In this document: piece by piece, positions 1-64,000 of the stretch
Layout: each line of letters starts with the position of its first letter
Position numbering within the stretch: position 1 is the first letter of the stretch
IMG/VR virus record: IMGVR_UViG_3300021962_000074
Span: 1-64,000 of that record
Strand: one strand, 5' to 3'
Source: a virus
DNA: 64,000 nucleotides
Translations under genes and position numbers: made by a program
Notes under the pieces: model-generated
Seen by the model: the letters and a program-made list of their open reading frames with translations, nothing else
Databases searched by the model: none
Told to the model about the DNA's origin: nothing

Positions 1-156
1 GGTCCATGTCATGCATGACATCGAAGGCTAGAGCGGAAGTGTGTAGGACATACGGACTAGGGAAGCCTGAAAGGGCAGGAGGTTAACGAGTCCCTCCCCT
101 AGAGTCCCAAAAAGGACACACGACGAACCACCGCTAACAAACTAGGTTCAAGAATT
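1..156. other. Structured non-coding stretch at window start
   Basis: No convincing reading frame. A perfect 16-base palindrome lies at 6-21 (ATGTCATGCATGACAT). A second helix can form between GGACTAGGG near 54-62 and CCCTAGAGTCC near 98-108 with a two-base bulge, enclosing a short GCCTG/CAGG hairpin. The left edge is cut by the window. It is probably part of the same structured RNA region as what follows; the function is not known. Confidence 0.35.
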
Positions 157-296
157 TGGCTTGTCGTCTTAACTGGATAAGACGCATTCTAGTAGAGAGA
201 CCGAGTAGGGAAGTCCACTGGCTGCATCTAGGTTCGAGTCCTAGAGACTTCGTGAAAAGGTTGGAATGAAATGTGGGTTCGAGTCCCGCCAAGTCG
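157..296 (+). ncRNA. tRNA-like cloverleaf with a long anticodon-loop insertion
   Basis: The outer parts fold as a tRNA: acceptor TGGCTTG (157-163) with CAAGTCG (290-296), D stem GTCTT/AAGAC (166-170, 179-183), anticodon stem CATTC/GAATG (185-189, 264-268), four-base variable loop, and T arm GTGGG-TTCGAGT-CCCGC (273-289). The anticodon loop is 74 bases instead of 7. Inside it sits a second tRNA-like top half: GAAGTC/GACTTC (210-215, 246-251) stacked directly on a T arm TCTAGG-TTCGAGT-CCTAGA (227-245). No CCA follows, unlike nearly every tRNA in this array. It could be an interrupted tRNA, a tRNA with a nested fragment, or a non-tRNA RNA. Confidence 0.45.
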
Positions 297-297
297 T

Positions 298-341
298 TGA
301 TTTGATGGAGTTTTCGTAAGCGACTGATTTGATGGAGTTTT
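298..341 (+). repeat. 17-base direct repeat
   Basis: TGATTTGATGGAGTTTT occurs at 298-314 and again at 325-341, ten bases apart, immediately upstream of the sigma70-type promoter at 348-376. It could be an operator or a duplication scar. Confidence 0.6.
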
Positions 342-347
342 TTTTAG

Positions 348-376
348 TTTACTTTTCAGTCCTAATGTAGGATAAT
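348..376 (+). promoter_or_regulatory. Sigma70-type promoter
   Basis: TTTACT (348-353), a 17-base spacer, then GATAAT (371-376). The run AGTTTACTTTT around the -35 is shared with the promoter at 11436-11464. The predicted start near 383 is the first base region of the structured RNA that follows. Confidence 0.6.
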
Positions 377-382
377 GGTATC

Positions 383-529
383 GTGGTAAGGTGATTCGAA
401 GCCTACGGGAAAGCCCGCCAAGTGCGGAACGTAACCTTCACAGGTCGGCGTAGGGAGAGGAAGATCACCACGTAGCGGGAGGCGGGAAGTCGGTGAAAAC
501 CCGACGGCAGGGGGCACGCTACATTTTTT
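383..529 (+). ncRNA. Structured small RNA with own promoter and terminator
   Basis: About 147 nt between the promoter at 348-376 and a T run at 524-529. Nested pairing: CGTG/CACG (382-385, 469-472) and GTGAT/ATCAC (391-395, 464-468) enclose CCTACG/CGTAGG (402-407, 449-454). A second domain GTAGCG/CGCTAC (472-477, 517-522) encloses GTCGG/CCGAC (489-493, 501-505) and is followed by six T, as in a rho-independent terminator. No ORF fits. It does not match tRNA, 6S or RNase P RNA as far as can be judged by eye. Function unknown. Confidence 0.55.
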
Positions 530-568
530 GATAAATCAGAGTTTTGCTGCTCTGACGCACGGCTAACT

Positions 569-656
569 TAGGGGTTGTCAATTATTGACTTCCAACCGAT
601 GCGAATAGGTGAGTCGGTTCTTGTACTGTATCAGTACAGGCGCGCAAAAACCCCTA
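569..656 (+). ncRNA. Cloverleaf-like non-coding RNA
   Basis: An 8-bp closing stem TAGGGGTT/AACCCCTA (569-576, 649-656) encloses three hairpins: GTCAA-TTA-TTGAC, AACCGA/TCGGTT and TGTACTG-TAT-CAGTACA. The plan resembles a four-way tRNA cloverleaf, but there is no recognisable anticodon loop, T loop or CCA. It may be a tRNA-derived or stable phage RNA comparable in position to the unassigned stable RNAs known from the T4 tRNA cluster. Function unknown. Confidence 0.4.
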
Positions 657-1010
657 GCAGCATTTCTGGATCTGAGTCCTAAGAGCACTCAGAGTGCAGT
701 CGTCCGCAGCCGCACAAAGGGTTGCCCTGCAAACGGTAAGCAGGATCTCTGACGCATTGCGCCGATCAGAGCGTTCATTAACAATTTGCGATTTTTGTAT
801 TCGCGCCACCCAGATGACGCAAGTCTAGATGGGAGCGTAACGGTGAACCCTCGATGTACTGAGGCAACTCATGACAACGTCCGTCAAGCGTTGTATTAGA
901 GAACAGTTTAAGAAACTGGGTAACCCCTGCGCCGAGTTGGGGGTGAATGGCGGATACAAATCGCTGCCAGTGTGGGTGTCACTGGAAATAAGAAACCACC
1001 CACCGATTTC
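657..1010. other. Hairpin-rich non-coding stretch
   Basis: No gene is seen. Perfect or near-perfect hairpins follow one another: CTGAGT/ACTCAG, CCTGC/GCAGG, CTCTGA/TCAGAG, ACAACG/CGTTGT, CAGTTT/AAACTG and CCAGTG/CACTGG. The density suggests further structured RNAs in the tRNA transcript rather than random spacer, but no known family was recognised. Confidence 0.35.
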
Positions 1011-1084
1011 GGGGGATTAGTTAAATGGGATAACCTCTGCCTTGCACGCAGAAGTTGACAGTTCGATTCTGTCATCCTCCACCA
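1011..1084 (+). tRNA. tRNA-Ala(TGC)
   Basis: Acceptor GGGGGAT/ATCCTCC, anticodon stem TCTGC/GCAGA around loop CTTGCAC, and a normal TTCGATT T loop. CCA is encoded. First clear tRNA of the array. Confidence 0.95.
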
Positions 1085-1089
1085 AATTT

Positions 1090-1166
1090 GGGTCTATAGT
1101 ATAACGGTTTATTATCTGTGACTCTTAATCACTAGGATGTAGGTTCGAATCCTACTAGACCCACCA
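1090..1166 (+). tRNA. tRNA-Lys(CTT)
   Basis: Acceptor GGGTCTA/TAGACCC, anticodon loop CTCTTAA giving CTT, T loop TTCGAAT, encoded CCA. The anticodon stem has a mismatch at its base. It complements the Lys(TTT) gene at 2746. Confidence 0.88.
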
Positions 1167-1172
1167 ATTTAT

Positions 1173-1249
1173 GCCCTGTTAGTTCAGAGGATTAGAACGC
1201 GACGCTACGAACGTCGAGGTCGGGAGTTCGAGTCTCTCACAGGGTGCCA
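1173..1249 (+). tRNA. tRNA-Arg(ACG)
   Basis: Anticodon stem CGACG/CGTCG around CTACGAA. Acceptor GCCCTGT/ACAGGGT starts with a G-T pair. CCA encoded. The A34 anticodon would need deamination to inosine to read all CGN codons it covers in bacteria. Confidence 0.93.
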
Positions 1250-1254
1250 GTTAT

Positions 1255-1338
1255 GCGCAGGTGGTGGAATGGTATACACGCTAGTCTTAGGAACTAGTGG
1301 CGAAAGTCGTGCGAGTTCGAGTCTCGCCCTGCGCACCA
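1255..1338 (+). tRNA. tRNA-Leu(TAG)
   Basis: Anticodon stem CTAGT/ACTAG around CTTAGGA; acceptor GCGCAGG/CCTGCGC; long class II variable arm TGGCGAAAGTCGT as expected for leucine. CCA encoded. Confidence 0.94.
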
Positions 1339-1552
1339 AATTGTCAGAGTCGTGGCTGACGTTATAGTGTCCACGAACAGTAGCCTAACTGAGTTTTGGC
1401 ATGTAGTATCTGGTCGCTGGGATGCGACAACAGAGAAGCCAAGAACGTGAATGAGCGTTTGGGTCAACCACGACATCTACGCAAGGAACGGCAAGAGGAG
1501 GAGTGGGAGCATGCGCGGACGTGCGTTACAAAAACCGAGTCCGCAAGATTTT
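1339..1552. other. Structured spacer between tRNA-Leu and tRNA-Asp
   Basis: The spacer is over 210 bases in an array where spacers are usually 3-10 bases. Hairpins are visible: GTCAG/CTGAC, CGTGG/CCACG, an outer TTGGC/GCCAA enclosing GTCGC/GCGAC, and GGAC/GTCC just before the tRNA. No ORF with a ribosome site and no known RNA family was recognised. Confidence 0.35.
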
Positions 1553-1629
1553 GGTCTGTTAGTGTAGTTGGTGAACATGCCTGCCTGTCACGCAGGAGAT
1601 CACGGGTTCGAGTCCCGTACAGACCGCCA
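1553..1629 (+). tRNA. tRNA-Asp(GTC)
   Basis: Anticodon stem CCTGC/GCAGG around CTGTCAC; acceptor GGTCTGT/ACAGACC; encoded CCA. Its 3 prime end lies only six bases before a hammerhead ribozyme. Confidence 0.95.
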
Positions 1630-1635
1630 AATTTT

Positions 1636-1684
1636 CTGTCTCTGATGAGTCCGTAGGGACGAAACGCAGTGATGCGTCAGACAG
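1636..1684 (+). ncRNA. Hammerhead ribozyme (type I)
   Basis: All core elements are present in order: stem I CTGTCT (1636-1641), CTGATGA (1642-1648), stem II GTCC-GTAG-GGAC (1649-1660), GAAA (1661-1664), stem III CGC with loop AGTGAT and GCG (1665-1676), TC before the scissile bond (1677-1678), and AGACAG (1679-1684) pairing perfectly with stem I. Stem I is the open helix, which makes it type I. Predicted cleavage is after C1678, leaving a 5 prime hydroxyl on the downstream RNA. Lying six bases after the CCA of tRNA-Asp, it probably separates that tRNA precursor from the structured segment that follows. Stem III is short, so activity in cis needs testing. Confidence 0.85.
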
Positions 1685-1797
1685 CGAATCTACCTTGTGG
1701 TGTAAGGTTTGCAAAGTTGATTAGGTCTCTGAAATATATTGACAAACGGCATCATATGCACTGCCTAGTAGACTTTCAGAGTGAACCACATTTTTTT
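1685..1797 (+). other. Hairpin with T run downstream of the hammerhead
   Basis: TGTGGT (1696-1701) pairs with ACCACA (1785-1790) and inside it CTCTGAAA (1727-1734) pairs with TTTCAGAG (1774-1781), with a small GCAT/ATGC hairpin within. Seven T follow at 1791-1797, so the 3 prime end looks like a rho-independent terminator or a processed stable RNA. A TTGACA at 1739-1744 lacks a good -10. Confidence 0.45.
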
Positions 1798-1874
1798 GGG
1801 TGTGTGGCACAGTTGGTTAGCGCACAGTCCTGATAAGACTGAGGTCGGTGGTTCGAATCCACCCACACCCACCA
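1798..1874 (+). tRNA. tRNA-Ile(GAT)
   Basis: Anticodon stem CAGTC/GACTG around CTGATAA; acceptor GGGTGTG/CACACCC; encoded CCA. It starts directly after the T run of the preceding structured segment. Confidence 0.95.
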
Positions 1875-1878
1875 ATTT

Positions 1879-1955
1879 CGGAGTGTAGCACAGTCTGGTA
1901 GTGCGCTTGCTTTGGGAGCAAGATGTCGGGAGTTCGAATCTCTCCACTCCGACCA
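1879..1955 (+). tRNA. tRNA-Pro(TGG)
   Basis: Acceptor CGGAGTG/CACTCCG, anticodon loop TTTGGGA within stem CTTGC/GCAAG, encoded CCA. It is the only proline tRNA seen in the window. Confidence 0.94.
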
Positions 1956-1961
1956 GTTTAT

Positions 1962-2036
1962 GGTTCCTTCGTCTAGCGGCTAGGACACAACCCTCTCAAG
2001 GTTGGAACACGGGTTCGATTCCCGTAGGAACTGCCA
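1962..2036 (+). tRNA. tRNA-Glu(CTC)
   Basis: Anticodon stem CAACC/GGTTG around CTCTCAA; acceptor GGTTCCT/AGGAACT; encoded CCA. Overall close to the Glu(TTC) gene at 2503, suggesting duplication and anticodon change. Confidence 0.92.
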
Positions 2037-2042
2037 GTTTAT

Positions 2043-2117
2043 TGGCGAGTAGATCAGTGGTAGATCAGCTGACTGTTAATCAGTATGTCGTAGGTTCGAT
2101 CCCTACCTCGCCAGCCA
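2043..2117 (+). tRNA. tRNA-Asn(GTT)
   Basis: Anticodon stem CTGA/TCAG around CTGTTAA; acceptor TGGCGAG/CTCGCCA; encoded CCA. Confidence 0.94.
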
Positions 2118-2122
2118 AATAT

Positions 2123-2197
2123 GCCCGTATAGCACAGTGGTAGTGCAATCGCCTTGTAAGCGATAGGTCCTCTGTTCGAATCAGAGTGCGGGCACCA
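2123..2197 (+). tRNA. tRNA-Thr(TGT)
   Basis: Anticodon stem ATCGC/GCGAT around CTTGTAA; acceptor GCCCGTA/TGCGGGC with a mismatch at the inner pair; encoded CCA. Confidence 0.93.
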
Positions 2198-2202
2198 GTT
2201 TT

Positions 2203-2278
2203 GCGAGATTAACTCAGTTGGTAGAGTGTCGCCTTTACACGGCGAATGTCGGGAGTTCGAGCCTCTCATCTCGCACCA
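2203..2278 (+). tRNA. tRNA-Val(TAC)
   Basis: Anticodon stem TCGCC/GGCGA around TTTACAC; acceptor GCGAGAT/ATCTCGC; encoded CCA. Confidence 0.94.
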
Positions 2279-2280
2279 AT

Positions 2281-2355
2281 GGTGACTATGGTGTAATGGT
2301 AGCACAAAAGTTTGTGGCACTTTTAGCGTCGGATCGTAACCGTCTAGTCACCCCA
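2281..2355 (+). tRNA. tRNA-His(GTG)
   Basis: Anticodon loop TTGTGGC gives GTG. The first G serves as the extra G-1 opposite C73, after which the acceptor GTGACTA/TAGTCAC pairs fully and CCA follows, the usual histidine identity. The T loop reads ATCGTAA rather than TTCGANT, so position 54 is A and 58 is T, and the T stem has one mismatch. Confidence 0.88.
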
Positions 2356-2361
2356 GTTTAT

Positions 2362-2436
2362 GCGGATGTAGCACAGTGGTAGTGCTTCTGCTTGCCAAGC
2401 AGAAGGTCGTGAGTTCGAATCTCATCATCCGCTCCA
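2362..2436 (+). tRNA. tRNA-Gly(GCC)
   Basis: Anticodon stem TCTGC/GCAGA around TTGCCAA; acceptor GCGGATG/CATCCGC; encoded CCA. Confidence 0.95.
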
Positions 2437-2441
2437 ATTCA

Positions 2442-2493
2442 TGTGAACCAACTAACTGTGATATCTTCCACAATCGGAAGAGTAGCGTTCACA
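2442..2493 (+). ncRNA. Short tRNA-like hairpin RNA
   Basis: TGTGAAC (2442-2448) pairs with GTTCACA (2487-2493), enclosing a hairpin CTTCC/GGAAG (2465-2469, 2476-2480). At 52 nt with one inner arm and no T arm or CCA it is not a functional tRNA by sequence. It occupies a tRNA slot in the array and may be a tRNA remnant or a small stable RNA. Confidence 0.35.
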
Positions 2494-2502
2494 CTCTCTT
2501 AT

Positions 2503-2577
2503 GTTCCCTTCATCTAGCGGTTAGGATGCTTCCCTTTCAAGGAAGCCACACGGGTTCGAATCCCGTAGGGAACGCCA
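2503..2577 (+). tRNA. tRNA-Glu(TTC)
   Basis: Anticodon stem CTTCC/GGAAG around CTTTCAA; acceptor GTTCCCT/AGGGAAC; encoded CCA. Paralogue of the Glu(CTC) gene at 1962. Confidence 0.95.
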
Positions 2578-2581
2578 ATTT

Positions 2582-2667
2582 TGCAGGATGTGTGCTAGCA
2601 GTAATGTATAGCCTCAATCGGATGCCTGGAGTGAGCAAACCCAACTATCCCATCCTGCATCTTTTTT
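2582..2667 (+). ncRNA. tRNA-sized hairpin RNA ending in a T run
   Basis: A 9-bp stem TGCAGGATG/CATCCTGCA (2582-2590, 2651-2659) encloses about 60 bases with a GCTA/TAGC arm, and six T follow at 2662-2667. Size and stem suggest a degenerate tRNA, but no T loop or CCA is present. It could equally act as a terminator or attenuator within the array. Confidence 0.4.
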
Positions 2668-2669
2668 AT

Positions 2670-2743
2670 TGAGGGATCGTCTAAAGGCAGGACGCATGAC
2701 TTTGAATCATGCTATCTTGGTTCGAATCCAAGTCCCTCAGCCA
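2670..2743 (+). tRNA. tRNA-Gln(TTG)
   Basis: Anticodon stem CATGA/TCATG around CTTTGAA; acceptor TGAGGGA/TCCCTCA; encoded CCA. Nearly identical outside the anticodon arm to the Gln(CTG) gene at 3745. Confidence 0.94.
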
Positions 2744-2745
2744 AT

Positions 2746-2820
2746 GGGTCTGTGGCGCAATGGTAGCGCAGTTGGCTTTTAACCAATTGGTTCCGAGTTC
2801 GAGTCTCGGCGGACCCACCA
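2746..2820 (+). tRNA. tRNA-Lys(TTT)
   Basis: Anticodon stem TTGG/CCAA around CTTTTAA; acceptor GGGTCTG/CGGACCC; encoded CCA. Confidence 0.95.
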
Positions 2821-2826
2821 ATTTTC

Positions 2827-2900
2827 GCCCTCTTAGTTAAAAAGCATAACACATTCTTGGTAAGAATGAGTCGGTGGAGCGTTACCACCAGAGGGCACCA
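2827..2900 (+). tRNA. tRNA-Thr(GGT)
   Basis: Anticodon stem CATTC/GAATG around TTGGTAA; acceptor GCCCTCT/AGAGGGC; encoded CCA. The T loop is AGCGTTA between GGTGG and CCACC, so A54/T58 replaces the usual T54/A58. Confidence 0.88.
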
Positions 2901-2903
2901 GTT

Positions 2904-2978
2904 TGCAGTGTGGAGAAGTAGAAACTCGCTAGGCTCATAACCTGGAGATCATGGGTGCAAATCCCATCACTGCTACCA
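2904..2978 (+). tRNA. tRNA-Met(CAT), first copy
   Basis: Anticodon stem AGG/CCT around CTCATAA; acceptor TGCAGTG/CACTGCT has a T-T mismatch at the first pair, a feature reminiscent of initiator tRNA, but the anticodon stem lacks the three consecutive G-C pairs of initiators. T loop TGCAAAT. Could be initiator, elongator or lysidine-modified Ile. Confidence 0.82.
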
Positions 2979-2983
2979 ATTAT

Positions 2984-3068
2984 GGACAAGTGGGTGAGTG
3001 GTTAAAACCGACTGACTGTAAATCAGTTGCCTACGGCTACGGTGGTTCGAATCCATCCTTGTCCACCA
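2984..3068 (+). tRNA. tRNA-Tyr(GTA)
   Basis: Anticodon stem ACTGA/TCAGT around CTGTAAA; class II variable arm as in bacterial tyrosine tRNA; acceptor GGACAAG/CTTGTCC; encoded CCA. Confidence 0.95.
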
Positions 3069-3076
3069 ATTTTTTT

Positions 3077-3166
3077 GGAAGAGTGGCAGAGTCTGGTTTA
3101 TTGCACTTGTCTTGAAAACAAGCAACCGTAAAAGGTTCGTGGGTTCAAATCCTACCTCTTCCGCCA
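3077..3166 (+). tRNA. tRNA-Ser(TGA)
   Basis: Anticodon stem CTTGT/ACAAG around CTTGAAA; long variable arm AACCGTAAAAGGTT; acceptor GGAAGAG/CTCTTCC; encoded CCA. Confidence 0.95.
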
Positions 3167-3170
3167 ATTT

Positions 3171-3244
3171 GCCTCGCTGGTGTAACGGTAACATAACTGT
3201 CTCCAAAACAGTTGTTGGGAGTTCGAGTCTCTCGCGGGGTGCCA
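3171..3244 (+). tRNA. tRNA-Trp(CCA)
   Basis: Anticodon stem ACTGT/ACAGT around CTCCAAA; acceptor GCCTCGC/GCGGGGT with two G-T pairs; encoded CCA. Confidence 0.93.
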
Positions 3245-3249
3245 GTTTT

Positions 3250-3326
3250 GCGGTCGTAGTTCAGTTGGATAGAACATCTGCCTTCTAAGCAGAGAGTCGG
3301 GGGTTCGAATCCCTCCGATCGCGCCA
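3250..3326 (+). tRNA. tRNA-Arg(TCT)
   Basis: Anticodon stem TCTGC/GCAGA around CTTCTAA; acceptor GCGGTCG/CGATCGC; encoded CCA. Confidence 0.95.
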
Positions 3327-3331
3327 ATTAT

Positions 3332-3421
3332 GGAGACTTGGCTGAGTGGTCGATAGCGGCATCCTGCTAAGATGTTTTTCGTGAAAGCGAAACGTGGGTT
3401 CGAATCCCACAGTCTCCGCCA
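3332..3421 (+). tRNA. tRNA-Ser(GCT)
   Basis: Anticodon loop CTGCTAA within GCATC/GATGT; long variable arm TTTCGTGAAAGCGAAA; acceptor GGAGACT/AGTCTCC; encoded CCA. Confidence 0.95.
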
Positions 3422-3426
3422 ATTAT

Positions 3427-3502
3427 GGTGAGGTAGCATAGCGGCTAATGCAGCACTTTCATACGGTGTTTATCGTGGGTTCGAGTCCCACCCTCACTAC
3501 CA
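3427..3502 (+). tRNA. tRNA with CAT anticodon, second copy (Met or Ile2)
   Basis: Anticodon loop TTCATAC within GCACT/GGTGT; acceptor GGTGAGG/CCTCACT opens with a G-T pair; CCA encoded. With two CAT tRNAs present, one may be methionine and the other lysidine-modified isoleucine, although a TAT-anticodon tRNA at 4478 already covers ATA. Confidence 0.82.
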
Positions 3503-3503
3503 T

Positions 3504-3579
3504 GTCGCCTCAGCTGAACTAGTGATAGCGTCTGCCTGAAGAGCAGAAGAGGTTGGAGCGTAACCAACAGGCGACACCA
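3504..3579 (+). tRNA. tRNA-Phe(GAA)
   Basis: Anticodon stem TCTGC/GCAGA around CTGAAGA; acceptor GTCGCCT/AGGCGAC; encoded CCA. The T loop AGCGTAA between GTTGG and CCAAC has A54/T58 instead of T54/A58. Confidence 0.9.
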
Positions 3580-3584
3580 ATTTT

Positions 3585-3661
3585 GCCCAGATGACGGAAT
3601 TGGCATACGTGTCTGACTCAAAATCAGGATTTTGTGGGTTCGACTCCCACTCTGGGCACCA
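3585..3661 (+). tRNA. tRNA-Leu(CAA) with short variable loop
   Basis: Anticodon loop CTCAAAA within TCTGA/TCAGG gives CAA; acceptor GCCCAGA/TCTGGGC; encoded CCA. The variable region is only about five bases (ATTTT), whereas bacterial leucine tRNAs carry a class II arm like those at 1255 and 5510. Confidence 0.85.
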
Positions 3662-3663
3662 AT

Positions 3664-3738
3664 GTTACGGTGGCTGAAAGGTTAGGCGGCAGTCTGCAAA
3701 ACTGCTTCATGCTGGTTCGATTCCAGTCCGTAACTCCA
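3664..3738 (+). tRNA. tRNA-Cys(GCA)
   Basis: Anticodon stem GCAGT/ACTGC around CTGCAAA; acceptor GTTACGG/CCGTAAC; encoded CCA. Confidence 0.95.
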
Positions 3739-3744
3739 ATTTAT

Positions 3745-3818
3745 TGAGGGATCGTCTAACGGCAGGACGCAAGACTCTGACTCTTGCTATCTAGGTTCGA
3801 ATCCTAGTCCCTCAGCCA
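3745..3818 (+). tRNA. tRNA-Gln(CTG)
   Basis: Anticodon stem CAAGA/TCTTG around CTCTGAC; acceptor TGAGGGA/TCCCTCA; encoded CCA. Recent duplicate of the Gln(TTG) gene at 2670 judging from the near-identical body. Confidence 0.93.
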
Positions 3819-3823
3819 ATCAT

Positions 3824-3899
3824 GGGCGTGTAGTTCAGTGGTATGAACGTCTCCTTGACATGGAGAAGGTCGCTGGTTCGATCCCAGCCATGCCCACCA
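3824..3899 (+). tRNA. tRNA-Val(GAC)
   Basis: Anticodon stem TCTCC/GGAGA around TTGACAT; acceptor GGGCGTG/CATGCCC; encoded CCA. Confidence 0.94.
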
Positions 3900-3900
3900 T

Positions 3901-3975
3901 ATCCTCGTGGTGAAACGGATATCACGGTTCTCTCCTAAAGAATCATTGCAGGTTCGATTCCTGCCGAGGATGCCA
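3901..3975 (+). tRNA. tRNA-Arg(CCT)
   Basis: Anticodon loop CTCCTAA within GTTCT/AGAAT; acceptor ATCCTCG/CGAGGAT; encoded CCA. Third arginine isoacceptor, reading AGG. Confidence 0.93.
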
Positions 3976-3988
3976 ACTAAATAGATGC

Positions 3989-4492
3989 ATGGAACCAAAA
4001 ATCTATACATACGACGAAGTCCGCGCCATGGCGATGGATGGCGACATCATGTTTCTTACAGTCAATAAGAAAGATTATCTTTCTAGACTGACGTCGTGGT
4101 TCACCAAATCGCCGTTCACACATGCGGCATTTTTGTTTTGGTATCATGGTCGTCTAATGGTTGTTGAATCAACCACGCATGGTGGCATTCGCATCGTGCA
4201 AGCATCTACATACAAGGATCGCAATTTTGGATTGATTGCTGCACCACGTCCGTGGGAGTTCATCATTGATGATGCCCTAGTGCGTAGTGGCACTGCAGAG
4301 TATGGCTGGTTCAGTGCGATGTATATCGGAATGCGTGAATTTGCTTTAAAACAATTCAATGTACGTCTACCAGTCAACAAGAACAATCGCAACAAAGCCT
4401 GTAGTGAATTTGTGGCAGAAGTGTTAGGTCTAAAAGATGTTGACATTTCGCCAAAAAGATTATATGATATATTAAATGCTCCTGTAGTGTAA
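3989..4492 (+). CDS. NlpC/P60-like (YiiX-type) cysteine hydrolase
   Basis: A 167-residue protein with the pattern of permuted NlpC/P60 papain-like hydrolases: a strand-rich start with GDIMFLT, then THAAFLF carrying a likely catalytic His (residue about 45), and KACSEFVAEVLGL carrying the likely catalytic Cys (about 137). Family members cut amide bonds in peptidoglycan or lipid-linked substrates, so a role in lysis or envelope modification is plausible. It lies between tRNA-Arg(CCT) and tRNA-Ile(TAT). Its last 15 bases, including the stop, lie inside the tRNA at 4478, so tRNA processing would destroy the mRNA 3 prime end. No strong ribosome site is seen; CTAAATAG at 3978 resembles a weak late promoter. 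The substrate is not known. Confidence 0.7.
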   Translation: MEPKIYTYDEVRAMAMDGDIMFLTVNKKDYLSRLTSWFTKSPFTHAAFLFWYHGRLMVVESTTHGGIRIVQASTYKDRNFGLIAAPRPWEFIIDDALVRSGTAEYGWFSAMYIGMREFALKQFNVRLPVNKNNRNKACSEFVAEVLGLKDVDISPKRLYDILNAPVV

Positions 4493-4572
4493 CGGTTAGC
4501 ACGCGAGGCTTATACTCTCGATCTCCGCCAGATTAGCGGGTAGTCTAGGTTCGAATCCTAGCAGGAGCACCA
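4478..4572 (+). tRNA. tRNA with TAT anticodon (Ile) and long variable arm
   Basis: Acceptor GCTCCTG/CAGGAGC, anticodon stem CGAGG/TCTCG around CTTATAC giving TAT, T loop TTCGAAT and encoded CCA. Between anticodon and T arms there are about 24 bases containing a CCGC/GCGG stem, a class II arm normally limited to Leu, Ser and bacterial Tyr. The 5 prime end overlaps the stop of the preceding gene. Confidence 0.82.
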
Positions 4573-4582
4573 ATAAATAAAT

Positions 4583-4656
4583 GCGGGGTTGGCATAGTGG
4601 TTGTGTCCCAGCCTTCCAAGCTGGCTACATGGGTTCGATTCCCATACTCCGCTCCA
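4583..4656 (+). tRNA. tRNA-Gly(TCC)
   Basis: Anticodon stem CCAGC/GCTGG around CTTCCAA; acceptor GCGGGGT/ACTCCGC; encoded CCA. Last gene of the main array. Confidence 0.94.
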
Positions 4657-4680
4657 GTTTTTTAGAAGGGAGATAAGAAG

Positions 4681-4944
4681 ATGAAGAAGTTCCTAACAGC
4701 AATGGTTATGACTACAGTTGTGACTACATCACATGCTGATGTGAATACAGCCGTTCCTGCACCAACAGAGCAAGAATCATTTACAGTCAAGTGGCATCCA
4801 ACTTCAGTGGTCATCGGCGCAATCGCTGGTGGTGCACTTGTTGGTGGAGTCGGTGCAGTGATCGTCGGCGGTCTCGTCGGCGAAGGTGTCATTCGTATTA
4901 TTAAGAAGAAACAAGAGCAGACTGCTAAGGAAACGCAAGAATGA
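4681..4944 (+). CDS. Small secreted or membrane glycine-zipper protein
   Basis: 87 residues. An N-terminal signal sequence (MKKFLTAMVMTTVVTTSHA) is followed by a short polar stretch and a glycine-rich hydrophobic segment (about residues 44-68, GAIAGGALVGGVGAVIVGG) typical of glycine-zipper membrane helices; the tail is lysine-rich. AAGGGAGAT lies upstream as ribosome site. The stop overlaps the ATG of a lipoprotein gene (ATGA), so the two are probably translationally coupled. A role in membrane disruption at lysis is possible but not shown by any specific motif. Confidence 0.65.
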   Translation: MKKFLTAMVMTTVVTTSHADVNTAVPAPTEQESFTVKWHPTSVVIGAIAGGALVGGVGAVIVGGLVGEGVIRIIKKKQEQTAKETQE

Positions 4945-5111
4945 TTCGTATTCTATTCCTAGCAGCATTCCTACTCATTGGCTGTGAAAAAGATCCAGTC
5001 ACCACCGAGGCTCGACTACCTGAGCCAACTTTCAAAGTCAACACTCCGCAGCAATGGAAAGAATATTGCGCAAGAGAGGGACAGGAGGATCCAGCATGTC
5101 CTTCCAACTAA
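4941..5111 (+). CDS. Small lipoprotein (possible outer spanin)
   Basis: A 56-residue reading frame. It starts with a hydrophobic stretch ending in a lipobox, LLIGC, so Cys15 should be lipidated after signal peptidase II cleavage. The mature part is short, polar, with several prolines and two further cysteines. It overlaps the preceding gene by ATGA and the following protease gene by 16 bases. Small lipoproteins tightly overlapped with other lysis genes are the form of phage outer spanins, but no clear inner-spanin partner with a periplasmic coiled coil adjoins it, so that remains a guess. Confidence 0.6.
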   Translation: MIRILFLAAFLLIGCEKDPVTTEARLPEPTFKVNTPQQWKEYCAREGQEDPACPSN

Positions 5112-5506
5112 ACGAAAACAACGAAGTCATACAGACTCCAGAACTCATGGAGTTACTAAACAAGACCAATCGTCACTTCAATAAATTTCGCTATGAATAC
5201 GATGAGAATCTTCATCGTCAGATTGACTACTGGACTGCACTGATTGACAAATACAATGCTGGTGACTGCGACGACTACGCACTGTCAAAGCGCAAGAGGC
5301 TGATTGAAGAAGGTGTTCCATATGAATGCCTGTTTCCTACAATCTGCACCGTGGGTAAAGAAGGTCATCTTGTTCTTGTCGTAAGAACAGACATCTGCGA
5401 TCTTCTTCTGGACAACATTGAGCAGCGAGTGGTTGGCGTTGATCGCGTGAACTACAAGTGGTGGTATCGTTTAGATCCCGTGAACAAATCATGGGTAATG
5501 TTATAG
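5096..5506 (+). CDS. Transglutaminase-like cysteine proteinase (BTLCP family)
   Basis: 136 residues from the ATG at 5096, chosen because AGGAGG precedes it and no start upstream has one. The stretch GDCDDYALSKRKRL (about residues 57-70) holds the catalytic Cys, and GHLVLVVRT with the following LLLDN supplies the His and Asp of the papain-like triad, matching the bacterial transglutaminase-like cysteine proteinase family. Phage and bacterial members are mostly uncharacterised; proteolysis or crosslinking of envelope or virion proteins is possible. The start lies inside the lipoprotein gene and the stop is four bases from tRNA-Leu(TAA). Confidence 0.75.
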   Translation: MSFQLNENNEVIQTPELMELLNKTNRHFNKFRYEYDENLHRQIDYWTALIDKYNAGDCDDYALSKRKRLIEEGVPYECLFPTICTVGKEGHLVLVVRTDICDLLLDNIEQRVVGVDRVNYKWWYRLDPVNKSWVML

Positions 5507-5509
5507 TAT

Positions 5510-5594
5510 GCGAGTGTGGCGGAATCGGTATACGCAGCAGACTTAAAATCTGCCACTTTCGAGTTTGTGGGTTCGAGTCCCACCACTCGCACCA
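5510..5594 (+). tRNA. tRNA-Leu(TAA)
   Basis: Anticodon stem GCAGA/TCTGC around CTTAAAA; class II variable arm CACTTTCGAGTTTGT; acceptor GCGAGTG/CACTCGC; encoded CCA. An isolated tRNA outside the main array, placed between two protein genes. Confidence 0.95.
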
Positions 5595-5602
5595 GGATAT
5601 AT

Positions 5603-5761
5603 ATGAAAAGAGCATGGATAATTTGGGCAAAGGCACTGGGCGAGAAAGCCGCAGATTGCGATAGAACCGCAGACAGAGTTGCTATTGTGCGAACATGCAT
5701 CGTGGGCATAAACGTGCTCACTTGTTTTTTTATTGTTGCAAATATAATTCATAACTGGTAA
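5603..5761 (+). CDS. Small single-span membrane protein
   Basis: 52 residues starting MKRAWIIWAKALGEK, with a hydrophobic C-terminal helix (about residues 32-50, IVGINVLTCFFIVANII). It starts nine bases after tRNA-Leu without a clear ribosome site, and its stop overlaps the next start (TAATG). No family recognised; the topology would leave a charged N-terminal helix in the cytoplasm. Confidence 0.5.
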   Translation: MKRAWIIWAKALGEKAADCDRTADRVAIVRTCIVGINVLTCFFIVANIIHNW

Positions 5762-6186
5762 TGAAAACAACTGATCTAGATGCAATGCAACACCACTCCA
5801 AGGAATATCCGATGGAGGTGGGTGCACCAAAGTTTGAACTTGAGCCAATACAAGATAAGAAAGATTTGGCTCTGCGTTCAGCAAAGTTACATGCGCAAAA
5901 AGAATATGAACGCATCATGGAATCAGTGCGTGTGTTGCAGAAGCAAGCAGAAGAACTCAAAGAAAGATTGGGTCTGTCTCAATTAGTGCATGGTGCAACG
6001 TATACGTTTGAACCAACAGCAGGTAAGAGTTACTGGCTGGTGGAAGATACTTATGCAAACATTACAAGGCTGGTGGTGCTTGGTCCTAAGAACTGGAGTT
6101 GCGGACCACCAGAATATTATAAGTATCTGGCACACATAAAGTGTCTAGGCGATAATACATGGGAGCCAATGAGAGAAGAGGAATAG
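5761..6186 (+). CDS. Conserved phage protein, DUF2452-like
   Basis: 141 residues. A charged N-terminus leads into a coiled coil (about residues 42-72, rich in E, K, Q) and then a compact C-terminal part with TYTFEPTAGKSYWLV and a final LGDNTWEP. This order resembles the DUF2452 family of phage and bacterial proteins, whose function is unknown. Translation is probably coupled to the gene before it through TAATG. No catalytic motif is visible. Confidence 0.6.
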   Translation: MKTTDLDAMQHHSKEYPMEVGAPKFELEPIQDKKDLALRSAKLHAQKEYERIMESVRVLQKQAEELKERLGLSQLVHGATYTFEPTAGKSYWLVEDTYANITRLVVLGPKNWSCGPPEYYKYLAHIKCLGDNTWEPMREEE

Positions 6187-6189
6187 ACT

Positions 6190-6759
6190 ATGGCGCATCC
6201 TGAACAACAAGCATATGTTGCAACTGTAAAGAATTTCTTCCCTAAGTATTTTGAGAATTGCACAGTACTGGAAATAGGAAGTTACAATATCAATGGCACG
6301 GTGAGAGATTTTTTCATCAATTGCAATTATTTGGGAATTGATTTGGCTCCTGGTCCTGGTGTTGACTTAGTTTGTGCTGGTCAAGAATTTAATGCTCCAA
6401 GTAATATGTATGATACTGTAATTTCCACTGAGTGTTTTGAGCATAATCCATATTGGAAAGAAACATTCTTAAATATGATCAGAGTTTGCAGACCAGGAGG
6501 TCTTGTCATATTCACTTGTGCTGGTAGAAACAGAGTTGAACATGGCACAGCTAGAATGAATCCGCAATCTTCCCCATTTACCATCTCAAATGGTTGGGAG
6601 AACTATTACATGAATCTGGAAGAGAGACACTTCCTTTATGCTGGTATCAATTGCGAACAATATTTCTGGGCACATAAGTTTTACGAAAATTCCAACTATC
6701 AACCAGCAGAACCAATCGGAGCTGTTGATCTTTGCTTTTGGGGAATTAAGAAGGTTTAA
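6190..6759 (+). CDS. SAM-dependent methyltransferase (class I)
   Basis: 189 residues with a Rossmann methyltransferase pattern: VLEIGSYNINGT (about 25-36, modified motif I), NYLGIDLAPGPGVDLV (acidic end of strand 2), YDTVISTECFEHNPYW and GGLVIFTCAG. AGAGGAAT lies upstream as ribosome site. It belongs to the type 11 methyltransferases often found beside glycosyl-modifying enzymes. Together with the oxygenase and the second methyltransferase downstream it forms a three-gene modification block; the target (glycan, protein or small molecule) cannot be read from the sequence. Confidence 0.75.
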   Translation: MAHPEQQAYVATVKNFFPKYFENCTVLEIGSYNINGTVRDFFINCNYLGIDLAPGPGVDLVCAGQEFNAPSNMYDTVISTECFEHNPYWKETFLNMIRVCRPGGLVIFTCAGRNRVEHGTARMNPQSSPFTISNGWENYYMNLEERHFLYAGINCEQYFWAHKFYENSNYQPAEPIGAVDLCFWGIKKV

Positions 6760-6776
6760 TACATAGGAACCAATGA

Positions 6777-7493
6777 ATGATCAACAATCTGAACTTAGCG
6801 AATGATCTGAAGTTTCAATATTCAGTAAATAGTCCATTTCCAAATATAATAATTGACAATTTCTTCAATGAAGAAATATTGTCAACAGCTGTCGACGAAT
6901 TGCAAAGGTTTGGAGATTGGGGATATGATCCCACTGATGTTGTCAAGGGATATCAAGTTAATAAACAATTCACTCCTTGGTCTGAAGATTCCTATAAATC
7001 ATATCAAGAATTGGCACCTGCTGCAACTTATGTTATGCATTGTTTGAATCATCAAACTACACTGGACTTTCTACAAAAACTGACTGGCATTACAGATTTG
7101 ATAGCAGACAATTCTTGGAGTGGTGCAGGTGTCCACAAGATACTTCCTGGCGGCAAATTATCAATCCACGCAGATTATAATTGGCATCATGATCTACAAC
7201 TACACAGAAGAATAAATTTATTGTTATACCTTAATAAGAATTGGCAAGAAGAATGGGGTGGTGATTTGGAATTATGGGAAAGAGATTTGAGTGCTAGACA
7301 CGTTAAAATTGCACCAATCTTCAACAGGGCTGTTATATTTAATATCACAGATGATGCGTACCATGGTCATCCAGAACCATTAAACACTCCAGAAGGAGTT
7401 TGTAGATATTCTTTTGCGGCATATTATTTCACCAAAGATAGACCAGAATCTGAGAAGAGTCCTCCACACTATGTTCTGTGGGGTAATATCTAA
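6777..7493 (+). CDS. 2-oxoglutarate/Fe(II)-dependent oxygenase
   Basis: 238 residues. The facial triad is visible as IHADYN (His and Asp) and YHGHPEPL (distal His), with an Arg in CRYSFAAYYFT about ten residues later to bind 2-oxoglutarate. LSIHADYN followed by RINLLLYLNKNW and WGGDLELW is the prolyl-4-hydroxylase-like arrangement. Such phage enzymes hydroxylate protein side chains or sugars. It sits between two methyltransferase genes and overlaps the second by TAATG. Because this phage encodes very long collagen-like proteins, prolines in those repeats are one conceivable substrate, but nothing in the sequence proves it. Confidence 0.8.
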   Translation: MINNLNLANDLKFQYSVNSPFPNIIIDNFFNEEILSTAVDELQRFGDWGYDPTDVVKGYQVNKQFTPWSEDSYKSYQELAPAATYVMHCLNHQTTLDFLQKLTGITDLIADNSWSGAGVHKILPGGKLSIHADYNWHHDLQLHRRINLLLYLNKNWQEEWGGDLELWERDLSARHVKIAPIFNRAVIFNITDDAYHGHPEPLNTPEGVCRYSFAAYYFTKDRPESEKSPPHYVLWGNI

Positions 7494-8233
7494 TGCACCC
7501 ATCAGCAAGTAAATTGTCGCAAATGTTTTTTGATGTTTATGTTAAAAATACATCTATAGAAAACCCATCAGTTGTTGAAATCGGTTCAATGGATAATCAC
7601 TCCAGCATATACAAACATATACCAGAATACATTAAAAATTACACAGGTGTAGATTATCAAGAAGGTCCAAATGTTGATATAGTTTTGAAAGATCCATACA
7701 AATTTCCAATTGAGGATAACTCAGTGGATATAATTGTTTGCAGTTCTGTGTTCGAGCACGTTGAGTTCTTTTGGCTTTCCATACTAGAAATGTATAGAGT
7801 TGTGAAATCAACTGGATTAATATACATCAATGCACCTAGTAATGGATCTTATCACAGACATCCAGTAGACTGTTGGAGATTCTATCCTGATGCGGGAGAT
7901 TCTTTTGTCAATTGGGGTAAAAGAAATCAATACAATCCTTTGTTATTAGAATCATTTGTAAATCAACAACACGATTTTCCTATGTCTATTTGGAATGACT
8001 ACGTTTGTATTATTTTGAAAGAGGCATCATACGCAGATTTGTATCCTAATCAAATACTTGATTCATATAAAGATGTTTGGTTCGGTAAGAGTCTAAAAAT
8101 ACCAATGTTCAACAAATGCACCTATGTTGAGGATCAAATGAGGTTGTTTAATCTGATGAACATATACCATGCTTCTGCTATGAATGAGGAAGACAGTCAA
8201 TTTATTAGAGGGTTGAAATGGTATGGCAAGTAA
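7493..8233 (+). CDS. SAM-dependent methyltransferase (class I)
   Basis: 246 residues. VVEIGSMDNH, YTGVDYQEGPNVDIVL and IEDNSVDIIVCSSVFEHVEFFW correspond to motifs I, the acidic loop after strand 2, and strand 4 of class I methyltransferases; SNGSYHRHPVDCWRFYPD is typical of sugar-biosynthesis-associated members. Related in plan to the enzyme at 6190, but too different to be a recent duplicate. Starts at the stop of the oxygenase gene. Target unknown. Confidence 0.75.
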   Translation: MHPSASKLSQMFFDVYVKNTSIENPSVVEIGSMDNHSSIYKHIPEYIKNYTGVDYQEGPNVDIVLKDPYKFPIEDNSVDIIVCSSVFEHVEFFWLSILEMYRVVKSTGLIYINAPSNGSYHRHPVDCWRFYPDAGDSFVNWGKRNQYNPLLLESFVNQQHDFPMSIWNDYVCIILKEASYADLYPNQILDSYKDVWFGKSLKIPMFNKCTYVEDQMRLFNLMNIYHASAMNEEDSQFIRGLKWYGK

Positions 8234-8396
8234 AAACGACATCACAGGCGATTCCATTCGCTCCAAAATAAATAACAAGACTGGATATGATGCATACCGT
8301 GACGGTTGGGAACGCATCTTTGGAGACAAAAATGTCAGACGAAAAGATCGATCTAGTAGAACTGGGAAAGGTAGTAGCCAAGATAGCAAAGTATGA
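8223..8396 (+). CDS. Small conserved phage protein (NDITGD...YRDGWERIFG)
   Basis: 57 residues reading from an ATG that overlaps the end of the methyltransferase gene in another frame. The N-terminus MASKNDITGDSIRSK followed by GYDAYRDGWERIFGDK is a pattern recurring in small proteins of many tailed phages, without known function. The C-terminus is basic and serine-rich. Its last third overlaps the start of the next gene in a different frame. Confidence 0.6.
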   Translation: MASKNDITGDSIRSKINNKTGYDAYRDGWERIFGDKNVRRKDRSSRTGKGSSQDSKV

Positions 8397-8619
8397 AGCA
8401 CAGAAAGAAGAGCAACGTGAGCAATCGTCATCTATGTACATAGTTGAAAAGAAAGATCCTGATTGTTTCAATCCGCAATGGAGTGAAATAGCACGTTTCA
8501 AGGACGATATGTTCAAGGCGATATCGTATGCCAAGGATCACGAATTTACCTGCTACAATCATCTATATCGCGTAATTCAGAAGAAAAACGGTATTGAAGA
8601 TACAGTTTGGCATTCCTGA
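8332..8619 (+). CDS. Hypothetical protein
   Basis: 95 residues from ATG 8332, chosen over one 45 bases upstream because TTTGGAG precedes it. The first 45 residues form a charged helix (IDLVELGKVVAKIAKYEAQKEEQREQ), followed by a mixed region ending in YNHLYRVIQKKNG. No family recognised. It overlaps the small gene before it by 65 bases. Confidence 0.55.
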   Translation: MSDEKIDLVELGKVVAKIAKYEAQKEEQREQSSSMYIVEKKDPDCFNPQWSEIARFKDDMFKAISYAKDHEFTCYNHLYRVIQKKNGIEDTVWHS

Positions 8620-8632
8620 TATTATAAATAAA

Positions 8633-8640
8633 AGGCTCTC
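8633..8640 (+). promoter_or_regulatory. T4-type late promoter
   Basis: Exact TATAAATA in the gap ahead of the holin-like gene; initiation would be near 8647, giving a 27-base leader with AGGAGAA before the ATG at 8674. Fits late expression of a lysis gene through gp33, which is encoded at 20339. Confidence 0.65.
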
Positions 8641-8673
8641 GAGGCATTTTTAATAGTTATAGGAGAAATTCTC

Positions 8674-8880
8674 ATGTGGGAAACATTACTAGGTGCATTT
8701 AAGTCCAAGACTGTATGGTTGGGTCTTGTTGTTACCGTTCTTTCTTGGGTACAGCAAGTTGTTTCAGGTGCTCCAATTCCAGCTGAACTTGTTTCAGTGA
8801 TTGGAACCGTCATCGGCGGTCTAATCGTCTGGTTGCGTGCATTGACCAACACCTCTCTTGCTGAAAAAGCTGGCGAATAA
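8674..8880 (+). CDS. Small holin-like membrane protein
   Basis: 68 residues with two predicted membrane helices: about residues 13-31 (VWLGLVVTVLSWVQQVV) and 38-57 (ELVSVIGTVIGGLIVWL), and a short charged tail. Size and two-helix form fit class II holins, which open the inner membrane so endolysin can reach the wall. ATAGGAGAAAT is a good ribosome site. It has its own late promoter and a terminator directly after it, so it is expressed as a single gene. Holins share little sequence, so the call rests on topology and context only. Confidence 0.5.
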   Translation: MWETLLGAFKSKTVWLGLVVTVLSWVQQVVSGAPIPAELVSVIGTVIGGLIVWLRALTNTSLAEKAGE

Positions 8881-8893
8881 TAGTAACTAGCGA

Positions 8894-8918
8894 GAGGGCT
8901 GGCAACAGCCCTCTTTTT
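8894..8918 (+). terminator. Rho-independent terminator
   Basis: GAGGGCTG-gcaa-CAGCCCTC, a perfect 8-bp stem, followed by five T. Ends the holin-like transcript. Confidence 0.9.
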
Positions 8919-8920
8919 CA

Positions 8921-9226
8921 ATGCATATACAAGACGGTCTCAAGTTATTCTCAGCAATCGCTGGTGCTATCGCAATAGTTCTTGTGACCTATGATTGGGT
9001 TGCGAGCAAGGATTATGTTGCTGAATCAACAGCACCAATCGCTGCAGATGTAAAGCAGATTCTCGCAATGGGAATCGCAGATCAAATAAGTACATTACAC
9101 CGTTACAACTGCAACAATCCTGAAGACACAAAGTTTGTGGCGTTGTTGCGCGAAAAGAAAATGGAGTTTGCGAAACTCACAGGTCGCGAATATATGGAAG
9201 CACCTTGCGATCGTTTGACTAATTAA
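8921..9226 (+). CDS. Small membrane-anchored protein
   Basis: 101 residues with one N-terminal membrane helix (about 9-28, LFSAIAGAIAIVLVTYDWVA) and a charged domain with two cysteines. The ATG is two bases after the terminator T run and has no ribosome site, so either the mRNA comes by read-through or the true start lies downstream. An inner-spanin-like topology is possible. Its stop overlaps the stop of the convergent minus-strand gene by eight bases. Confidence 0.5.
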   Translation: MHIQDGLKLFSAIAGAIAIVLVTYDWVASKDYVAESTAPIAADVKQILAMGIADQISTLHRYNCNNPEDTKFVALLREKKMEFAKLTGREYMEAPCDRLTN

Positions 9227-9602
9227 ACGAATAAGTCACAATATTCGATAGATCGCTTTCCATATCACTTACTGATATCGTTGTTACTGCCAAATGCCAA
9301 ACGCCATTTGGCACCCATAGAGTTGCATATGTGGCAAGACCACTCTGAACAATTAGAAGTTTACCATCTTGTTTTAGATAGTTTGGATCATTGCCATAGT
9401 AAACACGATACTCTTTAATGTCCACAGCTGGATCGATGGGTGTGCCATCTTCAAAGGTCAATGGTGGTTCCCAGTTTAGATCGATCGTATAGGTCGTTGG
9501 TTCTGGTGGTTTCGGAGGCTCAGGTGTAGGTGTTTGCCCCCCACCACCGCAAGATGATAGGATCAGAACAAGTGGGTATATAAATACTCTACGGAACTCC
9601 AT
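9219..9602 (-). CDS. FN3-like lipoprotein
   Basis: 127 residues on the minus strand from an ATG at 9602. The N-terminus carries a signal sequence with lipobox LILSSC followed by GGGG and a proline-rich linker (TPTPEPPKPPEPTT), then one fibronectin type III-like domain: IDLNWEPPLTFEDGTPI, EYRVYYG and a TISVSDMESDLSN C-strand region. It should be anchored to a membrane and display an immunoglobulin-like domain. It is a divergent paralogue of the plus-strand gene at 9631. The only gene in the first 22 kb on this strand. Confidence 0.65.
   Translation of the reverse strand: MEFRRVFIYPLVLILSSCGGGGQTPTPEPPKPPEPTTYTIDLNWEPPLTFEDGTPIDPAVDIKEYRVYYGNDPNYLKQDGKLLIVQSGLATYATLWVPNGVWHLAVTTISVSDMESDLSNIVTYSFN
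9579..9586 (+). promoter_or_regulatory. T4-type late promoter (plus strand)
   Basis: TATAAATA, 44 bases upstream of the ATG at 9631. It lies inside the 5 prime end of the minus-strand lipoprotein gene and faces the minus-strand late promoter at 9608-9615, so the two transcripts would overlap. Confidence 0.5.
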
Positions 9603-9607
9603 GCATA

Positions 9608-9615
9608 TATTTATA
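9608..9615 (-). promoter_or_regulatory. T4-type late promoter (minus strand)
   Basis: TATAAATA reading leftwards. The start would fall about at 9602, exactly the ATG of the minus-strand lipoprotein gene, implying an almost leaderless mRNA. Confidence 0.5.
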
Positions 9616-9630
9616 AAAAGGGGCAATATC

Positions 9631-9987
9631 ATGAAAGGGAAGATGTTCGGTTTACTCTTATTTTTAGCGTCTTTCGGAGCATATGCAGGTGATGCAGTTG
9701 TTTCTTGGGATCCACCGTTGTTGTACGAAGATGGTTCAAGCATTCTAGCAGGTGAAGTTACCAAGTACACTGTGCTGTATGGACAGACAGATGGTGGTCC
9801 TTATGCATATTCAGTTGATGTTCCTGGAGATGTTACAACTGCTACAATTACAGGTCTTGCAAAAGGTGCTTGGTATTTCGTAGCCACTGCAACAACCAGC
9901 AATGGCATGACATCTGGCTACAGCAATCAGGCTGCGAAATCAGTACAAGGTTCATCTAAGCCACGTCCACCACGTAATGTAAGGTAA
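9631..9987 (+). CDS. Secreted FN3-like domain protein
   Basis: 118 residues from ATG 9631, preceded by AAAGGGG. A signal peptide (MKGKMFGLLLFLASFGAYA, cleavage after AYA) is followed by one FN3-like domain: VVSWDPPLLYEDGSSI, KYTVLYG, TATITGLAKGAWYFVATA. The pattern W-x-P-P-L-x-x-E-D-G matches the minus-strand lipoprotein next door, so the two are a diverged pair. Surface adhesion or envelope binding is plausible; no enzyme motif. Confidence 0.65.
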   Translation: MKGKMFGLLLFLASFGAYAGDAVVSWDPPLLYEDGSSILAGEVTKYTVLYGQTDGGPYAYSVDVPGDVTTATITGLAKGAWYFVATATTSNGMTSGYSNQAAKSVQGSSKPRPPRNVR

Positions 9988-9991
9988 TCAA

Positions 9992-10192
9992 ATGAAATAC
10001 TTGCTTGTTGCTTTGCTTTCAGGTATAATTGGTATTGCAATTGGAATGTTTGTATGTAATCACACTTACTCACCGCAAATAACTGCGCTGAAAGAGCAAG
10101 TGGGTACACTTACAACTGAATTGGAAGAATCAAAAAAGAATGTTCGCATAATTTTTGGGCATAATGAAAACTGTAAGATAAACGTGGAGTGA
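9992..10192 (+). CDS. Small membrane protein with coiled coil
   Basis: 66 residues: a membrane helix at about 3-22 (YLLVALLSGIIGIAIGMFV) followed by a short heptad-rich helix (ITALKEQVGTLTTELEESKKN) and a single additional Cys near the end. The layout resembles inner spanins but it is shorter than usual. It starts five bases after the FN3 gene, so probably shares its transcript. Confidence 0.5.
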   Translation: MKYLLVALLSGIIGIAIGMFVCNHTYSPQITALKEQVGTLTTELEESKKNVRIIFGHNENCKINVE

Positions 10193-10195
10193 TTT

Positions 10196-10771
10196 ATGGC
10201 AATGGTATTAGTGACAGACTCGGCAGGAACTCCTCGGGAGTGGGCTGATCTAGAAACTGCGTGTTGTTACTATGCGCGTGAAAAGATTCTTTGGGAGATT
10301 GGAACACCAATCAAGGTTTTTCGTGGCGGTGTAAATCGCGCTGGCGAAAGATCTTCTATTACAATCAGTTCAATCGTTGGTGTATCAGGACCAGTGCAGT
10401 CAGACAAACTGCGTCGCGTCACTCCATATCCTGAGCGTTCAATTCTATACGCCCGTGACGCAAATCTTTGCGCATACTGTGGCGATGAGTTTGCTTATAA
10501 CACTCTTACCATTGATCACGTTCTTCCAAGATCACGTGGTGGTAAGAACAGTTGGGTCAACTGCGTGACATCATGCCGCCCATGTAACAATCGCAAGGGC
10601 AGCAAGACACCAGAAGAAGCAAACATGAAGTTGCTGTATGTACCTTATGTGCCAAATGTGTTTGAGAAAATGATTCTACGCAATCGTAGAATTCTTGCTG
10701 ATCAAATGGAGTTCTTGAAATCTAGAGTTTCAAAGGATAGTCGTATTCATGACACACTTGCAAGAAACTGA
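10196..10771 (+). CDS. HNH endonuclease
   Basis: 191 residues. The C-terminal half is a classical HNH module: CAYCGDEF, LTIDHVLPRSRGGKNSWVN and CRPCNNRKG, with the two Cys pairs forming a zinc site and His in DHVLP as catalytic residue. The first 85 residues lack a recognised domain. It could be a free-standing homing nuclease or a phage DNA-processing enzyme like those encoded by many tailed phages. Its 3 prime end overlaps the following small gene by 23 bases. Confidence 0.85.
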   Translation: MAMVLVTDSAGTPREWADLETACCYYAREKILWEIGTPIKVFRGGVNRAGERSSITISSIVGVSGPVQSDKLRRVTPYPERSILYARDANLCAYCGDEFAYNTLTIDHVLPRSRGGKNSWVNCVTSCRPCNNRKGSKTPEEANMKLLYVPYVPNVFEKMILRNRRILADQMEFLKSRVSKDSRIHDTLARN

Positions 10772-10946
10772 ACTTGGTTACTTCGCGCACCTAAGACGTG
10801 CGTGGAGTATTGCATTTGTTTTATTGATTCACGGTTTGTTTCCAAATGTCTGGAAACACAAAGCATCTGAAATGATTGAGGAGTCGCACCATGAAGAAAT
10901 TGCTGACGATAGTTCTTCTCCTGTTCACCCTTCCAGTTTCCGCTGA
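10749..10946 (+). CDS. Small conserved phage protein, DUF6356-like
   Basis: 65 residues. The core ELGYFAHLRRAWSIAFVLLIHGLFPNVWKHKASEMI, a hydrophobic helix with His and Pro, resembles the DUF6356 family of small phage and marine bacterial proteins of unknown function. It overlaps the HNH gene before it and the next gene by 56 bases, each in another frame. Confidence 0.55.
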   Translation: MTHLQETELGYFAHLRRAWSIAFVLLIHGLFPNVWKHKASEMIEESHHEEIADDSSSPVHPSSFR

Positions 10947-11271
10947 GACAATCACCGAGAGACTCAAGAAACTTCCACCATCAGAGTGGGTGTATCAAGC
11001 ACTGACCGTTGTTGACGTTGCGCAAACCATGCGTGCACTTGATGATCCGTGTAAATGTTATCGTGAACAAAATCCCATTTTTGGTAAGAATCCAAGTGAC
11101 TTTCAACTTGTCGCAACCACGCTGGCTTTCAATGCAGCTCATGCCTACCTTGTTTTGCGTATGGTAGAAACCGACCAACCCGAGTGGCTCATCAAGACCG
11201 TCACCTACACGTCGATCGCGGTCAGGGCAGGTGTGGTGTACCACAACTTTCACATTGGGATCCGTTTCTAG
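10891..11271 (+). CDS. Exported or membrane protein, unknown
   Basis: 126 residues from ATG 10891, chosen because GAGGAG precedes it and it begins with a clean signal peptide (MKKLLTIVLLLFTLPVSA). The mature part has hydrophobic segments at about 60-78 and 95-112, PCKCYREQNPIFGKNPS in the middle, and no recognised domain. Last gene of this cluster; a structured gap follows. Confidence 0.5.
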   Translation: MKKLLTIVLLLFTLPVSAETITERLKKLPPSEWVYQALTVVDVAQTMRALDDPCKCYREQNPIFGKNPSDFQLVATTLAFNAAHAYLVLRMVETDQPEWLIKTVTYTSIAVRAGVVYHNFHIGIRF

Positions 11272-11356
11272 GCTCGATCTCCCCTCCTCCCAGACCGTGA
11301 CCCCCCAAAACCGATCGCCTCTCTCCGAGGCTCTCGCTCGGTCTCCACGCCTTCGT

Positions 11357-11403
11357 AAGTTGTTGATTTTATTAGGGTTCTTTTCGAGAAGAATCAACAA
11401 CTT
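11357..11403. repeat. Perfect 12-bp inverted repeat
   Basis: AAGTTGTTGATT (11357-11368) and AATCAACAACTT (11392-11403) enclose 23 bases that themselves contain TTCTT/AAGAA. A 12-base palindrome AACTTATAAGTT follows at 11399-11410. It lies between the last gene of the upstream cluster and the promoter at 11436 and may be a factor-independent terminator without T run or an operator. Confidence 0.7.
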
Positions 11404-11435
11404 ATAAGTTATTGAAATTACAAGAGTTTTTTCAG

Positions 11436-11464
11436 TTTACTTTTGCAGCTCGGTTTAGTAAGAT
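11436..11464 (+). promoter_or_regulatory. Sigma70-type promoter, apparently leaderless
   Basis: TTTACT (11436-11441), 17-base spacer, TAAGAT (11459-11464). Initiation would fall at or within a base of the ATG at 11471. The -35 context AGTTTACTTTT matches the promoter at 348. Confidence 0.6.
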
Positions 11465-11470
11465 ATATGT

Positions 11471-11788
11471 ATGATGAATGTTAATCTGAACCGCGATCTG
11501 CTCGGTGAAAAGCAGAAGGATCTCAAGGCTGCTCTTGAGAATGTTAAGACTCTTCGTGCCGATATCAAGGCTCTGCGTGCGTCGGTGAAGGCTGACCGTG
11601 TTGCTGCCAAGATCGCGCGTCTGGCGAAGGCTGCTGATCGTCGTGAGGCTGCTGCTGCGAAGGCTGCTGCTCGCATCGCGAAGGCTGAGGTTCGTCTTCA
11701 GGCTCTGAAGGATCGCCAGTATGCCCGCGAGCAGAAGGCTCTCCGCAAGTCTGGTTTGGTGGTTGATGTGACTGCGAGGTATGCGTAA
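11471..11788 (+). CDS. Basic Ala/Lys/Arg-rich coiled-coil protein
   Basis: 105 residues forming almost one continuous charged helix, with heptads from about residue 10 to 98 and many Ala-Lys-Ala and Arg repeats (ADRREAAAAKAAARIAKAEVR). The strong positive charge suggests binding to nucleic acid, but no known family was recognised. The ATG (followed by a second ATG) is seven bases after the -10 box and lacks a ribosome site, so translation is probably leaderless. GC content is visibly higher than in the surrounding genes. Its stop overlaps the next start (TAATG). Confidence 0.6.
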   Translation: MMNVNLNRDLLGEKQKDLKAALENVKTLRADIKALRASVKADRVAAKIARLAKAADRREAAAAKAAARIAKAEVRLQALKDRQYAREQKALRKSGLVVDVTARYA

Positions 11789-11973
11789 TGACTGACCTGA
11801 CTCTGGCATCTGCGAAGCAGATCAAGGAACTGGTTTCCAGTGGTGCTGTGACCCACACTGATGCGCTCAAGCGTGTCTACGTGGTTCTGAATCGGAGCAC
11901 TCTTGCCGCTGGTAAGAAGGCTCGGTGGACTCGCCTGGAGGCTTGGCTGCTGAATTCAGCGCCTGTAGCGTAA
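11788..11973 (+). CDS. Small hypothetical protein
   Basis: 61 residues, coupled to the preceding gene by TAATG and with GAGG inside that gene as ribosome site. Sequence is helical (LASAKQIKELVSSGAVTHTDALKRVYVVLNR) and ends in a tryptophan-containing amphipathic segment. No family recognised. A terminator follows 11 bases later, so the operon has two genes. Confidence 0.6.
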   Translation: MTDLTLASAKQIKELVSSGAVTHTDALKRVYVVLNRSTLAAGKKARWTRLEAWLLNSAPVA

Positions 11974-11983
11974 GTAACTGAAA

Positions 11984-12013
11984 GGCAAGGGATTTTTGTC
12001 CCTTGCCTTTTTT
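11984..12013 (+). terminator. Rho-independent terminator overlapping the next promoter
   Basis: GGCAAGGGA (11984-11992) pairs with TCCCTTGCC (11999-12007), then six T. The 3 prime arm contains the TTGCCT that serves as -35 box of the next promoter. Confidence 0.88.
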
Positions 12014-12031
12014 CCCTCTCCACGGTATAAT
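12003..12031 (+). promoter_or_regulatory. Sigma70-type promoter TTGCCT-17-TATAAT
   Basis: TTGCCT (12003-12008), 17-base spacer, perfect TATAAT (12026-12031). Start would coincide with the ATG at 12038. The sequence downstream of the -10, GTTGTATGATGAAT, recurs at the gp32 promoter. Confidence 0.8.
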
Positions 12032-12037
12032 GGTTGT

Positions 12038-12424
12038 ATGATGAATAAACAATTTACATTCGACGAAAATCTGGTCTCCGATCTGTACAAGGATGCCTAC
12101 GGTTTCCGACCGTCAGGTTCATTCTGGCTGTCTTGGGAGGAAGCATCCGACCTGCGACGTCAGGAAATCTGGAATGATCTGCTGGATGAGGCAGCTCGCG
12201 TCCTCGCCGAGCAGAAGCGTGCGCAGATGAATGCGTGCGTCGATCTTGAGCAGCGCATTCTCGCGTTGCTGGACGCCAATCAGGGTTCAACTCGCGCCGA
12301 CGCGATTCAGTATCTGCTGAAAGAGTATGATTGCGGCGACTGGGTTGAGCATCTTGAGTATGAACTCGGTGTGCCGTATGGTTATCTGACCAAGGAATTT
12401 GGTCAGTTTATGGAGGTTGCGTGA
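12038..12424 (+). CDS. Conserved phage protein, unknown
   Basis: 128 residues from the double ATG at 12038; upstream frame extension is rejected because it would run through the promoter and terminator. The start ENLVSDLYKDAYGFRPSGSFW followed by a tryptophan- and acid-rich helix is a pattern seen in many phage proteins of unknown role. Leaderless: the -10 box ends six bases before the ATG and no ribosome site exists. First gene of a two-gene operon; the stop overlaps the next ATG. Confidence 0.65.
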   Translation: MMNKQFTFDENLVSDLYKDAYGFRPSGSFWLSWEEASDLRRQEIWNDLLDEAARVLAEQKRAQMNACVDLEQRILALLDANQGSTRADAIQYLLKEYDCGDWVEHLEYELGVPYGYLTKEFGQFMEVA

Positions 12425-12648
12425 TGAATTGGAATCTTGAAGGTCTGCGCGTTCATGCTGGATACCTGTCGGGTGACGTCAAGGTCACTGGCAAGGTGGT
12501 CCTGAGTCGCGTGTGCTACGGTGGCGTCCCTCAGCACACCATCGTGCTGGACAAGGGATTCAACTGGAAGAACGGTACGGTCTCTCGCGAGGCTGGCGAG
12601 CGTGTTCTGGTTGACCATCCGTACATCTATCGAGTGATGAGTTCTTGA
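12424..12648 (+). CDS. Small hypothetical protein
   Basis: 74 residues from ATG 12424, overlapping the previous stop (TGATG), with TGGAGG just upstream inside that gene. The sequence is beta-rich (DVKVTGKVVLSRVCYGG, HTIVLDKGFNW). No family recognised. Confidence 0.6.
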   Translation: MNWNLEGLRVHAGYLSGDVKVTGKVVLSRVCYGGVPQHTIVLDKGFNWKNGTVSREAGERVLVDHPYIYRVMSS

Positions 12649-12656
12649 ATTTGAAG

Positions 12657-12681
12657 GGCAAGAGAGAAATCTTTTGCCTTT
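12657..12681 (+). terminator. Terminator-like hairpin overlapping the next promoter
   Basis: GGCAAGAGA (12657-12665) pairs with TCTTTTGCC (12670-12678) with one wobble pair; only TTTC follows, so it should be weak. The 3 prime arm contains the TTGCCT -35 box of the promoter at 12674. Confidence 0.55.
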
Positions 12682-12702
12682 CATCCCACATTCAGATATA
12701 AT
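12674..12702 (+). promoter_or_regulatory. Sigma70-type promoter TTGCCT-17-TATAAT
   Basis: TTGCCT (12674-12679), 17-base spacer, TATAAT (12697-12702). Here a normal 30-base leader with GAGG precedes the ATG at 12740. Confidence 0.8.
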
Positions 12703-12739
12703 GAATGTGTATTTTGTAATTGTAACTGTGAGGTAATTT

Positions 12740-13159
12740 ATGTCTACGAAGTATTATGTGTTGTTCCAGTTGCTCAAGGGTGCTGGCAAGAAGGGTGCTA
12801 CTGTCGCTGAATGCGCCAAGGCACTGAATTTTGCGGAGGGTTCTGTTTCTCCGTACATGTGGTCTCTGCGCAAGAAGTTTGGTGCTGAGATCGAGGTTCT
12901 GAAGGACGGTCGCAAGGTTTCTGGCTATCGCCTTCTGAACGCTGCTGCTGTTGATGGTGTTATCACTCCGAAGCGTCGTGGTGCTGCTACCAAGACTGCA
13001 AAGGTCACCAAGACCAAGGCTGTCAAGGTGCAGAAGGTTGCCAAGACTGCAAAGGTCACCAAGTCCAAGAACGCACCTGTTGAGGTTGAGGACATGGAGA
13101 TCGAGGAGATCACCGACTCCGATTTGAGTGACATCAAGACTCAGTTGGGTTTGGTTTAA
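12740..13159 (+). CDS. Winged-helix DNA-binding protein with histone H1-like tail
   Basis: 139 residues in three parts. Residues 1-70 look like a winged helix (KYYVLFQLLKGAGKKGATVAECAKALNF, then SVSPYMWSLRKKFG, then a wing with KDGRKVSGYRLL). Residues 75-112 are a lysine-alanine repeat (TAKVTKTKAVKVQKVAKTAK) like histone H1 tails. Residues 113-139 are acidic. The combination suggests a DNA-binding regulator or nucleoid protein of the phage. It has its own strong promoter and GAGG ribosome site, so should be well expressed. Confidence 0.65.
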   Translation: MSTKYYVLFQLLKGAGKKGATVAECAKALNFAEGSVSPYMWSLRKKFGAEIEVLKDGRKVSGYRLLNAAAVDGVITPKRRGAATKTAKVTKTKAVKVQKVAKTAKVTKSKNAPVEVEDMEIEEITDSDLSDIKTQLGLV

Positions 13160-13178
13160 TCTATAAGGATCCTATATT

Positions 13179-13586
13179 ATGTCTAATTTGAATGCCCCTT
13201 TTGTCGACCCAGCTGCAGCTGCTGAGGTGTGTCTCACCTCTCTGCGTCTGGAACTTGAGAGACAACTTCCAAAACGTGTTGACGCATTGCTGAATCAGAC
13301 TTTCGGCACAATGGCTGACCTTGTTGGTGGTCCTATTTTCCAAGTTCATGCAAAGGCTACTAAAAATGGTCTTGGTAAGCCAGTTCCTGCCACAAAGACT
13401 GCTAAGTTAGTCAACATGAAGGTTGGTGATACAATTTTCATTCCTTGTGAGAAGCGTGTCACTGTTTCTAAGTTGGAGAGCCGCTGGAGTGGAATCCGCC
13501 AGCATGCTCAAAAGCGCAGCAACTTCAAGTGGCGCATCAATCGCGATCATGATCATGGTGGCGTTCACATCACTCGCACCAAGTGA
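13179..13586 (+). CDS. Hypothetical protein
   Basis: 135 residues with AAGGA upstream. The N-terminal half is helical (AAAAEVCLTSLRLELERQLPKRVDALLNQT), the C-terminal half contains KVGDTIFIPCEKRVTVSKLESRWSGIRQHA and a His-Asp-rich end. The second half looks like a short DNA-binding or regulatory fold but matches no family I recognise. Shares the transcript from 12702; a strong terminator follows. Confidence 0.6.
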   Translation: MSNLNAPFVDPAAAAEVCLTSLRLELERQLPKRVDALLNQTFGTMADLVGGPIFQVHAKATKNGLGKPVPATKTAKLVNMKVGDTIFIPCEKRVTVSKLESRWSGIRQHAQKRSNFKWRINRDHDHGGVHITRTK

Positions 13587-13594
13587 AGGATAGT

Positions 13595-13622
13595 GGAGAG
13601 GAGGTTCCCTCCTCTCCCTTTT
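13595..13622 (+). terminator. Rho-independent terminator
   Basis: GGAGAGGAGG-ttc-CCTCCTCTCC, a perfect 10-bp stem, then C and four T. If the downstream nuclease uses the GTG at 13583, this hairpin would be inside its coding region. Confidence 0.85.
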
Positions 13623-13624
13623 CT

Positions 13625-14296
13625 ATGCAAAAACCAACTGGCGATTTTTTCTCCACATTAGGATACTATGTCTATTGGTATACCGATGGCATTAATCCAT
13701 ACTACATTGGAAAGGGTGTGGGTGATCGTTGTTGGGCTCATGTAATTGATAAGAATTATGACCCAACAGATCTACACATTGTTGCCAAAAATTTATCCGA
13801 AGATCAAGCAATTGTTCTTGAATCTTATTTGATTTTCACACACAATCCCAGAGACAATAGAGTCTCGGGACATCATACAGAGAGGTTTGCTATGGCTAGT
13901 CTGTCGTCAATGTTTACAGAATTTGAGAGCTGCCAATATGACAATTTTGAAACATTGCCTGCTTGGTATGTTGATAATTATGCTCGTTCTTTCCGTGGAA
14001 AGATTCGCGAGTTGAAGATCAGTTCATCAACTACATTTGTATTAAGCAGTGCGAACAAGCAGATGTACATGATGTTCTATTGGAATCCAACTGACGTTGA
14101 GTCGCCAATCAAGGTCACATTCGAAATGAGTCTTCCTGAAGGTGAGCAAATGAATGCTCTCAAGAAGAAATGCGTTGAATGGTTGAAGACTGAAGACTAC
14201 AAGAAGACTTTTCCAGATGGCAAGGCACAGAAACTTGCAGTTAATGTCGATGGAATCGGCAATGTACTAAAATTATGGGATGCGTTTTGGTCGTAA
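13625..14296 (+). CDS. GIY-YIG-like nuclease
   Basis: 223 residues from ATG 13625. The N-terminus shows a GIY-YIG-type core: GYYVYWYTDG, then YYIGKGVGDRCWAHV with the catalytic Arg and a His, as in the LEM-3-like subgroup, and a Glu in VLESYLI. The rest is not recognised. Neither ATG 13625 nor the alternative GTG at 13583 is clear-cut: the first has no ribosome site, the second overlaps the previous stop but places a terminator inside the gene. The role may be in DNA repair, degradation or mobility. Confidence 0.65.
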   Translation: MQKPTGDFFSTLGYYVYWYTDGINPYYIGKGVGDRCWAHVIDKNYDPTDLHIVAKNLSEDQAIVLESYLIFTHNPRDNRVSGHHTERFAMASLSSMFTEFESCQYDNFETLPAWYVDNYARSFRGKIRELKISSSTTFVLSSANKQMYMMFYWNPTDVESPIKVTFEMSLPEGEQMNALKKKCVEWLKTEDYKKTFPDGKAQKLAVNVDGIGNVLKLWDAFWS

Positions 14297-14297
14297 T

Positions 14298-14843
14298 ATG
14301 AACATCTTCTTCCTACATCGCGAACCACGCATCGCTGCCGAACAGCACTGTGACAAGCATGTGGTGAAGATGATCGTCGAGTATTCGCAGCTCTTGTCTA
14401 CTGCTCATCGTATCCTAGACGGTACTGAGTATGTGGGCAAGACTGCGAATGGTCGTTCTATTAAGCGTTGGAGTTTACCTGATGATCGCGAACAAAATCT
14501 CTGCTTGGCTTGCCACATTAACCACCCCAGTGCGATTTGGACTCGAAGTAACATTGATCATTATCGGTGGTTACATGATCTACTTTATTTTCTAATCGGC
14601 GAATACAAGTATCGCTACAACGATAAAGTACATAAGACAGAGGAACGTATGCCTTGGCTACTAGATGCACCGCGAAACATTCCAATTGTAGATTGGTCAG
14701 ATCCACCACCAGCAATGAAACTCTATCCGCAGTGTATCGTTCCTGGGGATTCTATTCAGTCCTATCGTAACTATTATCTAGACGCAAAGAAACACTTTGC
14801 AAAGTGGAAGCGTCGTGGTGAACCAGATTGGTGGATTCCCTAA
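14298..14843 (+). CDS. Conserved phage protein with HCDKHVVKM motif
   Basis: 181 residues from ATG 14298, two bases after the nuclease stop. MNIFFLHREPRIAAEQHCDKHVVKMIVEYSQLLSTAHR followed by CHINHPSAIWTR, then HKTEERMPWLLD and YPQC, is a pattern found in many phage genomes. The conserved His, Cys and Asp residues suggest a metal site and an enzymatic role, but the function is not established. Confidence 0.6.
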   Translation: MNIFFLHREPRIAAEQHCDKHVVKMIVEYSQLLSTAHRILDGTEYVGKTANGRSIKRWSLPDDREQNLCLACHINHPSAIWTRSNIDHYRWLHDLLYFLIGEYKYRYNDKVHKTEERMPWLLDAPRNIPIVDWSDPPPAMKLYPQCIVPGDSIQSYRNYYLDAKKHFAKWKRRGEPDWWIP

Positions 14844-14851
14844 ATATAGGG

Positions 14852-15454
14852 ATGAAAACTCTAAAAGAATATATTGTAGAGACGACCACTCCAAGCCTGT
14901 TCATTTGGGACATAGATGAAACGCTGTTGCAAACATCAGCCAAAATCTATGTTCGCAAAAACGGGCAGTTGGTTCGCGCTCTCACCAATACTGAATACAA
15001 TTCTTATGTAAAGCAGCCCGACGAAACTCTGGACTTTTCCGAGTTTAAGAGGGCTGATCTTTTTAAGCAAACTTCTAAACCGTACATGAATGTCATGCGC
15101 ATTGCATCTAGACTCTTGCGCGTGACACTCAACAATCCTGGTTCTCGCATGATCATTGTTACAGCAAGAAGCGACTTTGATGATCGCGAAACTTTTCTAG
15201 ACACCTTTCGCCAATACGGTCTCAACATGAGACATATATATGTTGAGAGGTCTGGTAATCTTGGACTTCCAACAGCTGAAGGTAAGCGTGTAACCATTGA
15301 GAAGTATTTGAGTACAGGTACATTCAAGAACGCTACATTGTTTGATGATGCTGATTCAAACCTTGCGATGTTCTTGGGATTACAGAAGAAGTATCCAAAC
15401 ATTTCTTTTCATGCTTACAAGGCAGAACACGGTACATTACGAAAGGTGAAATAA
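14852..15454 (+). CDS. HAD-superfamily phosphatase-like protein
   Basis: 200 residues from ATG 14852, with ATAGGG just before. HAD motif I is FIWDIDETLL (nucleophile and acid/base Asp at about 20 and 22), motif II is MIIVTARSD, a Lys follows, and motif IV is TLFDDADSNL. Members with a DxDET motif are often nucleotide or polynucleotide phosphatases, comparable to the phosphatase half of T4 polynucleotide kinase, but there is no kinase domain here. Confidence 0.75.
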   Translation: MKTLKEYIVETTTPSLFIWDIDETLLQTSAKIYVRKNGQLVRALTNTEYNSYVKQPDETLDFSEFKRADLFKQTSKPYMNVMRIASRLLRVTLNNPGSRMIIVTARSDFDDRETFLDTFRQYGLNMRHIYVERSGNLGLPTAEGKRVTIEKYLSTGTFKNATLFDDADSNLAMFLGLQKKYPNISFHAYKAEHGTLRKVK

Positions 15455-15458
15455 CTGT

Positions 15459-15776
15459 ATGCCAACTTATTTGTTTGTGAACACTAAGACTAAGAAACAA
15501 TTTGAAGAATTTATGAGCATCTCTGCTCGCGAAGAATTTCTAAAAGAAAATCCACACATACAACAGGTGCTGACGCCAACTGCATTGGTCAGCATGGTTG
15601 GTTCAATTGACGGTAAGACAGATTCTGGCTTCAAAGAAGTCATGTCTAAGATCGCAGAAAACAATCCATCCAGTCCATTAGCAGATCGCTATGGCAGAAA
15701 ATCCATCAAAGACGTTAAGATCAGGGAGGTGCGTGAGAAGAATCGTAAGAAGCGCGAAGAACTAAAGAGGGTATAA
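15459..15776 (+). CDS. Conserved T4-like phage protein
   Basis: 105 residues. MPTYLFVNTKTKKQFEEFMSISAREEFLKENPHIQQV followed by DSGFKEVMSKIAENNPSSPLADRYGRKSIKDVK recurs in T4-like phages of marine hosts, usually of unknown function; the start resembles the beginning of FmdB-type small regulators without the zinc cysteines. Its stop overlaps the PhoH start. Confidence 0.6.
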   Translation: MPTYLFVNTKTKKQFEEFMSISAREEFLKENPHIQQVLTPTALVSMVGSIDGKTDSGFKEVMSKIAENNPSSPLADRYGRKSIKDVKIREVREKNRKKREELKRV

Positions 15777-16531
15777 TGTCAAAAAGAAGAAATGCTAATA
15801 ACATTATTGAACTTGAACATGATAGAAAAACACCAACAGCGAGACTCAAACCAAGTGATCTGAAAAGTTTTGATCCGCTCACTGACAATCAGGGAAAGTT
15901 TTATGATGCTTATACGAGAGGTGACTACTTCATTATGCTTACTGGCAGTGCTGGTACTGGGAAGTCTTTCATTGCTTGTTATAAAAGCATCCAAGAAGTT
16001 TTCGATAAGAACAGTTCTTTTGCTAGGGTTGTTATCGTACGCAGTGCTGTTCAGTCTCGCGATGTGGGTTTTACGCCAGGATCTCTAGAAGATAAGATGG
16101 GATTGTATGAGCAACCCTATATGCAAATCTTCCATACACTATTTGGTCGCCGTGATGCTTATGAAATTCTCAAGGACTCAGGTAAGATCGAGTTCATCTC
16201 TACCAGTTTCATTCGTGGTATGAGTTTCGACGATTCAATTATCATCGTAGATGAATGTCAGAATATGAACTGGGAAGAGTTGTCTACGATCATGACTCGC
16301 GTTGGCTATCGTTCCAAGATCATCTTCTGTGGCGATTACAAGCAGACTGATTTGACCAAGAAGTCTACGGATAAGTCTGGACTGTATAAGTTTCATTCAA
16401 TTGCAAAGATGATGGATTCATTCACCAATATTGAATTTACAACTGACGATATTGTACGTTCAAGTCTAGTGAAAGACTTCCTCATTGCAGTAGATAAGTA
16501 TGAAAATAGTTTGACTACTTCCCCAAAGTAG
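15776..16531 (+). CDS. phoH: PhoH-like ATPase
   Basis: 251 residues with Walker A LTGSAGTGKS (about 55-64) and Walker B IIIVDECQN (about 155-163), followed by sensor residues FCGDYKQTD, the single-domain PhoH ATPase arrangement. PhoH is a common marker gene of marine phages; its biochemical role is uncertain (RNA helicase or ribonuclease-associated ATPase). The start overlaps the upstream gene (TAATG). The last codons overlap the promoter of the next transcript. Confidence 0.9.
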   Translation: MSKRRNANNIIELEHDRKTPTARLKPSDLKSFDPLTDNQGKFYDAYTRGDYFIMLTGSAGTGKSFIACYKSIQEVFDKNSSFARVVIVRSAVQSRDVGFTPGSLEDKMGLYEQPYMQIFHTLFGRRDAYEILKDSGKIEFISTSFIRGMSFDDSIIIVDECQNMNWEELSTIMTRVGYRSKIIFCGDYKQTDLTKKSTDKSGLYKFHSIAKMMDSFTNIEFTTDDIVRSSLVKDFLIAVDKYENSLTTSPK

Positions 16532-16539
16532 GCTATAAT
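16511..16539 (+). promoter_or_regulatory. Sigma70-type promoter TTGACT-17-TATAAT
   Basis: TTGACT (16511-16516), 17-base spacer, TATAAT (16534-16539), straddling the PhoH stop. Reads into the small membrane protein gene and the nuclease behind it. Confidence 0.75.
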
Positions 16540-16568
16540 AACTGTGTGGCTTTTGAAAGGTTTATATC

Positions 16569-16697
16569 ATGAATAGTAGAGAGAAAAACGACAGACCTGA
16601 AGATCCGAGACTCAAGTTGATCGAAGGAATCATGTATGGTTTGGTCATATCGACATTCCTTTGGGGAATGATAATCGCAGCATGGTTACTTTTCTAA
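16569..16697 (+). CDS. 42-residue single-span membrane protein
   Basis: A charged N-terminal half (MNSREKNDRPEDPRLKLIEG) followed by one membrane helix (IMYGLVISTFLWGMIIAAWLLF) that runs to the C-terminus. GAAAGG lies at a suitable distance before the ATG and the gene has its own promoter about 30 bases upstream. Its end overlaps the next gene by 16 bases. Size and form suggest a small membrane regulator; function unknown. Confidence 0.55.
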   Translation: MNSREKNDRPEDPRLKLIEGIMYGLVISTFLWGMIIAAWLLF

Positions 16698-17362
16698 ATC
16701 GCTCTATGTTTAATCATATCAAACACGAATTTCCTACACTCATTACGGAAAATGTAGATGGATCTAGGATGTACAAGACACCGACAGGTGAGGCTTATCC
16801 GTCGGTAACCACGGTTCTTTCTGACTATGGTAAGAAAGAAATCATGGAATGGCGTGCCCGTGTAGGCGAAGAGAAAGCCAATAAGATCTCTCGCCAAGCC
16901 ACTACACGAGGCACTTCCGTTCACTCTGTCATTGAGAAGTATATCAACAACGAAGATGTATCTGGCGTTGAGATGATGCCGAACGTCAAGTCTATCTTTC
17001 ATAAGATGAAGGTGGAACTGGACAAACTGCAGAACATTCACTGTCTTGAGACTCGCCTGTTCTCTCATGAATTGAAACTGGCTGGTCAGGTAGACTGTAT
17101 CGCCGAGTACAATGGTGTGCTCTCTGTCATTGACTTTAAGACTGCCAATCGTCTAAAGAGCAAGGACAAGATTGCAAATTATTTTATGCAGGGTGCTGCG
17201 TACTCTAAGATGTTCGAGGAGATGACGAATCATAAGATCGAGCAGGTTGTGATCCTGATTGGCGTTGATTCGGCTTCTTTTACGCAAGTTTTGAAGGTGA
17301 AACCAGAGGATTATCTAGAGGAACTGAAAGGCTATATAAATAGATACAGAGGATTAGCCTAA
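16682..17362 (+). CDS. RecB/Cas4-like PD-(D/E)XK exonuclease
   Basis: 226 residues from ATG 16682; an ATG 27 bases downstream (MFNHIKHEFP) is an alternative. The nuclease core is visible: a Glu in CLETRLFS, GQVDCIAEYNGVLSVIDFKTA (Asp, then D-x-K) and a following Gln-Tyr-like helix AAYSKMF. T4-like phages of cyanobacteria and other marine hosts carry similar proteins annotated as exonucleases, probably acting in recombination or host DNA breakdown. Confidence 0.75.
   Translation: MVTFLNRSMFNHIKHEFPTLITENVDGSRMYKTPTGEAYPSVTTVLSDYGKKEIMEWRARVGEEKANKISRQATTRGTSVHSVIEKYINNEDVSGVEMMPNVKSIFHKMKVELDKLQNIHCLETRLFSHELKLAGQVDCIAEYNGVLSVIDFKTANRLKSKDKIANYFMQGAAYSKMFEEMTNHKIEQVVILIGVDSASFTQVLKVKPEDYLEELKGYINRYRGLA
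17335..17342 (+). promoter_or_regulatory. T4-type late promoter
   Basis: TATAAATA inside the end of the exonuclease gene, 19 bases before the thermonuclease ATG; a start near 17349 would leave a short leader. Confidence 0.45.
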
Positions 17363-17721
17363 TGATAAGACAATACATCTTCGAAGGACTAGTAGATCGC
17401 GTGGTTGATGGCGACACCTATGACATCATTCTTGATCTAGGTTTCTACATCACACACACCATTCGTGTAAGACTCAAGGGTGTTGATACACCTGAAGTCT
17501 ACGGCAAGAATGCCAGTGAGGAAGGTCGCGTTGCTTCTGCTTATGTGAAATCATTGATTGAAAATCAGCGTGTGGTCGTACAGACTTATAAGAATGCACC
17601 AAGTTCATTCAATCGCTGGGAAGCAGATGTGTATTTCAATCTGCTTCTGGAAGATGGGTCAACCAGCCAAGTGAGTTTGGCTGATCATTTAGTTGAGAAA
17701 GGATATGCCGTTAGGGTATAA
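17362..17721 (+). CDS. Staphylococcal-nuclease-like (thermonuclease) protein
   Basis: 119 residues with the SNase OB-fold signature: VVDGDTYDIIL (calcium-binding Asp), IRVRLKGVDTPEV (Arg and Asp of the active site), EGRVASAYVKSLI and NRWEADVYF. It should cut DNA or RNA with calcium. No signal peptide, so it acts in the cytoplasm, for example in host DNA degradation. The start overlaps the exonuclease stop, linking two nucleases. The end overlaps the tmRNA promoter. Confidence 0.85.
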   Translation: MIRQYIFEGLVDRVVDGDTYDIILDLGFYITHTIRVRLKGVDTPEVYGKNASEEGRVASAYVKSLIENQRVVVQTYKNAPSSFNRWEADVYFNLLLEDGSTSQVSLADHLVEKGYAVRV

Positions 17722-17722
17722 T
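17693..17722 (+). promoter_or_regulatory. tmRNA promoter
   Basis: TTGAGA (17693-17698), 18-base spacer, TATAAT (17717-17722). The start near 17729 fits the beginning of the permuted tmRNA precursor. Confidence 0.7.
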
Positions 17723-17728
17723 AGAATT

Positions 17729-18044
17729 ATAGTGGTATGAAGCGAAATGAAGGTGCTGCGGACTCGGGTTCGATTCCCGACATCTCCACCAAAAGTGTAC
17801 TGTAAGTATGATTCTGTCGAAACACTAGATTCAGAAGTCAATAAATGTTTCGCAAGTACACTTCTTATGGGGATGCACTGGCTTCGACGGGGCAAGATAG
17901 TTAAGCAGACCACTGGAAAGGCGACGAACCTAATTCGCGCAAACTAAGTAATCGCAGCAAATGACGATTATTATGATTATGCCCTAGCGGCTTAATCTGA
18001 GTTTTGCAGGTTGGACTTGGAAACAGAATCAACCTGCACTTTTT
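17729..18044 (+). ncRNA. ssrA: Circularly permuted tmRNA (two-piece)
   Basis: The order is inverted compared with ordinary tmRNA. The acceptor piece comes first: a T arm CGGGTTCGATTCCCG and CATCTCC-A-CCA, ending at 17791. The coding piece starts at 17869 with GGGGATG, pairing fully with CATCTCC (one G-T pair), followed by CACTGGCTTCGACGGG, the tmRNA D-loop consensus. The tag reading frame at 17954-17995 gives (A)ANDDYYDYALAA then TAA, with the usual LAA end for protease recognition. The 77-base intervening segment is closed by AAGTGTAC/GTACACTT (17793-17800, 17856-17863) and should be removed. Resume codon is GCA at 17954 by analogy with the bacterial UAGUC-GCA context, otherwise 17957. In cells tmRNA rescues stalled ribosomes with SmpB. 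Confidence 0.9.
18006..18044 (+). terminator. Terminator of the tmRNA gene
   Basis: GCAGGTTG (18006-18013) and CAACCTGC (18030-18037) form a perfect 8-bp stem, then AC and five T. It may also be the final helix of the coding piece. Confidence 0.75.
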
Positions 18045-18078
18045 CAACAATCCAATAATTGGAGTTTGGTAGATATAA

Positions 18079-18744
18079 ATGAATATACATCAAGTCTATT
18101 TTGATGATTCACAAAGAGTTAATCTAAACAACGAATTCATTCCATTTCGTAACATTCCGAATATGGAAACTCCATATCCCCAGTTTTATGAATATCCGAT
18201 ATTTAAATTTCTCCAGAACAAGTATGAAGAAGAGAAATATAATGGTCTATGGGGTTATGTCAGCTGGAGATTTCAACAGAAACTTCAAAGATTTTATCCT
18301 AATCTTACACCTGCAGATTATTGTCAGTGGATAATTGATAATCCAGGTTATGATTTTTATCATATGAATGTAGTGTGGAGAGAAACTGAATTGTTTGATA
18401 ATATATTTTTTCAAGGCGAGAAATGTCATCCAGGACTACTAGGCTTCTTTACAAGATTGGTTCATCTAAAAGGGTGGGATTTCGATTTACATAAAAAATA
18501 TGATCCAGAGTATTCCCTCACTTGCCACTATTATGTGATGAACACTAAGACATGGCGTCAGTGGCTAAGTTTTTTAGATGACACATTTGAGTTTGTTAAA
18601 TCTGATGCTCAATTATACAACTATGCGAATCGTGAAAGTAGGCACAGAAACAGTCCTTGGTATAACTGGGCGTTCATAGCCGAACGGATCATCACCATAT
18701 GGATTCACTTGAATCCTCAAGTCAAATTTCTGGCATACAAATAG
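18079..18744 (+). CDS. Hypothetical protein, possibly glycosyltransferase-like
   Basis: 221 residues rich in aromatic residues: FYEYPIFKFL, YNGLWGYVSWRFQQK, GYDFYHMNVVW, and a C-terminal WYNWAFIAERIITIWI. Segments of this type occur in phage and bacterial glycan-modifying proteins, but no DxD motif or nucleotide-sugar site is obvious, so the assignment is weak. GGAG precedes the start by about 20 bases. It lies between the tmRNA and the endolysin gene. Confidence 0.5.
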   Translation: MNIHQVYFDDSQRVNLNNEFIPFRNIPNMETPYPQFYEYPIFKFLQNKYEEEKYNGLWGYVSWRFQQKLQRFYPNLTPADYCQWIIDNPGYDFYHMNVVWRETELFDNIFFQGEKCHPGLLGFFTRLVHLKGWDFDLHKKYDPEYSLTCHYYVMNTKTWRQWLSFLDDTFEFVKSDAQLYNYANRESRHRNSPWYNWAFIAERIITIWIHLNPQVKFLAYK

Positions 18745-18754
18745 AGATAAGCTA

Positions 18755-19342
18755 ATGTTCAATAAAACCTTTGCTGCAATTCTAATTGCAGCCACGTTCG
18801 TAATCTCACACCTATACGTTTCCGATCAGCATATGATTCATACAAAGGGTCTGGAACAGCAGATCTTTGAGTTGGCGATTCAAAATAACACTATGAATGG
18901 ATTGAAAGACGAACTGGTGCGCCAAGAAACCTTCAAGCGTCAACTTGAATGCCTAGCCATGAACATCTATCACGAGGGTCGCGGTGAATCATACGATGGC
19001 AGACTGGCAATTGCTACAGTCACCATGAATCGTGTGAACAAGGATCGTTTCCCAAGTACAGTTTGTGGAGTTGTATGGCAAGCCACGAACAAGGGTTGCC
19101 AGTTCTCTTGGACTTGCGACGGCAAGAGCGATCGTATACGCAATCAAGAAGCCTATGCTGAGTCAGTAGAAATGGCTGAAAATGTTTTGCTAAATGGACT
19201 GCGTTCGTATAAAATAGGTAGAGATGTGTATCATTATCATGCTGAATACGTGAATCCTCGATGGGAAGAACGATGGGATGCTGAGATGATTGCGCAAATT
19301 GACAAACACAAATTCTACAGGGTTGCCATGTATGCTAATTGA
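18755..19342 (+). CDS. SleB-like cell wall hydrolase (endolysin candidate)
   Basis: 195 residues. An N-terminal membrane helix (about 5-22, TFAAILIAATFVISHLYV) suggests signal-anchor-release secretion. After a linker comes the SleB/Hydrolase_2 domain: CLAMNIYHEGRGESYDGRLAIATVTMNRV with the catalytic Glu, then CGVVWQ, CQFSWTCDGKSD and HYHAEYVNPRW. SleB-type enzymes are lytic transglycosylases of peptidoglycan. With the holin-like gene at 8674 it would form the lysis pair. The end overlaps the GMP reductase start by 11 bases. Confidence 0.8.
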   Translation: MFNKTFAAILIAATFVISHLYVSDQHMIHTKGLEQQIFELAIQNNTMNGLKDELVRQETFKRQLECLAMNIYHEGRGESYDGRLAIATVTMNRVNKDRFPSTVCGVVWQATNKGCQFSWTCDGKSDRIRNQEAYAESVEMAENVLLNGLRSYKIGRDVYHYHAEYVNPRWEERWDAEMIAQIDKHKFYRVAMYAN

Positions 19343-20339
19343 CCATGAAGTGAAACTTGACTATTCTGATGTTCTGTTAGTTCCGCGAGAGTCTGATCTA
19401 TCAAGTAGATCACAAGTTGACCTTGAGGTCAATCATTTTGACATCCCTGTAGTTCCTATCATTGCAGCGAATATGGATGGCGTTGGAACTTTTGCGATGG
19501 CAAGAGAACTGGCTAAATATAAAATCCTGACCGCTCTTACTAAACACTATTCACTCGACGAGTTATTGGACTTTTATGCATCAGATTCATCTAGGTACGC
19601 TGTTTATTCTATGGGCTGTAATAAAGCTGATTATGAGAAGTTTACTGCTTTCGATAGCAGCTGTAACGACCTTGGTATTGCTCACCCCATTGGTGTTTGT
19701 ATTGACGTTGCTAATGGTTATACTTCACATTTTGAAGAGTTCGTGGCGACGATTCGCGAAGAGTATCCAGACTACATCCTCATGGTCGGCAACGTCGTCA
19801 CGCCAGAACGAACCGAAAGATTGGTAGACGCAGGAGCCGATATCGTAAAAATCGGAATCGGTCCTGGCTCGGTCTGCACCACGCGAAAGTTGACTGGTGT
19901 TGGCTATCCGCAATTTTCTGCCGTGGCTGAGTGCGCATCAGCCGCAATTGGAGCAGGTGGAAACATTGTTGCGGATGGCGGCATTACATGTCCTGGCGAT
20001 GCTGCCAAGGCTTTCGCTGCTGGTGCAAAATATGTAATGATTGGCGGTATGTTCGCTGGTCACGTCGAAGGTGGTAATACTTCTGATGAAGTTAAATTCT
20101 ACGGCATGGCTTCCAAGGCTGCGCAGGATCAGCATAACGGTGGCGTGGCTGAGTATCGCGCCTCTGAAGGCAAGGAAGTGAAGATTGCTTTCCGTGGTCC
20201 TGTAAGTAACACCGTGCGTGAATTATTGGGTGGCATCCGTTCAGCCTGTACTTATATCGGTGCTGAGTCTTTGTCTGAAATGCCTCGACGCGCAAAGTTC
20301 GTTCGTGTCAATCGCCAACTCAATAATGTGTTTGCATGA
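19332..20339 (+). CDS. GMP reductase / IMP dehydrogenase family enzyme
   Basis: 335 residues from ATG 19332. It begins with DHEVKLDYSDVLLVP, has the phosphate-binding and catalytic loop KIGIGPGSVCTTRKLTGVGYPQ (Cys at about 182) and VADGGITCPGDAAKAFAAGA with GGMFAGH. CBS domains of IMP dehydrogenase are absent, and length is close to bacterial GMP reductase (about 345), which converts GMP to IMP. As a phage auxiliary gene it would redirect purines from host RNA breakdown. IMP dehydrogenase activity cannot be fully excluded. Its stop overlaps the gp33 start. Confidence 0.82.
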   Translation: MLIDHEVKLDYSDVLLVPRESDLSSRSQVDLEVNHFDIPVVPIIAANMDGVGTFAMARELAKYKILTALTKHYSLDELLDFYASDSSRYAVYSMGCNKADYEKFTAFDSSCNDLGIAHPIGVCIDVANGYTSHFEEFVATIREEYPDYILMVGNVVTPERTERLVDAGADIVKIGIGPGSVCTTRKLTGVGYPQFSAVAECASAAIGAGGNIVADGGITCPGDAAKAFAAGAKYVMIGGMFAGHVEGGNTSDEVKFYGMASKAAQDQHNGGVAEYRASEGKEVKIAFRGPVSNTVRELLGGIRSACTYIGAESLSEMPRRAKFVRVNRQLNNVFA

Positions 20340-20560
20340 TGGCTACACGTGAAGAGAAAAATACTTTCTCAATGATGATCCTAACTCGAGCAGAACAACT
20401 ACAAACGGATCACATGGATGCTATTATCACCTATTGTGAGGAAGTTGAACTTGAAGTCGAGATTGCTGCTTCGTTGATCAATGATGTGCTATTATCTAAG
20501 TTGGAAGAAGAAGCACAACAAAATAATGTGATCCAGAGGTCTGCTAAATTACCATTATGA
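20339..20560 (+). CDS. 33: Late transcription coactivator, gp33-like
   Basis: 73 residues: REEKNTFSMMILTRAEQLQTDHMDAIITYCEEVELEVEIAASLINDVL, then a C-terminal RSAKLPL. The pattern and the position next to gp59 and gp32 match gp33 of T4-like phages, which bridges RNA polymerase and the sliding clamp to activate late promoters. It overlaps the GMP reductase stop by ATGATG and the next gene by four bases. The TATAAATA sites in this window would be its targets. Confidence 0.78.
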   Translation: MATREEKNTFSMMILTRAEQLQTDHMDAIITYCEEVELEVEIAASLINDVLLSKLEEEAQQNNVIQRSAKLPL

Positions 20561-21162
20561 CAGGTATTGAGTTTTGCGCAACTTACCTTGCCGTGAAACT
20601 ACATTTTAGCAACGAGAAGTATAACTTCTTTGCAGGTAGTGGTAAGATAAAGATCGGCGAGGAAGCATTCAATCGCCGCAAAGATAAATTCAAGTTTCAT
20701 CGTCTGGCTCGAAACATTCCTGATGATGAAGTGGTTCCGTTCCTTGTGGCTAACTTCTTACAGAATGGTGACTGTTGGACGCAGAATCTACTTGAGGAAG
20801 AAGCAAGATCAGTGTATAACAAACATCGCAAGATTACACAAGCGATGACTGAACACTATAAGAATGATCTTGCTAAGTTACCAAAAGGCAAAGAGGCAAT
20901 CAATGAATTGTTTGAGGTCAAGGATGGAAAGCATCCAAAACTCTTGACAATGTATATGCAAGGCGATATACTATTAGAGACGATGGTGATATTGAATAAC
21001 ATATTCAACTACGTCGCTCATTGGGATAAACAAATCAAGGAAGATATAATTTATCCAAAGATTTCAAGAAAGATTCGTAAGTACGGATCGTTCCTGGAAG
21101 TGAATGTCACAAGGTATAAAGAGGTAACAAAAACTTGCCTTTTACAGTGTGATGATATATAA
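20557..21162 (+). CDS. 59: DNA helicase loader gp59
   Basis: 201 residues. TGIEFCATYLAVKLHFSNEKYNFF, FHRLARNIPDDEVVPFLVANFLQN and KYGSFLEVNVTRY are features of T4 gp59, the all-helical protein that loads the replicative helicase on forks covered with gp32. T4 gp59 is 217 residues, so the length fits. It lies between gp33 and gp32 as in T4-like genomes. The 3 prime end contains the promoter for gp32. Confidence 0.88.
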   Translation: MTGIEFCATYLAVKLHFSNEKYNFFAGSGKIKIGEEAFNRRKDKFKFHRLARNIPDDEVVPFLVANFLQNGDCWTQNLLEEEARSVYNKHRKITQAMTEHYKNDLAKLPKGKEAINELFEVKDGKHPKLLTMYMQGDILLETMVILNNIFNYVAHWDKQIKEDIIYPKISRKIRKYGSFLEVNVTRYKEVTKTCLLQCDDI

Positions 21163-21163
21163 T
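21135..21163 (+). promoter_or_regulatory. gp32 promoter TTGCCT-17-TATAAT
   Basis: TTGCCT (21135-21140), 17-base spacer, TATAAT (21158-21163), within the end of gp59. The -35 pairs with AGGTAA just upstream to form a weak hairpin followed by T. GTTGTATAATGATGAAT downstream is nearly the same as at the 12026 promoter. Confidence 0.78.
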
Positions 21164-21172
21164 AGTTGTATA

Positions 21173-21217
21173 ATGATGAATAATGTGGACAAATTTAATA
21201 CAATACATACGAGGTAA
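21173..21217 (+). CDS. Possible 14-residue leader peptide of gp32
   Basis: ATG ATG AAT near the predicted transcript start opens a frame MMNNVDKFNTIHTR that ends at TAA 21215-21217, directly within the gp32 ribosome site (GAGG at 21211-21214). If translated in leaderless fashion, ribosomes ending there would affect gp32 initiation at 21223. No direct proof of translation. Confidence 0.4.
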   Translation: MMNNVDKFNTIHTR

Positions 21218-21222
21218 TACAA

Positions 21223-22122
21223 ATGTCTAGTCTATCCGCACTAAAGAAAAACAATTCTCTTGAAAAACTAACCCGAGCAATGGAATCAACCGCTGCTGGT
21301 GGTGGTAATTTGAAGAGAGAAGATGATCGTTTTTGGGTCCCAGAGGTTGATAAAAGTGGCAATGGTTACGCTGTTATTCGTTTTCTTGATACTCCTTCCG
21401 TTGATGGTGATGATGGTCTCCCTTGGGTTCAGATCTGGTCTCATGGATTCCAAGGACCAGGAGGTTGGTATATTGAGAATTCTCTCACAACCATCGGTCA
21501 AAAAGATCCTGTCTCCGAATATAACACCCAGCTCTGGAACTCTGGCATCGAAGCCAACAAGGAAATCGCACGTAAGCAGAAGCGCAAGCTGACCTATTAC
21601 GCAAATATCTACGTTGTCTCTGATCCGAAGCGCCCTGAGAACGAGGGTAAGGTTTTCTTGTACAAGTTTGGCAAGAAGGTCTTTGAGAAGATCAATGCAA
21701 AGATCAATCCAGAGTTTGAGGATGAAAAGCCAATGAATCCTTTTGACTTCTGGAAGGGTGCGAACTTCAAGTTGAAGATTCGCAATTACGAGGGCTATCG
21801 TAACTATGACAAGTCAGAGTTTGACACACAGTCTGCTCTACTTGATGGTGATGATAAGCAGATTGAGAAGGTCTGGAAGGCTGCGCATTCTTTGAAGGAA
21901 TTCGTAAAGTCTGAGAACTTCAAGTCCTATGACGAACTCAAGGAAAAGCTGAATCGTGTTCTAGGTGCTGGTGGTGCGACTCGCGCTGCTGCTCCGAAGA
22001 TCGAGGAGGAAGAGGCACCTTGGGAAGAGCCAAAGGCTGCGAAGCCACGTAAGACTGCAGAGGCTGTCACTGTAGACGAGGATGATGATCTAAGTTACTT
22101 TGACAAGTTGGCTGCTGAGTAA
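21223..22122 (+). CDS. 32: Single-stranded DNA-binding protein gp32
   Basis: 299 residues. The N-terminal basic segment LKKNNSLEKLTRAME serves cooperative binding; the OB-fold core contains FWVPEVDKSGNGYAVIRFLD, VQIWSHGFQGPGGWYIENSLTTIG, ANIYVVSDPKRPENEGKVFLYKFGKKVFEKI and NPFDFWKGANFKLKIRNYEGYRNYDKSEF; the C-terminus is acidic (VDEDDDLSYFDKLAAE) for partner binding. Interestingly the Zn-ribbon H-x3-C...C-x2-C set of T4 gp32 is not evident. It has its own strong promoter and GAGG ribosome site, and ends at a bidirectional terminator. Confidence 0.93.
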   Translation: MSSLSALKKNNSLEKLTRAMESTAAGGGNLKREDDRFWVPEVDKSGNGYAVIRFLDTPSVDGDDGLPWVQIWSHGFQGPGGWYIENSLTTIGQKDPVSEYNTQLWNSGIEANKEIARKQKRKLTYYANIYVVSDPKRPENEGKVFLYKFGKKVFEKINAKINPEFEDEKPMNPFDFWKGANFKLKIRNYEGYRNYDKSEFDTQSALLDGDDKQIEKVWKAAHSLKEFVKSENFKSYDELKEKLNRVLGAGGATRAAAPKIEEEEAPWEEPKAAKPRKTAEAVTVDEDDDLSYFDKLAAE

Positions 22123-22144
22123 GTCGTCTAATTCAAGACGCAAG

Positions 22145-22170
22145 AGGGGAGCTTCGGCTCCCCTTTTTTT
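22145..22170. terminator. Terminator after gp32
   Basis: AGGGGAGC-ttcg-GCTCCCCT with a UUCG-type loop and seven T on the plus strand; the convergent minus-strand gene stops at 22169, so it may act for both directions though the minus side lacks a long T run. Confidence 0.92.
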
Positions 22171-24799
22171 ATGCGTATCCAACAGGTGGTTGGGAATCAA
22201 TTCTATTTGTGAACCCAGTTACTGGCTCTGGATCTCTCACACCACCCATAATAGATGCGTCTCTGCTACCATCTGTTGTTGAACGATTAACAACCGTAGT
22301 ATTGTTGATTGGTTGCAACGCAAATAATTCTCTACCTGTGCCGCCAGTTTGGTATTGTGGTGGCGAGGTATCAGTTGCAGGTAAGTTTGTTGATGGTTTT
22401 GAAGCCATCATTTGTCCACCTGATTCCTTTAATGCAGATCGATAATTCTGCTCAAATCGTTTTTGAGCATCCTTTGTTGATTCCTGTTCTTCTACTCCAC
22501 CAGGAAGTGAGGTCCAAGTTCCTTTGAGAGCTGGTCCTATTTGATCCAATTTACCAGCCTTCAAATCATCATAAAGAGATTTCCCACCTGTATTGTATCT
22601 TTCTTGAGCCAGTAACCATGCAGCCTTATCTTGATTTGCTGGAGAAAAATCATCCAGTCCAGCTTCAGGATAGACTTTTTTTAGTCTATCCCACTCTGTT
22701 TCTGTTATTTGGTATTTTCCTGCTGCAGTCGAGGGTCCGCGAGGGGTGCGCATACCCCTTATTCTAGGATGATCAGAGTAATCATCAAATGTTGCAGGAG
22801 GTTTACCATCTATTAAACCACGTGTTTTGTTGACTTCAAGATCAGCTTTAGTTAATCCTTGCCCAGAACCCTCTCCAACAATTACATCATATCTGCCTCT
22901 ACTTTCTGGTTGCGCTATGGCATCTAATAATGCTGCTCCCTCTGGTGGAATATCCAACAACATATCAGATTTTCCTGGGTATTTTTCAAAATCTCCTTCT
23001 TGTCTTCTACCTCTCCTACCTCCTCTACCACTGGGTCCACCACCATAATTAGAATCAGGTGATCTAGTTCCTTCTGTTTGCCCACCCATACCAAATGGAG
23101 GCAGATCTGCTCCAGTTAGAGGCGATGGAGGTGGTGTTCCTGGTGGTGGAGGTGGTGTTTGACTTCTTAGTTTCAATCCATATTTTCTTACAAGATTAAT
23201 GAATCCTGGAGTTTCATAGGTAAGTTCACCAGCATCATATTGATTCTGATATTTTTCCTTCTCATTTGCATGTTGCCACTGCTCATCTATTGTCATCTTA
23301 GCGAGCATTTCTTTTCTTTCAGCTTCATAATCTGGCTGCGGAGGTGGTGGTGTTTGAGGAGGAGGAGGAGGAGGAACTCCAGCGTTGTATTTTTTTCTGA
23401 TTGCTGCTTTGGCTTGTTCATTTGATGCCAGTTTTTCTGCAACATAACGATCAACAGCTTTCTTTTTGTCTTTATCCCATTGTTGTTTCCCAACCCCGAG
23501 CCCACCGCCCAGATACACATCTGGGGGCGCTAGGGGAATTGGCTCGCCATTATCTTTGGTGCCAACTATCAATATACCTTGTTTATTTCCACTCTCAGCT
23601 ATTTGTTCAGCTTCTTTTCTTAGATCATCTTCACTCTTATCCAACCCTGCTGCTGTCATATCAGCAGCCATTTTTTGAGTATCTGATAGCTGACTGCTAT
23701 CTAATATTTGACCAGTCTTCAAATCTTTATATTTTCCACCGCCAACTGCTTCTAGACCGACATCTTTGAGACCACCAACTCCTGTTCTTGCTGCTTGTTC
23801 TGTAAGAATCTGTTCTGATGTTTTTTGATCAACGTTTGGATCAAATTTTTTCCCAGTAAGATTATCTAATATATCGCCAATCCCCTGAGATAAATTAAAT
23901 TTGTCGTTTAAATAGTCTCCAATTGCATAACCAATAATTCCAGCAAGACCAACACCCATTCCAGCAACACCAAATCTAAATAATTTTGTTATCCAACCAG
24001 CTAATTTGGCTCCCAACGCACCTCCAATAATATCGTCTATCCATGAATCTCCACCAGAACCTTTCTCAGTTTTCCCAGAAAGTTTATTGATCATGTCAAT
24101 AACTTCATCGAATCTTGCATTCATTTCTTTACGAAGTCTTGCAATCGGATCAGTATCTTCTCCTGGATCAACGAATGAAGTTGGATCGCTGAGATCAACA
24201 CCAGCTGCTAATGCAACCTTTTCTTGATTGCTTTCAATCTTTTGGAATTTACCTTCAAATTGTTTCAAGACTCCAGCAGTGACCTTTCCGATTGCAGATT
24301 GTTCTAAATCTTTACCCATAGCAGAGGTAAATTTACCACCTTCCTCAGCTCTACGGAACTGTTGTCCAGCTGGACCAAGTGGATCATACATAACACGCTT
24401 TAATTCGCCAGTCTCACTGCTCTTTGCATTAAAAAACTTTGGTGATAATCTTTCCTTGATGAAGTCCACATCACCTTGTATTGACTGTAATAATTTGAGT
24501 ATTGTTACTTGAAGTCTGTCACCTGCTGCTGGACCTTCTTTCTTGGGTCCTTCCTTCTTTTCTTCATTTTTTTGTTGTGCTGCTTTTTGTGCGGCTTCTT
24601 GTTTTTCCTTTTCCATTTCTTTATTTCGAACATACTGATCAATCTTATCACCTAACCATGTGTATGCTGGAGCATTGAAAATATTCCCAGCAATACGCAA
24701 CAATCCACCAGTTTTGGTTGGCTTGAACTCTTTCTTCTTTCTTTCTCGAAGAGCCTTTTCTATTGCTTTTTGTAGATCTTTCTCAGCTGTTAATGCCAT
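22169..24799 (-). CDS. Large tail/baseplate protein with lambda-type lytic transglycosylase domain
   Basis: 876 residues. The first 75 residues are lysine/glutamate-rich coiled coil; a membrane-like glycine-rich segment lies at about 264-296 (AGWITKLFRFGVAGMGVGLAGIIGYAIGDYL); long proline runs occur around 470-490 and 555-570. Residues about 620-770 match the lambda R endolysin fold: YDVIVG, TFDDYSDHPR, STAAGKYQITE, DFSPANQDKAAWLLA and WTSLPGG. The position after gp26-gp51 and the hydrophobic segment suggest a gp29-like tape measure or tail protein that brings a wall-cutting domain into the host. The gp5 of this phage has no lysozyme, which this domain would replace. The start directly follows the gp51 stop (TAAATG). 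Confidence 0.7.
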   Translation of the reverse strand: MALTAEKDLQKAIEKALRERKKKEFKPTKTGGLLRIAGNIFNAPAYTWLGDKIDQYVRNKEMEKEKQEAAQKAAQQKNEEKKEGPKKEGPAAGDRLQVTILKLLQSIQGDVDFIKERLSPKFFNAKSSETGELKRVMYDPLGPAGQQFRRAEEGGKFTSAMGKDLEQSAIGKVTAGVLKQFEGKFQKIESNQEKVALAAGVDLSDPTSFVDPGEDTDPIARLRKEMNARFDEVIDMINKLSGKTEKGSGGDSWIDDIIGGALGAKLAGWITKLFRFGVAGMGVGLAGIIGYAIGDYLNDKFNLSQGIGDILDNLTGKKFDPNVDQKTSEQILTEQAARTGVGGLKDVGLEAVGGGKYKDLKTGQILDSSQLSDTQKMAADMTAAGLDKSEDDLRKEAEQIAESGNKQGILIVGTKDNGEPIPLAPPDVYLGGGLGVGKQQWDKDKKKAVDRYVAEKLASNEQAKAAIRKKYNAGVPPPPPPQTPPPPQPDYEAERKEMLAKMTIDEQWQHANEKEKYQNQYDAGELTYETPGFINLVRKYGLKLRSQTPPPPPGTPPPSPLTGADLPPFGMGGQTEGTRSPDSNYGGGPSGRGGRRGRRQEGDFEKYPGKSDMLLDIPPEGAALLDAIAQPESRGRYDVIVGEGSGQGLTKADLEVNKTRGLIDGKPPATFDDYSDHPRIRGMRTPRGPSTAAGKYQITETEWDRLKKVYPEAGLDDFSPANQDKAAWLLAQERYNTGGKSLYDDLKAGKLDQIGPALKGTWTSLPGGVEEQESTKDAQKRFEQNYRSALKESGGQMMASKPSTNLPATDTSPPQYQTGGTGRELFALQPINNTTVVNRSTTDGSRDASIMGGVRDPEPVTGFTNRIDSQPPVGYA

Positions 24800-25000
24800 T
24801 TACTTTCTTCTTTTGGTTTGTTGCTCTAATCGAATACGCTCATTTTCAGCCTTGATGTGATTAATCAACATCGTGACATAAACTTGCCTCTCCCACGAAA
24901 TCATATTTTCCAATTCAGTGAGGGAATACTTATGATGTTGCATTAATGAAAAATTCGTATCTAAAAAGTTCGCTAAATTATCATGACCAAGAATTAGGTA
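24800..25000 (-). CDS. 51: gp51-like baseplate hub assembly protein, reached by -1 frameshift
   Basis: The frame gives YLILGHDNLANFLDTNFSL followed by MQHHKYSLTELENMISWERQVY and a basic end (66 residues from the slip site; 47 from the first ATG at 24943). HKYSLTELENM...WER is the core of T4-like gp51 proteins. The conserved-looking N-terminal part (GHDNLANFLDTNFSLMQHHK) has no ATG, GTG or TTG start in frame, but it is continuous in the -1 frame with gp26 at a run of seven T. Expression as a gp26-gp51 fusion of about 306 residues is therefore likely, with internal initiation at 24943 as the alternative. Confidence 0.75.
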   Translation of the reverse strand, partial: YLILGHDNLANFLDTNFSLMQHHKYSLTELENMISWERQVYVTMLINHIKAENERIRLEQQTKRRK

Positions 25001-25719
25001 AAAAAACTGTAGAGATTATCAGCCTCCACCTCATGTTCGAATCCACATTTTTTACAAACAATTGTATCCTTCAACACTACCTTTGGCGTAGTTGCGAAAA
25101 ATACTTGAATTTTGTCAAGCTGCTCAGCTGTAAGATTTTCCACAAATTCGATAACAGCAGCTGCACCCAGATCCTCAGCCTTATATACCGATTCAGGATC
25201 ATAAATTGAATCTATGTTTTGGGCTATAAATTGTAATGCAGCGTCATAAGCATCAGCTTCTTTGATAATACTTGCACTTGCAATGGTAGGATATTTCAAT
25301 TTAATACCCACCTCATCGGTAATTTTGACTGTGGAACTATGCCCATCAGCCAACACATATTGAACATTATCTAAGTTGAGCATATATGGATTATCAGTGT
25401 CGCAAGGATTTCCCTCATCATTCTTATGCTTACAATTATAAATTAACTTTGCATTCTCACCAATTGATCTAGCGCGAAGATTGATGAATATCATCTCAAT
25501 GTCGAACAATGGTAGTTTTTCAACGTCAATGTTCTCGTCAAGAATGCAGTTATTAATTACCTGCATCACTGTGCGTTTGATCTCATCATTGTCTTTGGAT
25601 TCTCTAGCCATCAGAAGTAATTTTTCCTCTTTGACTAGAAATGGACGAAATCGAACTTTACGATCTAGTGATTTCAAATAGATCTCATAAATCGGATGTT
25701 GTATCTTTGGTAAAGCCAT
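24994..25719 (-). CDS. 26: Baseplate hub subunit gp26
   Basis: 241 residues. LPKIQHPIYEIYLKSLDRKVRFRPFLVKEEKLLLMARES, DVEKLPLFDIEMIFINLRARSIGE and a C-terminal Cys pair (IVCKKCGFEHE) match gp26 of T4-like phages, an assembly factor of the central baseplate hub. It ends NLYSFFT at a stop immediately after a seven-T slippery run and probably also exists as a frameshifted fusion with gp51. It lies between gp48 and gp51 on the minus strand under the late promoter at 26914. Confidence 0.85.
   Translation of the reverse strand: MALPKIQHPIYEIYLKSLDRKVRFRPFLVKEEKLLLMARESKDNDEIKRTVMQVINNCILDENIDVEKLPLFDIEMIFINLRARSIGENAKLIYNCKHKNDEGNPCDTDNPYMLNLDNVQYVLADGHSSTVKITDEVGIKLKYPTIASASIIKEADAYDAALQFIAQNIDSIYDPESVYKAEDLGAAAVIEFVENLTAEQLDKIQVFFATTPKVVLKDTIVCKKCGFEHEVEADNLYSFFT
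25000..25006 (-). promoter_or_regulatory. Probable -1 ribosomal frameshift site
   Basis: On the minus strand the heptamer T TTT TTT is in the X-XXY-YYZ phase of gp26 (AGT TTT TTT ACC TAA). A one-base backward slip avoids the stop two codons later and continues into gp51 through TAC CTA ATT CTT. Confidence 0.7.
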
Positions 25720-25737
25720 AACATTTCACCTCAATTT

Positions 25738-26889
25738 TTAAATGGTCTCAGGACTATATCCTATAGGATTATTATTAACATTAGGAACTGGTGGTTCAGT
25801 GACAGGGGGAATATCAAAACTTTCTACTGGTATAGTGGCTGGCGGATCAATAGTTATACCAGGATCATTTTCAACTTGAATAGGCTCAGTTGTTCCTGGG
25901 GGGTTTAATCTTTGCGCCTCTCTAAATGCCGCTTGGCTGCGCGATAATTTATTGTATCTTTCTCTGGTTAGTGCATTTGTTTCTGCAAGTCTAATTTGTA
26001 AGGCTGTTTCAACAGGACCGCCATCATAGAATGTTGCAAATTGCCCCGCTCCACCGTTAGGGTAAGAAACATCGATGCCAACACATGCGCAATCTAATAA
26101 CGCTGGTATCTTATTATTCAGCACGCCACCAAAATAAAATTCAACTTTCCAAATTGCTGGGATTCCCACCAAACGCGCACCAAAATCTGTATCACCGCTC
26201 GGTAAAGAATAATATTGAAAACAGTCAATAATGCTTCTTATACTATCTGATTCTTTTTTAGTTTTAGGTACAAACCTAAAATCAAAAACATATTGTCTTG
26301 GAGTTGTTGAATTAAATAATAGTTCATATCTAGGATTAACAGCCACATTTTGACCAGATAAAGCAAACCTGACTGCTTCTTTTGAATCAAGTCCAAACAA
26401 ACCACTCCCAGTAGCAAGTGCTCTAGTTAAAGCGGCTTTGGCGTCTTTAGGCGTGCCTTTCACATCAAATATGTCTCCGCTAAAGCCTAAATCCCTAGCC
26501 ATATTATTCAGTCCACCTTTGAGAGCATCTCCAATCCCTTCTCCCGCACCAGCAGCAACATCATAGTTTCCTAACAGTTCAGCAAAACTTCCATTTGACC
26601 AGTCATGTTGTTGCGTGAACGCAAGTCCATCTGGAATGTACAAGTATATTTCATCTCCAACTGGCGATCCAGTTGAACCTTGGTACATAGTATAACTACT
26701 ATATTCATATGGAGTGAATTTCATCATATGAGGATATCGGTCACCACCAACATTTTCTGGAAATTTAAGTACGTTTGCACCACTTCCAAATTTAGCACTA
26801 AACAACTCTCTAGTTTGCGATGGTCCAGCAGCTTTATTGGTCAAATAATCTGCTGCTTTATTTAATAATGTTTGCGTTAAACCAGCCAT
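25738..26889 (-). CDS. 48: Baseplate tail-tube cap gp48
   Basis: 383 residues; T4 gp48 has 364. The C-terminal two thirds carry the tail-tube fold pattern: NPRYELLFNSTTPRQYVFDFRFVPKTKKESDSIRSIIDCFQYYSLP and a strand pair around WKVEFYFGG. The last 60 residues are proline-rich and probably disordered. gp48 sits on the baseplate and starts tube polymerisation with gp54 (gene at 27894). First gene of the minus-strand baseplate operon. Confidence 0.78.
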   Translation of the reverse strand: MAGLTQTLLNKAADYLTNKAAGPSQTRELFSAKFGSGANVLKFPENVGGDRYPHMMKFTPYEYSSYTMYQGSTGSPVGDEIYLYIPDGLAFTQQHDWSNGSFAELLGNYDVAAGAGEGIGDALKGGLNNMARDLGFSGDIFDVKGTPKDAKAALTRALATGSGLFGLDSKEAVRFALSGQNVAVNPRYELLFNSTTPRQYVFDFRFVPKTKKESDSIRSIIDCFQYYSLPSGDTDFGARLVGIPAIWKVEFYFGGVLNNKIPALLDCACVGIDVSYPNGGAGQFATFYDGGPVETALQIRLAETNALTRERYNKLSRSQAAFREAQRLNPPGTTEPIQVENDPGITIDPPATIPVESFDIPPVTEPPVPNVNNNPIGYSPETI

Positions 26890-26913
26890 TATGATTCCTA
26901 AAAGGTGACTAAA

Positions 26914-26921
26914 TATTTATA
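26914..26921 (-). promoter_or_regulatory. T4-type late promoter for the minus-strand baseplate operon
   Basis: TATAAATA reading leftwards, 25 bases before the gp48 ATG at 26889. It abuts the plus-strand gp4 start at 26921, so the two divergent genes share 31 bases of spacer. Confidence 0.65.
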
Positions 26922-27346
26922 TGGCATATTCAGGACGATTTTCACCAAAGAATCCCAAGAAGTATCTTGGAGATCCTACCAATGTATGGTATCGCAGCCT
27001 ATGGGAGCGACGAGTCATGGTACATTTGGATTCCAATGGTGATGTCCTGCAGTGGTCAAGTGAAGAAATTGTTATACCTTATTTATCTCCAATTGACCAG
27101 CGTTACCATCGTTATTTTCCTGATTTCTATGTACGAACTAAGAGCGGATCAATGGTATTGGAAGTGAAACCTCTGAGTCAGTCAGTGGCTCCAAAGGCTC
27201 GAAAGAGAGTGACTCATCAGTACATCAACGAAGTCATGACTTATGGTGTAAATCAGGCTAAATGGAAGGCTGCTGAGGAATATTGTAAAGATCGAAACTG
27301 GAAGTTCAAGGTGGTTACTGAGAAAGAACTATTCGGGAAGAAATAA
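26921..27346 (+). CDS. 4: Head completion protein gp4
   Basis: 141 residues. YSGRFSPKNPKKYLGDPTNVWYRSLWERRVMVHLD, WSSEEIVIPYLSPIDQRYHRYFPDFYVRT and VLEVKP form a PD-(D/E)XK-like nuclease core (Glu, PDF Asp, E-x-K), as in T4 gp4 (also called gp50/65), which is required for finishing DNA-filled heads. The stop overlaps the next start (TAATG). Confidence 0.85.
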   Translation: MAYSGRFSPKNPKKYLGDPTNVWYRSLWERRVMVHLDSNGDVLQWSSEEIVIPYLSPIDQRYHRYFPDFYVRTKSGSMVLEVKPLSQSVAPKARKRVTHQYINEVMTYGVNQAKWKAAEEYCKDRNWKFKVVTEKELFGKK

Positions 27347-27894
27347 TGCCATCACTATACGATAAGTTCAAGAAAGAAATGACCTCCGCTGGCATCAAGC
27401 CAAGGACTGGTCAAGCCAGAACTTGGCTACAGAGCAAGATTGCTCAGCTGCGTATTCCATCCAGCCGCGCAAACCTACTCAATGATCCTAGTCGCGGAGG
27501 TGGTCTGGCTGTAATCGGCAAGATGTACTTCTTCAGTTATGATCCAAAGTACAAAGAGACCCTTCCAGTCTATGATCGATTCCCTCTGGTTCTTCCGATG
27601 GAACTCTATGGAGATGGATTCCTTGGTATGAATCTGCATTATCTTGATCCATATAGTCGTTTGGCTCTACTGGATCAATTACAAGACTTCATAAACAACG
27701 ATAAATACAATGATACAACTAGATTCAAGTTATCATATAAGACGCTGGCTGCATCTAGAAGATATAGTTTATTTGAACGATGCGTAAAGAGATACTTATT
27801 CAGTCACATTATGTCTCCGATGATTTATATAGAGCCAGATAGTTGGGAAACCGCTATCTTCTTACCAACTGAAAAAATGGTGTATAACAACTAA
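27346..27894 (+). CDS. Conserved virion protein, possibly gp2-like DNA end protector
   Basis: 182 residues. GKMYFFSYDPKYKETLPVYDRFPLVLPMELYGDGFLGMNLHYLDPYSRLALLDQL is a pattern conserved in T4-like phages of marine hosts, where the protein is often listed as DNA end protector (gp2). In T4 gene 2 neighbours gene 4, which agrees with this position, but T4 gp2 is longer (274) and direct similarity cannot be judged by eye. Overlaps gp54 by TAATG. Confidence 0.5.
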   Translation: MPSLYDKFKKEMTSAGIKPRTGQARTWLQSKIAQLRIPSSRANLLNDPSRGGGLAVIGKMYFFSYDPKYKETLPVYDRFPLVLPMELYGDGFLGMNLHYLDPYSRLALLDQLQDFINNDKYNDTTRFKLSYKTLAASRRYSLFERCVKRYLFSHIMSPMIYIEPDSWETAIFLPTEKMVYNN

Positions 27895-28586
27895 TGGCAT
27901 TTGTACCTCAAGCATTTTTAGCAAATTATGCAGTTCATGGAGATTTTTCTAAAGTCTCAAAATTTGCTGCATATATCTTCCCACCAAAAAATTTAGAAAG
28001 CGGTGGATTATTTGGTGGATTATTACCTTTACCATCCTTTTTAAATGCTGCCAGTCTTTCGTTTCAATGCGAGGCTGCTGAATTACCAGGATATAACATC
28101 AACACCATAGAAGGTAAAGTTTATGGTGCAGCATATCACGTAGCGGCGACACCAGTGTTTAATGAATTAAACCTCACCTTTATCTGCGCTGGAGATTTAT
28201 GGGAAAAGAAATTTTTTGATGATTGGATGGATTTAGTTTTACCAAAAAAGACAAGTGGTAGAACTGGGTATCTGGCATCGTTTTTTAAAGATTATTCATC
28301 TTCAATAAGAGTTGTACAATTCACAGAAGTCGGCATACCAGCATATACAGTTCAATTTGAACAAGCCTACCCATACACAATGCAACCAATGCAAACAAAT
28401 TGGGCTGATGATGGTATTCATAGACTGTCAGTTGGATTTAGATACACTGAGTGGGAACGCAAGAGTTTGGTCGGAGAACTGCTTGGTAAAATTTCTGATA
28501 TGATTCCAGCTCCACGCACAGGCACTGTTGATGTTGGACCATTAACCCAAACTCCTGAGCAACGCGCAACCCAAATCCGCGGTTAG
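27894..28586 (+). CDS. 54: Baseplate tail-tube initiator gp54
   Basis: 230 residues with a tail-tube fold: SLSFQCEAAELPGYNINTIEG, FNELNLTFICAGDLWEKKFFDDWMDLVL and a final PMQTNWADDGIHRLSVGFRYTEW. This order matches gp54 and tube proteins of T4-like phages; with gp48 it forms the platform for tube assembly. T4 gp54 is longer (320). Identity as gp54 rather than a second tube protein rests on its place among baseplate genes. Confidence 0.68.
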   Translation: MAFVPQAFLANYAVHGDFSKVSKFAAYIFPPKNLESGGLFGGLLPLPSFLNAASLSFQCEAAELPGYNINTIEGKVYGAAYHVAATPVFNELNLTFICAGDLWEKKFFDDWMDLVLPKKTSGRTGYLASFFKDYSSSIRVVQFTEVGIPAYTVQFEQAYPYTMQPMQTNWADDGIHRLSVGFRYTEWERKSLVGELLGKISDMIPAPRTGTVDVGPLTQTPEQRATQIRG

Positions 28587-28596
28587 GTATAATGTA

Positions 28597-29265
28597 ATGC
28601 AAAAATATTTCGAACCATTTAAAAAAATTCCATATACTTTTGATTCCAGAGGATTGAATAAAGTTGCTGTAGTCAACATATTTCAACGCTCCGCATTTTT
28701 AAAATCTTTATATGAGAACATCGATGTTTTCTACGACTATTCTTTAAAAGATAGCGACAATTTCGAAATAGTAGCAACAAATTATTATGGAGATGCCCAA
28801 TATCATTGGATAATAATGTTATTCAATAACATAGTAGATCCATATTATTCTTTACCTCTATCAAGAGAAAGATTAGACCAGTACATAATCAAAAAGTATG
28901 GATTGGTAAATGCGAGTGCACTCCATCATTACGAATTGAGAACTGTTATAGAAGAAAGCGTTAACAATACATTAATTAATAAGTCAGTGTATGTTCGCGA
29001 AGTGTCTAATCAAGAAGTTAATCATGATACTGGTAGTATATCAAACAGAACATCGTTACCATCAGTTGGACAAACGATTGAATTGGAAAACAAGGTTGTG
29101 GTTATAGATTCTGCAACATTGCGCGTCATTGATTCAATTACAGGTATTTCAAATTATCGCTATGAGTACATAGAAAATGAGAAGAAAAGGAATATTAAGT
29201 TGATTAGAAAAGAACTTATTCCAGGTATAGAAACTGAGTTCAGAAGATTAATGACAGCTGGATAA
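28597..29265 (+). CDS. 53: Baseplate wedge subunit gp53
   Basis: 222 residues; T4 gp53 has 196. It begins with YFEPFKKIPYTFDSR and carries FEIVATNYYGDAQYHWIIMLFNNIVDPYYSLPLSRERLDQYI, the LysM-like signature of gp53, with a middle beta section and a helical end (IKLIRKELIPGIETEFRRLM). It binds the inner wedge and central hub. Follows gp4-gp54 as in T4, where 4, 53 and 5 are neighbours. Confidence 0.82.
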   Translation: MQKYFEPFKKIPYTFDSRGLNKVAVVNIFQRSAFLKSLYENIDVFYDYSLKDSDNFEIVATNYYGDAQYHWIIMLFNNIVDPYYSLPLSRERLDQYIIKKYGLVNASALHHYELRTVIEESVNNTLINKSVYVREVSNQEVNHDTGSISNRTSLPSVGQTIELENKVVVIDSATLRVIDSITGISNYRYEYIENEKKRNIKLIRKELIPGIETEFRRLMTAG

Positions 29266-29271
29266 TACATT

Positions 29272-30759
29272 ATGGCTGTTTATCAAAAAAATCCTGCAGT
29301 AGTCTATACAAATTATAGAATACAAAGTTTTTCTATCTTGACAACTAATGGTCAACCTATAGATCTATCGGCTCAGGCTGTCAATTTAAGTATATTTTTT
29401 GATATATTCGTATCAACATCGTCTGGCACCATAACATTTATTGATGGTAATGATATAATTGCTGGATATGTTGATAGATTGACTGGATCCAGAGCCTCTC
29501 CTATTTGCGGATTAGAAGATCTAATTATCACATTCAGTGTGTTGGTCGACAACAAAGAAGAAACTTTTGATAAAAATTATAGAATTAATAAAGTCTATAA
29601 CAGATCTCCATCTAGAAACGGTGCCAGTGTATATGAAATACACTTTGTGTCTAGTCCAAAAATAAGATCTCTAACTTCAAAAGTCAATAAGTCATATAAA
29701 GGTATTGCTAATCATGACATCGTGGCGGAAATTTGCAGAGACCATTTACTGATAGAAGATGTAGAAATTGATCAAACTACTGGCATATATGATCATATAA
29801 TTCCCAATCTAAGACCATTACAGGCTATATCTTGGATTGCATCTAAATCTTACTCAAGTAGTCCATACAGCACCAGTTTTTTCTTTTTTGAAACTGTAGA
29901 TGGGTTCAAGTTTAAATCGTTACAAAATTTGTATCAGCAAGAACCAAAATATTCGAACCCATATACATTTGGTAGTAAACTGATGAATGATCCCACAGAT
30001 GATTCCAGAAATCCAGAATTTGAAATATTAGACTTCAATTTTCAAGAATTTGATATGCAAAATGCATTTGTGGCTGGTGGAATTTCTTCTAAGATGTTGG
30101 CTGTGGATATATTCAATCAATCCACAAATGTGTACGAAGAAAGTTTTGATAAGAACATAGGTAGCAGTTTAAATAAAAACCTTCCGTTCTATGACCCAAG
30201 ATCTAAATGGTCTGAAAAGTATGATACATATTTCTTAACAGCCAGTGAAATTAAAGATCAGAGCACAGCTGTAGATAATGATGTGCAATATGTTTTAAAT
30301 AGAACGCAGGCTATGGCTATGATTAGGCACTATACAATGAAATTTCAAGTTGCTGGAAACTGGTCATTATCTCCAGGAGACATAATTGAAATTGATTATT
30401 ATAGATTTAAAGTTCCAGAACATAAAGCCACATCAATTGAGAAAAATAATTTTAGAAACGGCAAATTTTTGGTGACAGCGGTGAATCATACTTTACGAGG
30501 TAAGAGTATGGTTACAACAGTTGAGGTTGCATCAGATTCTCTAGCGTCTGCGTTGTCTCAGAGACAAGGAGGCGATGCATATGGCGGTGGTGATGTTCCT
30601 CCAATATTAGGTGATGAAGAAATGGAAGCATTGGCACCTATAACAATTGCGGAACCAAATTCAATACCTGTAGATATACCGACAATTCCTAGTGATTCTG
30701 TTGATATAACAGGACCAGCAGATATACCTGTTACTGGTATACCAGATTTTGGTGGCTAA
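29272..30759 (+). CDS. 27: Baseplate central hub protein gp27-like
   Basis: 495 residues. The late-control-D/gp27 plan is visible: first barrel with YRIQSFSILTTNGQPIDLSAQAVNLSIFFDIF and GTITFIDGND, second with YEIHFVSSPKIRSLTSKVNKSYKG, DIVAEICRDHL, and a later LSPGDIIEIDYY barrel. It should form the trimer on which gp5 sits. T4 gp27 is 391 residues; the extra length is a C-terminal acidic and proline-rich tail (about 430-495). Confidence 0.75.
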   Translation: MAVYQKNPAVVYTNYRIQSFSILTTNGQPIDLSAQAVNLSIFFDIFVSTSSGTITFIDGNDIIAGYVDRLTGSRASPICGLEDLIITFSVLVDNKEETFDKNYRINKVYNRSPSRNGASVYEIHFVSSPKIRSLTSKVNKSYKGIANHDIVAEICRDHLLIEDVEIDQTTGIYDHIIPNLRPLQAISWIASKSYSSSPYSTSFFFFETVDGFKFKSLQNLYQQEPKYSNPYTFGSKLMNDPTDDSRNPEFEILDFNFQEFDMQNAFVAGGISSKMLAVDIFNQSTNVYEESFDKNIGSSLNKNLPFYDPRSKWSEKYDTYFLTASEIKDQSTAVDNDVQYVLNRTQAMAMIRHYTMKFQVAGNWSLSPGDIIEIDYYRFKVPEHKATSIEKNNFRNGKFLVTAVNHTLRGKSMVTTVEVASDSLASALSQRQGGDAYGGGDVPPILGDEEMEALAPITIAEPNSIPVDIPTIPSDSVDITGPADIPVTGIPDFGG

Positions 30760-30762
30760 CCT

Positions 30763-32352
30763 ATGTCAAATCCAATGAAAAATTTTATGGGTTTAGAAGG
30801 ATTCGTCTGGTTCGTGGGCGTTGTGGAAGATCGCATGGATCCAGAGAAACTAAATCGAGTCCGTGTGCGATGCTATGGCTTCCACAGCGATGATAAGTCA
30901 GACATTCCAACGGAAGATCTACCATGGGCTTCTTGTATTGTTACACCAACCAACCCAGCGGCATATTCACCAAAAGAAGGTGATTGGGTAGTTGGATTTT
31001 TTATGGATGCATATGATGCTCAGCAGCCAGTCATCATGGGTGTTCTTCCTGGTAAACCAAAAACAAGACCACCAAGCGATAAAGGATTTTCAGATCCAAA
31101 CGGTAAGTATCCAGAATATTTGAGTGAGCCAACCACCACTCGATTGGCTCGCGGCGACACACGTGGAACAGTAATCGAAACTAGAAAGAAACAAAGAAAA
31201 ACTGGCGTCCGATCAACTAAGATTGGTGGTCGAAATTGGAATGAACCAGCACCAGAATATGGTGCAAAGTATCCCTATAACTACGCGCATGAAACAGAAT
31301 CGGGTCATGCGTTTGAATTGGATGATACCAAGGGGAAAGAGCGAGTTCATTTAGCACACAAGATAGGAACAGCCACTGAATTTACTTCCAAAGGTGATAG
31401 AGTAGATCATATAGTCAAGGATCGATACTCTGTAGTGATGGGCAGCGACTTTATGTATGTGAAAGGATCTTGCTCAATTACTGTCGATGGTGATTGCAAT
31501 ATGAAGATTGGTGGTAAATGGAATGTAGAAGCCGCTGAAATCAATATCTGCGCACAAGGTCATGTAAAGATAAAAGGTGGCTCAAAGACTCAAATTGAAG
31601 CTGGTGGCGCAATGGACTTGAAGGCTGGCGGCGCAATGAAAGTTGGTGGTGGTGGTAAAGCCAGCTTCGGTGGTTCAAAAGCAGTTATATATGGAGCAAA
31701 GATTGATTTGGCAGGTGCGATAAACAATATTCCTGGAGGATCTCCAAGTACACCATCGGGGACAGGATTATCTGCTGGTGGAGCCAGCGGGTTTGTTCAA
31801 GGAGCTGCAATCGGAACGCCAGAATGGCGTGATGCGCTAGGAAAAGGTTTGATTGATATAGCAGGAAATCCTATTCCTGGAATAACTGGCGGATTGTCTG
31901 GCATAGATCTTGGTGGGTTGACTGGAGATTTGGCGGGACAGCTAGGTCAATCGCAATTTGCGTCATTGACAAAACAAGTTGCAGGAATAACTTCATCGAT
32001 CAATCAATCAATTGGACAAGCACAAAATTTAATTAATCAAGGAAACAATCTGTTAAACCAAAACTTGGCAATTGGACAGTTAGAAAATGGATTACAAACT
32101 GTTGAGGCTGGTCTGAATAATCTATCAGGCGATCTGCAGAATGCTACTGTAGCACAGTTTAAGTCTATACAAGATCAAACAACTCAGTTGGTGCAATCTG
32201 CTGCAGACCAAGGGGTTACAATTAACTTAGATCCTATTAATAGTGTCAATCTGGCTGGTCCAGTCGATCCAAATCAGTATGTAGCAAATATCGGCAAGCA
32301 ACTGTATCCAAAAACTGAGACAGTTCCTGTACCAACAGCAAATACGGGGTAA
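30763..32352 (+). CDS. 5: Baseplate hub spike gp5 without lysozyme domain
   Basis: 529 residues. An OB fold (about 10-100: GFVWFVGVVEDRMDPEKLNRVRVRCYGFHSDDK, WVVGFFMDAYDAQQPVIMGVLPG) is followed by a linker and a VgrG-like triple-stranded beta-helix (about 185-310: YSVVMGSDFMYVKGSCSITVDGD, IGGKWNVEAAEINICAQGHVKI). T4 gp5 has a lysozyme between these parts; here only about 80 residues lie there, with no lysozyme motif. The C-terminal 200 residues are Gln/Gly-rich and helical. It forms the membrane-piercing needle. Confidence 0.85.
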   Translation: MSNPMKNFMGLEGFVWFVGVVEDRMDPEKLNRVRVRCYGFHSDDKSDIPTEDLPWASCIVTPTNPAAYSPKEGDWVVGFFMDAYDAQQPVIMGVLPGKPKTRPPSDKGFSDPNGKYPEYLSEPTTTRLARGDTRGTVIETRKKQRKTGVRSTKIGGRNWNEPAPEYGAKYPYNYAHETESGHAFELDDTKGKERVHLAHKIGTATEFTSKGDRVDHIVKDRYSVVMGSDFMYVKGSCSITVDGDCNMKIGGKWNVEAAEINICAQGHVKIKGGSKTQIEAGGAMDLKAGGAMKVGGGGKASFGGSKAVIYGAKIDLAGAINNIPGGSPSTPSGTGLSAGGASGFVQGAAIGTPEWRDALGKGLIDIAGNPIPGITGGLSGIDLGGLTGDLAGQLGQSQFASLTKQVAGITSSINQSIGQAQNLINQGNNLLNQNLAIGQLENGLQTVEAGLNNLSGDLQNATVAQFKSIQDQTTQLVQSAADQGVTINLDPINSVNLAGPVDPNQYVANIGKQLYPKTETVPVPTANTG

Positions 32353-32358
32353 TACATT

Positions 32359-34158
32359 ATGTCTGTAACAGTAGGATTAGTTAAGAAAATTGTTTTAGCA
32401 TATATTGGTGGTACTAAATTGATGCCTGTGCCAACTGTTAAAATCGGTGGCACAACAGCTGTCTCTCAACTTGGTGGTTTGGCTGGTATGGCATCTTCAT
32501 TTATGTCAGGAGGTCTTGGTGGTATTGCAGGTGCACTGAGTGGTGGTCTGAGTGGTGCATTAGCGCAATCATTGAGTGGCGGATTGACGTCAGCATTTGG
32601 AAGTCTACAAAGTCAACTTGGTAGTTTGACAGCAGGTTTACCTTCTCTGGGATCTTTCGGAGAGGGTATCACTGGAGCGTTGTCTGGTAACTTGGGTGGA
32701 TTAGAAAATCTAACTCAAAAACTCAGTGATTTAAATGTTGATATGAATTCACTCAGTAACTATGTTGGTCAGGTTGGGAGTCTATCAACCATTACACAAT
32801 TAAAAACTGCAGTGGGAGAGGTCGGCGCGGGGATTTCTATTGGAGAACTAACCAACATAAGCGCATTAAATACCAAATTACAAGGCATTGGAGTCAATCC
32901 TGCAGACTTTGGTAATTTAAATGAACTGACCAATGTAGGTAAATTGTCAGATACTTTAAGCAATATGGGAGTGATTGGAGATTTCAATTTTGGAGATCTA
33001 TCTGGCATAACTGCAAGCATACCATCACAAGTACAGCCAATTAATATGGGCAATTTTGGTGCTTTAGTCGAGGAAAATGGTGGATTGAATGGATTAGCTA
33101 AATCACTTGCGACTGGTGGGGTTTCATTAGATGAAACTCTAGCGTCTATATCTGTGAATCCAGCAGCTGTTAATATCAATGCAGCTAAGTCAACATTGTC
33201 TAGCCTAACTGCATGTAACTATAGTGGACTAGATTCAACGCTGTCTTCCATCTCAGGAGAAGCTGCATTGGCTCCTGCGTATCAACAACTAAAGTTAGCC
33301 TTGGGTGGTCCAGACGGATTGAGTGGATCGGTTGCATACGTGAATGCGTTTGAAGACCACACCAATAGATTATCTGGAGTTACGCTTTCATCAGATATAA
33401 CTGGAATCATACCAGAAGAAGAAAATACAGAGATATTTGAATACAAGTATGACCTACCAATTAATACTCAGACTGTGATCGCACACTTCAATCCACAGAA
33501 GATTCGATCAGCTAAGTTCTTCGTCCAAGCCACATCTAATGTCGACCATCAATCCTCTGAAGTATTCGTGGTCCATGATAACCAAAGAGTGTATACTCGA
33601 GAGGTTGATGTAATCTATACACATGATCCGTTTATTACATTTACCAGCCAATTTGCAGCTGATAATGTTACAATTATGGCTACCAGTACTAAAGTCAATA
33701 CTGATATGGTAATCTATAGCATTAGATTACCTGTTATCACAAAGGCTAACTCGGATCACACCTTTGACCAAAGTAAATTGATCGAAAATGCTCGCGCTCT
33801 ATCTGGATTCTTCCCAGAAGATAAGGTAGATTATGTGGCTGCACAGGCAGGTAGTCTACAAAATGGCGGTTCCGTTTCCCAGCTGAATACAGAGATAAAC
33901 GAGGCTTTGGTAAAATTGCAGAGCAGTCAATTTACCTCCCTATCAACTGAGGGTAAAAAAGAGTACATAAACTCAATTGCAACTGCTATAAATACAAAGA
34001 GCGTAAGTTTACAACAATCAATTGACAAAGATCTATCAGCCTACGCTGATGTGGAGAAATTGGTGAATGCGGCTGATGTAGTTTCTACTCTGGTCGTAAA
34101 TTATGCATCAACAGATACTAAGAGATTGTATGACGTTACAACACTAAAGGCTGATTAA
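32359..34158 (+). CDS. Baseplate-associated structural protein
   Basis: 599 residues. The first 130 are glycine/serine/leucine-rich (repeated GGLxG and SGGL units); the middle continues with leucine-rich weak repeats (NxLxxLxxVGxL); the last 260 form a beta domain (LPINTQTVIAHFNPQKIRSAKFFVQATSN) plus a helical end. Proteins of this type lie between gp5 and gp25 in T4-like phages of marine hosts and are virion components of unknown role. Stop overlaps the gp25 start. Confidence 0.55.
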   Translation: MSVTVGLVKKIVLAYIGGTKLMPVPTVKIGGTTAVSQLGGLAGMASSFMSGGLGGIAGALSGGLSGALAQSLSGGLTSAFGSLQSQLGSLTAGLPSLGSFGEGITGALSGNLGGLENLTQKLSDLNVDMNSLSNYVGQVGSLSTITQLKTAVGEVGAGISIGELTNISALNTKLQGIGVNPADFGNLNELTNVGKLSDTLSNMGVIGDFNFGDLSGITASIPSQVQPINMGNFGALVEENGGLNGLAKSLATGGVSLDETLASISVNPAAVNINAAKSTLSSLTACNYSGLDSTLSSISGEAALAPAYQQLKLALGGPDGLSGSVAYVNAFEDHTNRLSGVTLSSDITGIIPEEENTEIFEYKYDLPINTQTVIAHFNPQKIRSAKFFVQATSNVDHQSSEVFVVHDNQRVYTREVDVIYTHDPFITFTSQFAADNVTIMATSTKVNTDMVIYSIRLPVITKANSDHTFDQSKLIENARALSGFFPEDKVDYVAAQAGSLQNGGSVSQLNTEINEALVKLQSSQFTSLSTEGKKEYINSIATAINTKSVSLQQSIDKDLSAYADVEKLVNAADVVSTLVVNYASTDTKRLYDVTTLKAD

Positions 34159-34556
34159 TGGCTGTCATTAGAAAGAAAACTAGATATCTAGATCTAGATT
34201 TAAATTTTACTCCGCATCCTATTACTGGAGATATAGTAAAAGTTAAAGATGAAAAGGCTGTTATAGCTGCTATTGGTAATCTTATACAAACTAATTATTA
34301 TGAAAGATTGTTCAGGCATGAAATTGGCTCCAACATCAATAAAATGTTATTTGAACCAGTAGATCTCATAACTTCCACAAACATAAAAGATGGTTTGGAA
34401 AGAATAATAAATGAGTTTGAGCCTCGAGCAAATATTCAAGAATTACTTGTGACGCCTAATGAGGATGAAGAAAGATACGATATTTCATTGAGTATATCTA
34501 TCAATAATCTATCAGACCCTTTTACTATTAATTTCTTCCTAGAGAGAATAAGATAA
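34158..34556 (+). CDS. 25: Baseplate wedge subunit gp25
   Basis: 132 residues, the T4 length. DLDLNFTPHPITGDIVKVKDEKAVIAAIGNLIQTNYYERLFRHEIGSNINKMLFEPVD is the classical gp25/W lysozyme-like fold signature with the EPR-type core replaced by FEPRANIQ. It attaches the sheath to the baseplate. One base separates it from gp6. Confidence 0.93.
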   Translation: MAVIRKKTRYLDLDLNFTPHPITGDIVKVKDEKAVIAAIGNLIQTNYYERLFRHEIGSNINKMLFEPVDLITSTNIKDGLERIINEFEPRANIQELLVTPNEDEERYDISLSISINNLSDPFTINFFLERIR

Positions 34557-34557
34557 A

Positions 34558-36615
34558 ATGGCAGAAAAAAAGATTACCATATCAGAACTAGATTTTGATA
34601 CTATCAAAACAAACTTAAAGACTTTTCTAAAGAGCCAGTCTGAGTTTGCCGATTACAATTTCGAAGGTTCTGGTATGTCTGTATTGCTGGATGTTCTAGC
34701 ATACAATACACACTATATGGGCTATTACATGAACATGGTTGCTAATGAAATGTTCATTGACACTGCTCAGTTACGAGAATCCGTAGTATCTCACGCTAAA
34801 CTACTCGGCTATACGCCAGCTTCCAGAGTGGCATCTCAAGCCACGATTAATGTTTCTTTCCAGGAAGTGAGTGGTGGATCAAATAGTTCTCTGACGATTC
34901 CAAGATTTACAAGATTTGTTTCCGCTTCTAAAGATTCAGTGACATATAACTTCGTAAGTGTGGAACAAAGAATTGCCACCAAAGATAATGATGGATACTT
35001 TGTTTTCCCAAATGTTAGAATCAAAGAAGGTGTGCCAGCATCGTATACTTTTGTGTACGATTCACAAACAAATAGCAAACAAACATTTACTCTACCAGAT
35101 GCTGGAATTGACATTTCAACCTTGTTAGTCAGAGTTCAGAAGTCAACTAGAAACGCAAATTTAGAAACATTCGTCCTAGCAGAAGACGCCACCGAAGTGA
35201 ACTCTACTGCAGCTGTGTATTACATAGAAGAAAATCGAGAAGGACAATATCAAATTTATTTTGGCGATGATGTAATTGGTAAAAAATTGACTGATGGTAA
35301 TATTGTTATTGTTTCATATTTGGTAACTTCTGGTGATGCAGCAAACGGAATCAAAAGATTTAAACTACTTGATAATGTAAAAACTGGTTCTACTCCAACA
35401 ATAACATTAGTGACAGAATCTTCAGATGGTAAATTGGAAGAATCTATAGATAATATTAGATTTACTGCACCAAAATCATTCGTCGCGCAGAATAGAGCTG
35501 TCACAAAGAATGATTACATCTCATTGATCAATAAGAATTACCCATACTTTGATGCTGTTACCGTTTGGGGTGGTGAGGAAAACAATCCTCCAGTGTATGG
35601 TAAGATCTTCTTTTCGATTAAACCACGTGGTAACTATGAGGTGACCGCTACTGAGATTGAGTATCTAAAAAGCGAAATCATTAGACCAGTTAGCGTCTTA
35701 ACTGTAACGCCAGAATATGTGGCTCCTGATTACAATTATCTAAATTTGATCATTGACGTGGTATACGATCCAAGAAAAACTACAAAAACTGCATCAGAAA
35801 TTAAAACATCTGTTGCTAATTCTGTTACCACATTCGCAAATCAATATCTAAACACATTCAATAATACTCTGAAATTGTCTAGACTAATACGTGCTGTCGA
35901 TGATTCAGATCCATCAATTGAAAATAACAATGTTAAGTTGATGCTCGAGAAAAGATTCAGACCAGCATTGGGTCAATCAAAGAGTTATAGATTAGATTAT
36001 GGCGTTCCTCTAAAGAGAGGAACAGCGACTGATAGGATCTATAGTGAACCATCATTTACTTATTATGATGAATTTGGTACTCTAAGAACTGGATTTATTG
36101 AAGAAGTACCACAATCCTTTTCTGGTATAGAAGAAATAGAAATTATTTCAAACGGAAGCGATTATACAGAAATACCAGAAATTGTAATTGAAGGTGATGG
36201 TGAAGGTGCTATAGCGCAAGCAGTAATAGTAAACGGTAAGTTAAAATCAGTCGTTGTTGTCAGATCTGGATCTAACTATTCAGCTGCAGTCGCAAGAGTA
36301 GTTGGTGGTGGTGGAAGTGGTGCTACGATTAAACCATTACTGCAAGGTAAAAAGGGTACTCTCAGACTGTATTATTTTGATAGCAACAATGTTAAGAAAA
36401 TAATCAATCCTAATATCGGAGCAGTTTACTATCTGGATGGATATCTAGAGTTATATAACTTTCAACCTGAAACGGTATTTGATGCATTTGGCACTTTGGT
36501 GTTCAAGGCTGTTCCGAACACAACTGTATTTTCGTCAAAAAGAAGTTCTATACTAACACTTGATACAACCGATCCTGCAGCAGTTCAGATTAATATTAGC
36601 CAAGTTTCAAGTTAA
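34558..36615 (+). CDS. 6: Baseplate wedge subunit gp6
   Basis: 685 residues; T4 gp6 has 660. ISELDFDTIKTNLKTFLKSQSEFADYNFEGSGMSVLLDVLAYNTHYMGYYMNMVANEMFIDTAQLRESVVSHAKLLGY is the gp6/J helical start, followed by beta domains and RFTAPKSFVAQNRAVTKNDYISLI. It forms the inner baseplate ring with gp53. The C-terminal beta-rich portion with GEGAIAQAVIVNGKLKSV units resembles parts of the next gene. Stop overlaps the next start (TAATG). Confidence 0.9.
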   Translation: MAEKKITISELDFDTIKTNLKTFLKSQSEFADYNFEGSGMSVLLDVLAYNTHYMGYYMNMVANEMFIDTAQLRESVVSHAKLLGYTPASRVASQATINVSFQEVSGGSNSSLTIPRFTRFVSASKDSVTYNFVSVEQRIATKDNDGYFVFPNVRIKEGVPASYTFVYDSQTNSKQTFTLPDAGIDISTLLVRVQKSTRNANLETFVLAEDATEVNSTAAVYYIEENREGQYQIYFGDDVIGKKLTDGNIVIVSYLVTSGDAANGIKRFKLLDNVKTGSTPTITLVTESSDGKLEESIDNIRFTAPKSFVAQNRAVTKNDYISLINKNYPYFDAVTVWGGEENNPPVYGKIFFSIKPRGNYEVTATEIEYLKSEIIRPVSVLTVTPEYVAPDYNYLNLIIDVVYDPRKTTKTASEIKTSVANSVTTFANQYLNTFNNTLKLSRLIRAVDDSDPSIENNNVKLMLEKRFRPALGQSKSYRLDYGVPLKRGTATDRIYSEPSFTYYDEFGTLRTGFIEEVPQSFSGIEEIEIISNGSDYTEIPEIVIEGDGEGAIAQAVIVNGKLKSVVVVRSGSNYSAAVARVVGGGGSGATIKPLLQGKKGTLRLYYFDSNNVKKIINPNIGAVYYLDGYLELYNFQPETVFDAFGTLVFKAVPNTTVFSSKRSSILTLDTTDPAAVQINISQVSS

Positions 36616-39600
36616 TGTCAACATCACAAAAAACTATTTCTGCGTTAATTAATCAGCAGCTGCCTGATTTCGTCAGAGCAGATTATCCTCGATTTAGAAA
36701 CTTTCTAGAAAAGTATTACGCTTGGTTGGAAGACGAGACTAAAGGCAACACAGTCTATCATATCATGCACTCTGAGAAGTATCGTGATATAGATGAGACT
36801 ATTGATCCTTTTATTCGTATCTTTAAGAATGAGTTGTTGCCATATTTTCCAGAGAGAACAGAACTTGATTTAATTAAAATTCTAAAGAATGCTAGAGAAT
36901 TTTATATCAAGAAAGGTAGTGAAGAATCAGTAAAGTGGCTGTTTAGAGTTTTGTTTAATGAAGAAATTCAAGTATACTATCCAAAACAGCAAATTTTAAA
37001 AACATCTGATGGTAAATGGAAACTACCAAAAGCATTCCAATTAACATTGAGCGATGCAAATCAGGGTATAAATCCAAATCTATTAGAAAGGCATAAAGGA
37101 ACTGGATCAGAGTCAACCGCTACCTGTATCATTGAGTCCGCAAACATTACCATTGATCCGAATCTTGGTACAGAGATCTTGGAAATATATGTATCTAATG
37201 TATTCAAAGACTTTATTAATGGCGAGAATCTTGAGATTCCATATACTGATGAAAATGGAGTTGATCAAGTATTCGTTGAGAAAATTATTGGTGCAATTTC
37301 AGGAATACGCATAGACTCAAACATTAGAACTGATCCTTTGCAAATTAGAAGAGGATTATTATACAACGTCGGCGATCCAGTGGTCGTATATGGCGGATTG
37401 GATAGCACTCCACAGGCTCGCGATGCTATTGCTTATGTCGGCAATGTATCTGCTGGATCCATTGAGGGTGTAACACCAGTGTTTCCTGGTTATGGTTATA
37501 GAGCATATACCAATACCATTTCCATTGTTTATAGTAGCGAAGGTGATGATCCTAACGCTAATGCAACCACTGACATTCGAGTCAGTGGATTAAACTTAAT
37601 CAATGTAGCTGGTAATAGCCAGATCTCATTCCAGGAATATATCTCTGTTGATAAGATGCCAATTGAATATTTAAAGACTGTTCAAATTGGAGATGGTAGC
37701 ACAGAGTATGAAGTGTTCACAGTAGACAATAGAAATATTGTATTGGATGCTACAGAAACAGATGAAGATGACGTCTTCAATACTTATGAAGATGTATATG
37801 CCAACTCAGCTGGATCTTATCTAACAGCAAACTTTAGAGCACAGATAGCCACATCTAATGATGGTTCAACATTCGGAAACTTCGGTGGTGGCACTCCATA
37901 TACAGGAGATCTACTATTAATTAATGTGCATCTATATGATGGGGATGATGAGTTGACAGTTGACACTGCCAATTTACAAGCTGTGTTGGACATAGGTGGA
38001 ACACCGCATCCAATTTATACCAGAACAACTGCTAAGGTATTCACACCAAATTCAGTTACTGCAGACAGCATTCCAGCAAATGCTAATTCACAGATAATAC
38101 AAGCGTTGACCTATGAGACGTTAGAAACTGGTGGTATCGCTTTGTATAACGTGATTGATGGTGGTAATGGATTTAGAACAACACCAACCATTGGAATCAC
38201 CAGTTACTTTGACACTTATCTGTCAGAAGCGCAAAAACTATCATTGGTTGATAATGATGAGTTTTTAGAAAATGAAGATTATCAAACATACAGACAACCA
38301 TTGGGTGGGTTTGGTAAGATTGCGCACGTGTATATTGATAACCCAGGAACTGGTTATACAACTGGCGATCAAATAGTAATTGGAGATAGAGGATATGGAT
38401 TTGTTGGCACTGTCACTGTAAATGCAACAGGTTCTATCATAAGAACTAATATCACAAATAGAGGCGAAGGATACTATGGTCCTAAGACAGTGAGCGTATC
38501 GTCTTCTGGCGGAGAAGGTGCTGTATTAAGTGCATATGGTTTTGGTGAAGGTGTGATCAATGAAATCAACACTGGTGCTATTGGTCGTATTCGTGATATT
38601 CGATTAATTTCCAGAGGATTTGATTATGTCGAAGCACCGACAGTTTCGTTGAAAGTTGTTGATATGGTAGTTACTGGTGTTTCTGAATTTGAATCGTTAA
38701 ATGAAGGCGAAAGAGTTTATCAAGGCGACAGTTTAGCAACTGCAACATTCCAAGGTATAATTAAAGACTTCAATCGAACAACAAATGCATTAAGACTATT
38801 TAATTATTCTGGCGCATCATTCAACAACTTTGATCCAACACTACCGTTTACGTCAGAAAATGGTACAACATTTACAGTAGATACATCAAGAACAGTTACT
38901 CCACCTGCACAGTACCCAGTTGAGACTCAACTGAGTGGGTTGCCAAATCCATATTTTTATGGCAATGGTAGAGGAAAGGCTGCAGCAGATTTCTTCAATG
39001 GATTGATCAAATATCCAGGATTCTATATTAATACAGATGGATTCTTGAGTGCTGACAAGAAGATTCAGGACTCAAAACTGTACCACAACTATTCTTACAT
39101 CATTGAGTCGAACAAATCTATTGGTGAATATAAGAATGTAATTAAAGACATTGTCCATCCTATTGGTATGTCTATGCTGGGTAGATTAAAAACTGAAAAC
39201 GAATTGAATGACTATATTACTGCGAATTCCACCACTTATATTAATTTAATGAATGAGCCAGGATCAAACATCACTGTCGCTGATTCCAGAACAAATATTG
39301 TGACAGGTGTATCAACTGCATTTACTAATACCTCACATATTACATCTGCGCAGTATGCTGTGGCTGGCGATCTGTTAACCATCATAGACCCAAATAATCC
39401 TCTGAGAAGTCAGGCTAAAATTATTACAGCGGTCAATTCTGATACAGAATTGGAAGTTGAGAGCGACTTCACCTATATTGGTCAGGGTAAAATCAGATCA
39501 AATATAGAATTCACGCAAGTTACAGGAACTGTTACAATAAACCCAGAATTATCGGTCGGTACTGTGGAGATTAATTCACCAATAACTGGCACAGCAAATG

Positions 39601-40604
39601 TCACCAAATCTAGTAACGTAGTAATTGGAGAGTCTACCGTATTTGAAACCGACCTTGAAGTTGGAGACACCATTTCTATTAACAATGAAATTAGGAAAGT
39701 CGTTGTAATCAGAAACAATACAACGCTGGAAGTGAATACAAACTACAGATTTACTAGCACTGCTAATGACATACATTTATCCAGCAATGTGGTTACTGGA
39801 ACATCAACCAATTTTGATCCAGAAATTGCGGTCGGAGATATTATTACGATCAATAATGAGGTCCGTAAAGTTACTGTAAGAACAGACGATACGACATTGG
39901 TAGTAAACACTCCATTTAATTACTATGCAACTGCGCAATCTTTATACAAAGCAAACATATATGTTGCAGGCGATGGAACCTCATTTACCACTGAACTACA
40001 GGCTGGTGACTATATCAAGATTAATGATGAAATTAAGAGTATTGATACTATCACCAACGATACATTATTGGCTGTAAACAGCGTATTTTCCGCGTATGCA
40101 ACTGATGCTAATGTATATTTAATGGATGATACCAGAATTACAATATATGGAAATACTAACACCATATTTGACTTTATAAATACTGGTGATCAATTATCAT
40201 TTAACATTGCAGCCGCTAATTTGATGTTGGGAATGGCTAATGGTGTTGCAGACATAACCCTAGAAGATACTCAGGTCGTAGGAACAGGTACATATTTTAC
40301 CTTAGATCTACTGGTCGGCGATACTATCATGATAAATAATGAAATAAGATTGGTATCATCGATCGACGATGATGAGAATTTAAATGTGAATTCAGCATTT
40401 ACAAGCACTGCAACTGGAGAACTGGTTTATAAGAGAGAATATGTAGTGAATGCTGATGTGGAATTCGCTTCTGGGACAGAAAGCGGAAATGTGTTATTGA
40501 CTAACTTGGTAATAAACGCTAACTTAGAGTCTATTGTTTACAAAGTTGTGCCAGACTACAACTCAGTAGAATATGACTATGAAATTTTAACGGTAACGGA
40601 TTAA
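36615..40604 (+). CDS. Large baseplate wedge protein in gp7 position
   Basis: 1329 residues (T4 gp7 has 1032). The N-terminus (LINQQLPDFVRADYPRFRNFLEKYYAWLEDE, REFYIKKGSEESVKWLFRVLFNEEIQVYYPK) is characteristic of structural proteins lying between gp6 and gp8 in T4-like phages. From about residue 890 to 1275 a beta module of about 65-70 residues recurs roughly five times, built around VGDxIxINNExRxV and LxVNxxFxxTAT. The same module is inserted in gp8. The protein is probably the scaffold of the wedge arm. Confidence 0.7.
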   Translation: MSTSQKTISALINQQLPDFVRADYPRFRNFLEKYYAWLEDETKGNTVYHIMHSEKYRDIDETIDPFIRIFKNELLPYFPERTELDLIKILKNAREFYIKKGSEESVKWLFRVLFNEEIQVYYPKQQILKTSDGKWKLPKAFQLTLSDANQGINPNLLERHKGTGSESTATCIIESANITIDPNLGTEILEIYVSNVFKDFINGENLEIPYTDENGVDQVFVEKIIGAISGIRIDSNIRTDPLQIRRGLLYNVGDPVVVYGGLDSTPQARDAIAYVGNVSAGSIEGVTPVFPGYGYRAYTNTISIVYSSEGDDPNANATTDIRVSGLNLINVAGNSQISFQEYISVDKMPIEYLKTVQIGDGSTEYEVFTVDNRNIVLDATETDEDDVFNTYEDVYANSAGSYLTANFRAQIATSNDGSTFGNFGGGTPYTGDLLLINVHLYDGDDELTVDTANLQAVLDIGGTPHPIYTRTTAKVFTPNSVTADSIPANANSQIIQALTYETLETGGIALYNVIDGGNGFRTTPTIGITSYFDTYLSEAQKLSLVDNDEFLENEDYQTYRQPLGGFGKIAHVYIDNPGTGYTTGDQIVIGDRGYGFVGTVTVNATGSIIRTNITNRGEGYYGPKTVSVSSSGGEGAVLSAYGFGEGVINEINTGAIGRIRDIRLISRGFDYVEAPTVSLKVVDMVVTGVSEFESLNEGERVYQGDSLATATFQGIIKDFNRTTNALRLFNYSGASFNNFDPTLPFTSENGTTFTVDTSRTVTPPAQYPVETQLSGLPNPYFYGNGRGKAAADFFNGLIKYPGFYINTDGFLSADKKIQDSKLYHNYSYIIESNKSIGEYKNVIKDIVHPIGMSMLGRLKTENELNDYITANSTTYINLMNEPGSNITVADSRTNIVTGVSTAFTNTSHITSAQYAVAGDLLTIIDPNNPLRSQAKIITAVNSDTELEVESDFTYIGQGKIRSNIEFTQVTGTVTINPELSVGTVEINSPITGTANVTKSSNVVIGESTVFETDLEVGDTISINNEIRKVVVIRNNTTLEVNTNYRFTSTANDIHLSSNVVTGTSTNFDPEIAVGDIITINNEVRKVTVRTDDTTLVVNTPFNYYATAQSLYKANIYVAGDGTSFTTELQAGDYIKINDEIKSIDTITNDTLLAVNSVFSAYATDANVYLMDDTRITIYGNTNTIFDFINTGDQLSFNIAAANLMLGMANGVADITLEDTQVVGTGTYFTLDLLVGDTIMINNEIRLVSSIDDDENLNVNSAFTSTATGELVYKREYVVNADVEFASGTESGNVLLTNLVINANLESIVYKVVPDYNSVEYDYEILTVTD

Positions 40605-40607
40605 TCA

Positions 40608-42215
40608 ATGAAATCTATCATTACTCAATATCTAAGATATCAATTAGTAGAAAGGTTGAAATTGGATACATTTTCAGTTTCCTCTAACACCTACATTGGT
40701 ATTGGTCGACCAATACGTTGGGGCGATGATTCAAATGAAACTGCAGATGAAATTGAATCGCCAACATACACTATCAACTATAGAAATCAGTTAAACAGAG
40801 ACTTGGTGGCGATTAAGAAGGTACAAATATCTGATATGGCGTTAGTCGTTCCCAGAAGAGATTGGGTGTCTGGAGTTAGATATGATCCGTATGAAGACCA
40901 CATAGAAATCTATAGTCATGAAGCCAAAACTTTAGTTGGTAATGCCAACACGATATCTTCCAGCACTGAACTTGAGGAAGATGAGAACGGTATATTTACA
41001 GCTGCAAGTTTAGATGTCGGTGATATTATTCGTATCAATGGAGAAACTAGAGAAATAGTTGATATTGATGCGGGCAATGGTTTGTTAAATGTTAACATTG
41101 CGATGACTACTACTGCAACTGCAGAATCTATGATAAAGGTGTCTAATACCTATCCACAATTTGCAAATAATTTCTATGTTCGCAATTCTAAAGATCAAGT
41201 ATTTAAATGTTTATATAATGATGGTGTAAATTCAACCATTCAACCAGAAATAGACATAGATGGTCAGCTTCCAGAAAACCCATATATTCTAACTGGAGAT
41301 GGCTATAAATGGAAATATCTATACACCATTCCATATGGACTAAAACAAAAGTTCTTCACCAACAACTGGATGCCTGTTGTAAAAGACAATACAGTCGTCG
41401 CAGGTGCGATAAACGGTAGAATTGATATTATCACTATATTAGATGGGGGAAGTGGTTACTATACAATCGGTCAATCTGGTAATAGTAACACGCTACCGAT
41501 TATATCAGTTGTTGGCGATGGAACTGGAGCGAATGTAACTGCAAAAGTAGAAAGTGGTGTAATTACGGATCTAAACATTCTGAATGGTGGTAGCGGATAT
41601 ACCACAGCGGAGATAGTTGTAACAGATGACGATAAAGATCCAGATGGAGATACAGCATCATTTGACGTTATAATTGGTCCTCCATCTGGACATGGAGTTG
41701 ATCCAGCACGAGAACTTGGTTGTTTTTCGATAATGATCTCGGTAGAACTTAACGAACAAGAATCTGGCAAAGTCCCAGTCAGTTCAAGTTCTGGCGACTT
41801 CGACTTTAGACAGATTTCTCTAATCAGAGATCCAATACTATCAACTGGGTATTATGCTAATGGATCTGTATATACTGCTGCAACTATTTACACTCTGACA
41901 GATCCTGGTATTACCAACTTCATTAATGACGAAACTGTGTATATCGGATCAACTTTAGAAACAGCAACATTTACTGGGACAGTAGTTTACTGGGATCCAA
42001 ATACCAATCAATTGTACCTAAACAATCTAGCAGGAACAACTGAATCTGGTCAATCAATTACTGGAGTTACTAGCGCAGCAGTCGCAACCGTATTGTCTAG
42101 ATCTGCCTCAGAAATGAGACTCTTCACTGGGGATTTACTATATATCGAGAATAGAGCAAAAATTATTCGCGACATTGATCAATCAGAACAAATTCGTATC
42201 GTTTTATCATTCTAG
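40608..42215 (+). CDS. 8: Baseplate wedge subunit gp8
   Basis: 535 residues; T4 gp8 has 334. ITQYLRYQLVERLKLDTFSVSSNTYIGIGRPIRWGDD and NPYILTGDGYKWKYLYTIPYGLKQKFFTNNWMPV mark gp8. A 70-residue module at about 106-178 (LDVGDIIRINGETREIVDIDAGNGLLNVNI) has been inserted and matches repeats in the preceding gene; the C-terminal third adds further beta domains (GGSGYYTIGQSGNSNT, GGSGYTTAEIVV) that explain the extra length. Confidence 0.82.
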   Translation: MKSIITQYLRYQLVERLKLDTFSVSSNTYIGIGRPIRWGDDSNETADEIESPTYTINYRNQLNRDLVAIKKVQISDMALVVPRRDWVSGVRYDPYEDHIEIYSHEAKTLVGNANTISSSTELEEDENGIFTAASLDVGDIIRINGETREIVDIDAGNGLLNVNIAMTTTATAESMIKVSNTYPQFANNFYVRNSKDQVFKCLYNDGVNSTIQPEIDIDGQLPENPYILTGDGYKWKYLYTIPYGLKQKFFTNNWMPVVKDNTVVAGAINGRIDIITILDGGSGYYTIGQSGNSNTLPIISVVGDGTGANVTAKVESGVITDLNILNGGSGYTTAEIVVTDDDKDPDGDTASFDVIIGPPSGHGVDPARELGCFSIMISVELNEQESGKVPVSSSSGDFDFRQISLIRDPILSTGYYANGSVYTAATIYTLTDPGITNFINDETVYIGSTLETATFTGTVVYWDPNTNQLYLNNLAGTTESGQSITGVTSAAVATVLSRSASEMRLFTGDLLYIENRAKIIRDIDQSEQIRIVLSF

Positions 42216-42226
42216 TAGGATAGCCA

Positions 42227-45200
42227 ATGGCAACAGAATTCAACATCGACCCATATTACGACGACTTTAAGCAGAACGCGAAAGAAAATAACTATGTTAA
42301 GATTCTTTTCAAGCCTGGAGTTTCCGTTCAGGCACGCGAACTGACTCAAATTCAGTCTATTCTACAGAATCAGATTAAAGCATTTGGTGATCACATCTTT
42401 CAAGATGGTTCCCCAGTTATAGGAGGAAATCTTTCTTTAGATAACAATATCACATATGTCAAATTAGATGACACCTATAACAATGAAGATATTGAGTTAG
42501 ATCAGTTTGACGGTAGAGTTATTGTTAGAGATTCTGATGGACTTGTGCAAGCCAAGGTTCTAGCGACATATTTCCCAGCTGGTGGTTCACCAACTCTAAT
42601 GGTGAAGTATGTCAGCGGTATCGAATTTGACGATGGTGATATTTTCAGAGTTGCAGGAACAACTCGCAGAGCCAAGTGTATTGACTCTCAGGCTACAGGA
42701 AGGGGAACCGTTGTTTCAATCAACGAAGGTATCTTCTATGTTGATGGGTACTTTATCGAAGTCTCTGAGCAAACTACTGTGGTCAGTGCATATTCTCAGC
42801 TTGCAAATGCTAAGATTGGTCTAGAAATTACTGACGAAGTTGTAGATTATGTGGTAGATTCTACATTGCTAGATCCAGCACAGGAGTCCTTCAACTATCA
42901 GGCTCCTGGTGCAGATCGCTATCAATTCAATCTATCTCTAAGCACCAGACCTCTAGAAACAGCTGTTGACGAATCAACTTTCTTTGAGTTGATGCGCGTC
43001 GAAAGTGGTGCTATCACTAAGCAAGTCAAGTACCCAATCTATTCAGAAATTGAAAAGACTCTGGCTAGAAGAACCTTTGATGAGTCTGGAGACTATACAG
43101 TTATTCCATTTAGAGCATCTGTCGCAAAATCCCAAGATGCTGCCAACTATATCATCAACATTGAGCCAGGAAAGGCTTATGTTAAGGGATTTGAGTTTGA
43201 AACTCTTGGCACATTTAAGATGGAAGTTGCTAAACCACGCGGTGAAACAGATCTGAAGAGTTTGATTGATATTGATTATGACACTTCATATGGCAATTAT
43301 ATCAAGGTCAAGGATCTATATGGTCCAAAAGATAGCGATGGAAATACATTTATTGATATAGAATCATTAGAGAGAGTTGATCTACACTTAGTAGACACAT
43401 CAAAGGTTGCTGTTGGTCATGGCACCGCAACCTCTCCTGCTATCTATGCAAATACTAAGATTGGAACTGCTCGAATTAGAAATATCAAGAGAGACCGATC
43501 ATCTGGAGCAGCTGACTATGATAGTGCTGGTGTTTATAGCATATATCTAGCAGACGTAAACATTGAACCAAAAACAGCAATTTTAACTGGTGGAACTAGC
43601 GATACTATCGTGCTGCCAGCAAATTTTTCTGCTGCAACTAATGCATATCAAAATGTAACCGTAACGATTCTACCAATTCAATTTACTACAGTCTCAGCTG
43701 CCGCAGATCTCTATGCTAATGGATATGTGACTACAACTGGAGCAGCATTTACAGGTACTGTGTACACTGGTGATGTTATTCGAATTGCTGATTACACCAG
43801 ACAAGTAATCAATGTTGCAGCCGACGGTAATTCGCTTCGTATGAATAGTGGCGTAACTGCTAATATCACTGGAGCAAGTTTGGATGTTTATGTACAGACT
43901 GCATATTCTTCTGGTGTGACAGGACAAACTCGTAAGATTGTAAGTTATAATGGTGGTACGCTAACAGCAACTTTAGATAGACCATTCGACGAAGGTGCTG
44001 CGCCAGTGGCAGGTGAGGTTGTACAATTAAACTACGCTCTAAAAGATATGGAATCTTTTATGGAGGCGAATGCAGCTGGAGCAGGTGTTGTCAACACTGC
44101 TGCAAACGTATCAGTACAAACAAGATTGATTAATGGAGATGTGGCTACATTTGAAAATGACGACAAGGTTTTAGTGTATCGTCTGCCTAAAAACTATGTG
44201 AAGCGTGGAGATGGAATAACTCCTGGTATCACAAACGTAGATTATGTACATACCAAATACCAATCAATTAATGCACCAACTTCAGCGTCATCTGGTGTGT
44301 TCAGATTTACTCTTGAGGCTCATGAAACAATTCCATGGTCATTTACTAACTCAAATGCTGAGGATAATCTAATTGTTGTCGCAAGACAAACTAGCGGCGC
44401 TGGTGCATCTGATGAAATATTGGTCGTTCCTGGTGCGAATATCTCCTCAGTTGTCAATGGTATTGAAATTGACACTGGTTTCCCAGATCTACAAAAGGTT
44501 GACGTTCTATGTAATGTTAAGAATAACGATGCTGAAAACAGAATCAGAACAAAGGTATTAAATAGCAATACCACCCCAACCTTATCTCCATTCAATTATC
44601 CAGCACCAACAGATCTTAATACAGATTATACTGTATCAGTTCCTGCATATGGTTCTGTTGCTAAGATTAACGTAGACAGTGGTATGGTGTTCATAACTGA
44701 TCCAACTTATACCAATATCTATCCTGGAGACTCAATTAATCTCTTTGTTCCAGATATTGTTAAAATTCGTAAGATTATCAAGGGAACTGTAAATGACCCA
44801 GCTGATTCTGGTAACTATACAGACATTACAGACCATTTTGTAGTCGACTATGGTCAGAAAGACGATATCTACGATCATGCCAAGTTGATATTAAAGCAAG
44901 GTTACCCATCACCAAATGCGCAAATGACAGTGCACTTCGATTTTTATGAGCATTTATATCCAGCTGGTGGTGATTCTACTTTCTTCTGCGTAGACTCTTA
45001 TGATTCTAGCATTGATGATGCTGGTAGCACTCCAATATACTACTCCTCAAAGAATGGCGTGTATGATCTGAGAGATTGTTTGGACTTCCGATCAACTCGT
45101 CAAATTGGTGTTTCGACTGGAGCAATTCAAACATGCGCTTTACCAGCACCAGACATCTCAACTGAATTGTCCTTCTCATATTATCTGCCAAGAATTGATA

Positions 45201-46777
45201 AGTTAGTATTGAGTAAGACCAAAGAGTTCAAGATTATTCAGGGTGTTTCTGCGCCAAACCCAGTTGCACCACCAGATCAAGAAGATTCAATGACTTTATA
45301 TGTCATCTATCTTCCACCATATGTAAACGACGTCAATAAGATTCGCCTACAGTATATCGAGAACAAACGATATACTATGAAAGACATCTCAAAGATTGAT
45401 AAGCGTGTAGATCGTATTGAATATTATACAGCTCTAAATTCTATTGAGAATAAAGCCTTTGACGATACTTCTCAGTATGAAGATGGTACGGAAAAGGAAA
45501 AGTATGGTATAATCGGTGAGAATTTCCGTAACTTTAACATTGCTGATTATCGTCATCCAGATTTCAACTGCAGTATGGTAAGAAATGCACTAACACCATT
45601 CTTCAAGAATAGAGTAAATGGTACTAAGATAGTTTCAACTTCAAACGCAACTGAAAACGAAAAGACTATCACCATGGCATATACTGAAGTTCCTGCAATC
45701 GTACAGGGCGTGGCAACTGAGAAGATTGTATCTGTGCAGCCATTCTTGTTTGGCACATTTATGGGTGATCTAAGAATCACTCCAGATATTGACTACTGGG
45801 TTGCAACTGATCTCAAGCCAGAAATTATTCGTGGTCCTGAGTATACAAAGGAAGTCAATACAATTACAAATACAGTCACCAAAGAAATTATTAAAGAAAT
45901 TAATACAACTCAGGTAATTGTTGAGAGAGTGAAAGAAAGAACAGTTATTGTGACTGTACCTGCTCCTGCTGTGAATAACTCACCAGCTCTAATTGAGGTT
46001 CCAAAAACTGATCCTCCACCTCCTGAACCAGAAGATGAGAGACCAGTACAAAAAGATCCTCCACCACCCGTGGTTGTGGATGAGCCAACTCCTGTTCCTC
46101 CACCAGCTCCAGAACCTGAGCCTGAGCCAGAAGTTGAGGTATTGCCAGACATTATCTCGCCAATTATTATTCCTGCAGAAACGCAGCCTGAAGATCCTCC
46201 ATATGAGCCACCTCCGCCAGAGCCAGAGGTTGAGGCTACTATTGCGCCAGAGCCTATTGTAGCATCTACATCTTCAACAACATCGTTTGGTGGTGGTGGA
46301 TGTGTTGCATTGGAAAGTTTTGTTCCTGTGGTTGAAGGTAACTCAGTAAACGGAAAACCAGTTGATCAAGCCTATCAAGTTGCAAGAATGCACAAGTTAC
46401 TATTATGTGATCTAAATACTTTGTCAAATGTTGAAGGTAAGGTCAAGGATTCATTTGTTGATTATCAAGTATGTCATAATGTCGTAACTGAATCTGGAGC
46501 GTCATTGGTATGTTCTGATACTGCTCCAATACCAACTAAGGATAATGGTATCAAGAATCCACCTGAGTTGGTTGGTGAGTTGGTGCCAGTACTTCGTAAT
46601 AACAGTATTACATGGGAAAAAGTTGTTTCAAACGAAAATATGGGATATAAGTTTGTGAAGGTTATTGATGCGTATGACAATTACTTCTGGGCTGGTGCTA
46701 CAGCTGATGCGTTCATACTACACCACAATATCATTTCTCAATTTAGAATTCAAGATCTAAGTTACGACAAGAAATAA
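42227..46777 (+). CDS. Giant virion protein with C-terminal Hint-like domain
   Basis: 1516 residues. The start (FNIDPYYDDFKQNAKENNYVKILFKPGVSVQARELTQIQSILQNQI) is that of the DUF4815-type tail proteins of marine T4-like phages, roughly in the place of gp9/gp10. A proline-rich linker spans about 1245-1350. After GGGG, residues 1359-1516 look like a Hint (hedgehog/intein) domain: starting Cys (CVALESFVP), EGKV, CSDTAPIPT, ELVGELVPVLRNNSITWEKV and ending YFWAGATADAFILHHN. A Cys start and late HHN are typical of self-processing Hint folds, though it lies at the C-terminus with only about 10 residues after it. Cleavage is unproven. Confidence 0.7.
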   Translation: MATEFNIDPYYDDFKQNAKENNYVKILFKPGVSVQARELTQIQSILQNQIKAFGDHIFQDGSPVIGGNLSLDNNITYVKLDDTYNNEDIELDQFDGRVIVRDSDGLVQAKVLATYFPAGGSPTLMVKYVSGIEFDDGDIFRVAGTTRRAKCIDSQATGRGTVVSINEGIFYVDGYFIEVSEQTTVVSAYSQLANAKIGLEITDEVVDYVVDSTLLDPAQESFNYQAPGADRYQFNLSLSTRPLETAVDESTFFELMRVESGAITKQVKYPIYSEIEKTLARRTFDESGDYTVIPFRASVAKSQDAANYIINIEPGKAYVKGFEFETLGTFKMEVAKPRGETDLKSLIDIDYDTSYGNYIKVKDLYGPKDSDGNTFIDIESLERVDLHLVDTSKVAVGHGTATSPAIYANTKIGTARIRNIKRDRSSGAADYDSAGVYSIYLADVNIEPKTAILTGGTSDTIVLPANFSAATNAYQNVTVTILPIQFTTVSAAADLYANGYVTTTGAAFTGTVYTGDVIRIADYTRQVINVAADGNSLRMNSGVTANITGASLDVYVQTAYSSGVTGQTRKIVSYNGGTLTATLDRPFDEGAAPVAGEVVQLNYALKDMESFMEANAAGAGVVNTAANVSVQTRLINGDVATFENDDKVLVYRLPKNYVKRGDGITPGITNVDYVHTKYQSINAPTSASSGVFRFTLEAHETIPWSFTNSNAEDNLIVVARQTSGAGASDEILVVPGANISSVVNGIEIDTGFPDLQKVDVLCNVKNNDAENRIRTKVLNSNTTPTLSPFNYPAPTDLNTDYTVSVPAYGSVAKINVDSGMVFITDPTYTNIYPGDSINLFVPDIVKIRKIIKGTVNDPADSGNYTDITDHFVVDYGQKDDIYDHAKLILKQGYPSPNAQMTVHFDFYEHLYPAGGDSTFFCVDSYDSSIDDAGSTPIYYSSKNGVYDLRDCLDFRSTRQIGVSTGAIQTCALPAPDISTELSFSYYLPRIDKLVLSKTKEFKIIQGVSAPNPVAPPDQEDSMTLYVIYLPPYVNDVNKIRLQYIENKRYTMKDISKIDKRVDRIEYYTALNSIENKAFDDTSQYEDGTEKEKYGIIGENFRNFNIADYRHPDFNCSMVRNALTPFFKNRVNGTKIVSTSNATENEKTITMAYTEVPAIVQGVATEKIVSVQPFLFGTFMGDLRITPDIDYWVATDLKPEIIRGPEYTKEVNTITNTVTKEIIKEINTTQVIVERVKERTVIVTVPAPAVNNSPALIEVPKTDPPPPEPEDERPVQKDPPPPVVVDEPTPVPPPAPEPEPEPEVEVLPDIISPIIIPAETQPEDPPYEPPPPEPEVEATIAPEPIVASTSSTTSFGGGGCVALESFVPVVEGNSVNGKPVDQAYQVARMHKLLLCDLNTLSNVEGKVKDSFVDYQVCHNVVTESGASLVCSDTAPIPTKDNGIKNPPELVGELVPVLRNNSITWEKVVSNENMGYKFVKVIDAYDNYFWAGATADAFILHHNIISQFRIQDLSYDKK

Positions 46778-46788
46778 GGGTAATTTAA

Positions 46789-49700
46789 ATGGCAGACATT
46801 TTTGTACAACAAGGAACTCTAGTATCAGAAGTTTCTTTGATTCCATTTATCCGCAAACAAGATATTGTTTTCGATGCTGATAATCTTCGCCCATATAAAA
46901 TTGCGCGTATGTTTTTTGACGAGATTGCGGTTAATCGCTGGTGTCAAAAGTCAAATAAAATTGTACTAAACTCTAAGAAAAGATTAACTGTCAACGCAAA
47001 TAGCGCATTAGCGCACTCAGGAAACACAGTATATCAAGGAACTTCCTTCGAAGGAGCAACTTTTACTGCGAAGGTCGACACGTTTAATAGTGGAACTGGC
47101 ATACTTGTAATCAACAATATGTCAGGTAATTTTGATGAGAGTGCTGTAGTTTATGTGCAAAACGCCAACGGAACTACTGCATTCAGCGGAAACATTATTT
47201 CAATCACCAATCAAAATACATCAGATATTTTCTATGGTGGTGAAGAATTAATTTGTCCAAATAATAATATTTTCTTCCAAGTAATTGGCACTTCTGGTGA
47301 AAATATTCTATATGTAAATGAAAACTTCGTAACTATTGACGTCTCTACCACTGATCAGGCGTATATATCTCAATTTAAAGTCGGTGAGTTAGTATTCCAA
47401 AATCCGACTGGTGTGAATAGAGCCAACTTGAGATCTTATCTTGCAAAAGTTGTTTATGTAACACCAACTGGCGGTTCCATTTCTCTACAGACAATTAATG
47501 GAACATTGAATGTTCATCCAACTGATACAGAAGCAAGACTGTGGAATGGATCAAACCGATCTGTGCAAAATCCTTTGCAGTGTAACGATGTTAAGTTGTA
47601 TGACATGCAAGCGAATAATGTCATAACATCAATCAAGAATCCTACCAAGAACGTATCAATAGTTTCCCACATACACAGTTCTGGTATCATCGCTAACACT
47701 GATGCTGCTACAGATTTAAGTGCAGATTACATATATGTCAGTTCATCCAATACCAGTATCGCTAATGGAAATCTAATGTATTTCACAGCTGGATCTGGTC
47801 TAGGTCAGCTGCGAAGAGTTATAGAAATTGACGGAAAGAAAATTAGGTTGAATTCTGCTCTTACAATCAATCCAACACATACAACCAAGTATTCATTGGG
47901 CAATCATGTTGTTGACGAAAATGGTTCATTGTCAGGTATCTTCAATCTCCCAGCTGAACCAAACTTCAAGTTCAAGACTGGTGAGAGAGTATTCACCGTA
48001 ACAGACACTAATAAACTATCAGATACTGACTTCACAATGAAGGCTTCTGCCAAGTTTACTGCTAGTGGTTTATTGAACAAGGCTCAGAGAATTGTGACGA
48101 CTCCAATCAATCGTCCAATGCCTGAGTATAATCCAGATAATCCGATTACTCCATTAGATCCAACAGAAAGAACATATAATTCAACTACCACGACTCAGCC
48201 AGTTGTGGGTACTACCACTACTGATATCCCAAGAATTCAGATTTCTGACGGATTGTCACAAACATTCTTTACGCCAAAAACCAAAGGCAACAAAGTAAAT
48301 AGTGGCATTTTTGCAACATCCATTGATTTGTTCTTTAAAAATAAACCAAGCACAGCAAATGGATCTCTGCAATTACCTGTAACTGTTAAAATTGCTGAAG
48401 TGAAAAATGGTTATCCAACCAAAAACTATTTGGCTGCTAAGACAATTAAGGCTAAAGATGTGAAGGTTTCAACTAACCCAAGTACATCAAATGCTGCAAC
48501 ATATACCAAGTTTACTTTCAATGATCCAGTCTATCTATTACCAGACAGTGAGTATGCAATCGTAGTTTCTTCTGAATCGCCAGAATACGAACTATACATT
48601 GCGGAGATTGGTGGTAATGTGTTAGGTGCTGATCCTCCTCGTCGTATTTCTGAACAACCATATGCTGGTTCATTGTTCAAGTCTCAAAACGCTACAACTT
48701 GGACTCCATACCAGAATCAAGATTTGATGTTCGTTGTCAATAAGGCGAAATTTAATATTGGCACTTCATCAAGTGCTACATTCAATCTTGAGGTTCCTCC
48801 TGGTTATACGCAAAATGTGGATAGAGTAATGTTGCACAGCAACCAATTAACTTTCCCCAAAGCGAGCATTGATTACAGAGTAAAGAGCACATATAAATCA
48901 AACAACAATTTCGAAAGTGTTGGATATTATGTGGCACCACATAAGCAATTCTTATATGGTAATCTATTAGACGCTGCGGTCAGAAAGACTTCTTTATCTA
49001 ATACAAACAGTCGATTGATTCAGTTTGGTAACGCAAACAGTATCATGATCGTTACTGAGTTTGCTTCTTCTGACGAAGACATTAGTCCAGTGTTTAACCA
49101 AGAATCTCTCTCAGTCATCACATCTGAGCACAATATTAATAACGGTGAACTTCCAAATACAGTAATCAGCGTTGTTAATCGCGGTGTTGGATACAATGCA
49201 GTGGTCACAACAGGCAACTCAATCCACACTCATTCTGGTGGAACAGAAACAGACACTGATCTAGCAGATGCGGCTCAGGCGTTCAGAGAAACTTTCCTGG
49301 ACACCGATTATGATGTAGGTTTTTATGCTATATCTATTTCTGGTGGCGGTGGTACTGGTGCGAATGGATTTGCTGTAGCCAACACTACTGGCACAGAAAC
49401 GATAGACTATATCGTAATTACAGAAGGTGGATCTGGATATATTGAAAATCCAACTATCACCATTGCTCCTGGTAACACTGCAACTTCCGTAACTGCTGCA
49501 GCGATTATTAATGGTGAAACTGGTAAGAGCGGTGGTAATATTCGCGCTAAATATTTAACAAGACAAATAGTCCTAGAAGATGGATTTGAGTCTGGAGATC
49601 TTAGAGTATTCATGGATTGTATTAGACCAAACGGAACTGATATCCAAGTATATTATAAAGTGTTGTCTGGAGAAGATTCAGATAGATTCACTGATAAAAG

Positions 49701-49938
49701 ATGGGTTCGTATGTTGAAAAAGGTGGATAAGAACTCTAAGAGTTTGCGAGATATAATTGAACTAGAATTTAAGCCAAATCTAGATGAAAACAAATTATAT
49801 TATTTCGATAGTGGTCAAAAGTATCCTATCGGCGACAAGTTTAAGTATTTTGCAATCAAGGTTTGTATGTTATCTGAAGACGAGGCAGTTATACCAACTA
49901 TTCGAAATCTTCGTATTATAGCTGCTCCAGAGGGATAA
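46789..49938 (+). CDS. Large virion structural protein
   Basis: 1049 residues. MADIFVQQGTLVSEVSLIPFIRKQDIVFDADNLRPYKIARMFFDEIAVNRWCQK is the typical start of a long structural protein following the DUF4815 gene in T4-like phages of marine hosts. The body is beta-rich; a domain around 480-660 (LSQTFFTPKTKGNKVNSGIFATSIDLFF, PVTVKIAEVKNGYPT, YLLPDSEYAIVVSSES) looks like a carbohydrate-binding or jelly-roll fold. The C-terminal part has GGSGYIENPTITI units. Probably part of the outer wedge or short fibre socket. Confidence 0.65.
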   Translation: MADIFVQQGTLVSEVSLIPFIRKQDIVFDADNLRPYKIARMFFDEIAVNRWCQKSNKIVLNSKKRLTVNANSALAHSGNTVYQGTSFEGATFTAKVDTFNSGTGILVINNMSGNFDESAVVYVQNANGTTAFSGNIISITNQNTSDIFYGGEELICPNNNIFFQVIGTSGENILYVNENFVTIDVSTTDQAYISQFKVGELVFQNPTGVNRANLRSYLAKVVYVTPTGGSISLQTINGTLNVHPTDTEARLWNGSNRSVQNPLQCNDVKLYDMQANNVITSIKNPTKNVSIVSHIHSSGIIANTDAATDLSADYIYVSSSNTSIANGNLMYFTAGSGLGQLRRVIEIDGKKIRLNSALTINPTHTTKYSLGNHVVDENGSLSGIFNLPAEPNFKFKTGERVFTVTDTNKLSDTDFTMKASAKFTASGLLNKAQRIVTTPINRPMPEYNPDNPITPLDPTERTYNSTTTTQPVVGTTTTDIPRIQISDGLSQTFFTPKTKGNKVNSGIFATSIDLFFKNKPSTANGSLQLPVTVKIAEVKNGYPTKNYLAAKTIKAKDVKVSTNPSTSNAATYTKFTFNDPVYLLPDSEYAIVVSSESPEYELYIAEIGGNVLGADPPRRISEQPYAGSLFKSQNATTWTPYQNQDLMFVVNKAKFNIGTSSSATFNLEVPPGYTQNVDRVMLHSNQLTFPKASIDYRVKSTYKSNNNFESVGYYVAPHKQFLYGNLLDAAVRKTSLSNTNSRLIQFGNANSIMIVTEFASSDEDISPVFNQESLSVITSEHNINNGELPNTVISVVNRGVGYNAVVTTGNSIHTHSGGTETDTDLADAAQAFRETFLDTDYDVGFYAISISGGGGTGANGFAVANTTGTETIDYIVITEGGSGYIENPTITIAPGNTATSVTAAAIINGETGKSGGNIRAKYLTRQIVLEDGFESGDLRVFMDCIRPNGTDIQVYYKVLSGEDSDRFTDKRWVRMLKKVDKNSKSLRDIIELEFKPNLDENKLYYFDSGQKYPIGDKFKYFAIKVCMLSEDEAVIPTIRNLRIIAAPEG

Positions 49939-49939
49939 T

Positions 49940-50149
49940 ATGAAATTAAAAGTTAAGGAAAATGAGAAATTTGTGAGAGACTCAAATAACTTAGCAATCT
50001 TAAACACTGATGAGAATGCTATAAAGAAGCATGAACTTAAAATGGAACAGCTTCGTAAACAGAAAGAGCGCGATAGAGAAATCCAGACGATAAAGAACGA
50101 TTTAGCGGAACTAAAACAATTATTGAGAGATCTAGTAAATGGCAAGTAG
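49940..50149 (+). CDS. Small coiled-coil protein
   Basis: 69 residues, almost entirely helical and charged (KKHELKMEQLRKQKERDREIQTIKNDLAELKQLLRDLV), probably a parallel coiled coil. A short gene of this kind regularly precedes fibre genes in T4-like phages of marine hosts; it may be a fibre assembly chaperone or minor virion protein. Its end overlaps the fibre gene by 11 bases. Confidence 0.6.
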   Translation: MKLKVKENEKFVRDSNNLAILNTDENAIKKHELKMEQLRKQKERDREIQTIKNDLAELKQLLRDLVNGK

Positions 50150-52487
50150 TACAAATATCAGTGATGTAGCAACAGCCAATACGTTTGACGAATGGCGTAT
50201 ACAGACTAATTTGATTGGCGATGATGCCAATGAAATTGCTCGCGGCGATTTTATCAAACCTGCAGGAAATGTTACCATTAGCGATGGTTATTTGCTACTA
50301 GATAAGGGATCTGGAATCACTCTAGAAGTCGACGCAGATGCTCGCGTCTCTGGTCTTCTGGATCTGAAGAATCTAGAACAAGACGCTGATGGATATTTGT
50401 ATAGCGAAGCAGGTGATATACAGTTTCAGAATGCGGAAGTCATTATACAAGTTGCTGGAAACACTCACACCAGATTTTTGTTCAATAACACATACTCAAG
50501 TTTAGCAAACGTCAATGCCAATGGATACATAGAAACCACTGGCGTTCACTCTAATAATGATTTGTTCATGAACATTGCAAATGTTCTGAAAGTGAATACT
50601 ACTGGAACTGTAAACATCAGTGCATCTGCCACATCTCAAGGTAATTTAAACGTAGCCAATCTACATGTCGAAACACACGCAGATATAGTTAGCGCATTTG
50701 TTGGTAGTTTGGAAGTCGATACTCTAACAACCAATAGCCCTATCCAAGGTGAGGCTGAAATCGCTGCAGGAACTTATAGATTAAGAGTTGGTGCTTTAAC
50801 CGACGGCGATGGTTCTTTTGGAGTTTGGAGAGGAAGTTCTACTAAAGGTAATGCTTGGATTGAGTTCTCATCTGGAGATGAAGTTTGGAAAGTAACCAAC
50901 AGCGATATGGGTCTGGATGGATTGGGTGGTAATCCTGCTACATACTACACTATTTTGACAACTGCAAATCTAACTAATGATCTTGCAAACACTAGCCAAT
51001 ACGCTATTCCTTCTGCGTTTTTAGCGAATTCAATTTACGAAACACTAAGTTCAACTAACGAAGCCGCTGATGCTGCTGCGAATACAACTAGCGTTTCTGC
51101 TAATAGCGGCTCTGTTCTATACAAGAGAGTAGTAAATTTCGTAAACACAGAACAAGTTATAGTCTCTGTGGCAGAATCAACACAACCAGGATTTCAAGGC
51201 ACTGTTGCAAATGTCTCATTCACAGTAACAGAGGCAGTTGGTCGTCAGGGTTCTCCAGGTGTACAAGGTGCGCAAGGTGTTCAAGGTGACCGCGGAATAC
51301 AAGGTGCACAAGGCTTGCAGGGCGCGCAAGGTGTTCAAGGTCTAATTGGCAGACAAGGTGACCGCGGAATACAAGGTGCACAAGGCTTGCAGGGCGCGCA
51401 AGGTGTTCAAGGTCTAATCGGTAGACAGGGCGAAAAGGGTGATGTTGGTATTCAAGGTGTACAAGGTCTTGCTGGTACATATGGAGTTAGAGGTGGTGTT
51501 GAATATAAGATGGACACCACTGTTAATGGAACTCCAGCAAGCGGAGAAATCACATTTAGTAGCAGTACTGCATCATCTATATCAATTATTAAGATTCATG
51601 AAACTGATAGAAGAGGCGTAGATCAAAGTGCATTTATTGGAGCATGGGATGATAATTCAGCGCCAGTGAGTGGAATAAGAGGATATCTGACCATTCAGTC
51701 TCGCGATCCCACCAGTTCTGATTTTATTGCATTTAGAATTACTGGTGCAATTACTGATTCTGGTACTTATCGTCAAGTTCCAGTAAGTTATGTCAGCGGA
51801 TCTATTCCAGGCAACAACAATGAGTTGGCAGTAAACTTCTCAGCAACTGGTGACGTTGGAGCGCAAGGGGCAAACGGTGCTGATGGTTCTCAGGGTCCAG
51901 CTGGTGTTCAGGGTAGACAAGGAACTCAAGGTCCACAAGGGCGTCAAGGACTCAAGGGTGATAAAGGTGATACTGGCGACGCTGGTGCAGTAGGCGTTCA
52001 GGGTAGACAAGGAACTCAAGGTCCACAAGGTTCTGCTGGACCAAGTAATGTACTTAATGCATCTAGCACTACAGGAGCGCAATATCTAGTCGGTTCTCCA
52101 GGAACAGGTAATCAGACTCCTTATATCAGCTCAGTATACATGAGTGGTAATCAAGTCTATGCTGTTGACTTTAACGCAACTTCTGACGCCAAGTTCAAGG
52201 ATGTCATTGGTGCGATTGAAGATCCAGTGATCAAGGTAAATGCTCTTGAGGGTATTGAATACACTTGGAATGCATTGGCTAAAGAACAAGGACTGTCCGA
52301 AGCTGATGATGCCAGCGTTCAAATAGGTTTGATTGCGCAGGAAGTGGAAAAAGTCTATCCATCATTAGTCACTGAACTAAATGGCAATAAGGCAGTTAGA
52401 TATTCTAAGGTTGTGGCATTGTTGATTGAGGCAGTCAAAGAACTCAATGCGAGAGTGAAGAAACTAGAAGAAAAACTGGGTGAATAA
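50139..52487 (+). CDS. Tail fibre with collagen-like segments and S74 chaperone domain
   Basis: 782 residues. About 1-365 form a beta-rich shaft (NTFDEWRIQTN start, repeats with LxVDADARVSGLLDL). Collagen-like G-X-Y repeats lie at about 368-448 and 571-640, separated by a globular domain (GGVEYKMDTTVNGTPASGEITF ... AVNFSATGD) that also occurs in the protein at 53418. The C-terminus from about 677 (NATSDAKFKDVIGAIEDPV, IGLIAQEVEKVYPSLV, AVRYSKVVALLIEAVKELNARVKKLEEKL) is a peptidase S74 intramolecular chaperone that trims itself after trimerisation, probably before the Ser of NATSDAKFK. Confidence 0.85.
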   Translation: MASSTNISDVATANTFDEWRIQTNLIGDDANEIARGDFIKPAGNVTISDGYLLLDKGSGITLEVDADARVSGLLDLKNLEQDADGYLYSEAGDIQFQNAEVIIQVAGNTHTRFLFNNTYSSLANVNANGYIETTGVHSNNDLFMNIANVLKVNTTGTVNISASATSQGNLNVANLHVETHADIVSAFVGSLEVDTLTTNSPIQGEAEIAAGTYRLRVGALTDGDGSFGVWRGSSTKGNAWIEFSSGDEVWKVTNSDMGLDGLGGNPATYYTILTTANLTNDLANTSQYAIPSAFLANSIYETLSSTNEAADAAANTTSVSANSGSVLYKRVVNFVNTEQVIVSVAESTQPGFQGTVANVSFTVTEAVGRQGSPGVQGAQGVQGDRGIQGAQGLQGAQGVQGLIGRQGDRGIQGAQGLQGAQGVQGLIGRQGEKGDVGIQGVQGLAGTYGVRGGVEYKMDTTVNGTPASGEITFSSSTASSISIIKIHETDRRGVDQSAFIGAWDDNSAPVSGIRGYLTIQSRDPTSSDFIAFRITGAITDSGTYRQVPVSYVSGSIPGNNNELAVNFSATGDVGAQGANGADGSQGPAGVQGRQGTQGPQGRQGLKGDKGDTGDAGAVGVQGRQGTQGPQGSAGPSNVLNASSTTGAQYLVGSPGTGNQTPYISSVYMSGNQVYAVDFNATSDAKFKDVIGAIEDPVIKVNALEGIEYTWNALAKEQGLSEADDASVQIGLIAQEVEKVYPSLVTELNGNKAVRYSKVVALLIEAVKELNARVKKLEEKLGE

Positions 52488-52489
52488 AG

Positions 52490-53047
52490 ATGGCTCTACA
52501 ATCCAGCGCAAGTGGTGCAGATCCTCTAAAATTGAGCGAAGTTAAGGCAGAATTTGGTGGGGCTACCAATCCAAAATTATCAGATTATTTGAGGGGTGGG
52601 TCTTATGTACCAAACATTAATCCAAATAGTGGTGTAGATTCCTCTTTGCCAATTAATTTATTGAGTTTGCTTGGTTCTCTAGTTCCATTAAATGAATATA
52701 CAGTAACTGTTGGTATAAGTGGTAATAATTATGGATATGGTGTGGCTGGATATGGATCTTTGGCAACAATAAAAAATACGATGTCTCCTTGGGGTGCTAT
52801 AGCAACCATTTCTTGGAACAATTCAAATGAAAATATCACTTTGGTTGTGACTAGCGCGGCTTCAATAACAAAAACTGGATCTTTCACTGGAATGGAAGTT
52901 GTTACAGGTCAAGCATATGCCAGTTCAGCTGCAACTTACAATCAAAACGGTGTAGCTGGAGCATATAGTCAATCCTGGGTATGGGGTCCTACTCCCAATG
53001 TATTCGGAGTCGTTAATGGCGCTACAAGAAAATTATATTTTTGGTAA
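52490..53047 (+). CDS. Tail-fibre-associated protein
   Basis: 185 residues, two bases after the S74 fibre. The start (PLKLSEVKAEFGGATNPKLSDYLRGGSYVPN) is a pattern that occurs in fibre and appendage proteins of marine phages; the remainder is a glycine/serine-rich beta sandwich ending in KLYFW. Probably a fibre tip or adhesin subunit; no specific ligand can be inferred. Confidence 0.55.
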   Translation: MALQSSASGADPLKLSEVKAEFGGATNPKLSDYLRGGSYVPNINPNSGVDSSLPINLLSLLGSLVPLNEYTVTVGISGNNYGYGVAGYGSLATIKNTMSPWGAIATISWNNSNENITLVVTSAASITKTGSFTGMEVVTGQAYASSAATYNQNGVAGAYSQSWVWGPTPNVFGVVNGATRKLYFW

Positions 53048-53088
53048 AACCTAAATACAATGACACCTCACACCTTTAGAGAGCAAGA

Positions 53089-53421
53089 ATGGCATACGCA
53101 GAACTTACGATTGATCAGGGGACTACGTTTCAAACCTCTATTGATCTCGCGAATGACGATGGAACCGCGATAAATGTCGCGAATTATACATTTCAGTCGC
53201 AGATAAGAAAGTCCTATTATTCCGCAAACGCGACCGCAAATCTAACCGTCACCGTAGTCGATGAGGCTAACGGTAACGTAACACTTTCTCTTACATCTGA
53301 TGAAACTGCTAATATTGCAGCTGGGCGTTATCTATATGACATAAAGATGACTTCATCTGGAGATGTGACTACTAGAATTGTGGAAGGCATTGTAACTGTC
53401 ACTCCACAGGTTAGCCGATGA
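53089..53421 (+). CDS. Small virion protein preceding collagen-like fibre
   Basis: 110 residues. [45 protein letters not shown] followed by [28 protein letters not shown] is a compact beta-sandwich pattern found widely in phages next to collagen-like genes. It may be a baseplate-fibre connector. Stop overlaps the ATG of the collagen-like gene. CTAAATAC at 53050 could be a weak late promoter. Confidence 0.6.
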
Positions 53422-56400
53422 AAGTCACGGTTTCTAATACCAACGATATTGGTAGACTGAGTTTAAAATCTGGCGCACCAGGACCAACTGGACCACAAGG
53501 ACCAGGAGGAGTTCAAGGTGTACAAGGTGTGCAAGGAACTCAGGGTTCACAAGGAACTCAAGGTCCACAAGGATTAACTGGTGTCCAAGGCGTCCAAGGT
53601 CCACAAGGAAATACTGGCGTCCAAGGTGTTCAAGGTCCGCAAGGATTAACTGGTGTTCAAGGTGTTCAAGGTCCGCAAGGATTAACTGGTGTCCAAGGCG
53701 TCCAAGGTCCGCAAGGATTAACTGGTGTCCAAGGTGTACAAGGACCACAGGGTGTACAAGGTGAAGTTGGTCTACAAGGTCCACAGGGATTAACTGGTGT
53801 CCAAGGCGTCCAAGGTCCACAAGGTGTACAAGGCGAAGTTGGTTTACAAGGTCCACAAGGTGCAGTAGGACCACAAGGTGTTGACGGCGCTCAAGGTGTA
53901 CAAGGTGAAGTTGGTCTACAAGGTCCACAGGGATTAACTGGTGTACAAGGTGTACAAGGACCACAGGGTGTTGTGGGTGCACAAGGTGTACAAGGCTTCC
54001 AAGGTCCACAAGGATTGATTGGTGTTCAAGGTGTCCAAGGTCCACAAGGTGTCGTTGGAGCGCAAGGCGTTCAAGGTGTGCAGGGACCACAAGGTGTTGA
54101 CGGAGCACAAGGTGTACAAGGTGTGCAGGGACCACAAGGTGTCGTTGGCGCACAGGGTGTGCAGGGTGAGCAAGGACCACAAGGCGTACAAGGTGTTCAA
54201 GGTCCGCAGGGCGTTGACGGAGCACAAGGTGTCGTCGGTGCTCAAGGTGTGCAAGGTGTACAAGGACCACAAGGTGCACAAGGTGAAACTGGATCTTTCG
54301 GTGGTGCCACATTTGATTATGAATATCGAGTAGAAACAAGTGACCCCACCAATCTTGGTGATGGTATTATTCGCTTCAATGCTGATCCATTTAACACTGC
54401 AACTGAATTGTATATTAGTTATGTTGATGCTGATACTTTAAATGTATATAATTATCTACAAACCATTGATGACTCCACTTCTACAATTAAGGGTGTGTTC
54501 AAGGTTGCAAATACTGCAAATATAAATCAGTTTGCATTCTTCAGCATAAATGGATCACACTCTGAACACACTGATCACTTTAATGTTCCTGTCGCATGGA
54601 CTAGCGGTGAAACATCTTTAGCCAATACAACAAATGTAATCATTACATTTACTAGAACTGGTGACAAAGGTGACACTGGAGCACAAGGACCACAGGGTGT
54701 ACAAGGCGTTCAAGGTCCACAAGGTGTCGTTGGAGCGCAAGGCGTTCAAGGTGAGCAAGGTCCACAAGGTGTCCAAGGTGTGCAAGGTCCACAAGGTGTT
54801 GTCGGTGCACAAGGCGTACAGGGTGTGCAAGGTCCACAGGGTGCACAAGGAGTTCAAGGCGTCCAAGGTCCACAAGGTGTTGATGGAGCGCAAGGCGTAC
54901 AAGGCGAACAAGGTCCACAGGGTGCACAAGGCGTACAAGGCGTTCAAGGTCCACAAGGTGTCGTTGGCGCACAGGGTGTTCAAGGCGTACAAGGTCCACA
55001 AGGTGTTGATGGGGCACAGGGTGTTCAAGGCGTTCAAGGTCCACAAGGTGTCGTTGGCGCACAAGGTGTCCAAGGTGTTCAAGGTCCACAAGGTGTTGAC
55101 GGAGCACAAGGTGTCGTCGGTGCTCAAGGTGTGCAAGGTGTCCAAGGCGTTCAAGGTCCACAGGGTGTCCAAGGTGTACAAGGTGCACAGGGACCACAGG
55201 GTGTACAAGGTGAACAAGGTCCACAGGGTGTGCAAGGCGTACAGGGACCACAAGGCGTTGATGGAGCACAAGGTGTCGTCGGTGCACAAGGTGTGCAAGG
55301 TGTACAGGGTGTTCAAGGACCGCAGGGTGTTGATGGAGCACAGGGTGTCCAAGGCGTCCAAGGTCCACAAGGTGTCGTTGGAGCGCAAGGCGTTCAAGGT
55401 GAACAAGGTCCACAAGGTGTCATTGGCGCACAAGGTGTTCAAGGTGAACAAGGTCCACAAGGCGTTGTGGGTGCACAAGGTGTTCAAGGTGTCCAAGGTC
55501 CACAAGGTGTTGAAGGAGCACAAGGCGTTCAAGGTGTGCAGGGACCACAAGGTGTGCAAGGCGAACAGGGACCACAAGGTGTACAAGGTGTTCAAGGTCC
55601 ACAAGGTGTCGTCGGTGCGCAAGGTGTCCAAGGCGAGCAAGGTCCACAAGGTGTCCAAGGTGTACAAGGTCCGCAAGGTGTCGTCGGTGCGCAAGGTATC
55701 CAAGGCGAGCAAGGTCCACAAGGTGTCCAAGGTGTACAAGGACCGCAAGGTGTCGTTGGCGCACAAGGTGTGCAGGGAGTTCAAGGACCGCAGGGAGTTG
55801 TAGGTGCACAGGGTGTTCAAGGTGAGCAAGGTCCACAAGGCGTCCAAGGTGTGCAAGGACCACAAGGTGTTCAAGGTGAGCAAGGTCCACAAGGTGCACA
55901 AGGCGTTCAAGGTGTACAGGGACCACAAGGTGTTGATGGAGCACAAGGCGTACAAGGTGTTCAAGGTCCACAAGGTGTCGTAGGCGCGCAAGGCGTTCAA
56001 GGTGAACAAGGTCCGCAAGGAGTTCAAGGTGTCGTTGGCGCACAAGGTGTTCAAGGTGAACAAGGTCCGCAAGGAGTTCAAGGTGTTCAAGGTCCGCAGG
56101 GTGTTCAGGGTGTACAAGGAACTCCAGGAGATCTATACGCTACAACCAGTAGCACCTCTGACACTATTGCAACTGGCAGCACAACCATAACAGTTGAAAC
56201 TGGTCTTGCCTACTCCGCAGGTCAGAGTGTAATTATTGCCTATGATAGCAGCAATAAAATGGAAGGTACTGTAACTTCCTATAATTCTGGTACTGGTGAC
56301 TTAGTTGTTGATGTGACAACAATTACAGGCTCTGGAACATATTCTGTTTGGGATGTCAACCTTGCTGGTGCTCCTGGTCCACAAGGACCACAAGGCGTCC

Positions 56401-57920
56401 AAGGTGTGCAAGGTCCGCAAGGCGTTCAAGGTGTACAGGGACCACAAGGTGTTGATGGAGCACAGGGTGTTCAAGGCGTTCAAGGTCCACAAGGTGTCAT
56501 TGGTGCTCAAGGTGTTCAAGGTGAGCAAGGTCCACAAGGCGTACAAGGTGTCGTTGGCGCACAAGGTGTTGATGGAGCACAAGGCGTCCAAGGTATCCAA
56601 GGTCCACAAGGTGTAATCGGCGCACAAGGTGTCCAAGGCGTTCAAGGTCCACAGGGAGTTGTGGGTGCGCAAGGTGTTCAAGGTGAACAAGGACCGCAAG
56701 GTGTCGTTGGTGCGCAAGGTGTTCAAGGCGAACAGGGACCACAAGGCGTTCAAGGCGTACAGGGACCACAAGGTGTTATTGGCGCACAGGGTGTTCAAGG
56801 CGAACAGGGACCACAAGGTGTCATTGGTGCTCAAGGCGTCCAAGGCGTTCAAGGTCCACAGGGTGTCATTGGTGCTCAAGGTGTTCAAGGTGAGCAAGGT
56901 CCACAAGGCGTACAGGGAGTTCAGGGACCACAAGGCGTTGATGGAGCACAAGGCGTCCAAGGTGTGCAAGGTCCACAAGGTGTTCAAGGCGTTCAAGGAC
57001 CACAAGGCGTGCAGGGTGTGCAAGGTCCACAAGGTGTTCAAGGCGTTCAAGGACCACAAGGCGTGCAGGGTGTTGCAGGTAATGATAACTTCCCAGTATC
57101 GTCGAATACTGGATCAACTGTAACATCTAGTGGAATCAATTTTACTAACACATCTAGCATTACCGTTCTAGTTGAAGCAGGTATTGATGGTAATGCTAAT
57201 GTATCTTTCTCTAGTGGTATTGATGATGGTAATGCTGACATTACTGTACTTGACTCTGCTCCAGGAGGAACACCAAGAGCCAATCAAGATTTCTGGTGGG
57301 ATTCAGATTCTGGTAGATTGAAGATCTACTATAATGACGGCGATACTGCTCAATGGGTTGATGCGTTTATCAACTCAGCTGGTCCTCAAGGTCCGCAGGG
57401 ATTGAATGGTGCATTTACCGTTTCTTCTACTGCTCCTGTATCTCCTGGCGACGGCACAGTTTGGTGGGATTCTGATACAGGTAAGTCATACATCTACTAT
57501 AATGATGGATCATCAAGTCAGTGGGTGTTGGTTGCAGATCCTGAAGTCAAGGGCGATCCTGGTGTAAACTTCTGGGTCATTGATATTGGTGATGAGACAA
57601 CTTCATTGACAACTGGAACCGCAAAGAAAACTTTCCGCGCTCCATTTGCGTTGACTCTAACTGATATTCCAAGAGCAAGTCTAACCACCGCATCAACCTC
57701 TGGTGCTGTTACCGTTGACATCAATGTGACTGGAACTTCAGTGCTTGGTGCAAATAAACTAAGCGTAGATCAAGATGAGAAAACTTCTACTACAGCTGCT
57801 ACACCAACTACAATCGCAACCAGCTCTGTAGCTGACGATGCTGAGATTACAATTGACATTGATGGTGCTGGTACTGGCGCAGCTGGATTGAAGGTTACAC
57901 TATATTTCAATAAGGTATAG
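53418..57920 (+). CDS. Giant collagen-like fibre protein
   Basis: 1500 residues. After 18 residues three collagen-like blocks of G-X-Y triplets follow (about residues 19-294, 415-905 and 985-1220), built largely from [12 protein letters not shown] and GVD triplets. They are interrupted by a globular domain at about 296-413 that is related to one in the fibre at 50139, and by a smaller one at about 906-984. The end (1221-1500) contains two copies of a W-W-D-S-D-x-G-x-x-x-I-Y-Y-N-D-G motif and a beta domain that should fold as a trimeric knob. It is likely a flexible trimeric tail fibre several hundred nanometres long. Confidence 0.85.
53472..54300 (+). repeat. Collagen-like coding repeat, block 1
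   Basis: Nine-base-phased tandem repeat (consensus GGTGTNCAAGGTCCACAA variants), coding about 92 G-X-Y triplets. Synonymous third positions vary from unit to unit, so the protein pattern is better kept than the DNA. Confidence 0.9.
54660..56132 (+). repeat. Collagen-like coding repeat, block 2
   Basis: About 490 residues of uninterrupted G-X-Y. A longer unit [13 protein letters not shown](V/E)QG recurs, showing duplication of 36-54 base segments. Long antisense reading frames here are by-products of the repeat. Confidence 0.9.
56371..57078 (+). repeat. Collagen-like coding repeat, block 3
   Basis: Same G-X-Y composition; the last part (56970-57070) contains two almost identical copies of a roughly 54-base unit, indicating recent duplication. 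Confidence 0.9.
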
Positions 57921-57922
57921 AA

Positions 57923-58876
57923 ATGGCACTAAATTTTCCATCCTCACCAAATAATGGCGATCAGTATACTGATTCAAATGGTCGTATCTGGAGATACGAT
58001 GGCACTGCATGGGAACCAAGCAGAGGATCAGGCACACGTTTGTTCAAGGGTGTTAAAGTCAAACTCACATCAAGCGAAGCGTTGACATCAACTAGCGCAG
58101 CAGTCACGTGGGATAGTGAAGTTTATGACATTGGTAACTTCTTTGATGCGGGAAGCAACAAAAGATTGACTGCATCAGAAACTGGTTACTATAGAATCAA
58201 TGCCATTGCTGTAACAGGAACTGGTGGATCTGGTAACAGTTACACACTTGCATTCAAGAAGAATGGCTCAACTACGATTTCCTCTGTTTCTGCAGGACCA
58301 AATCAAAGCATTGTGTTTGATGAGATTGTATATCTAGTCAAGGGCGATTACATTGAGTTATATGGATCAGAAACAACAGCTGCAGGTACATTGACATCTA
58401 ACACAGTGATTGAGTTTATACTCATTGGAACAGCAGCTGGATCAACCACATATAACAATGCTACAGCGTTCAGTGGCGTCAAGGTGCGACTAACTTCTTC
58501 AGAAGCAGCAACTGCTACTCCCACAGCAATTACATGGGACGAAGCAGTGTTCAATGTAAACGCAGATTCTACAGGCAATGTATATTGGAGCGTAAGCAAT
58601 ACTGCTAATGTCAGCTTCTACACTACAGGTTACTATCGCGTCAAAGCCTATATTGAAACTGGCACTGGCGGATCTTCTGGTTCATATACAATCAATCTGC
58701 GCAAAGGCACAACAACAATAGAAACAGCAACACTAAGTCCAAATGATCGTTTAGAATACGATGAGGTTTTGGCTATAAATAGTGGTGACTATTTGCAAAT
58801 TCAAATTGCTGAATCTACAGCTGCTGGAACAGCATTGGCTGATTCGTACTTTCTAATTACAAGACAGGGTATATAA
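57923..58876 (+). CDS. Fibre protein with two C1q-like domains
   Basis: 317 residues. The N-terminal MALNFPSSPNNGDQYTDSNGRIWRYDGTAWEP is a short module shared with the gene at 63413. Two related jelly-roll domains follow (about 42-170 and 183-317), each with GVKVxLTSSEA, a later TGYYRxxA and GDYxxL/I, similar in plan to the C1q/TNF fold that caps collagen stalks in animals. It starts two bases after the collagen-like fibre gene and may bind its tip. Confidence 0.6.
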   Translation: MALNFPSSPNNGDQYTDSNGRIWRYDGTAWEPSRGSGTRLFKGVKVKLTSSEALTSTSAAVTWDSEVYDIGNFFDAGSNKRLTASETGYYRINAIAVTGTGGSGNSYTLAFKKNGSTTISSVSAGPNQSIVFDEIVYLVKGDYIELYGSETTAAGTLTSNTVIEFILIGTAAGSTTYNNATAFSGVKVRLTSSEAATATPTAITWDEAVFNVNADSTGNVYWSVSNTANVSFYTTGYYRVKAYIETGTGGSSGSYTINLRKGTTTIETATLSPNDRLEYDEVLAINSGDYLQIQIAESTAAGTALADSYFLITRQGI

Positions 58877-58878
58877 TC

Positions 58879-59247
58879 ATGGCATTCGTAAAATCTACAT
58901 CAACAACTACTGCCGAAGCAGTGACTGTATCTGGATTATCTGGTGGAACTAACGGCAAATGTGTTCGTATTACAACCAACAACACTGCTGTAGATTGCAC
59001 TTATAACGATACAGTGGCGCAACTAAATTCAGTGTTGTTTAAAAACAATAATACTTATTATGGTTATGGTGTGATTGGTGGTTTGACTGGACTTTCTGCT
59101 GGTTCTATTTACTTTTTAGGATCTGATGGAACTCCAACTACTACCGCACCAACAATTTCTGCAAGCATTCGTGCTTTGAGTATTGGATTTGCAATCAATG
59201 GAACTACTTTGTTCTTCCGTCCTGGAATCGTAATCTCAGGATCATAA
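58879..59247 (+). CDS. Small fibre-associated protein
   Basis: 122 residues: VKSTSTTTAEAVTVSGLSGGTNGKCVRITTNN, then YYGYGVIGGLTGLSAGSIYFLGSDGTPTTTAP and SIGFAINGTTLFFRPG. The second half resembles head-fibre and capsid-decoration folds in which a glycine-rich strand pair is followed by LFFRP. In the fibre gene cluster, with two bases to the previous gene. Confidence 0.5.
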   Translation: MAFVKSTSTTTAEAVTVSGLSGGTNGKCVRITTNNTAVDCTYNDTVAQLNSVLFKNNNTYYGYGVIGGLTGLSAGSIYFLGSDGTPTTTAPTISASIRALSIGFAINGTTLFFRPGIVISGS

Positions 59248-59250
59248 TAT

Positions 59251-62200
59251 ATGGCTGCAATAAATACAGAGACAATTGTTTATGCTGCGAATACAACTGG
59301 CACTAAGATAAATCATCCAGCCATTCCAGGCATGAGTTCTGGATATTGGTTTACAGCTGACTTTGGTTCCACTACAACAAAAGACGATACAATTATACCA
59401 TATCGTTACGGAACTGAGTTGCCAACTCAATCTGGTTATCTATCATTAGTTGGAACCTTTTCTAATATATCAGAATCTTGGTTGGGAACCACAAGATATT
59501 ATCACGGCAGCACAATTTCGCACATTGGTCCTGGAGTCAACGATGTAACCGATGAAGAAGAAACCGATGCGATCATGTTTGCGCATATTGGATCTCTGGC
59601 TCTCAGCCCAGATGATACTGCGATGTATTGGGATCGTTTTTACCAAATACAAGATGGTGGTGATTATTTCTATTACAACTATCACTTACACGCACCAAAT
59701 ATCTATGAAGACGATTATGAAAACGGACGCATAGTATTCTCTGACGGTAATTATATCAATCCTGACGACAAGCACTATGGCTATATGATCTTTGCGGAAG
59801 CGGATCAGGGTCAGAATAAGTGGCAGTCGATTCTTGCTCGTATTCACCAACCATCTGTTGGTGGTGCTCACCAGTCTCACTTAGACGTTGAACTTCCTTC
59901 GGTATCAAATAAGAATTATATTCCTGGTGGTATTTTATACGGATCTAGCAGTCGCTATCACGCATTTTATTTGACTGCTGATGGATCTAATTGGAAGGTT
60001 TATTCTAGAACCTTTGTTCTTTCTAGCCGTGCATTTACAGCAGAAGTTGATCTTGGATCATATGATTTTGCTGATCCCGTATTTGTTTCTGAAACGAATG
60101 TTGGTGAATATCCATTGCGTGCAAGCTGCGGTTTGCTAAGTAGCGAAAAGATTTATTTTCCTGTAATTTATAATGGAGCGGCATCTACATATGATCTAAA
60201 GATCTGGAGATTAGACTCAGCTGATTCACTATCAGACGCAACACTTAATGTCAGTACAATTTTAACTGGATCTAATATCAAACCAGACTGTCATATGATT
60301 GAAGTTGATAGCACAATCTACGCTGTCGTTGGTCAAAATACTGGTGCTAATCTGTACAGCTGCAATATAGAAACCATGACTTGGACTAACGAAGGTCAAA
60401 TCGTTTCAAATGGATCAAAGGCACTTCGCGTACATGGCGTTTCTTATCAGTCATCTACTCGTAAGTTTTTCGTTCATCTAAGCGGCGACGAAGACGTTAC
60501 TGGCACATATTCTGGTCAGGGTGTATATAGTTTCCAAGTAGTGTATACTCGCGTTGATTATGAACATTTTGACTTTGATGTGACAAATAATGGATTTATT
60601 TTGCGCGCAGAAAATACTGCTGGTTATGTAAAATATAATCCGACAAATTATACATGGTATCGTATCAACGCAATTGAGCCAGACCCAATCCCTACAGGAA
60701 ACAACGTATTTAAATACGATTATGTATCACCACAATTCGTAGAAAGAAATTCTTCAGCAGGAGTTGGTGGTGAGCAGTATTATTATGATGTTACTGTGAT
60801 ACCTGATGGGCGTATGTTATTTTGTGGTTTGACTGGAGACAATGAAGGAAATAAAGGTGGAGATGATTTCTTAGTCGCATTATATGAACCTACAGAAGAC
60901 GTTGAGCAACCAAAAGCAACATATTGGGCTCATGGAGGAACTGGTCCTGACTATTTTACTGCAGTAACTCAAAAAGAAGGTGCTAATTATGTGTATCTAA
61001 CTGGATACTCTAAGAGTCAGTTAGTAGATTTAAATGAATTGAGATACCATCCATATGGTCGTAGATTAACAATAGACAATGCGAACACAGAATTTAAAGA
61101 CTTAGCAATCACTTCTGCAAACACAATCGTCACTGTTGGAACAAAACGCAATACAGAAAACGTGATTGTGACTAAGTACACATCAAACATTGGCGTTGAG
61201 TGGTCAAAACTAATCACAGGAACAAACGCACAAATTGGTGAAGCAATTGCTGTAGATAGTTCAGATTACATCTATGTTGGTGGTAATACCACTACAGGCA
61301 CAACATCCTCTGGCGGATTCTTAGCCAAGTTGGATAGTGATGGTAATATGATCTGGATCAAGACTCTAGATACAAGTGCTGCTGAGTATATCACTAGCAT
61401 GGCAATGTATAGCGATAATCTATACATCGCTCTGGCGAATACTACTACAAATACACATGTGATGAAACTTGCTACTGATGGAACAACCATACACTGGCAA
61501 AAGACCATTCCTGATTTTTCTGCGCGTAGAATCAAGTTAGACTCTAGTGGTAATATCTACCTTGCTGGAGATGACGGTACAGAAAGCACTGTATTTAAAT
61601 TAAACAATAGTGGCTCGCTAACATGGGCTAGAAAAACAGGCGCTGGATCTTTCTATGATGTGGGTATTGATGGTGGATCTAACGTAATCGCTGTCGGTGC
61701 AAATACTGGCAACGCTATCATTACTCAGTTTGATTCAACAGGTGCTGCAAACTGGTCAGTCTACGCTAACGTAGATTCACAGTTGACTGGCGTAGCAATT
61801 GATGGTGATGATAATATCTACGCGATTGGATATGAAAATCAAATTGATCGTCGAGATTATCACCCAGTGATTCATGCGATGTCAGAAACTAAGAATCGCG
61901 GTATCTTCTTAAAATATAATTCATCTGGTACTTTACAGAAACAAAACTATATGTGGCGCACAGACCCAGATGGTAACTTATTTGACACCAACTGGCGTTC
62001 TTGTATCATGGATCATCTTGACGATCACATTTGGATTGCTGGTGATGATTTGTTGAACACAGAAGAAAAAGGCGCAAATCTATTCCGTTTACCAAGACTT
62101 GGTTTTGGTTATGGTAAGTTACACAAAGATGATAACTTTGCTGATTATTTTGAATATGGAGTGTATCCAGCTGATGATCCAGATGTAGATTTATTTTCAT

Positions 62201-63378
62201 ATTCACCTTCTGTGACTGGCGTTGTACCGACACTAACCAATGCGTCTGTTAGTATCGGTTCTGGTTCACATACAATCGCCGAAGCCACAATTAAATTCGA
62301 AGAAGTGTTTGATGGTTCTAGCGGTCTATGGAATTTCTTTATTGCTAAATTTGATTTAGATATTGCTAATGAACACCTCAATATGCCGTCACATATGATT
62401 CATATGACAGGCAATGAAAAGGCACCAATGTATGATACTGGTGCGTTCTCTAAATTCTGGCAAATTGGCACTATTGGAGATGCGATTGCTGACGATGGTA
62501 ATTTCTTTGGTTATGATATTCTACAATATTCAGCCAATGTATTTTGGGCAGTGGGTCAGGTATCTGGAGCGATTGGTCGAGTGAATGCGCCAATCTCAGG
62601 TGCGTATGATGAAATCTTTGTACGCTTTGATGAGTCGGCTGTTCCTGGTCGTGAATTTGAGATCTATCAGTATGGACAAGATACTGACGAAGAATTATAT
62701 GCAATAACTAAACTTGCGGATGGTAATCTCGCAGTAACAGGAAGAACCACAGGAACATTGGGTGGTCTCAACGAAGGTGCATATGATGTAATTCTATCTA
62801 TCTTCGACACCACAGCCAACACGGTGCGTCACTATCAGGCTGGTGGCTCTGGTAATGATCGTGGAGTCAATCTACATGACATTGGTGGTAATCAGATTGC
62901 CATTGCATATCAGACTACAGACAACGTAGTCAACGTGGGTGCAAGTACAACCACCACTCAGGGTGGTGATGATATTGGTATCATGGTGTTCAATTATAAC
63001 ACGAATACTTGGAATGTTGCATATCAAACAGGATCTGCTGCTTCTGAGATTTTAGATACCAATGGTCGTGTTTCTGCTTTATTGCCAGGAAATGTGATTG
63101 CAGTTGTAGGACATACTACTGGTATCTTTGCTGATGATGCTTTATCTAGCGCAGGTGGATCTGATATTTTTCTTGCACTGTTCAATCTAACCACTGGACA
63201 AATACAAAAATATCAGGTTGGCAGCGCAGCTGGTGATATTGGAACCTGTGTTGTTATAGACGGAGGCATGTTATTGGTAGGTGGATATACAGATGCATCT
63301 TGGACAGAACCTGAAGATGGTATTTTTGTACATTTTGATGCAACAAAAGGATTGAAAGGCGTGACAACCATTGACTAA
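59251..63378 (+). CDS. Giant beta-propeller adhesin
   Basis: 1375 residues. From about 550 to 900 and again from about 1090 to 1375 a propeller repeat recurs: strands like YIYVGGNTTTGTTSSGGFLAKLDSDGNMIWIKTL, NIYLAGDDGTESTVFKLNNSGSLTWAR and NIYAIGYE. This is the pattern of SBBP/delta-60-type propellers. The N-terminal 500 residues contain further kelch-like strands with aromatic patches. It is probably a receptor-binding tail protein. Starts three bases after the previous gene. Confidence 0.65.
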   Translation: MAAINTETIVYAANTTGTKINHPAIPGMSSGYWFTADFGSTTTKDDTIIPYRYGTELPTQSGYLSLVGTFSNISESWLGTTRYYHGSTISHIGPGVNDVTDEEETDAIMFAHIGSLALSPDDTAMYWDRFYQIQDGGDYFYYNYHLHAPNIYEDDYENGRIVFSDGNYINPDDKHYGYMIFAEADQGQNKWQSILARIHQPSVGGAHQSHLDVELPSVSNKNYIPGGILYGSSSRYHAFYLTADGSNWKVYSRTFVLSSRAFTAEVDLGSYDFADPVFVSETNVGEYPLRASCGLLSSEKIYFPVIYNGAASTYDLKIWRLDSADSLSDATLNVSTILTGSNIKPDCHMIEVDSTIYAVVGQNTGANLYSCNIETMTWTNEGQIVSNGSKALRVHGVSYQSSTRKFFVHLSGDEDVTGTYSGQGVYSFQVVYTRVDYEHFDFDVTNNGFILRAENTAGYVKYNPTNYTWYRINAIEPDPIPTGNNVFKYDYVSPQFVERNSSAGVGGEQYYYDVTVIPDGRMLFCGLTGDNEGNKGGDDFLVALYEPTEDVEQPKATYWAHGGTGPDYFTAVTQKEGANYVYLTGYSKSQLVDLNELRYHPYGRRLTIDNANTEFKDLAITSANTIVTVGTKRNTENVIVTKYTSNIGVEWSKLITGTNAQIGEAIAVDSSDYIYVGGNTTTGTTSSGGFLAKLDSDGNMIWIKTLDTSAAEYITSMAMYSDNLYIALANTTTNTHVMKLATDGTTIHWQKTIPDFSARRIKLDSSGNIYLAGDDGTESTVFKLNNSGSLTWARKTGAGSFYDVGIDGGSNVIAVGANTGNAIITQFDSTGAANWSVYANVDSQLTGVAIDGDDNIYAIGYENQIDRRDYHPVIHAMSETKNRGIFLKYNSSGTLQKQNYMWRTDPDGNLFDTNWRSCIMDHLDDHIWIAGDDLLNTEEKGANLFRLPRLGFGYGKLHKDDNFADYFEYGVYPADDPDVDLFSYSPSVTGVVPTLTNASVSIGSGSHTIAEATIKFEEVFDGSSGLWNFFIAKFDLDIANEHLNMPSHMIHMTGNEKAPMYDTGAFSKFWQIGTIGDAIADDGNFFGYDILQYSANVFWAVGQVSGAIGRVNAPISGAYDEIFVRFDESAVPGREFEIYQYGQDTDEELYAITKLADGNLAVTGRTTGTLGGLNEGAYDVILSIFDTTANTVRHYQAGGSGNDRGVNLHDIGGNQIAIAYQTTDNVVNVGASTTTTQGGDDIGIMVFNYNTNTWNVAYQTGSAASEILDTNGRVSALLPGNVIAVVGHTTGIFADDALSSAGGSDIFLALFNLTTGQIQKYQVGSAAGDIGTCVVIDGGMLLVGGYTDASWTEPEDGIFVHFDATKGLKGVTTID

Positions 63379-63412
63379 TAAATAGACAGTTGATCTACTA
63401 AAGAGATAAGAA

Positions 63413-64000
63413 ATGGCATTTAATTTCCCAAGCAGCCCATCTAACGGACAAGGTTATCAGTCAGGAAGTCTAAGTTGGACTTTCGACGGTGAATCTTGGG
63501 TAGCAGATGCTGTAACAATAGCAGGTGTACAAGGTGAAGTTGGTGCACAAGGTGCAGCAGGTTCTCAAGGTGTGCAAGGTGCACAGGGTGTACAAGGATC
63601 AAAAGGTGACACTGGTGACCAAGGTGCTGCTGGTGTTCCAGGACCACAAGGTGTACAAGGCGCTCAAGGTGTACAAGGTGTGCAAGGGCAAGTTGGCGCA
63701 CAAGGTGTCGTCGGTGCACAGGGTGTCCAGGGCGTTCAAGGTCCACAAGGAGTTCAAGGCGTTCAAGGTCGACAAGGTGTGGTAGGCGCACAAGGTGTGC
63801 AAGGAGTCCAAGGTCGACAAGGTGTGGTAGGCGCACAAGGTGTGCAAGGAGTCCAAGGTCGACAAGGCGTCATTGGAGCACAAGGTGTCCAAGGTGTCCA
63901 AGGACCGCAGGGTGTTCAAGGCGTTCAGGGTCCACAAGGTGTGGTCGGTGCGCAAGGCGTGCAAGGTGTTCAAGGTGTACAAGGTCCACAGGGAGTTGTG
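63413..64000 (+). CDS. Collagen-like fibre protein, partial (cut by window end)
   Basis: 196 codons are visible. The start [32 protein letters not shown] is the same attachment-like module as in the gene at 57923; from about residue 37 G-X-Y repeats rich in GVQ, GAQ, GRQ and GPQ begin and run to the window edge. AAGAGATAAGAA lies upstream of the ATG; TAATAAATA at 63376 may be a weak late promoter. A second long collagen-like fibre of this phage. Confidence 0.8.

Follow-up and report, generated by a model that had tools for sequence, protein, structure and literature searches.

A circularly permuted tmRNA gene in a T4-like phage: parts, genomic address and relatives

Positions 17,729 to 18,044 of viral record IMGVR_UViG_3300021962_000074 had been described in a first-pass annotation, made from the letters alone, as a circularly permuted tmRNA gene carried by a T4-like phage. 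The locus raises the question of whether such a gene is a complete tmRNA that is maintained for ribosome rescue, an RNA that interferes with the host system, or a remnant of host DNA, and of what its type can tell about the host. The first 64,000 nucleotides of the record are hereafter called the window.

Identity, parts and conservation of the gene

Rfam model RF04321 (tmRNA_permuted) matched window positions 17731-17995 at 133.4 bits (E 6.3e-26; cut-off 47) and RF01850 (beta_tmRNA) matched 17681-18046 at 105.7 bits (E 4e-31; cut-off 84), while ARAGORN called a permuted tmRNA* at 17699-18086 with the tag AANDDYYDYALAA. Covariance scoring was the check that the first-pass annotation had proposed and, together with the ARAGORN call and the comparison with relatives, it bears out the place and strand of the permuted gene. 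The beta-type assignment denotes an RF01850 match that is above cut-off and the best among overlapping matches of its clan, lower-scoring clan matches being left out. Scanning the small region at relaxed Rfam limits added just two matches, both far under cut-off, and no riboswitch was matched at the window tmRNA in the small-region scan, relaxed limits included. The sequence features expected of RF04321 are present, namely an acceptor piece that precedes the coding piece, a 7-pair acceptor stem with CCA, and a tag frame with its stop. The parts are as follows:

17693..17722, +, putative sigma-70-like promoter (TTGAGA 17693-17698, 18-nt spacer, TATAAT 17717-17722)
17729..17791, +, acceptor piece (RF04321 and RF01850 alignments, letters; 5' end predicted)
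17731-17736, +, P2 5' strand, acceptor piece
17764-17780, +, T arm, acceptor piece
17781-17787, +, acceptor 3' strand CATCTCC
17788-17791, +, encoded ACCA
17792..17868, +, intervening segment (probably removed during maturation)
17793-17801 with 17855-17863, +, intervening stem (covariation in 98 distinct sequences)
17869..18044, +, coding piece, including PK1 region, tag frame and 3' hairpin (Rfam, fold, letters; 3' end predicted)
17869-17875, +, acceptor 5' strand GGGGATG, coding piece
17909-17914, +, P2 3' strand, coding piece
17954..17995, +, tag reading frame AANDDYYDYALAA plus TAA (ARAGORN, letters)
18005..18038, +, 3' hairpin of the coding piece, which may also stop transcription (fold z -3.43)

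The seven acceptor pairs reported earlier were all found (17869-17875 GGGGATG with 17781-17787 CATCTCC, 7/7), the third being a G-T pair, G-U in the RNA, which is an alanine identity signal. The P2 strands paired at 6/6 positions (17731-17736 with 17909-17914, by letters), the tag frame is intact and ends ALAA before its stop, as had been claimed, and the fold of 17727-18044, computed without pseudoknots, was better than that of 100/100 shuffled sequences (z -3.14).

Two viral loci are close to the window: L089 is the same phage (99.96% identity over 12,503 bases) and L048 is a relative that is ~80% identical around the tmRNA gene. Comparison with L048 revealed 0/63 substitutions in the acceptor piece; the coding piece has 1/71 in its first part and 5/85 up to the tag. 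Substitutions amounted to 13/53 in the nuclease gene just upstream, 31/77 with 15 gapped bases in the intervening segment, 12/42 with 3 gapped in the tag frame, and 27/49 with 8 gapped in the 3' part. The ARAGORN tags are AANDDYYDYALAA in the window and ANDDVYEMALAA in L048, and the arms of the intervening stem pair in both the window (AAGTGTACT/AGTACACTT) and L048 (AAAGCATTCT/AGAATGCTTT).

A pattern scan of IMG/VR matched at least 119 viral stretches, and the intervening hairpin noted in the first pass proved to be present and to covary across these relatives. Its arms are the ten bases that follow CCA and a stretch ending 4 nt before GGGG; across 98 distinct sequences, drawn from the 119 viral loci listed and the window, they were paired in 95.5% of cells, as compared to 68.1% when partners were shuffled among loci (sd 1.2; at most 71.1% in 50 shuffles) and 36-60% in eight other registers. 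At least four standard pair types occurred at every one of the ten stem positions, a kind of count that kinship among loci inflates, and P2 pairing showed a small excess across loci (mean 6.74 vs 6.24 with shuffled partners, n=97). We had considered the precursor stem as a phage-only feature; this was ruled out because the bacterial beta-type gene L163 carries one, as do, by eye, other bacterial genes. The stem pattern did not fit L130 and 29/30 of the loci L159-L188, from which no intervening segment was extracted. Judged from its letters and those of its relatives, the gene is genuine, well conserved and ordinary in kind.

Expression and proposed working

The promoter hexamers match at 11/12 positions and the site overlaps the end of the upstream nuclease gene. 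Shuffled sequences gave a mean of 1.8 such sites, so that the match alone does not exceed chance; L048, however, has TTGACA and TATAAT in the corresponding positions, and the retention of both hexamers despite differences at 9/30 bases of the stretch supports the promoter. The hairpin at 18005-18038 is followed by T's and its fold stands out against shuffles (z -3.43). A comparable hairpin exists in L048, with a similar inner part and a changed outer stem that still pairs (z -1.33, with 22/200 shuffles equally good, which is not significant by itself). In our reading, 18005-18038 is a 3' hairpin belonging to the tmRNA itself, and transcription may end there too. Of the terminator recognized in the first pass, the hairpin and T's thus stand, but a terminator scan called none and the L048 hairpin has no T run. 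The suggestion that the gene acts late in infection found no support: the promoter is sigma-70-like, the nearest upstream exact T4 late-promoter word on the same strand (TATAAATA) lies at 17335, and the authors who described Methylophilales phage Melnitz postulate early action for its tmRNA (PMC9004378).

Very probably, this T4-like phage carries a beta-type circularly permuted tmRNA (ssrA) gene that is complete and maintained by selection, and whose RNA is processed by the host and performs rescue. Its parts, pairing, tag frame and conservation are established at the level of sequence. A single precursor would be transcribed from the sigma-70-like promoter, and the intervening stem would stack under the acceptor stem; host enzymes would then excise the loop, RNase P cutting where the coding piece begins and tRNA 3'-end nucleases at the CCA end. 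Two-piece tmRNAs are reported to mature probably by RNase P and tRNase Z (PMC3985003). The two pieces would be held together by the acceptor and P2 helices, and the acceptor piece would be charged by host alanyl-tRNA synthetase, guided by the G-U third pair. Host SmpB would deliver the charged tmRNA to ribosomes stalled on broken messages, whereupon the ribosome would be freed and the stub tagged with an ALAA end, a signal to host protease. The phage would gain in that ribosomes stay usable while messages degrade. Processing by host enzymes and use by host SmpB are the most likely arrangement: a search of the 76,670-base record for SmpB (PF01668) matched nothing, from which we infer that the host supplies it, and a phage SmpB may lie elsewhere because the record is possibly partial.

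The same lack of an SmpB match in the 76,670-base record would also suit an RNA that is mainly a decoy or competitor, tying up SmpB, the synthetase or the tmRNA cycle of the host and thereby altering host tagging instead of carrying out ordinary rescue. This we regard as improbable. The window tag frame and its ALAA end are intact, whereas the example cited for a decoy is without a tag frame, and such ends are kept among the viral relatives: ARAGORN called a permuted gene in 110/119 of the viral loci listed, and although these 110 carry 53 different tags, 107/110 end in L/M/I/V-AA (at least one tag, that of L021, looks misread).

Phage context and gene address

That the DNA belongs to a T4-like phage, as annotated in the first pass, was confirmed by families for gp59, gp32, a gp33-type regulator, head closure, a DNA end protector, and baseplate wedge and hub. 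The neighbours that define the address of the tmRNA gene are:

16661..17362, +, PD-(D/E)XK exonuclease, upstream neighbour (phrog_298, E 2.5e-69)
20336..20560, +, gp33-type late-promoter regulator, downstream neighbour (phrog_254, E 9e-14)
20557..21162, +, gp59 helicase loader (phrog_269, PF08993)
21223..22122, +, gp32 single-strand binding protein (phrog_224, PF08804)

Nine window proteins were searched against the 119 viral loci listed, L089 (the same phage) included, with the best hit taken per locus, and 92 loci matched. The PDDEXK exonuclease was found upstream of the tmRNA in 67/119 and PhoH in 23; downstream, the cell-wall hydrolase was hit in 79, gp33 in 66, gp59 in 65 and gp32 in 40, with 71 loci having at least one of the latter three, all of these being counts in cut loci where a missing hit does not equal an absent gene. 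All of these hits lay on the strand of the tmRNA. Between the tmRNA and gp33 the window also encodes a GMP reductase (19290-20339; NF003470, 426.4 bits, cut-off 397), hit only in L089 and L048 among the 119 listed, cut loci. Elsewhere in the window, 32 tRNA genes were called by ARAGORN at 1011-5594 and one more by Rfam at 3504-3576 (anticodon by eye GAA, Phe); the 33 together cover all 20 amino acids, and a transglutaminase-like cysteine proteinase (5054-5506; PF06035, 86.9 bits, cut-off 27) lies between tRNA genes. In one viral locus an abiF RNA adjoins the permuted tmRNA (L091 5582-5618; Rfam, 56 bits, cut-off 37).

Melnitz (MZ577097; PMC9004378) has the order PhoH, PDDEXK, two small genes, tmRNA, gp33-type coactivator, gp59 and gp32, which is the address seen in the window. 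Its tmRNA is alpha-type (RF01849, 106.7 bits) whereas that of the window is beta-type; its 3' end matches a glutamine riboswitch, unlike the window, where none was matched; and its cell wall hydrolase lies upstream rather than downstream. Cyanophage DSL-LC03, in which the exonuclease and gp33 genes overlap, yielded no tmRNA, and neither did marine viruses AG-345-L05 and AG-345-O18, whose exonuclease and gp33 hits are separated by ~125 bases; the HTVC008M stretch starts at gp59. A manA RNA (184.7 bits) was matched in AG-345-O18 (L199 1257-1454), ~1.4 kb upstream of a PhoH hit.

The fixed address of exonuclease, tmRNA, gp33, gp59 and gp32, which alpha and beta types share, is a modest new point; in the portions available of the literature on phage and two-piece tmRNAs, we came across no mention of the exonuclease-tmRNA-gp33 address in full. 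That the gene is a passive, functionless remnant of host DNA, either a captured ssrA or an attachment-site fragment, is scarcely credible even though tmRNA genes are reported to be frequent genomic-island integration sites (PMC11915505), given that the gene is complete and no fragment (which, with its conservation, rules out the attachment-site fragment), that the RNA parts have stayed fixed while the flanks diverged, that the precursor stem covaries, and that one address is kept across many T4-like contigs.

Returning to a maintained phage gene, we suggest tentatively, as a reading that could well prove wrong, that the gap between PDDEXK exonuclease and gp33 in a large T4-like group is an old dedicated tmRNA site, in which alpha- and beta-type permuted genes evolve inside phages with a frozen core and fast-changing tags. 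If true, phage tmRNAs would be a phage-owned lineage with retuned tags, which may pass to bacteria, and not recent host copies. A conserved address with varying tags on a constant RNA core makes phage retuning of rescue and tagging testable.

Relation to bacterial and other phage tmRNAs

A strict pattern yielded 0 matches in genome contigs, and a looser one retrieved 3 Stenotrophomonas records. Each of the three genomes (L121, L122 and L123) holds a standard one-piece tmRNA and a permuted one. The ARAGORN tags of the permuted copies are odd (ANQVDYHQARIAA, ANADYYDQDEEVILRVA), the third looking misread, and near L121 2/10 of the ORFs tested hit PHROG families, both of unknown function. RF04321 was over cut-off in 5/369 genomes in the class of genome G001, only 2 of these above 100 bits, and in 109/299 genomes sampled in its phylum; RF01850 was over cut-off in 2/60, 2/4, 3/31 and 11/31 genomes of four bacterial samples. 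These rates hint at host groups. The earlier statement that the gene indicates host type is weak: permuted genes occur in phages of Stenotrophomonas and Xanthomonas, yet the three Stenotrophomonas genomes also hold a standard tmRNA, and a phage whose host is not alpha has been reported to carry an alpha-type gene (PMC9004378). The type of a tmRNA is unsafe for reading a phage's host.

A quick tree was built from 113 rows and 162 columns, with 50/109 inner branches open. Dropped beforehand were 32 rows that the extraction patterns did not fit, comprising the viral L005 and L030, 25/30 of L159-L188, the beta-type bacterial L130, L230 and L231, and L144 and L247; loci lacking an ARAGORN permuted call, repeats of identical cores and untyped rows were also outside the tree. 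The "alpha" label of L159-L188 (minus L163), two of which are in the tree, is a provisional one assigned by us. One starred branch unites the window with L089 and L048, and viral rows cluster (6 changes vs a shuffled mean of 22.9). The Stenotrophomonas copies group with four Stenotrophomonas and Xanthomonas phages (support 94, not starred). The tree does not order viral against bacterial branches. Half of its forks are weak and many rows were dropped, so we claim no direction of transfer.

Compared with known systems, bacterial beta-type permuted tmRNAs (RF01850) share gene order, T arm and tag type with the window gene, which differs in its lower score (105.7 bits vs up to 305.5), longer tag and own branch with L089 and L048. 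Five named phages among 31 matching records, Stenotrophomonas phages Marzo and DLP_6 and Xanthomonas phages X1, Rb1 and XacN1, have permuted genes, with RF04321 over cut-off in 5/5 and beta_tmRNA in 3/5. Four of them fall on another branch than the window and XacN1 elsewhere in the quick tree, and the Marzo tmRNA sits between tRNA genes, unlike that of the window. A 4.9-kb stretch of baseplate DNA and the protein of window:32359-34158 had no match among 50,697 phage records. In environmental data, among 12 of the 119 listed viral loci, mostly window-like, RF04321 passed in 12/12 and beta_tmRNA in 11/12. T4-like phage pf16 has an SspB analogue and, in the part of its description available, no tmRNA found (PMC5587285), whereas phages of Bradyrhizobium elkanii are reported to carry tmRNAs (PMC12656738). 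One paper reports a database with 79 tmRNA sequences from bacteriophages, as well as the RF04321 model (PMC11915505), and a published survey of 18,146 phage genomes reports 402 that encode 133 unique tmRNA structures, of which ARAGORN judged 53 to be two-piece, with 50 from marine or aquatic samples. The window gene thus joins the phage-borne two-piece tmRNAs already in print, which are common in environmental virus data.
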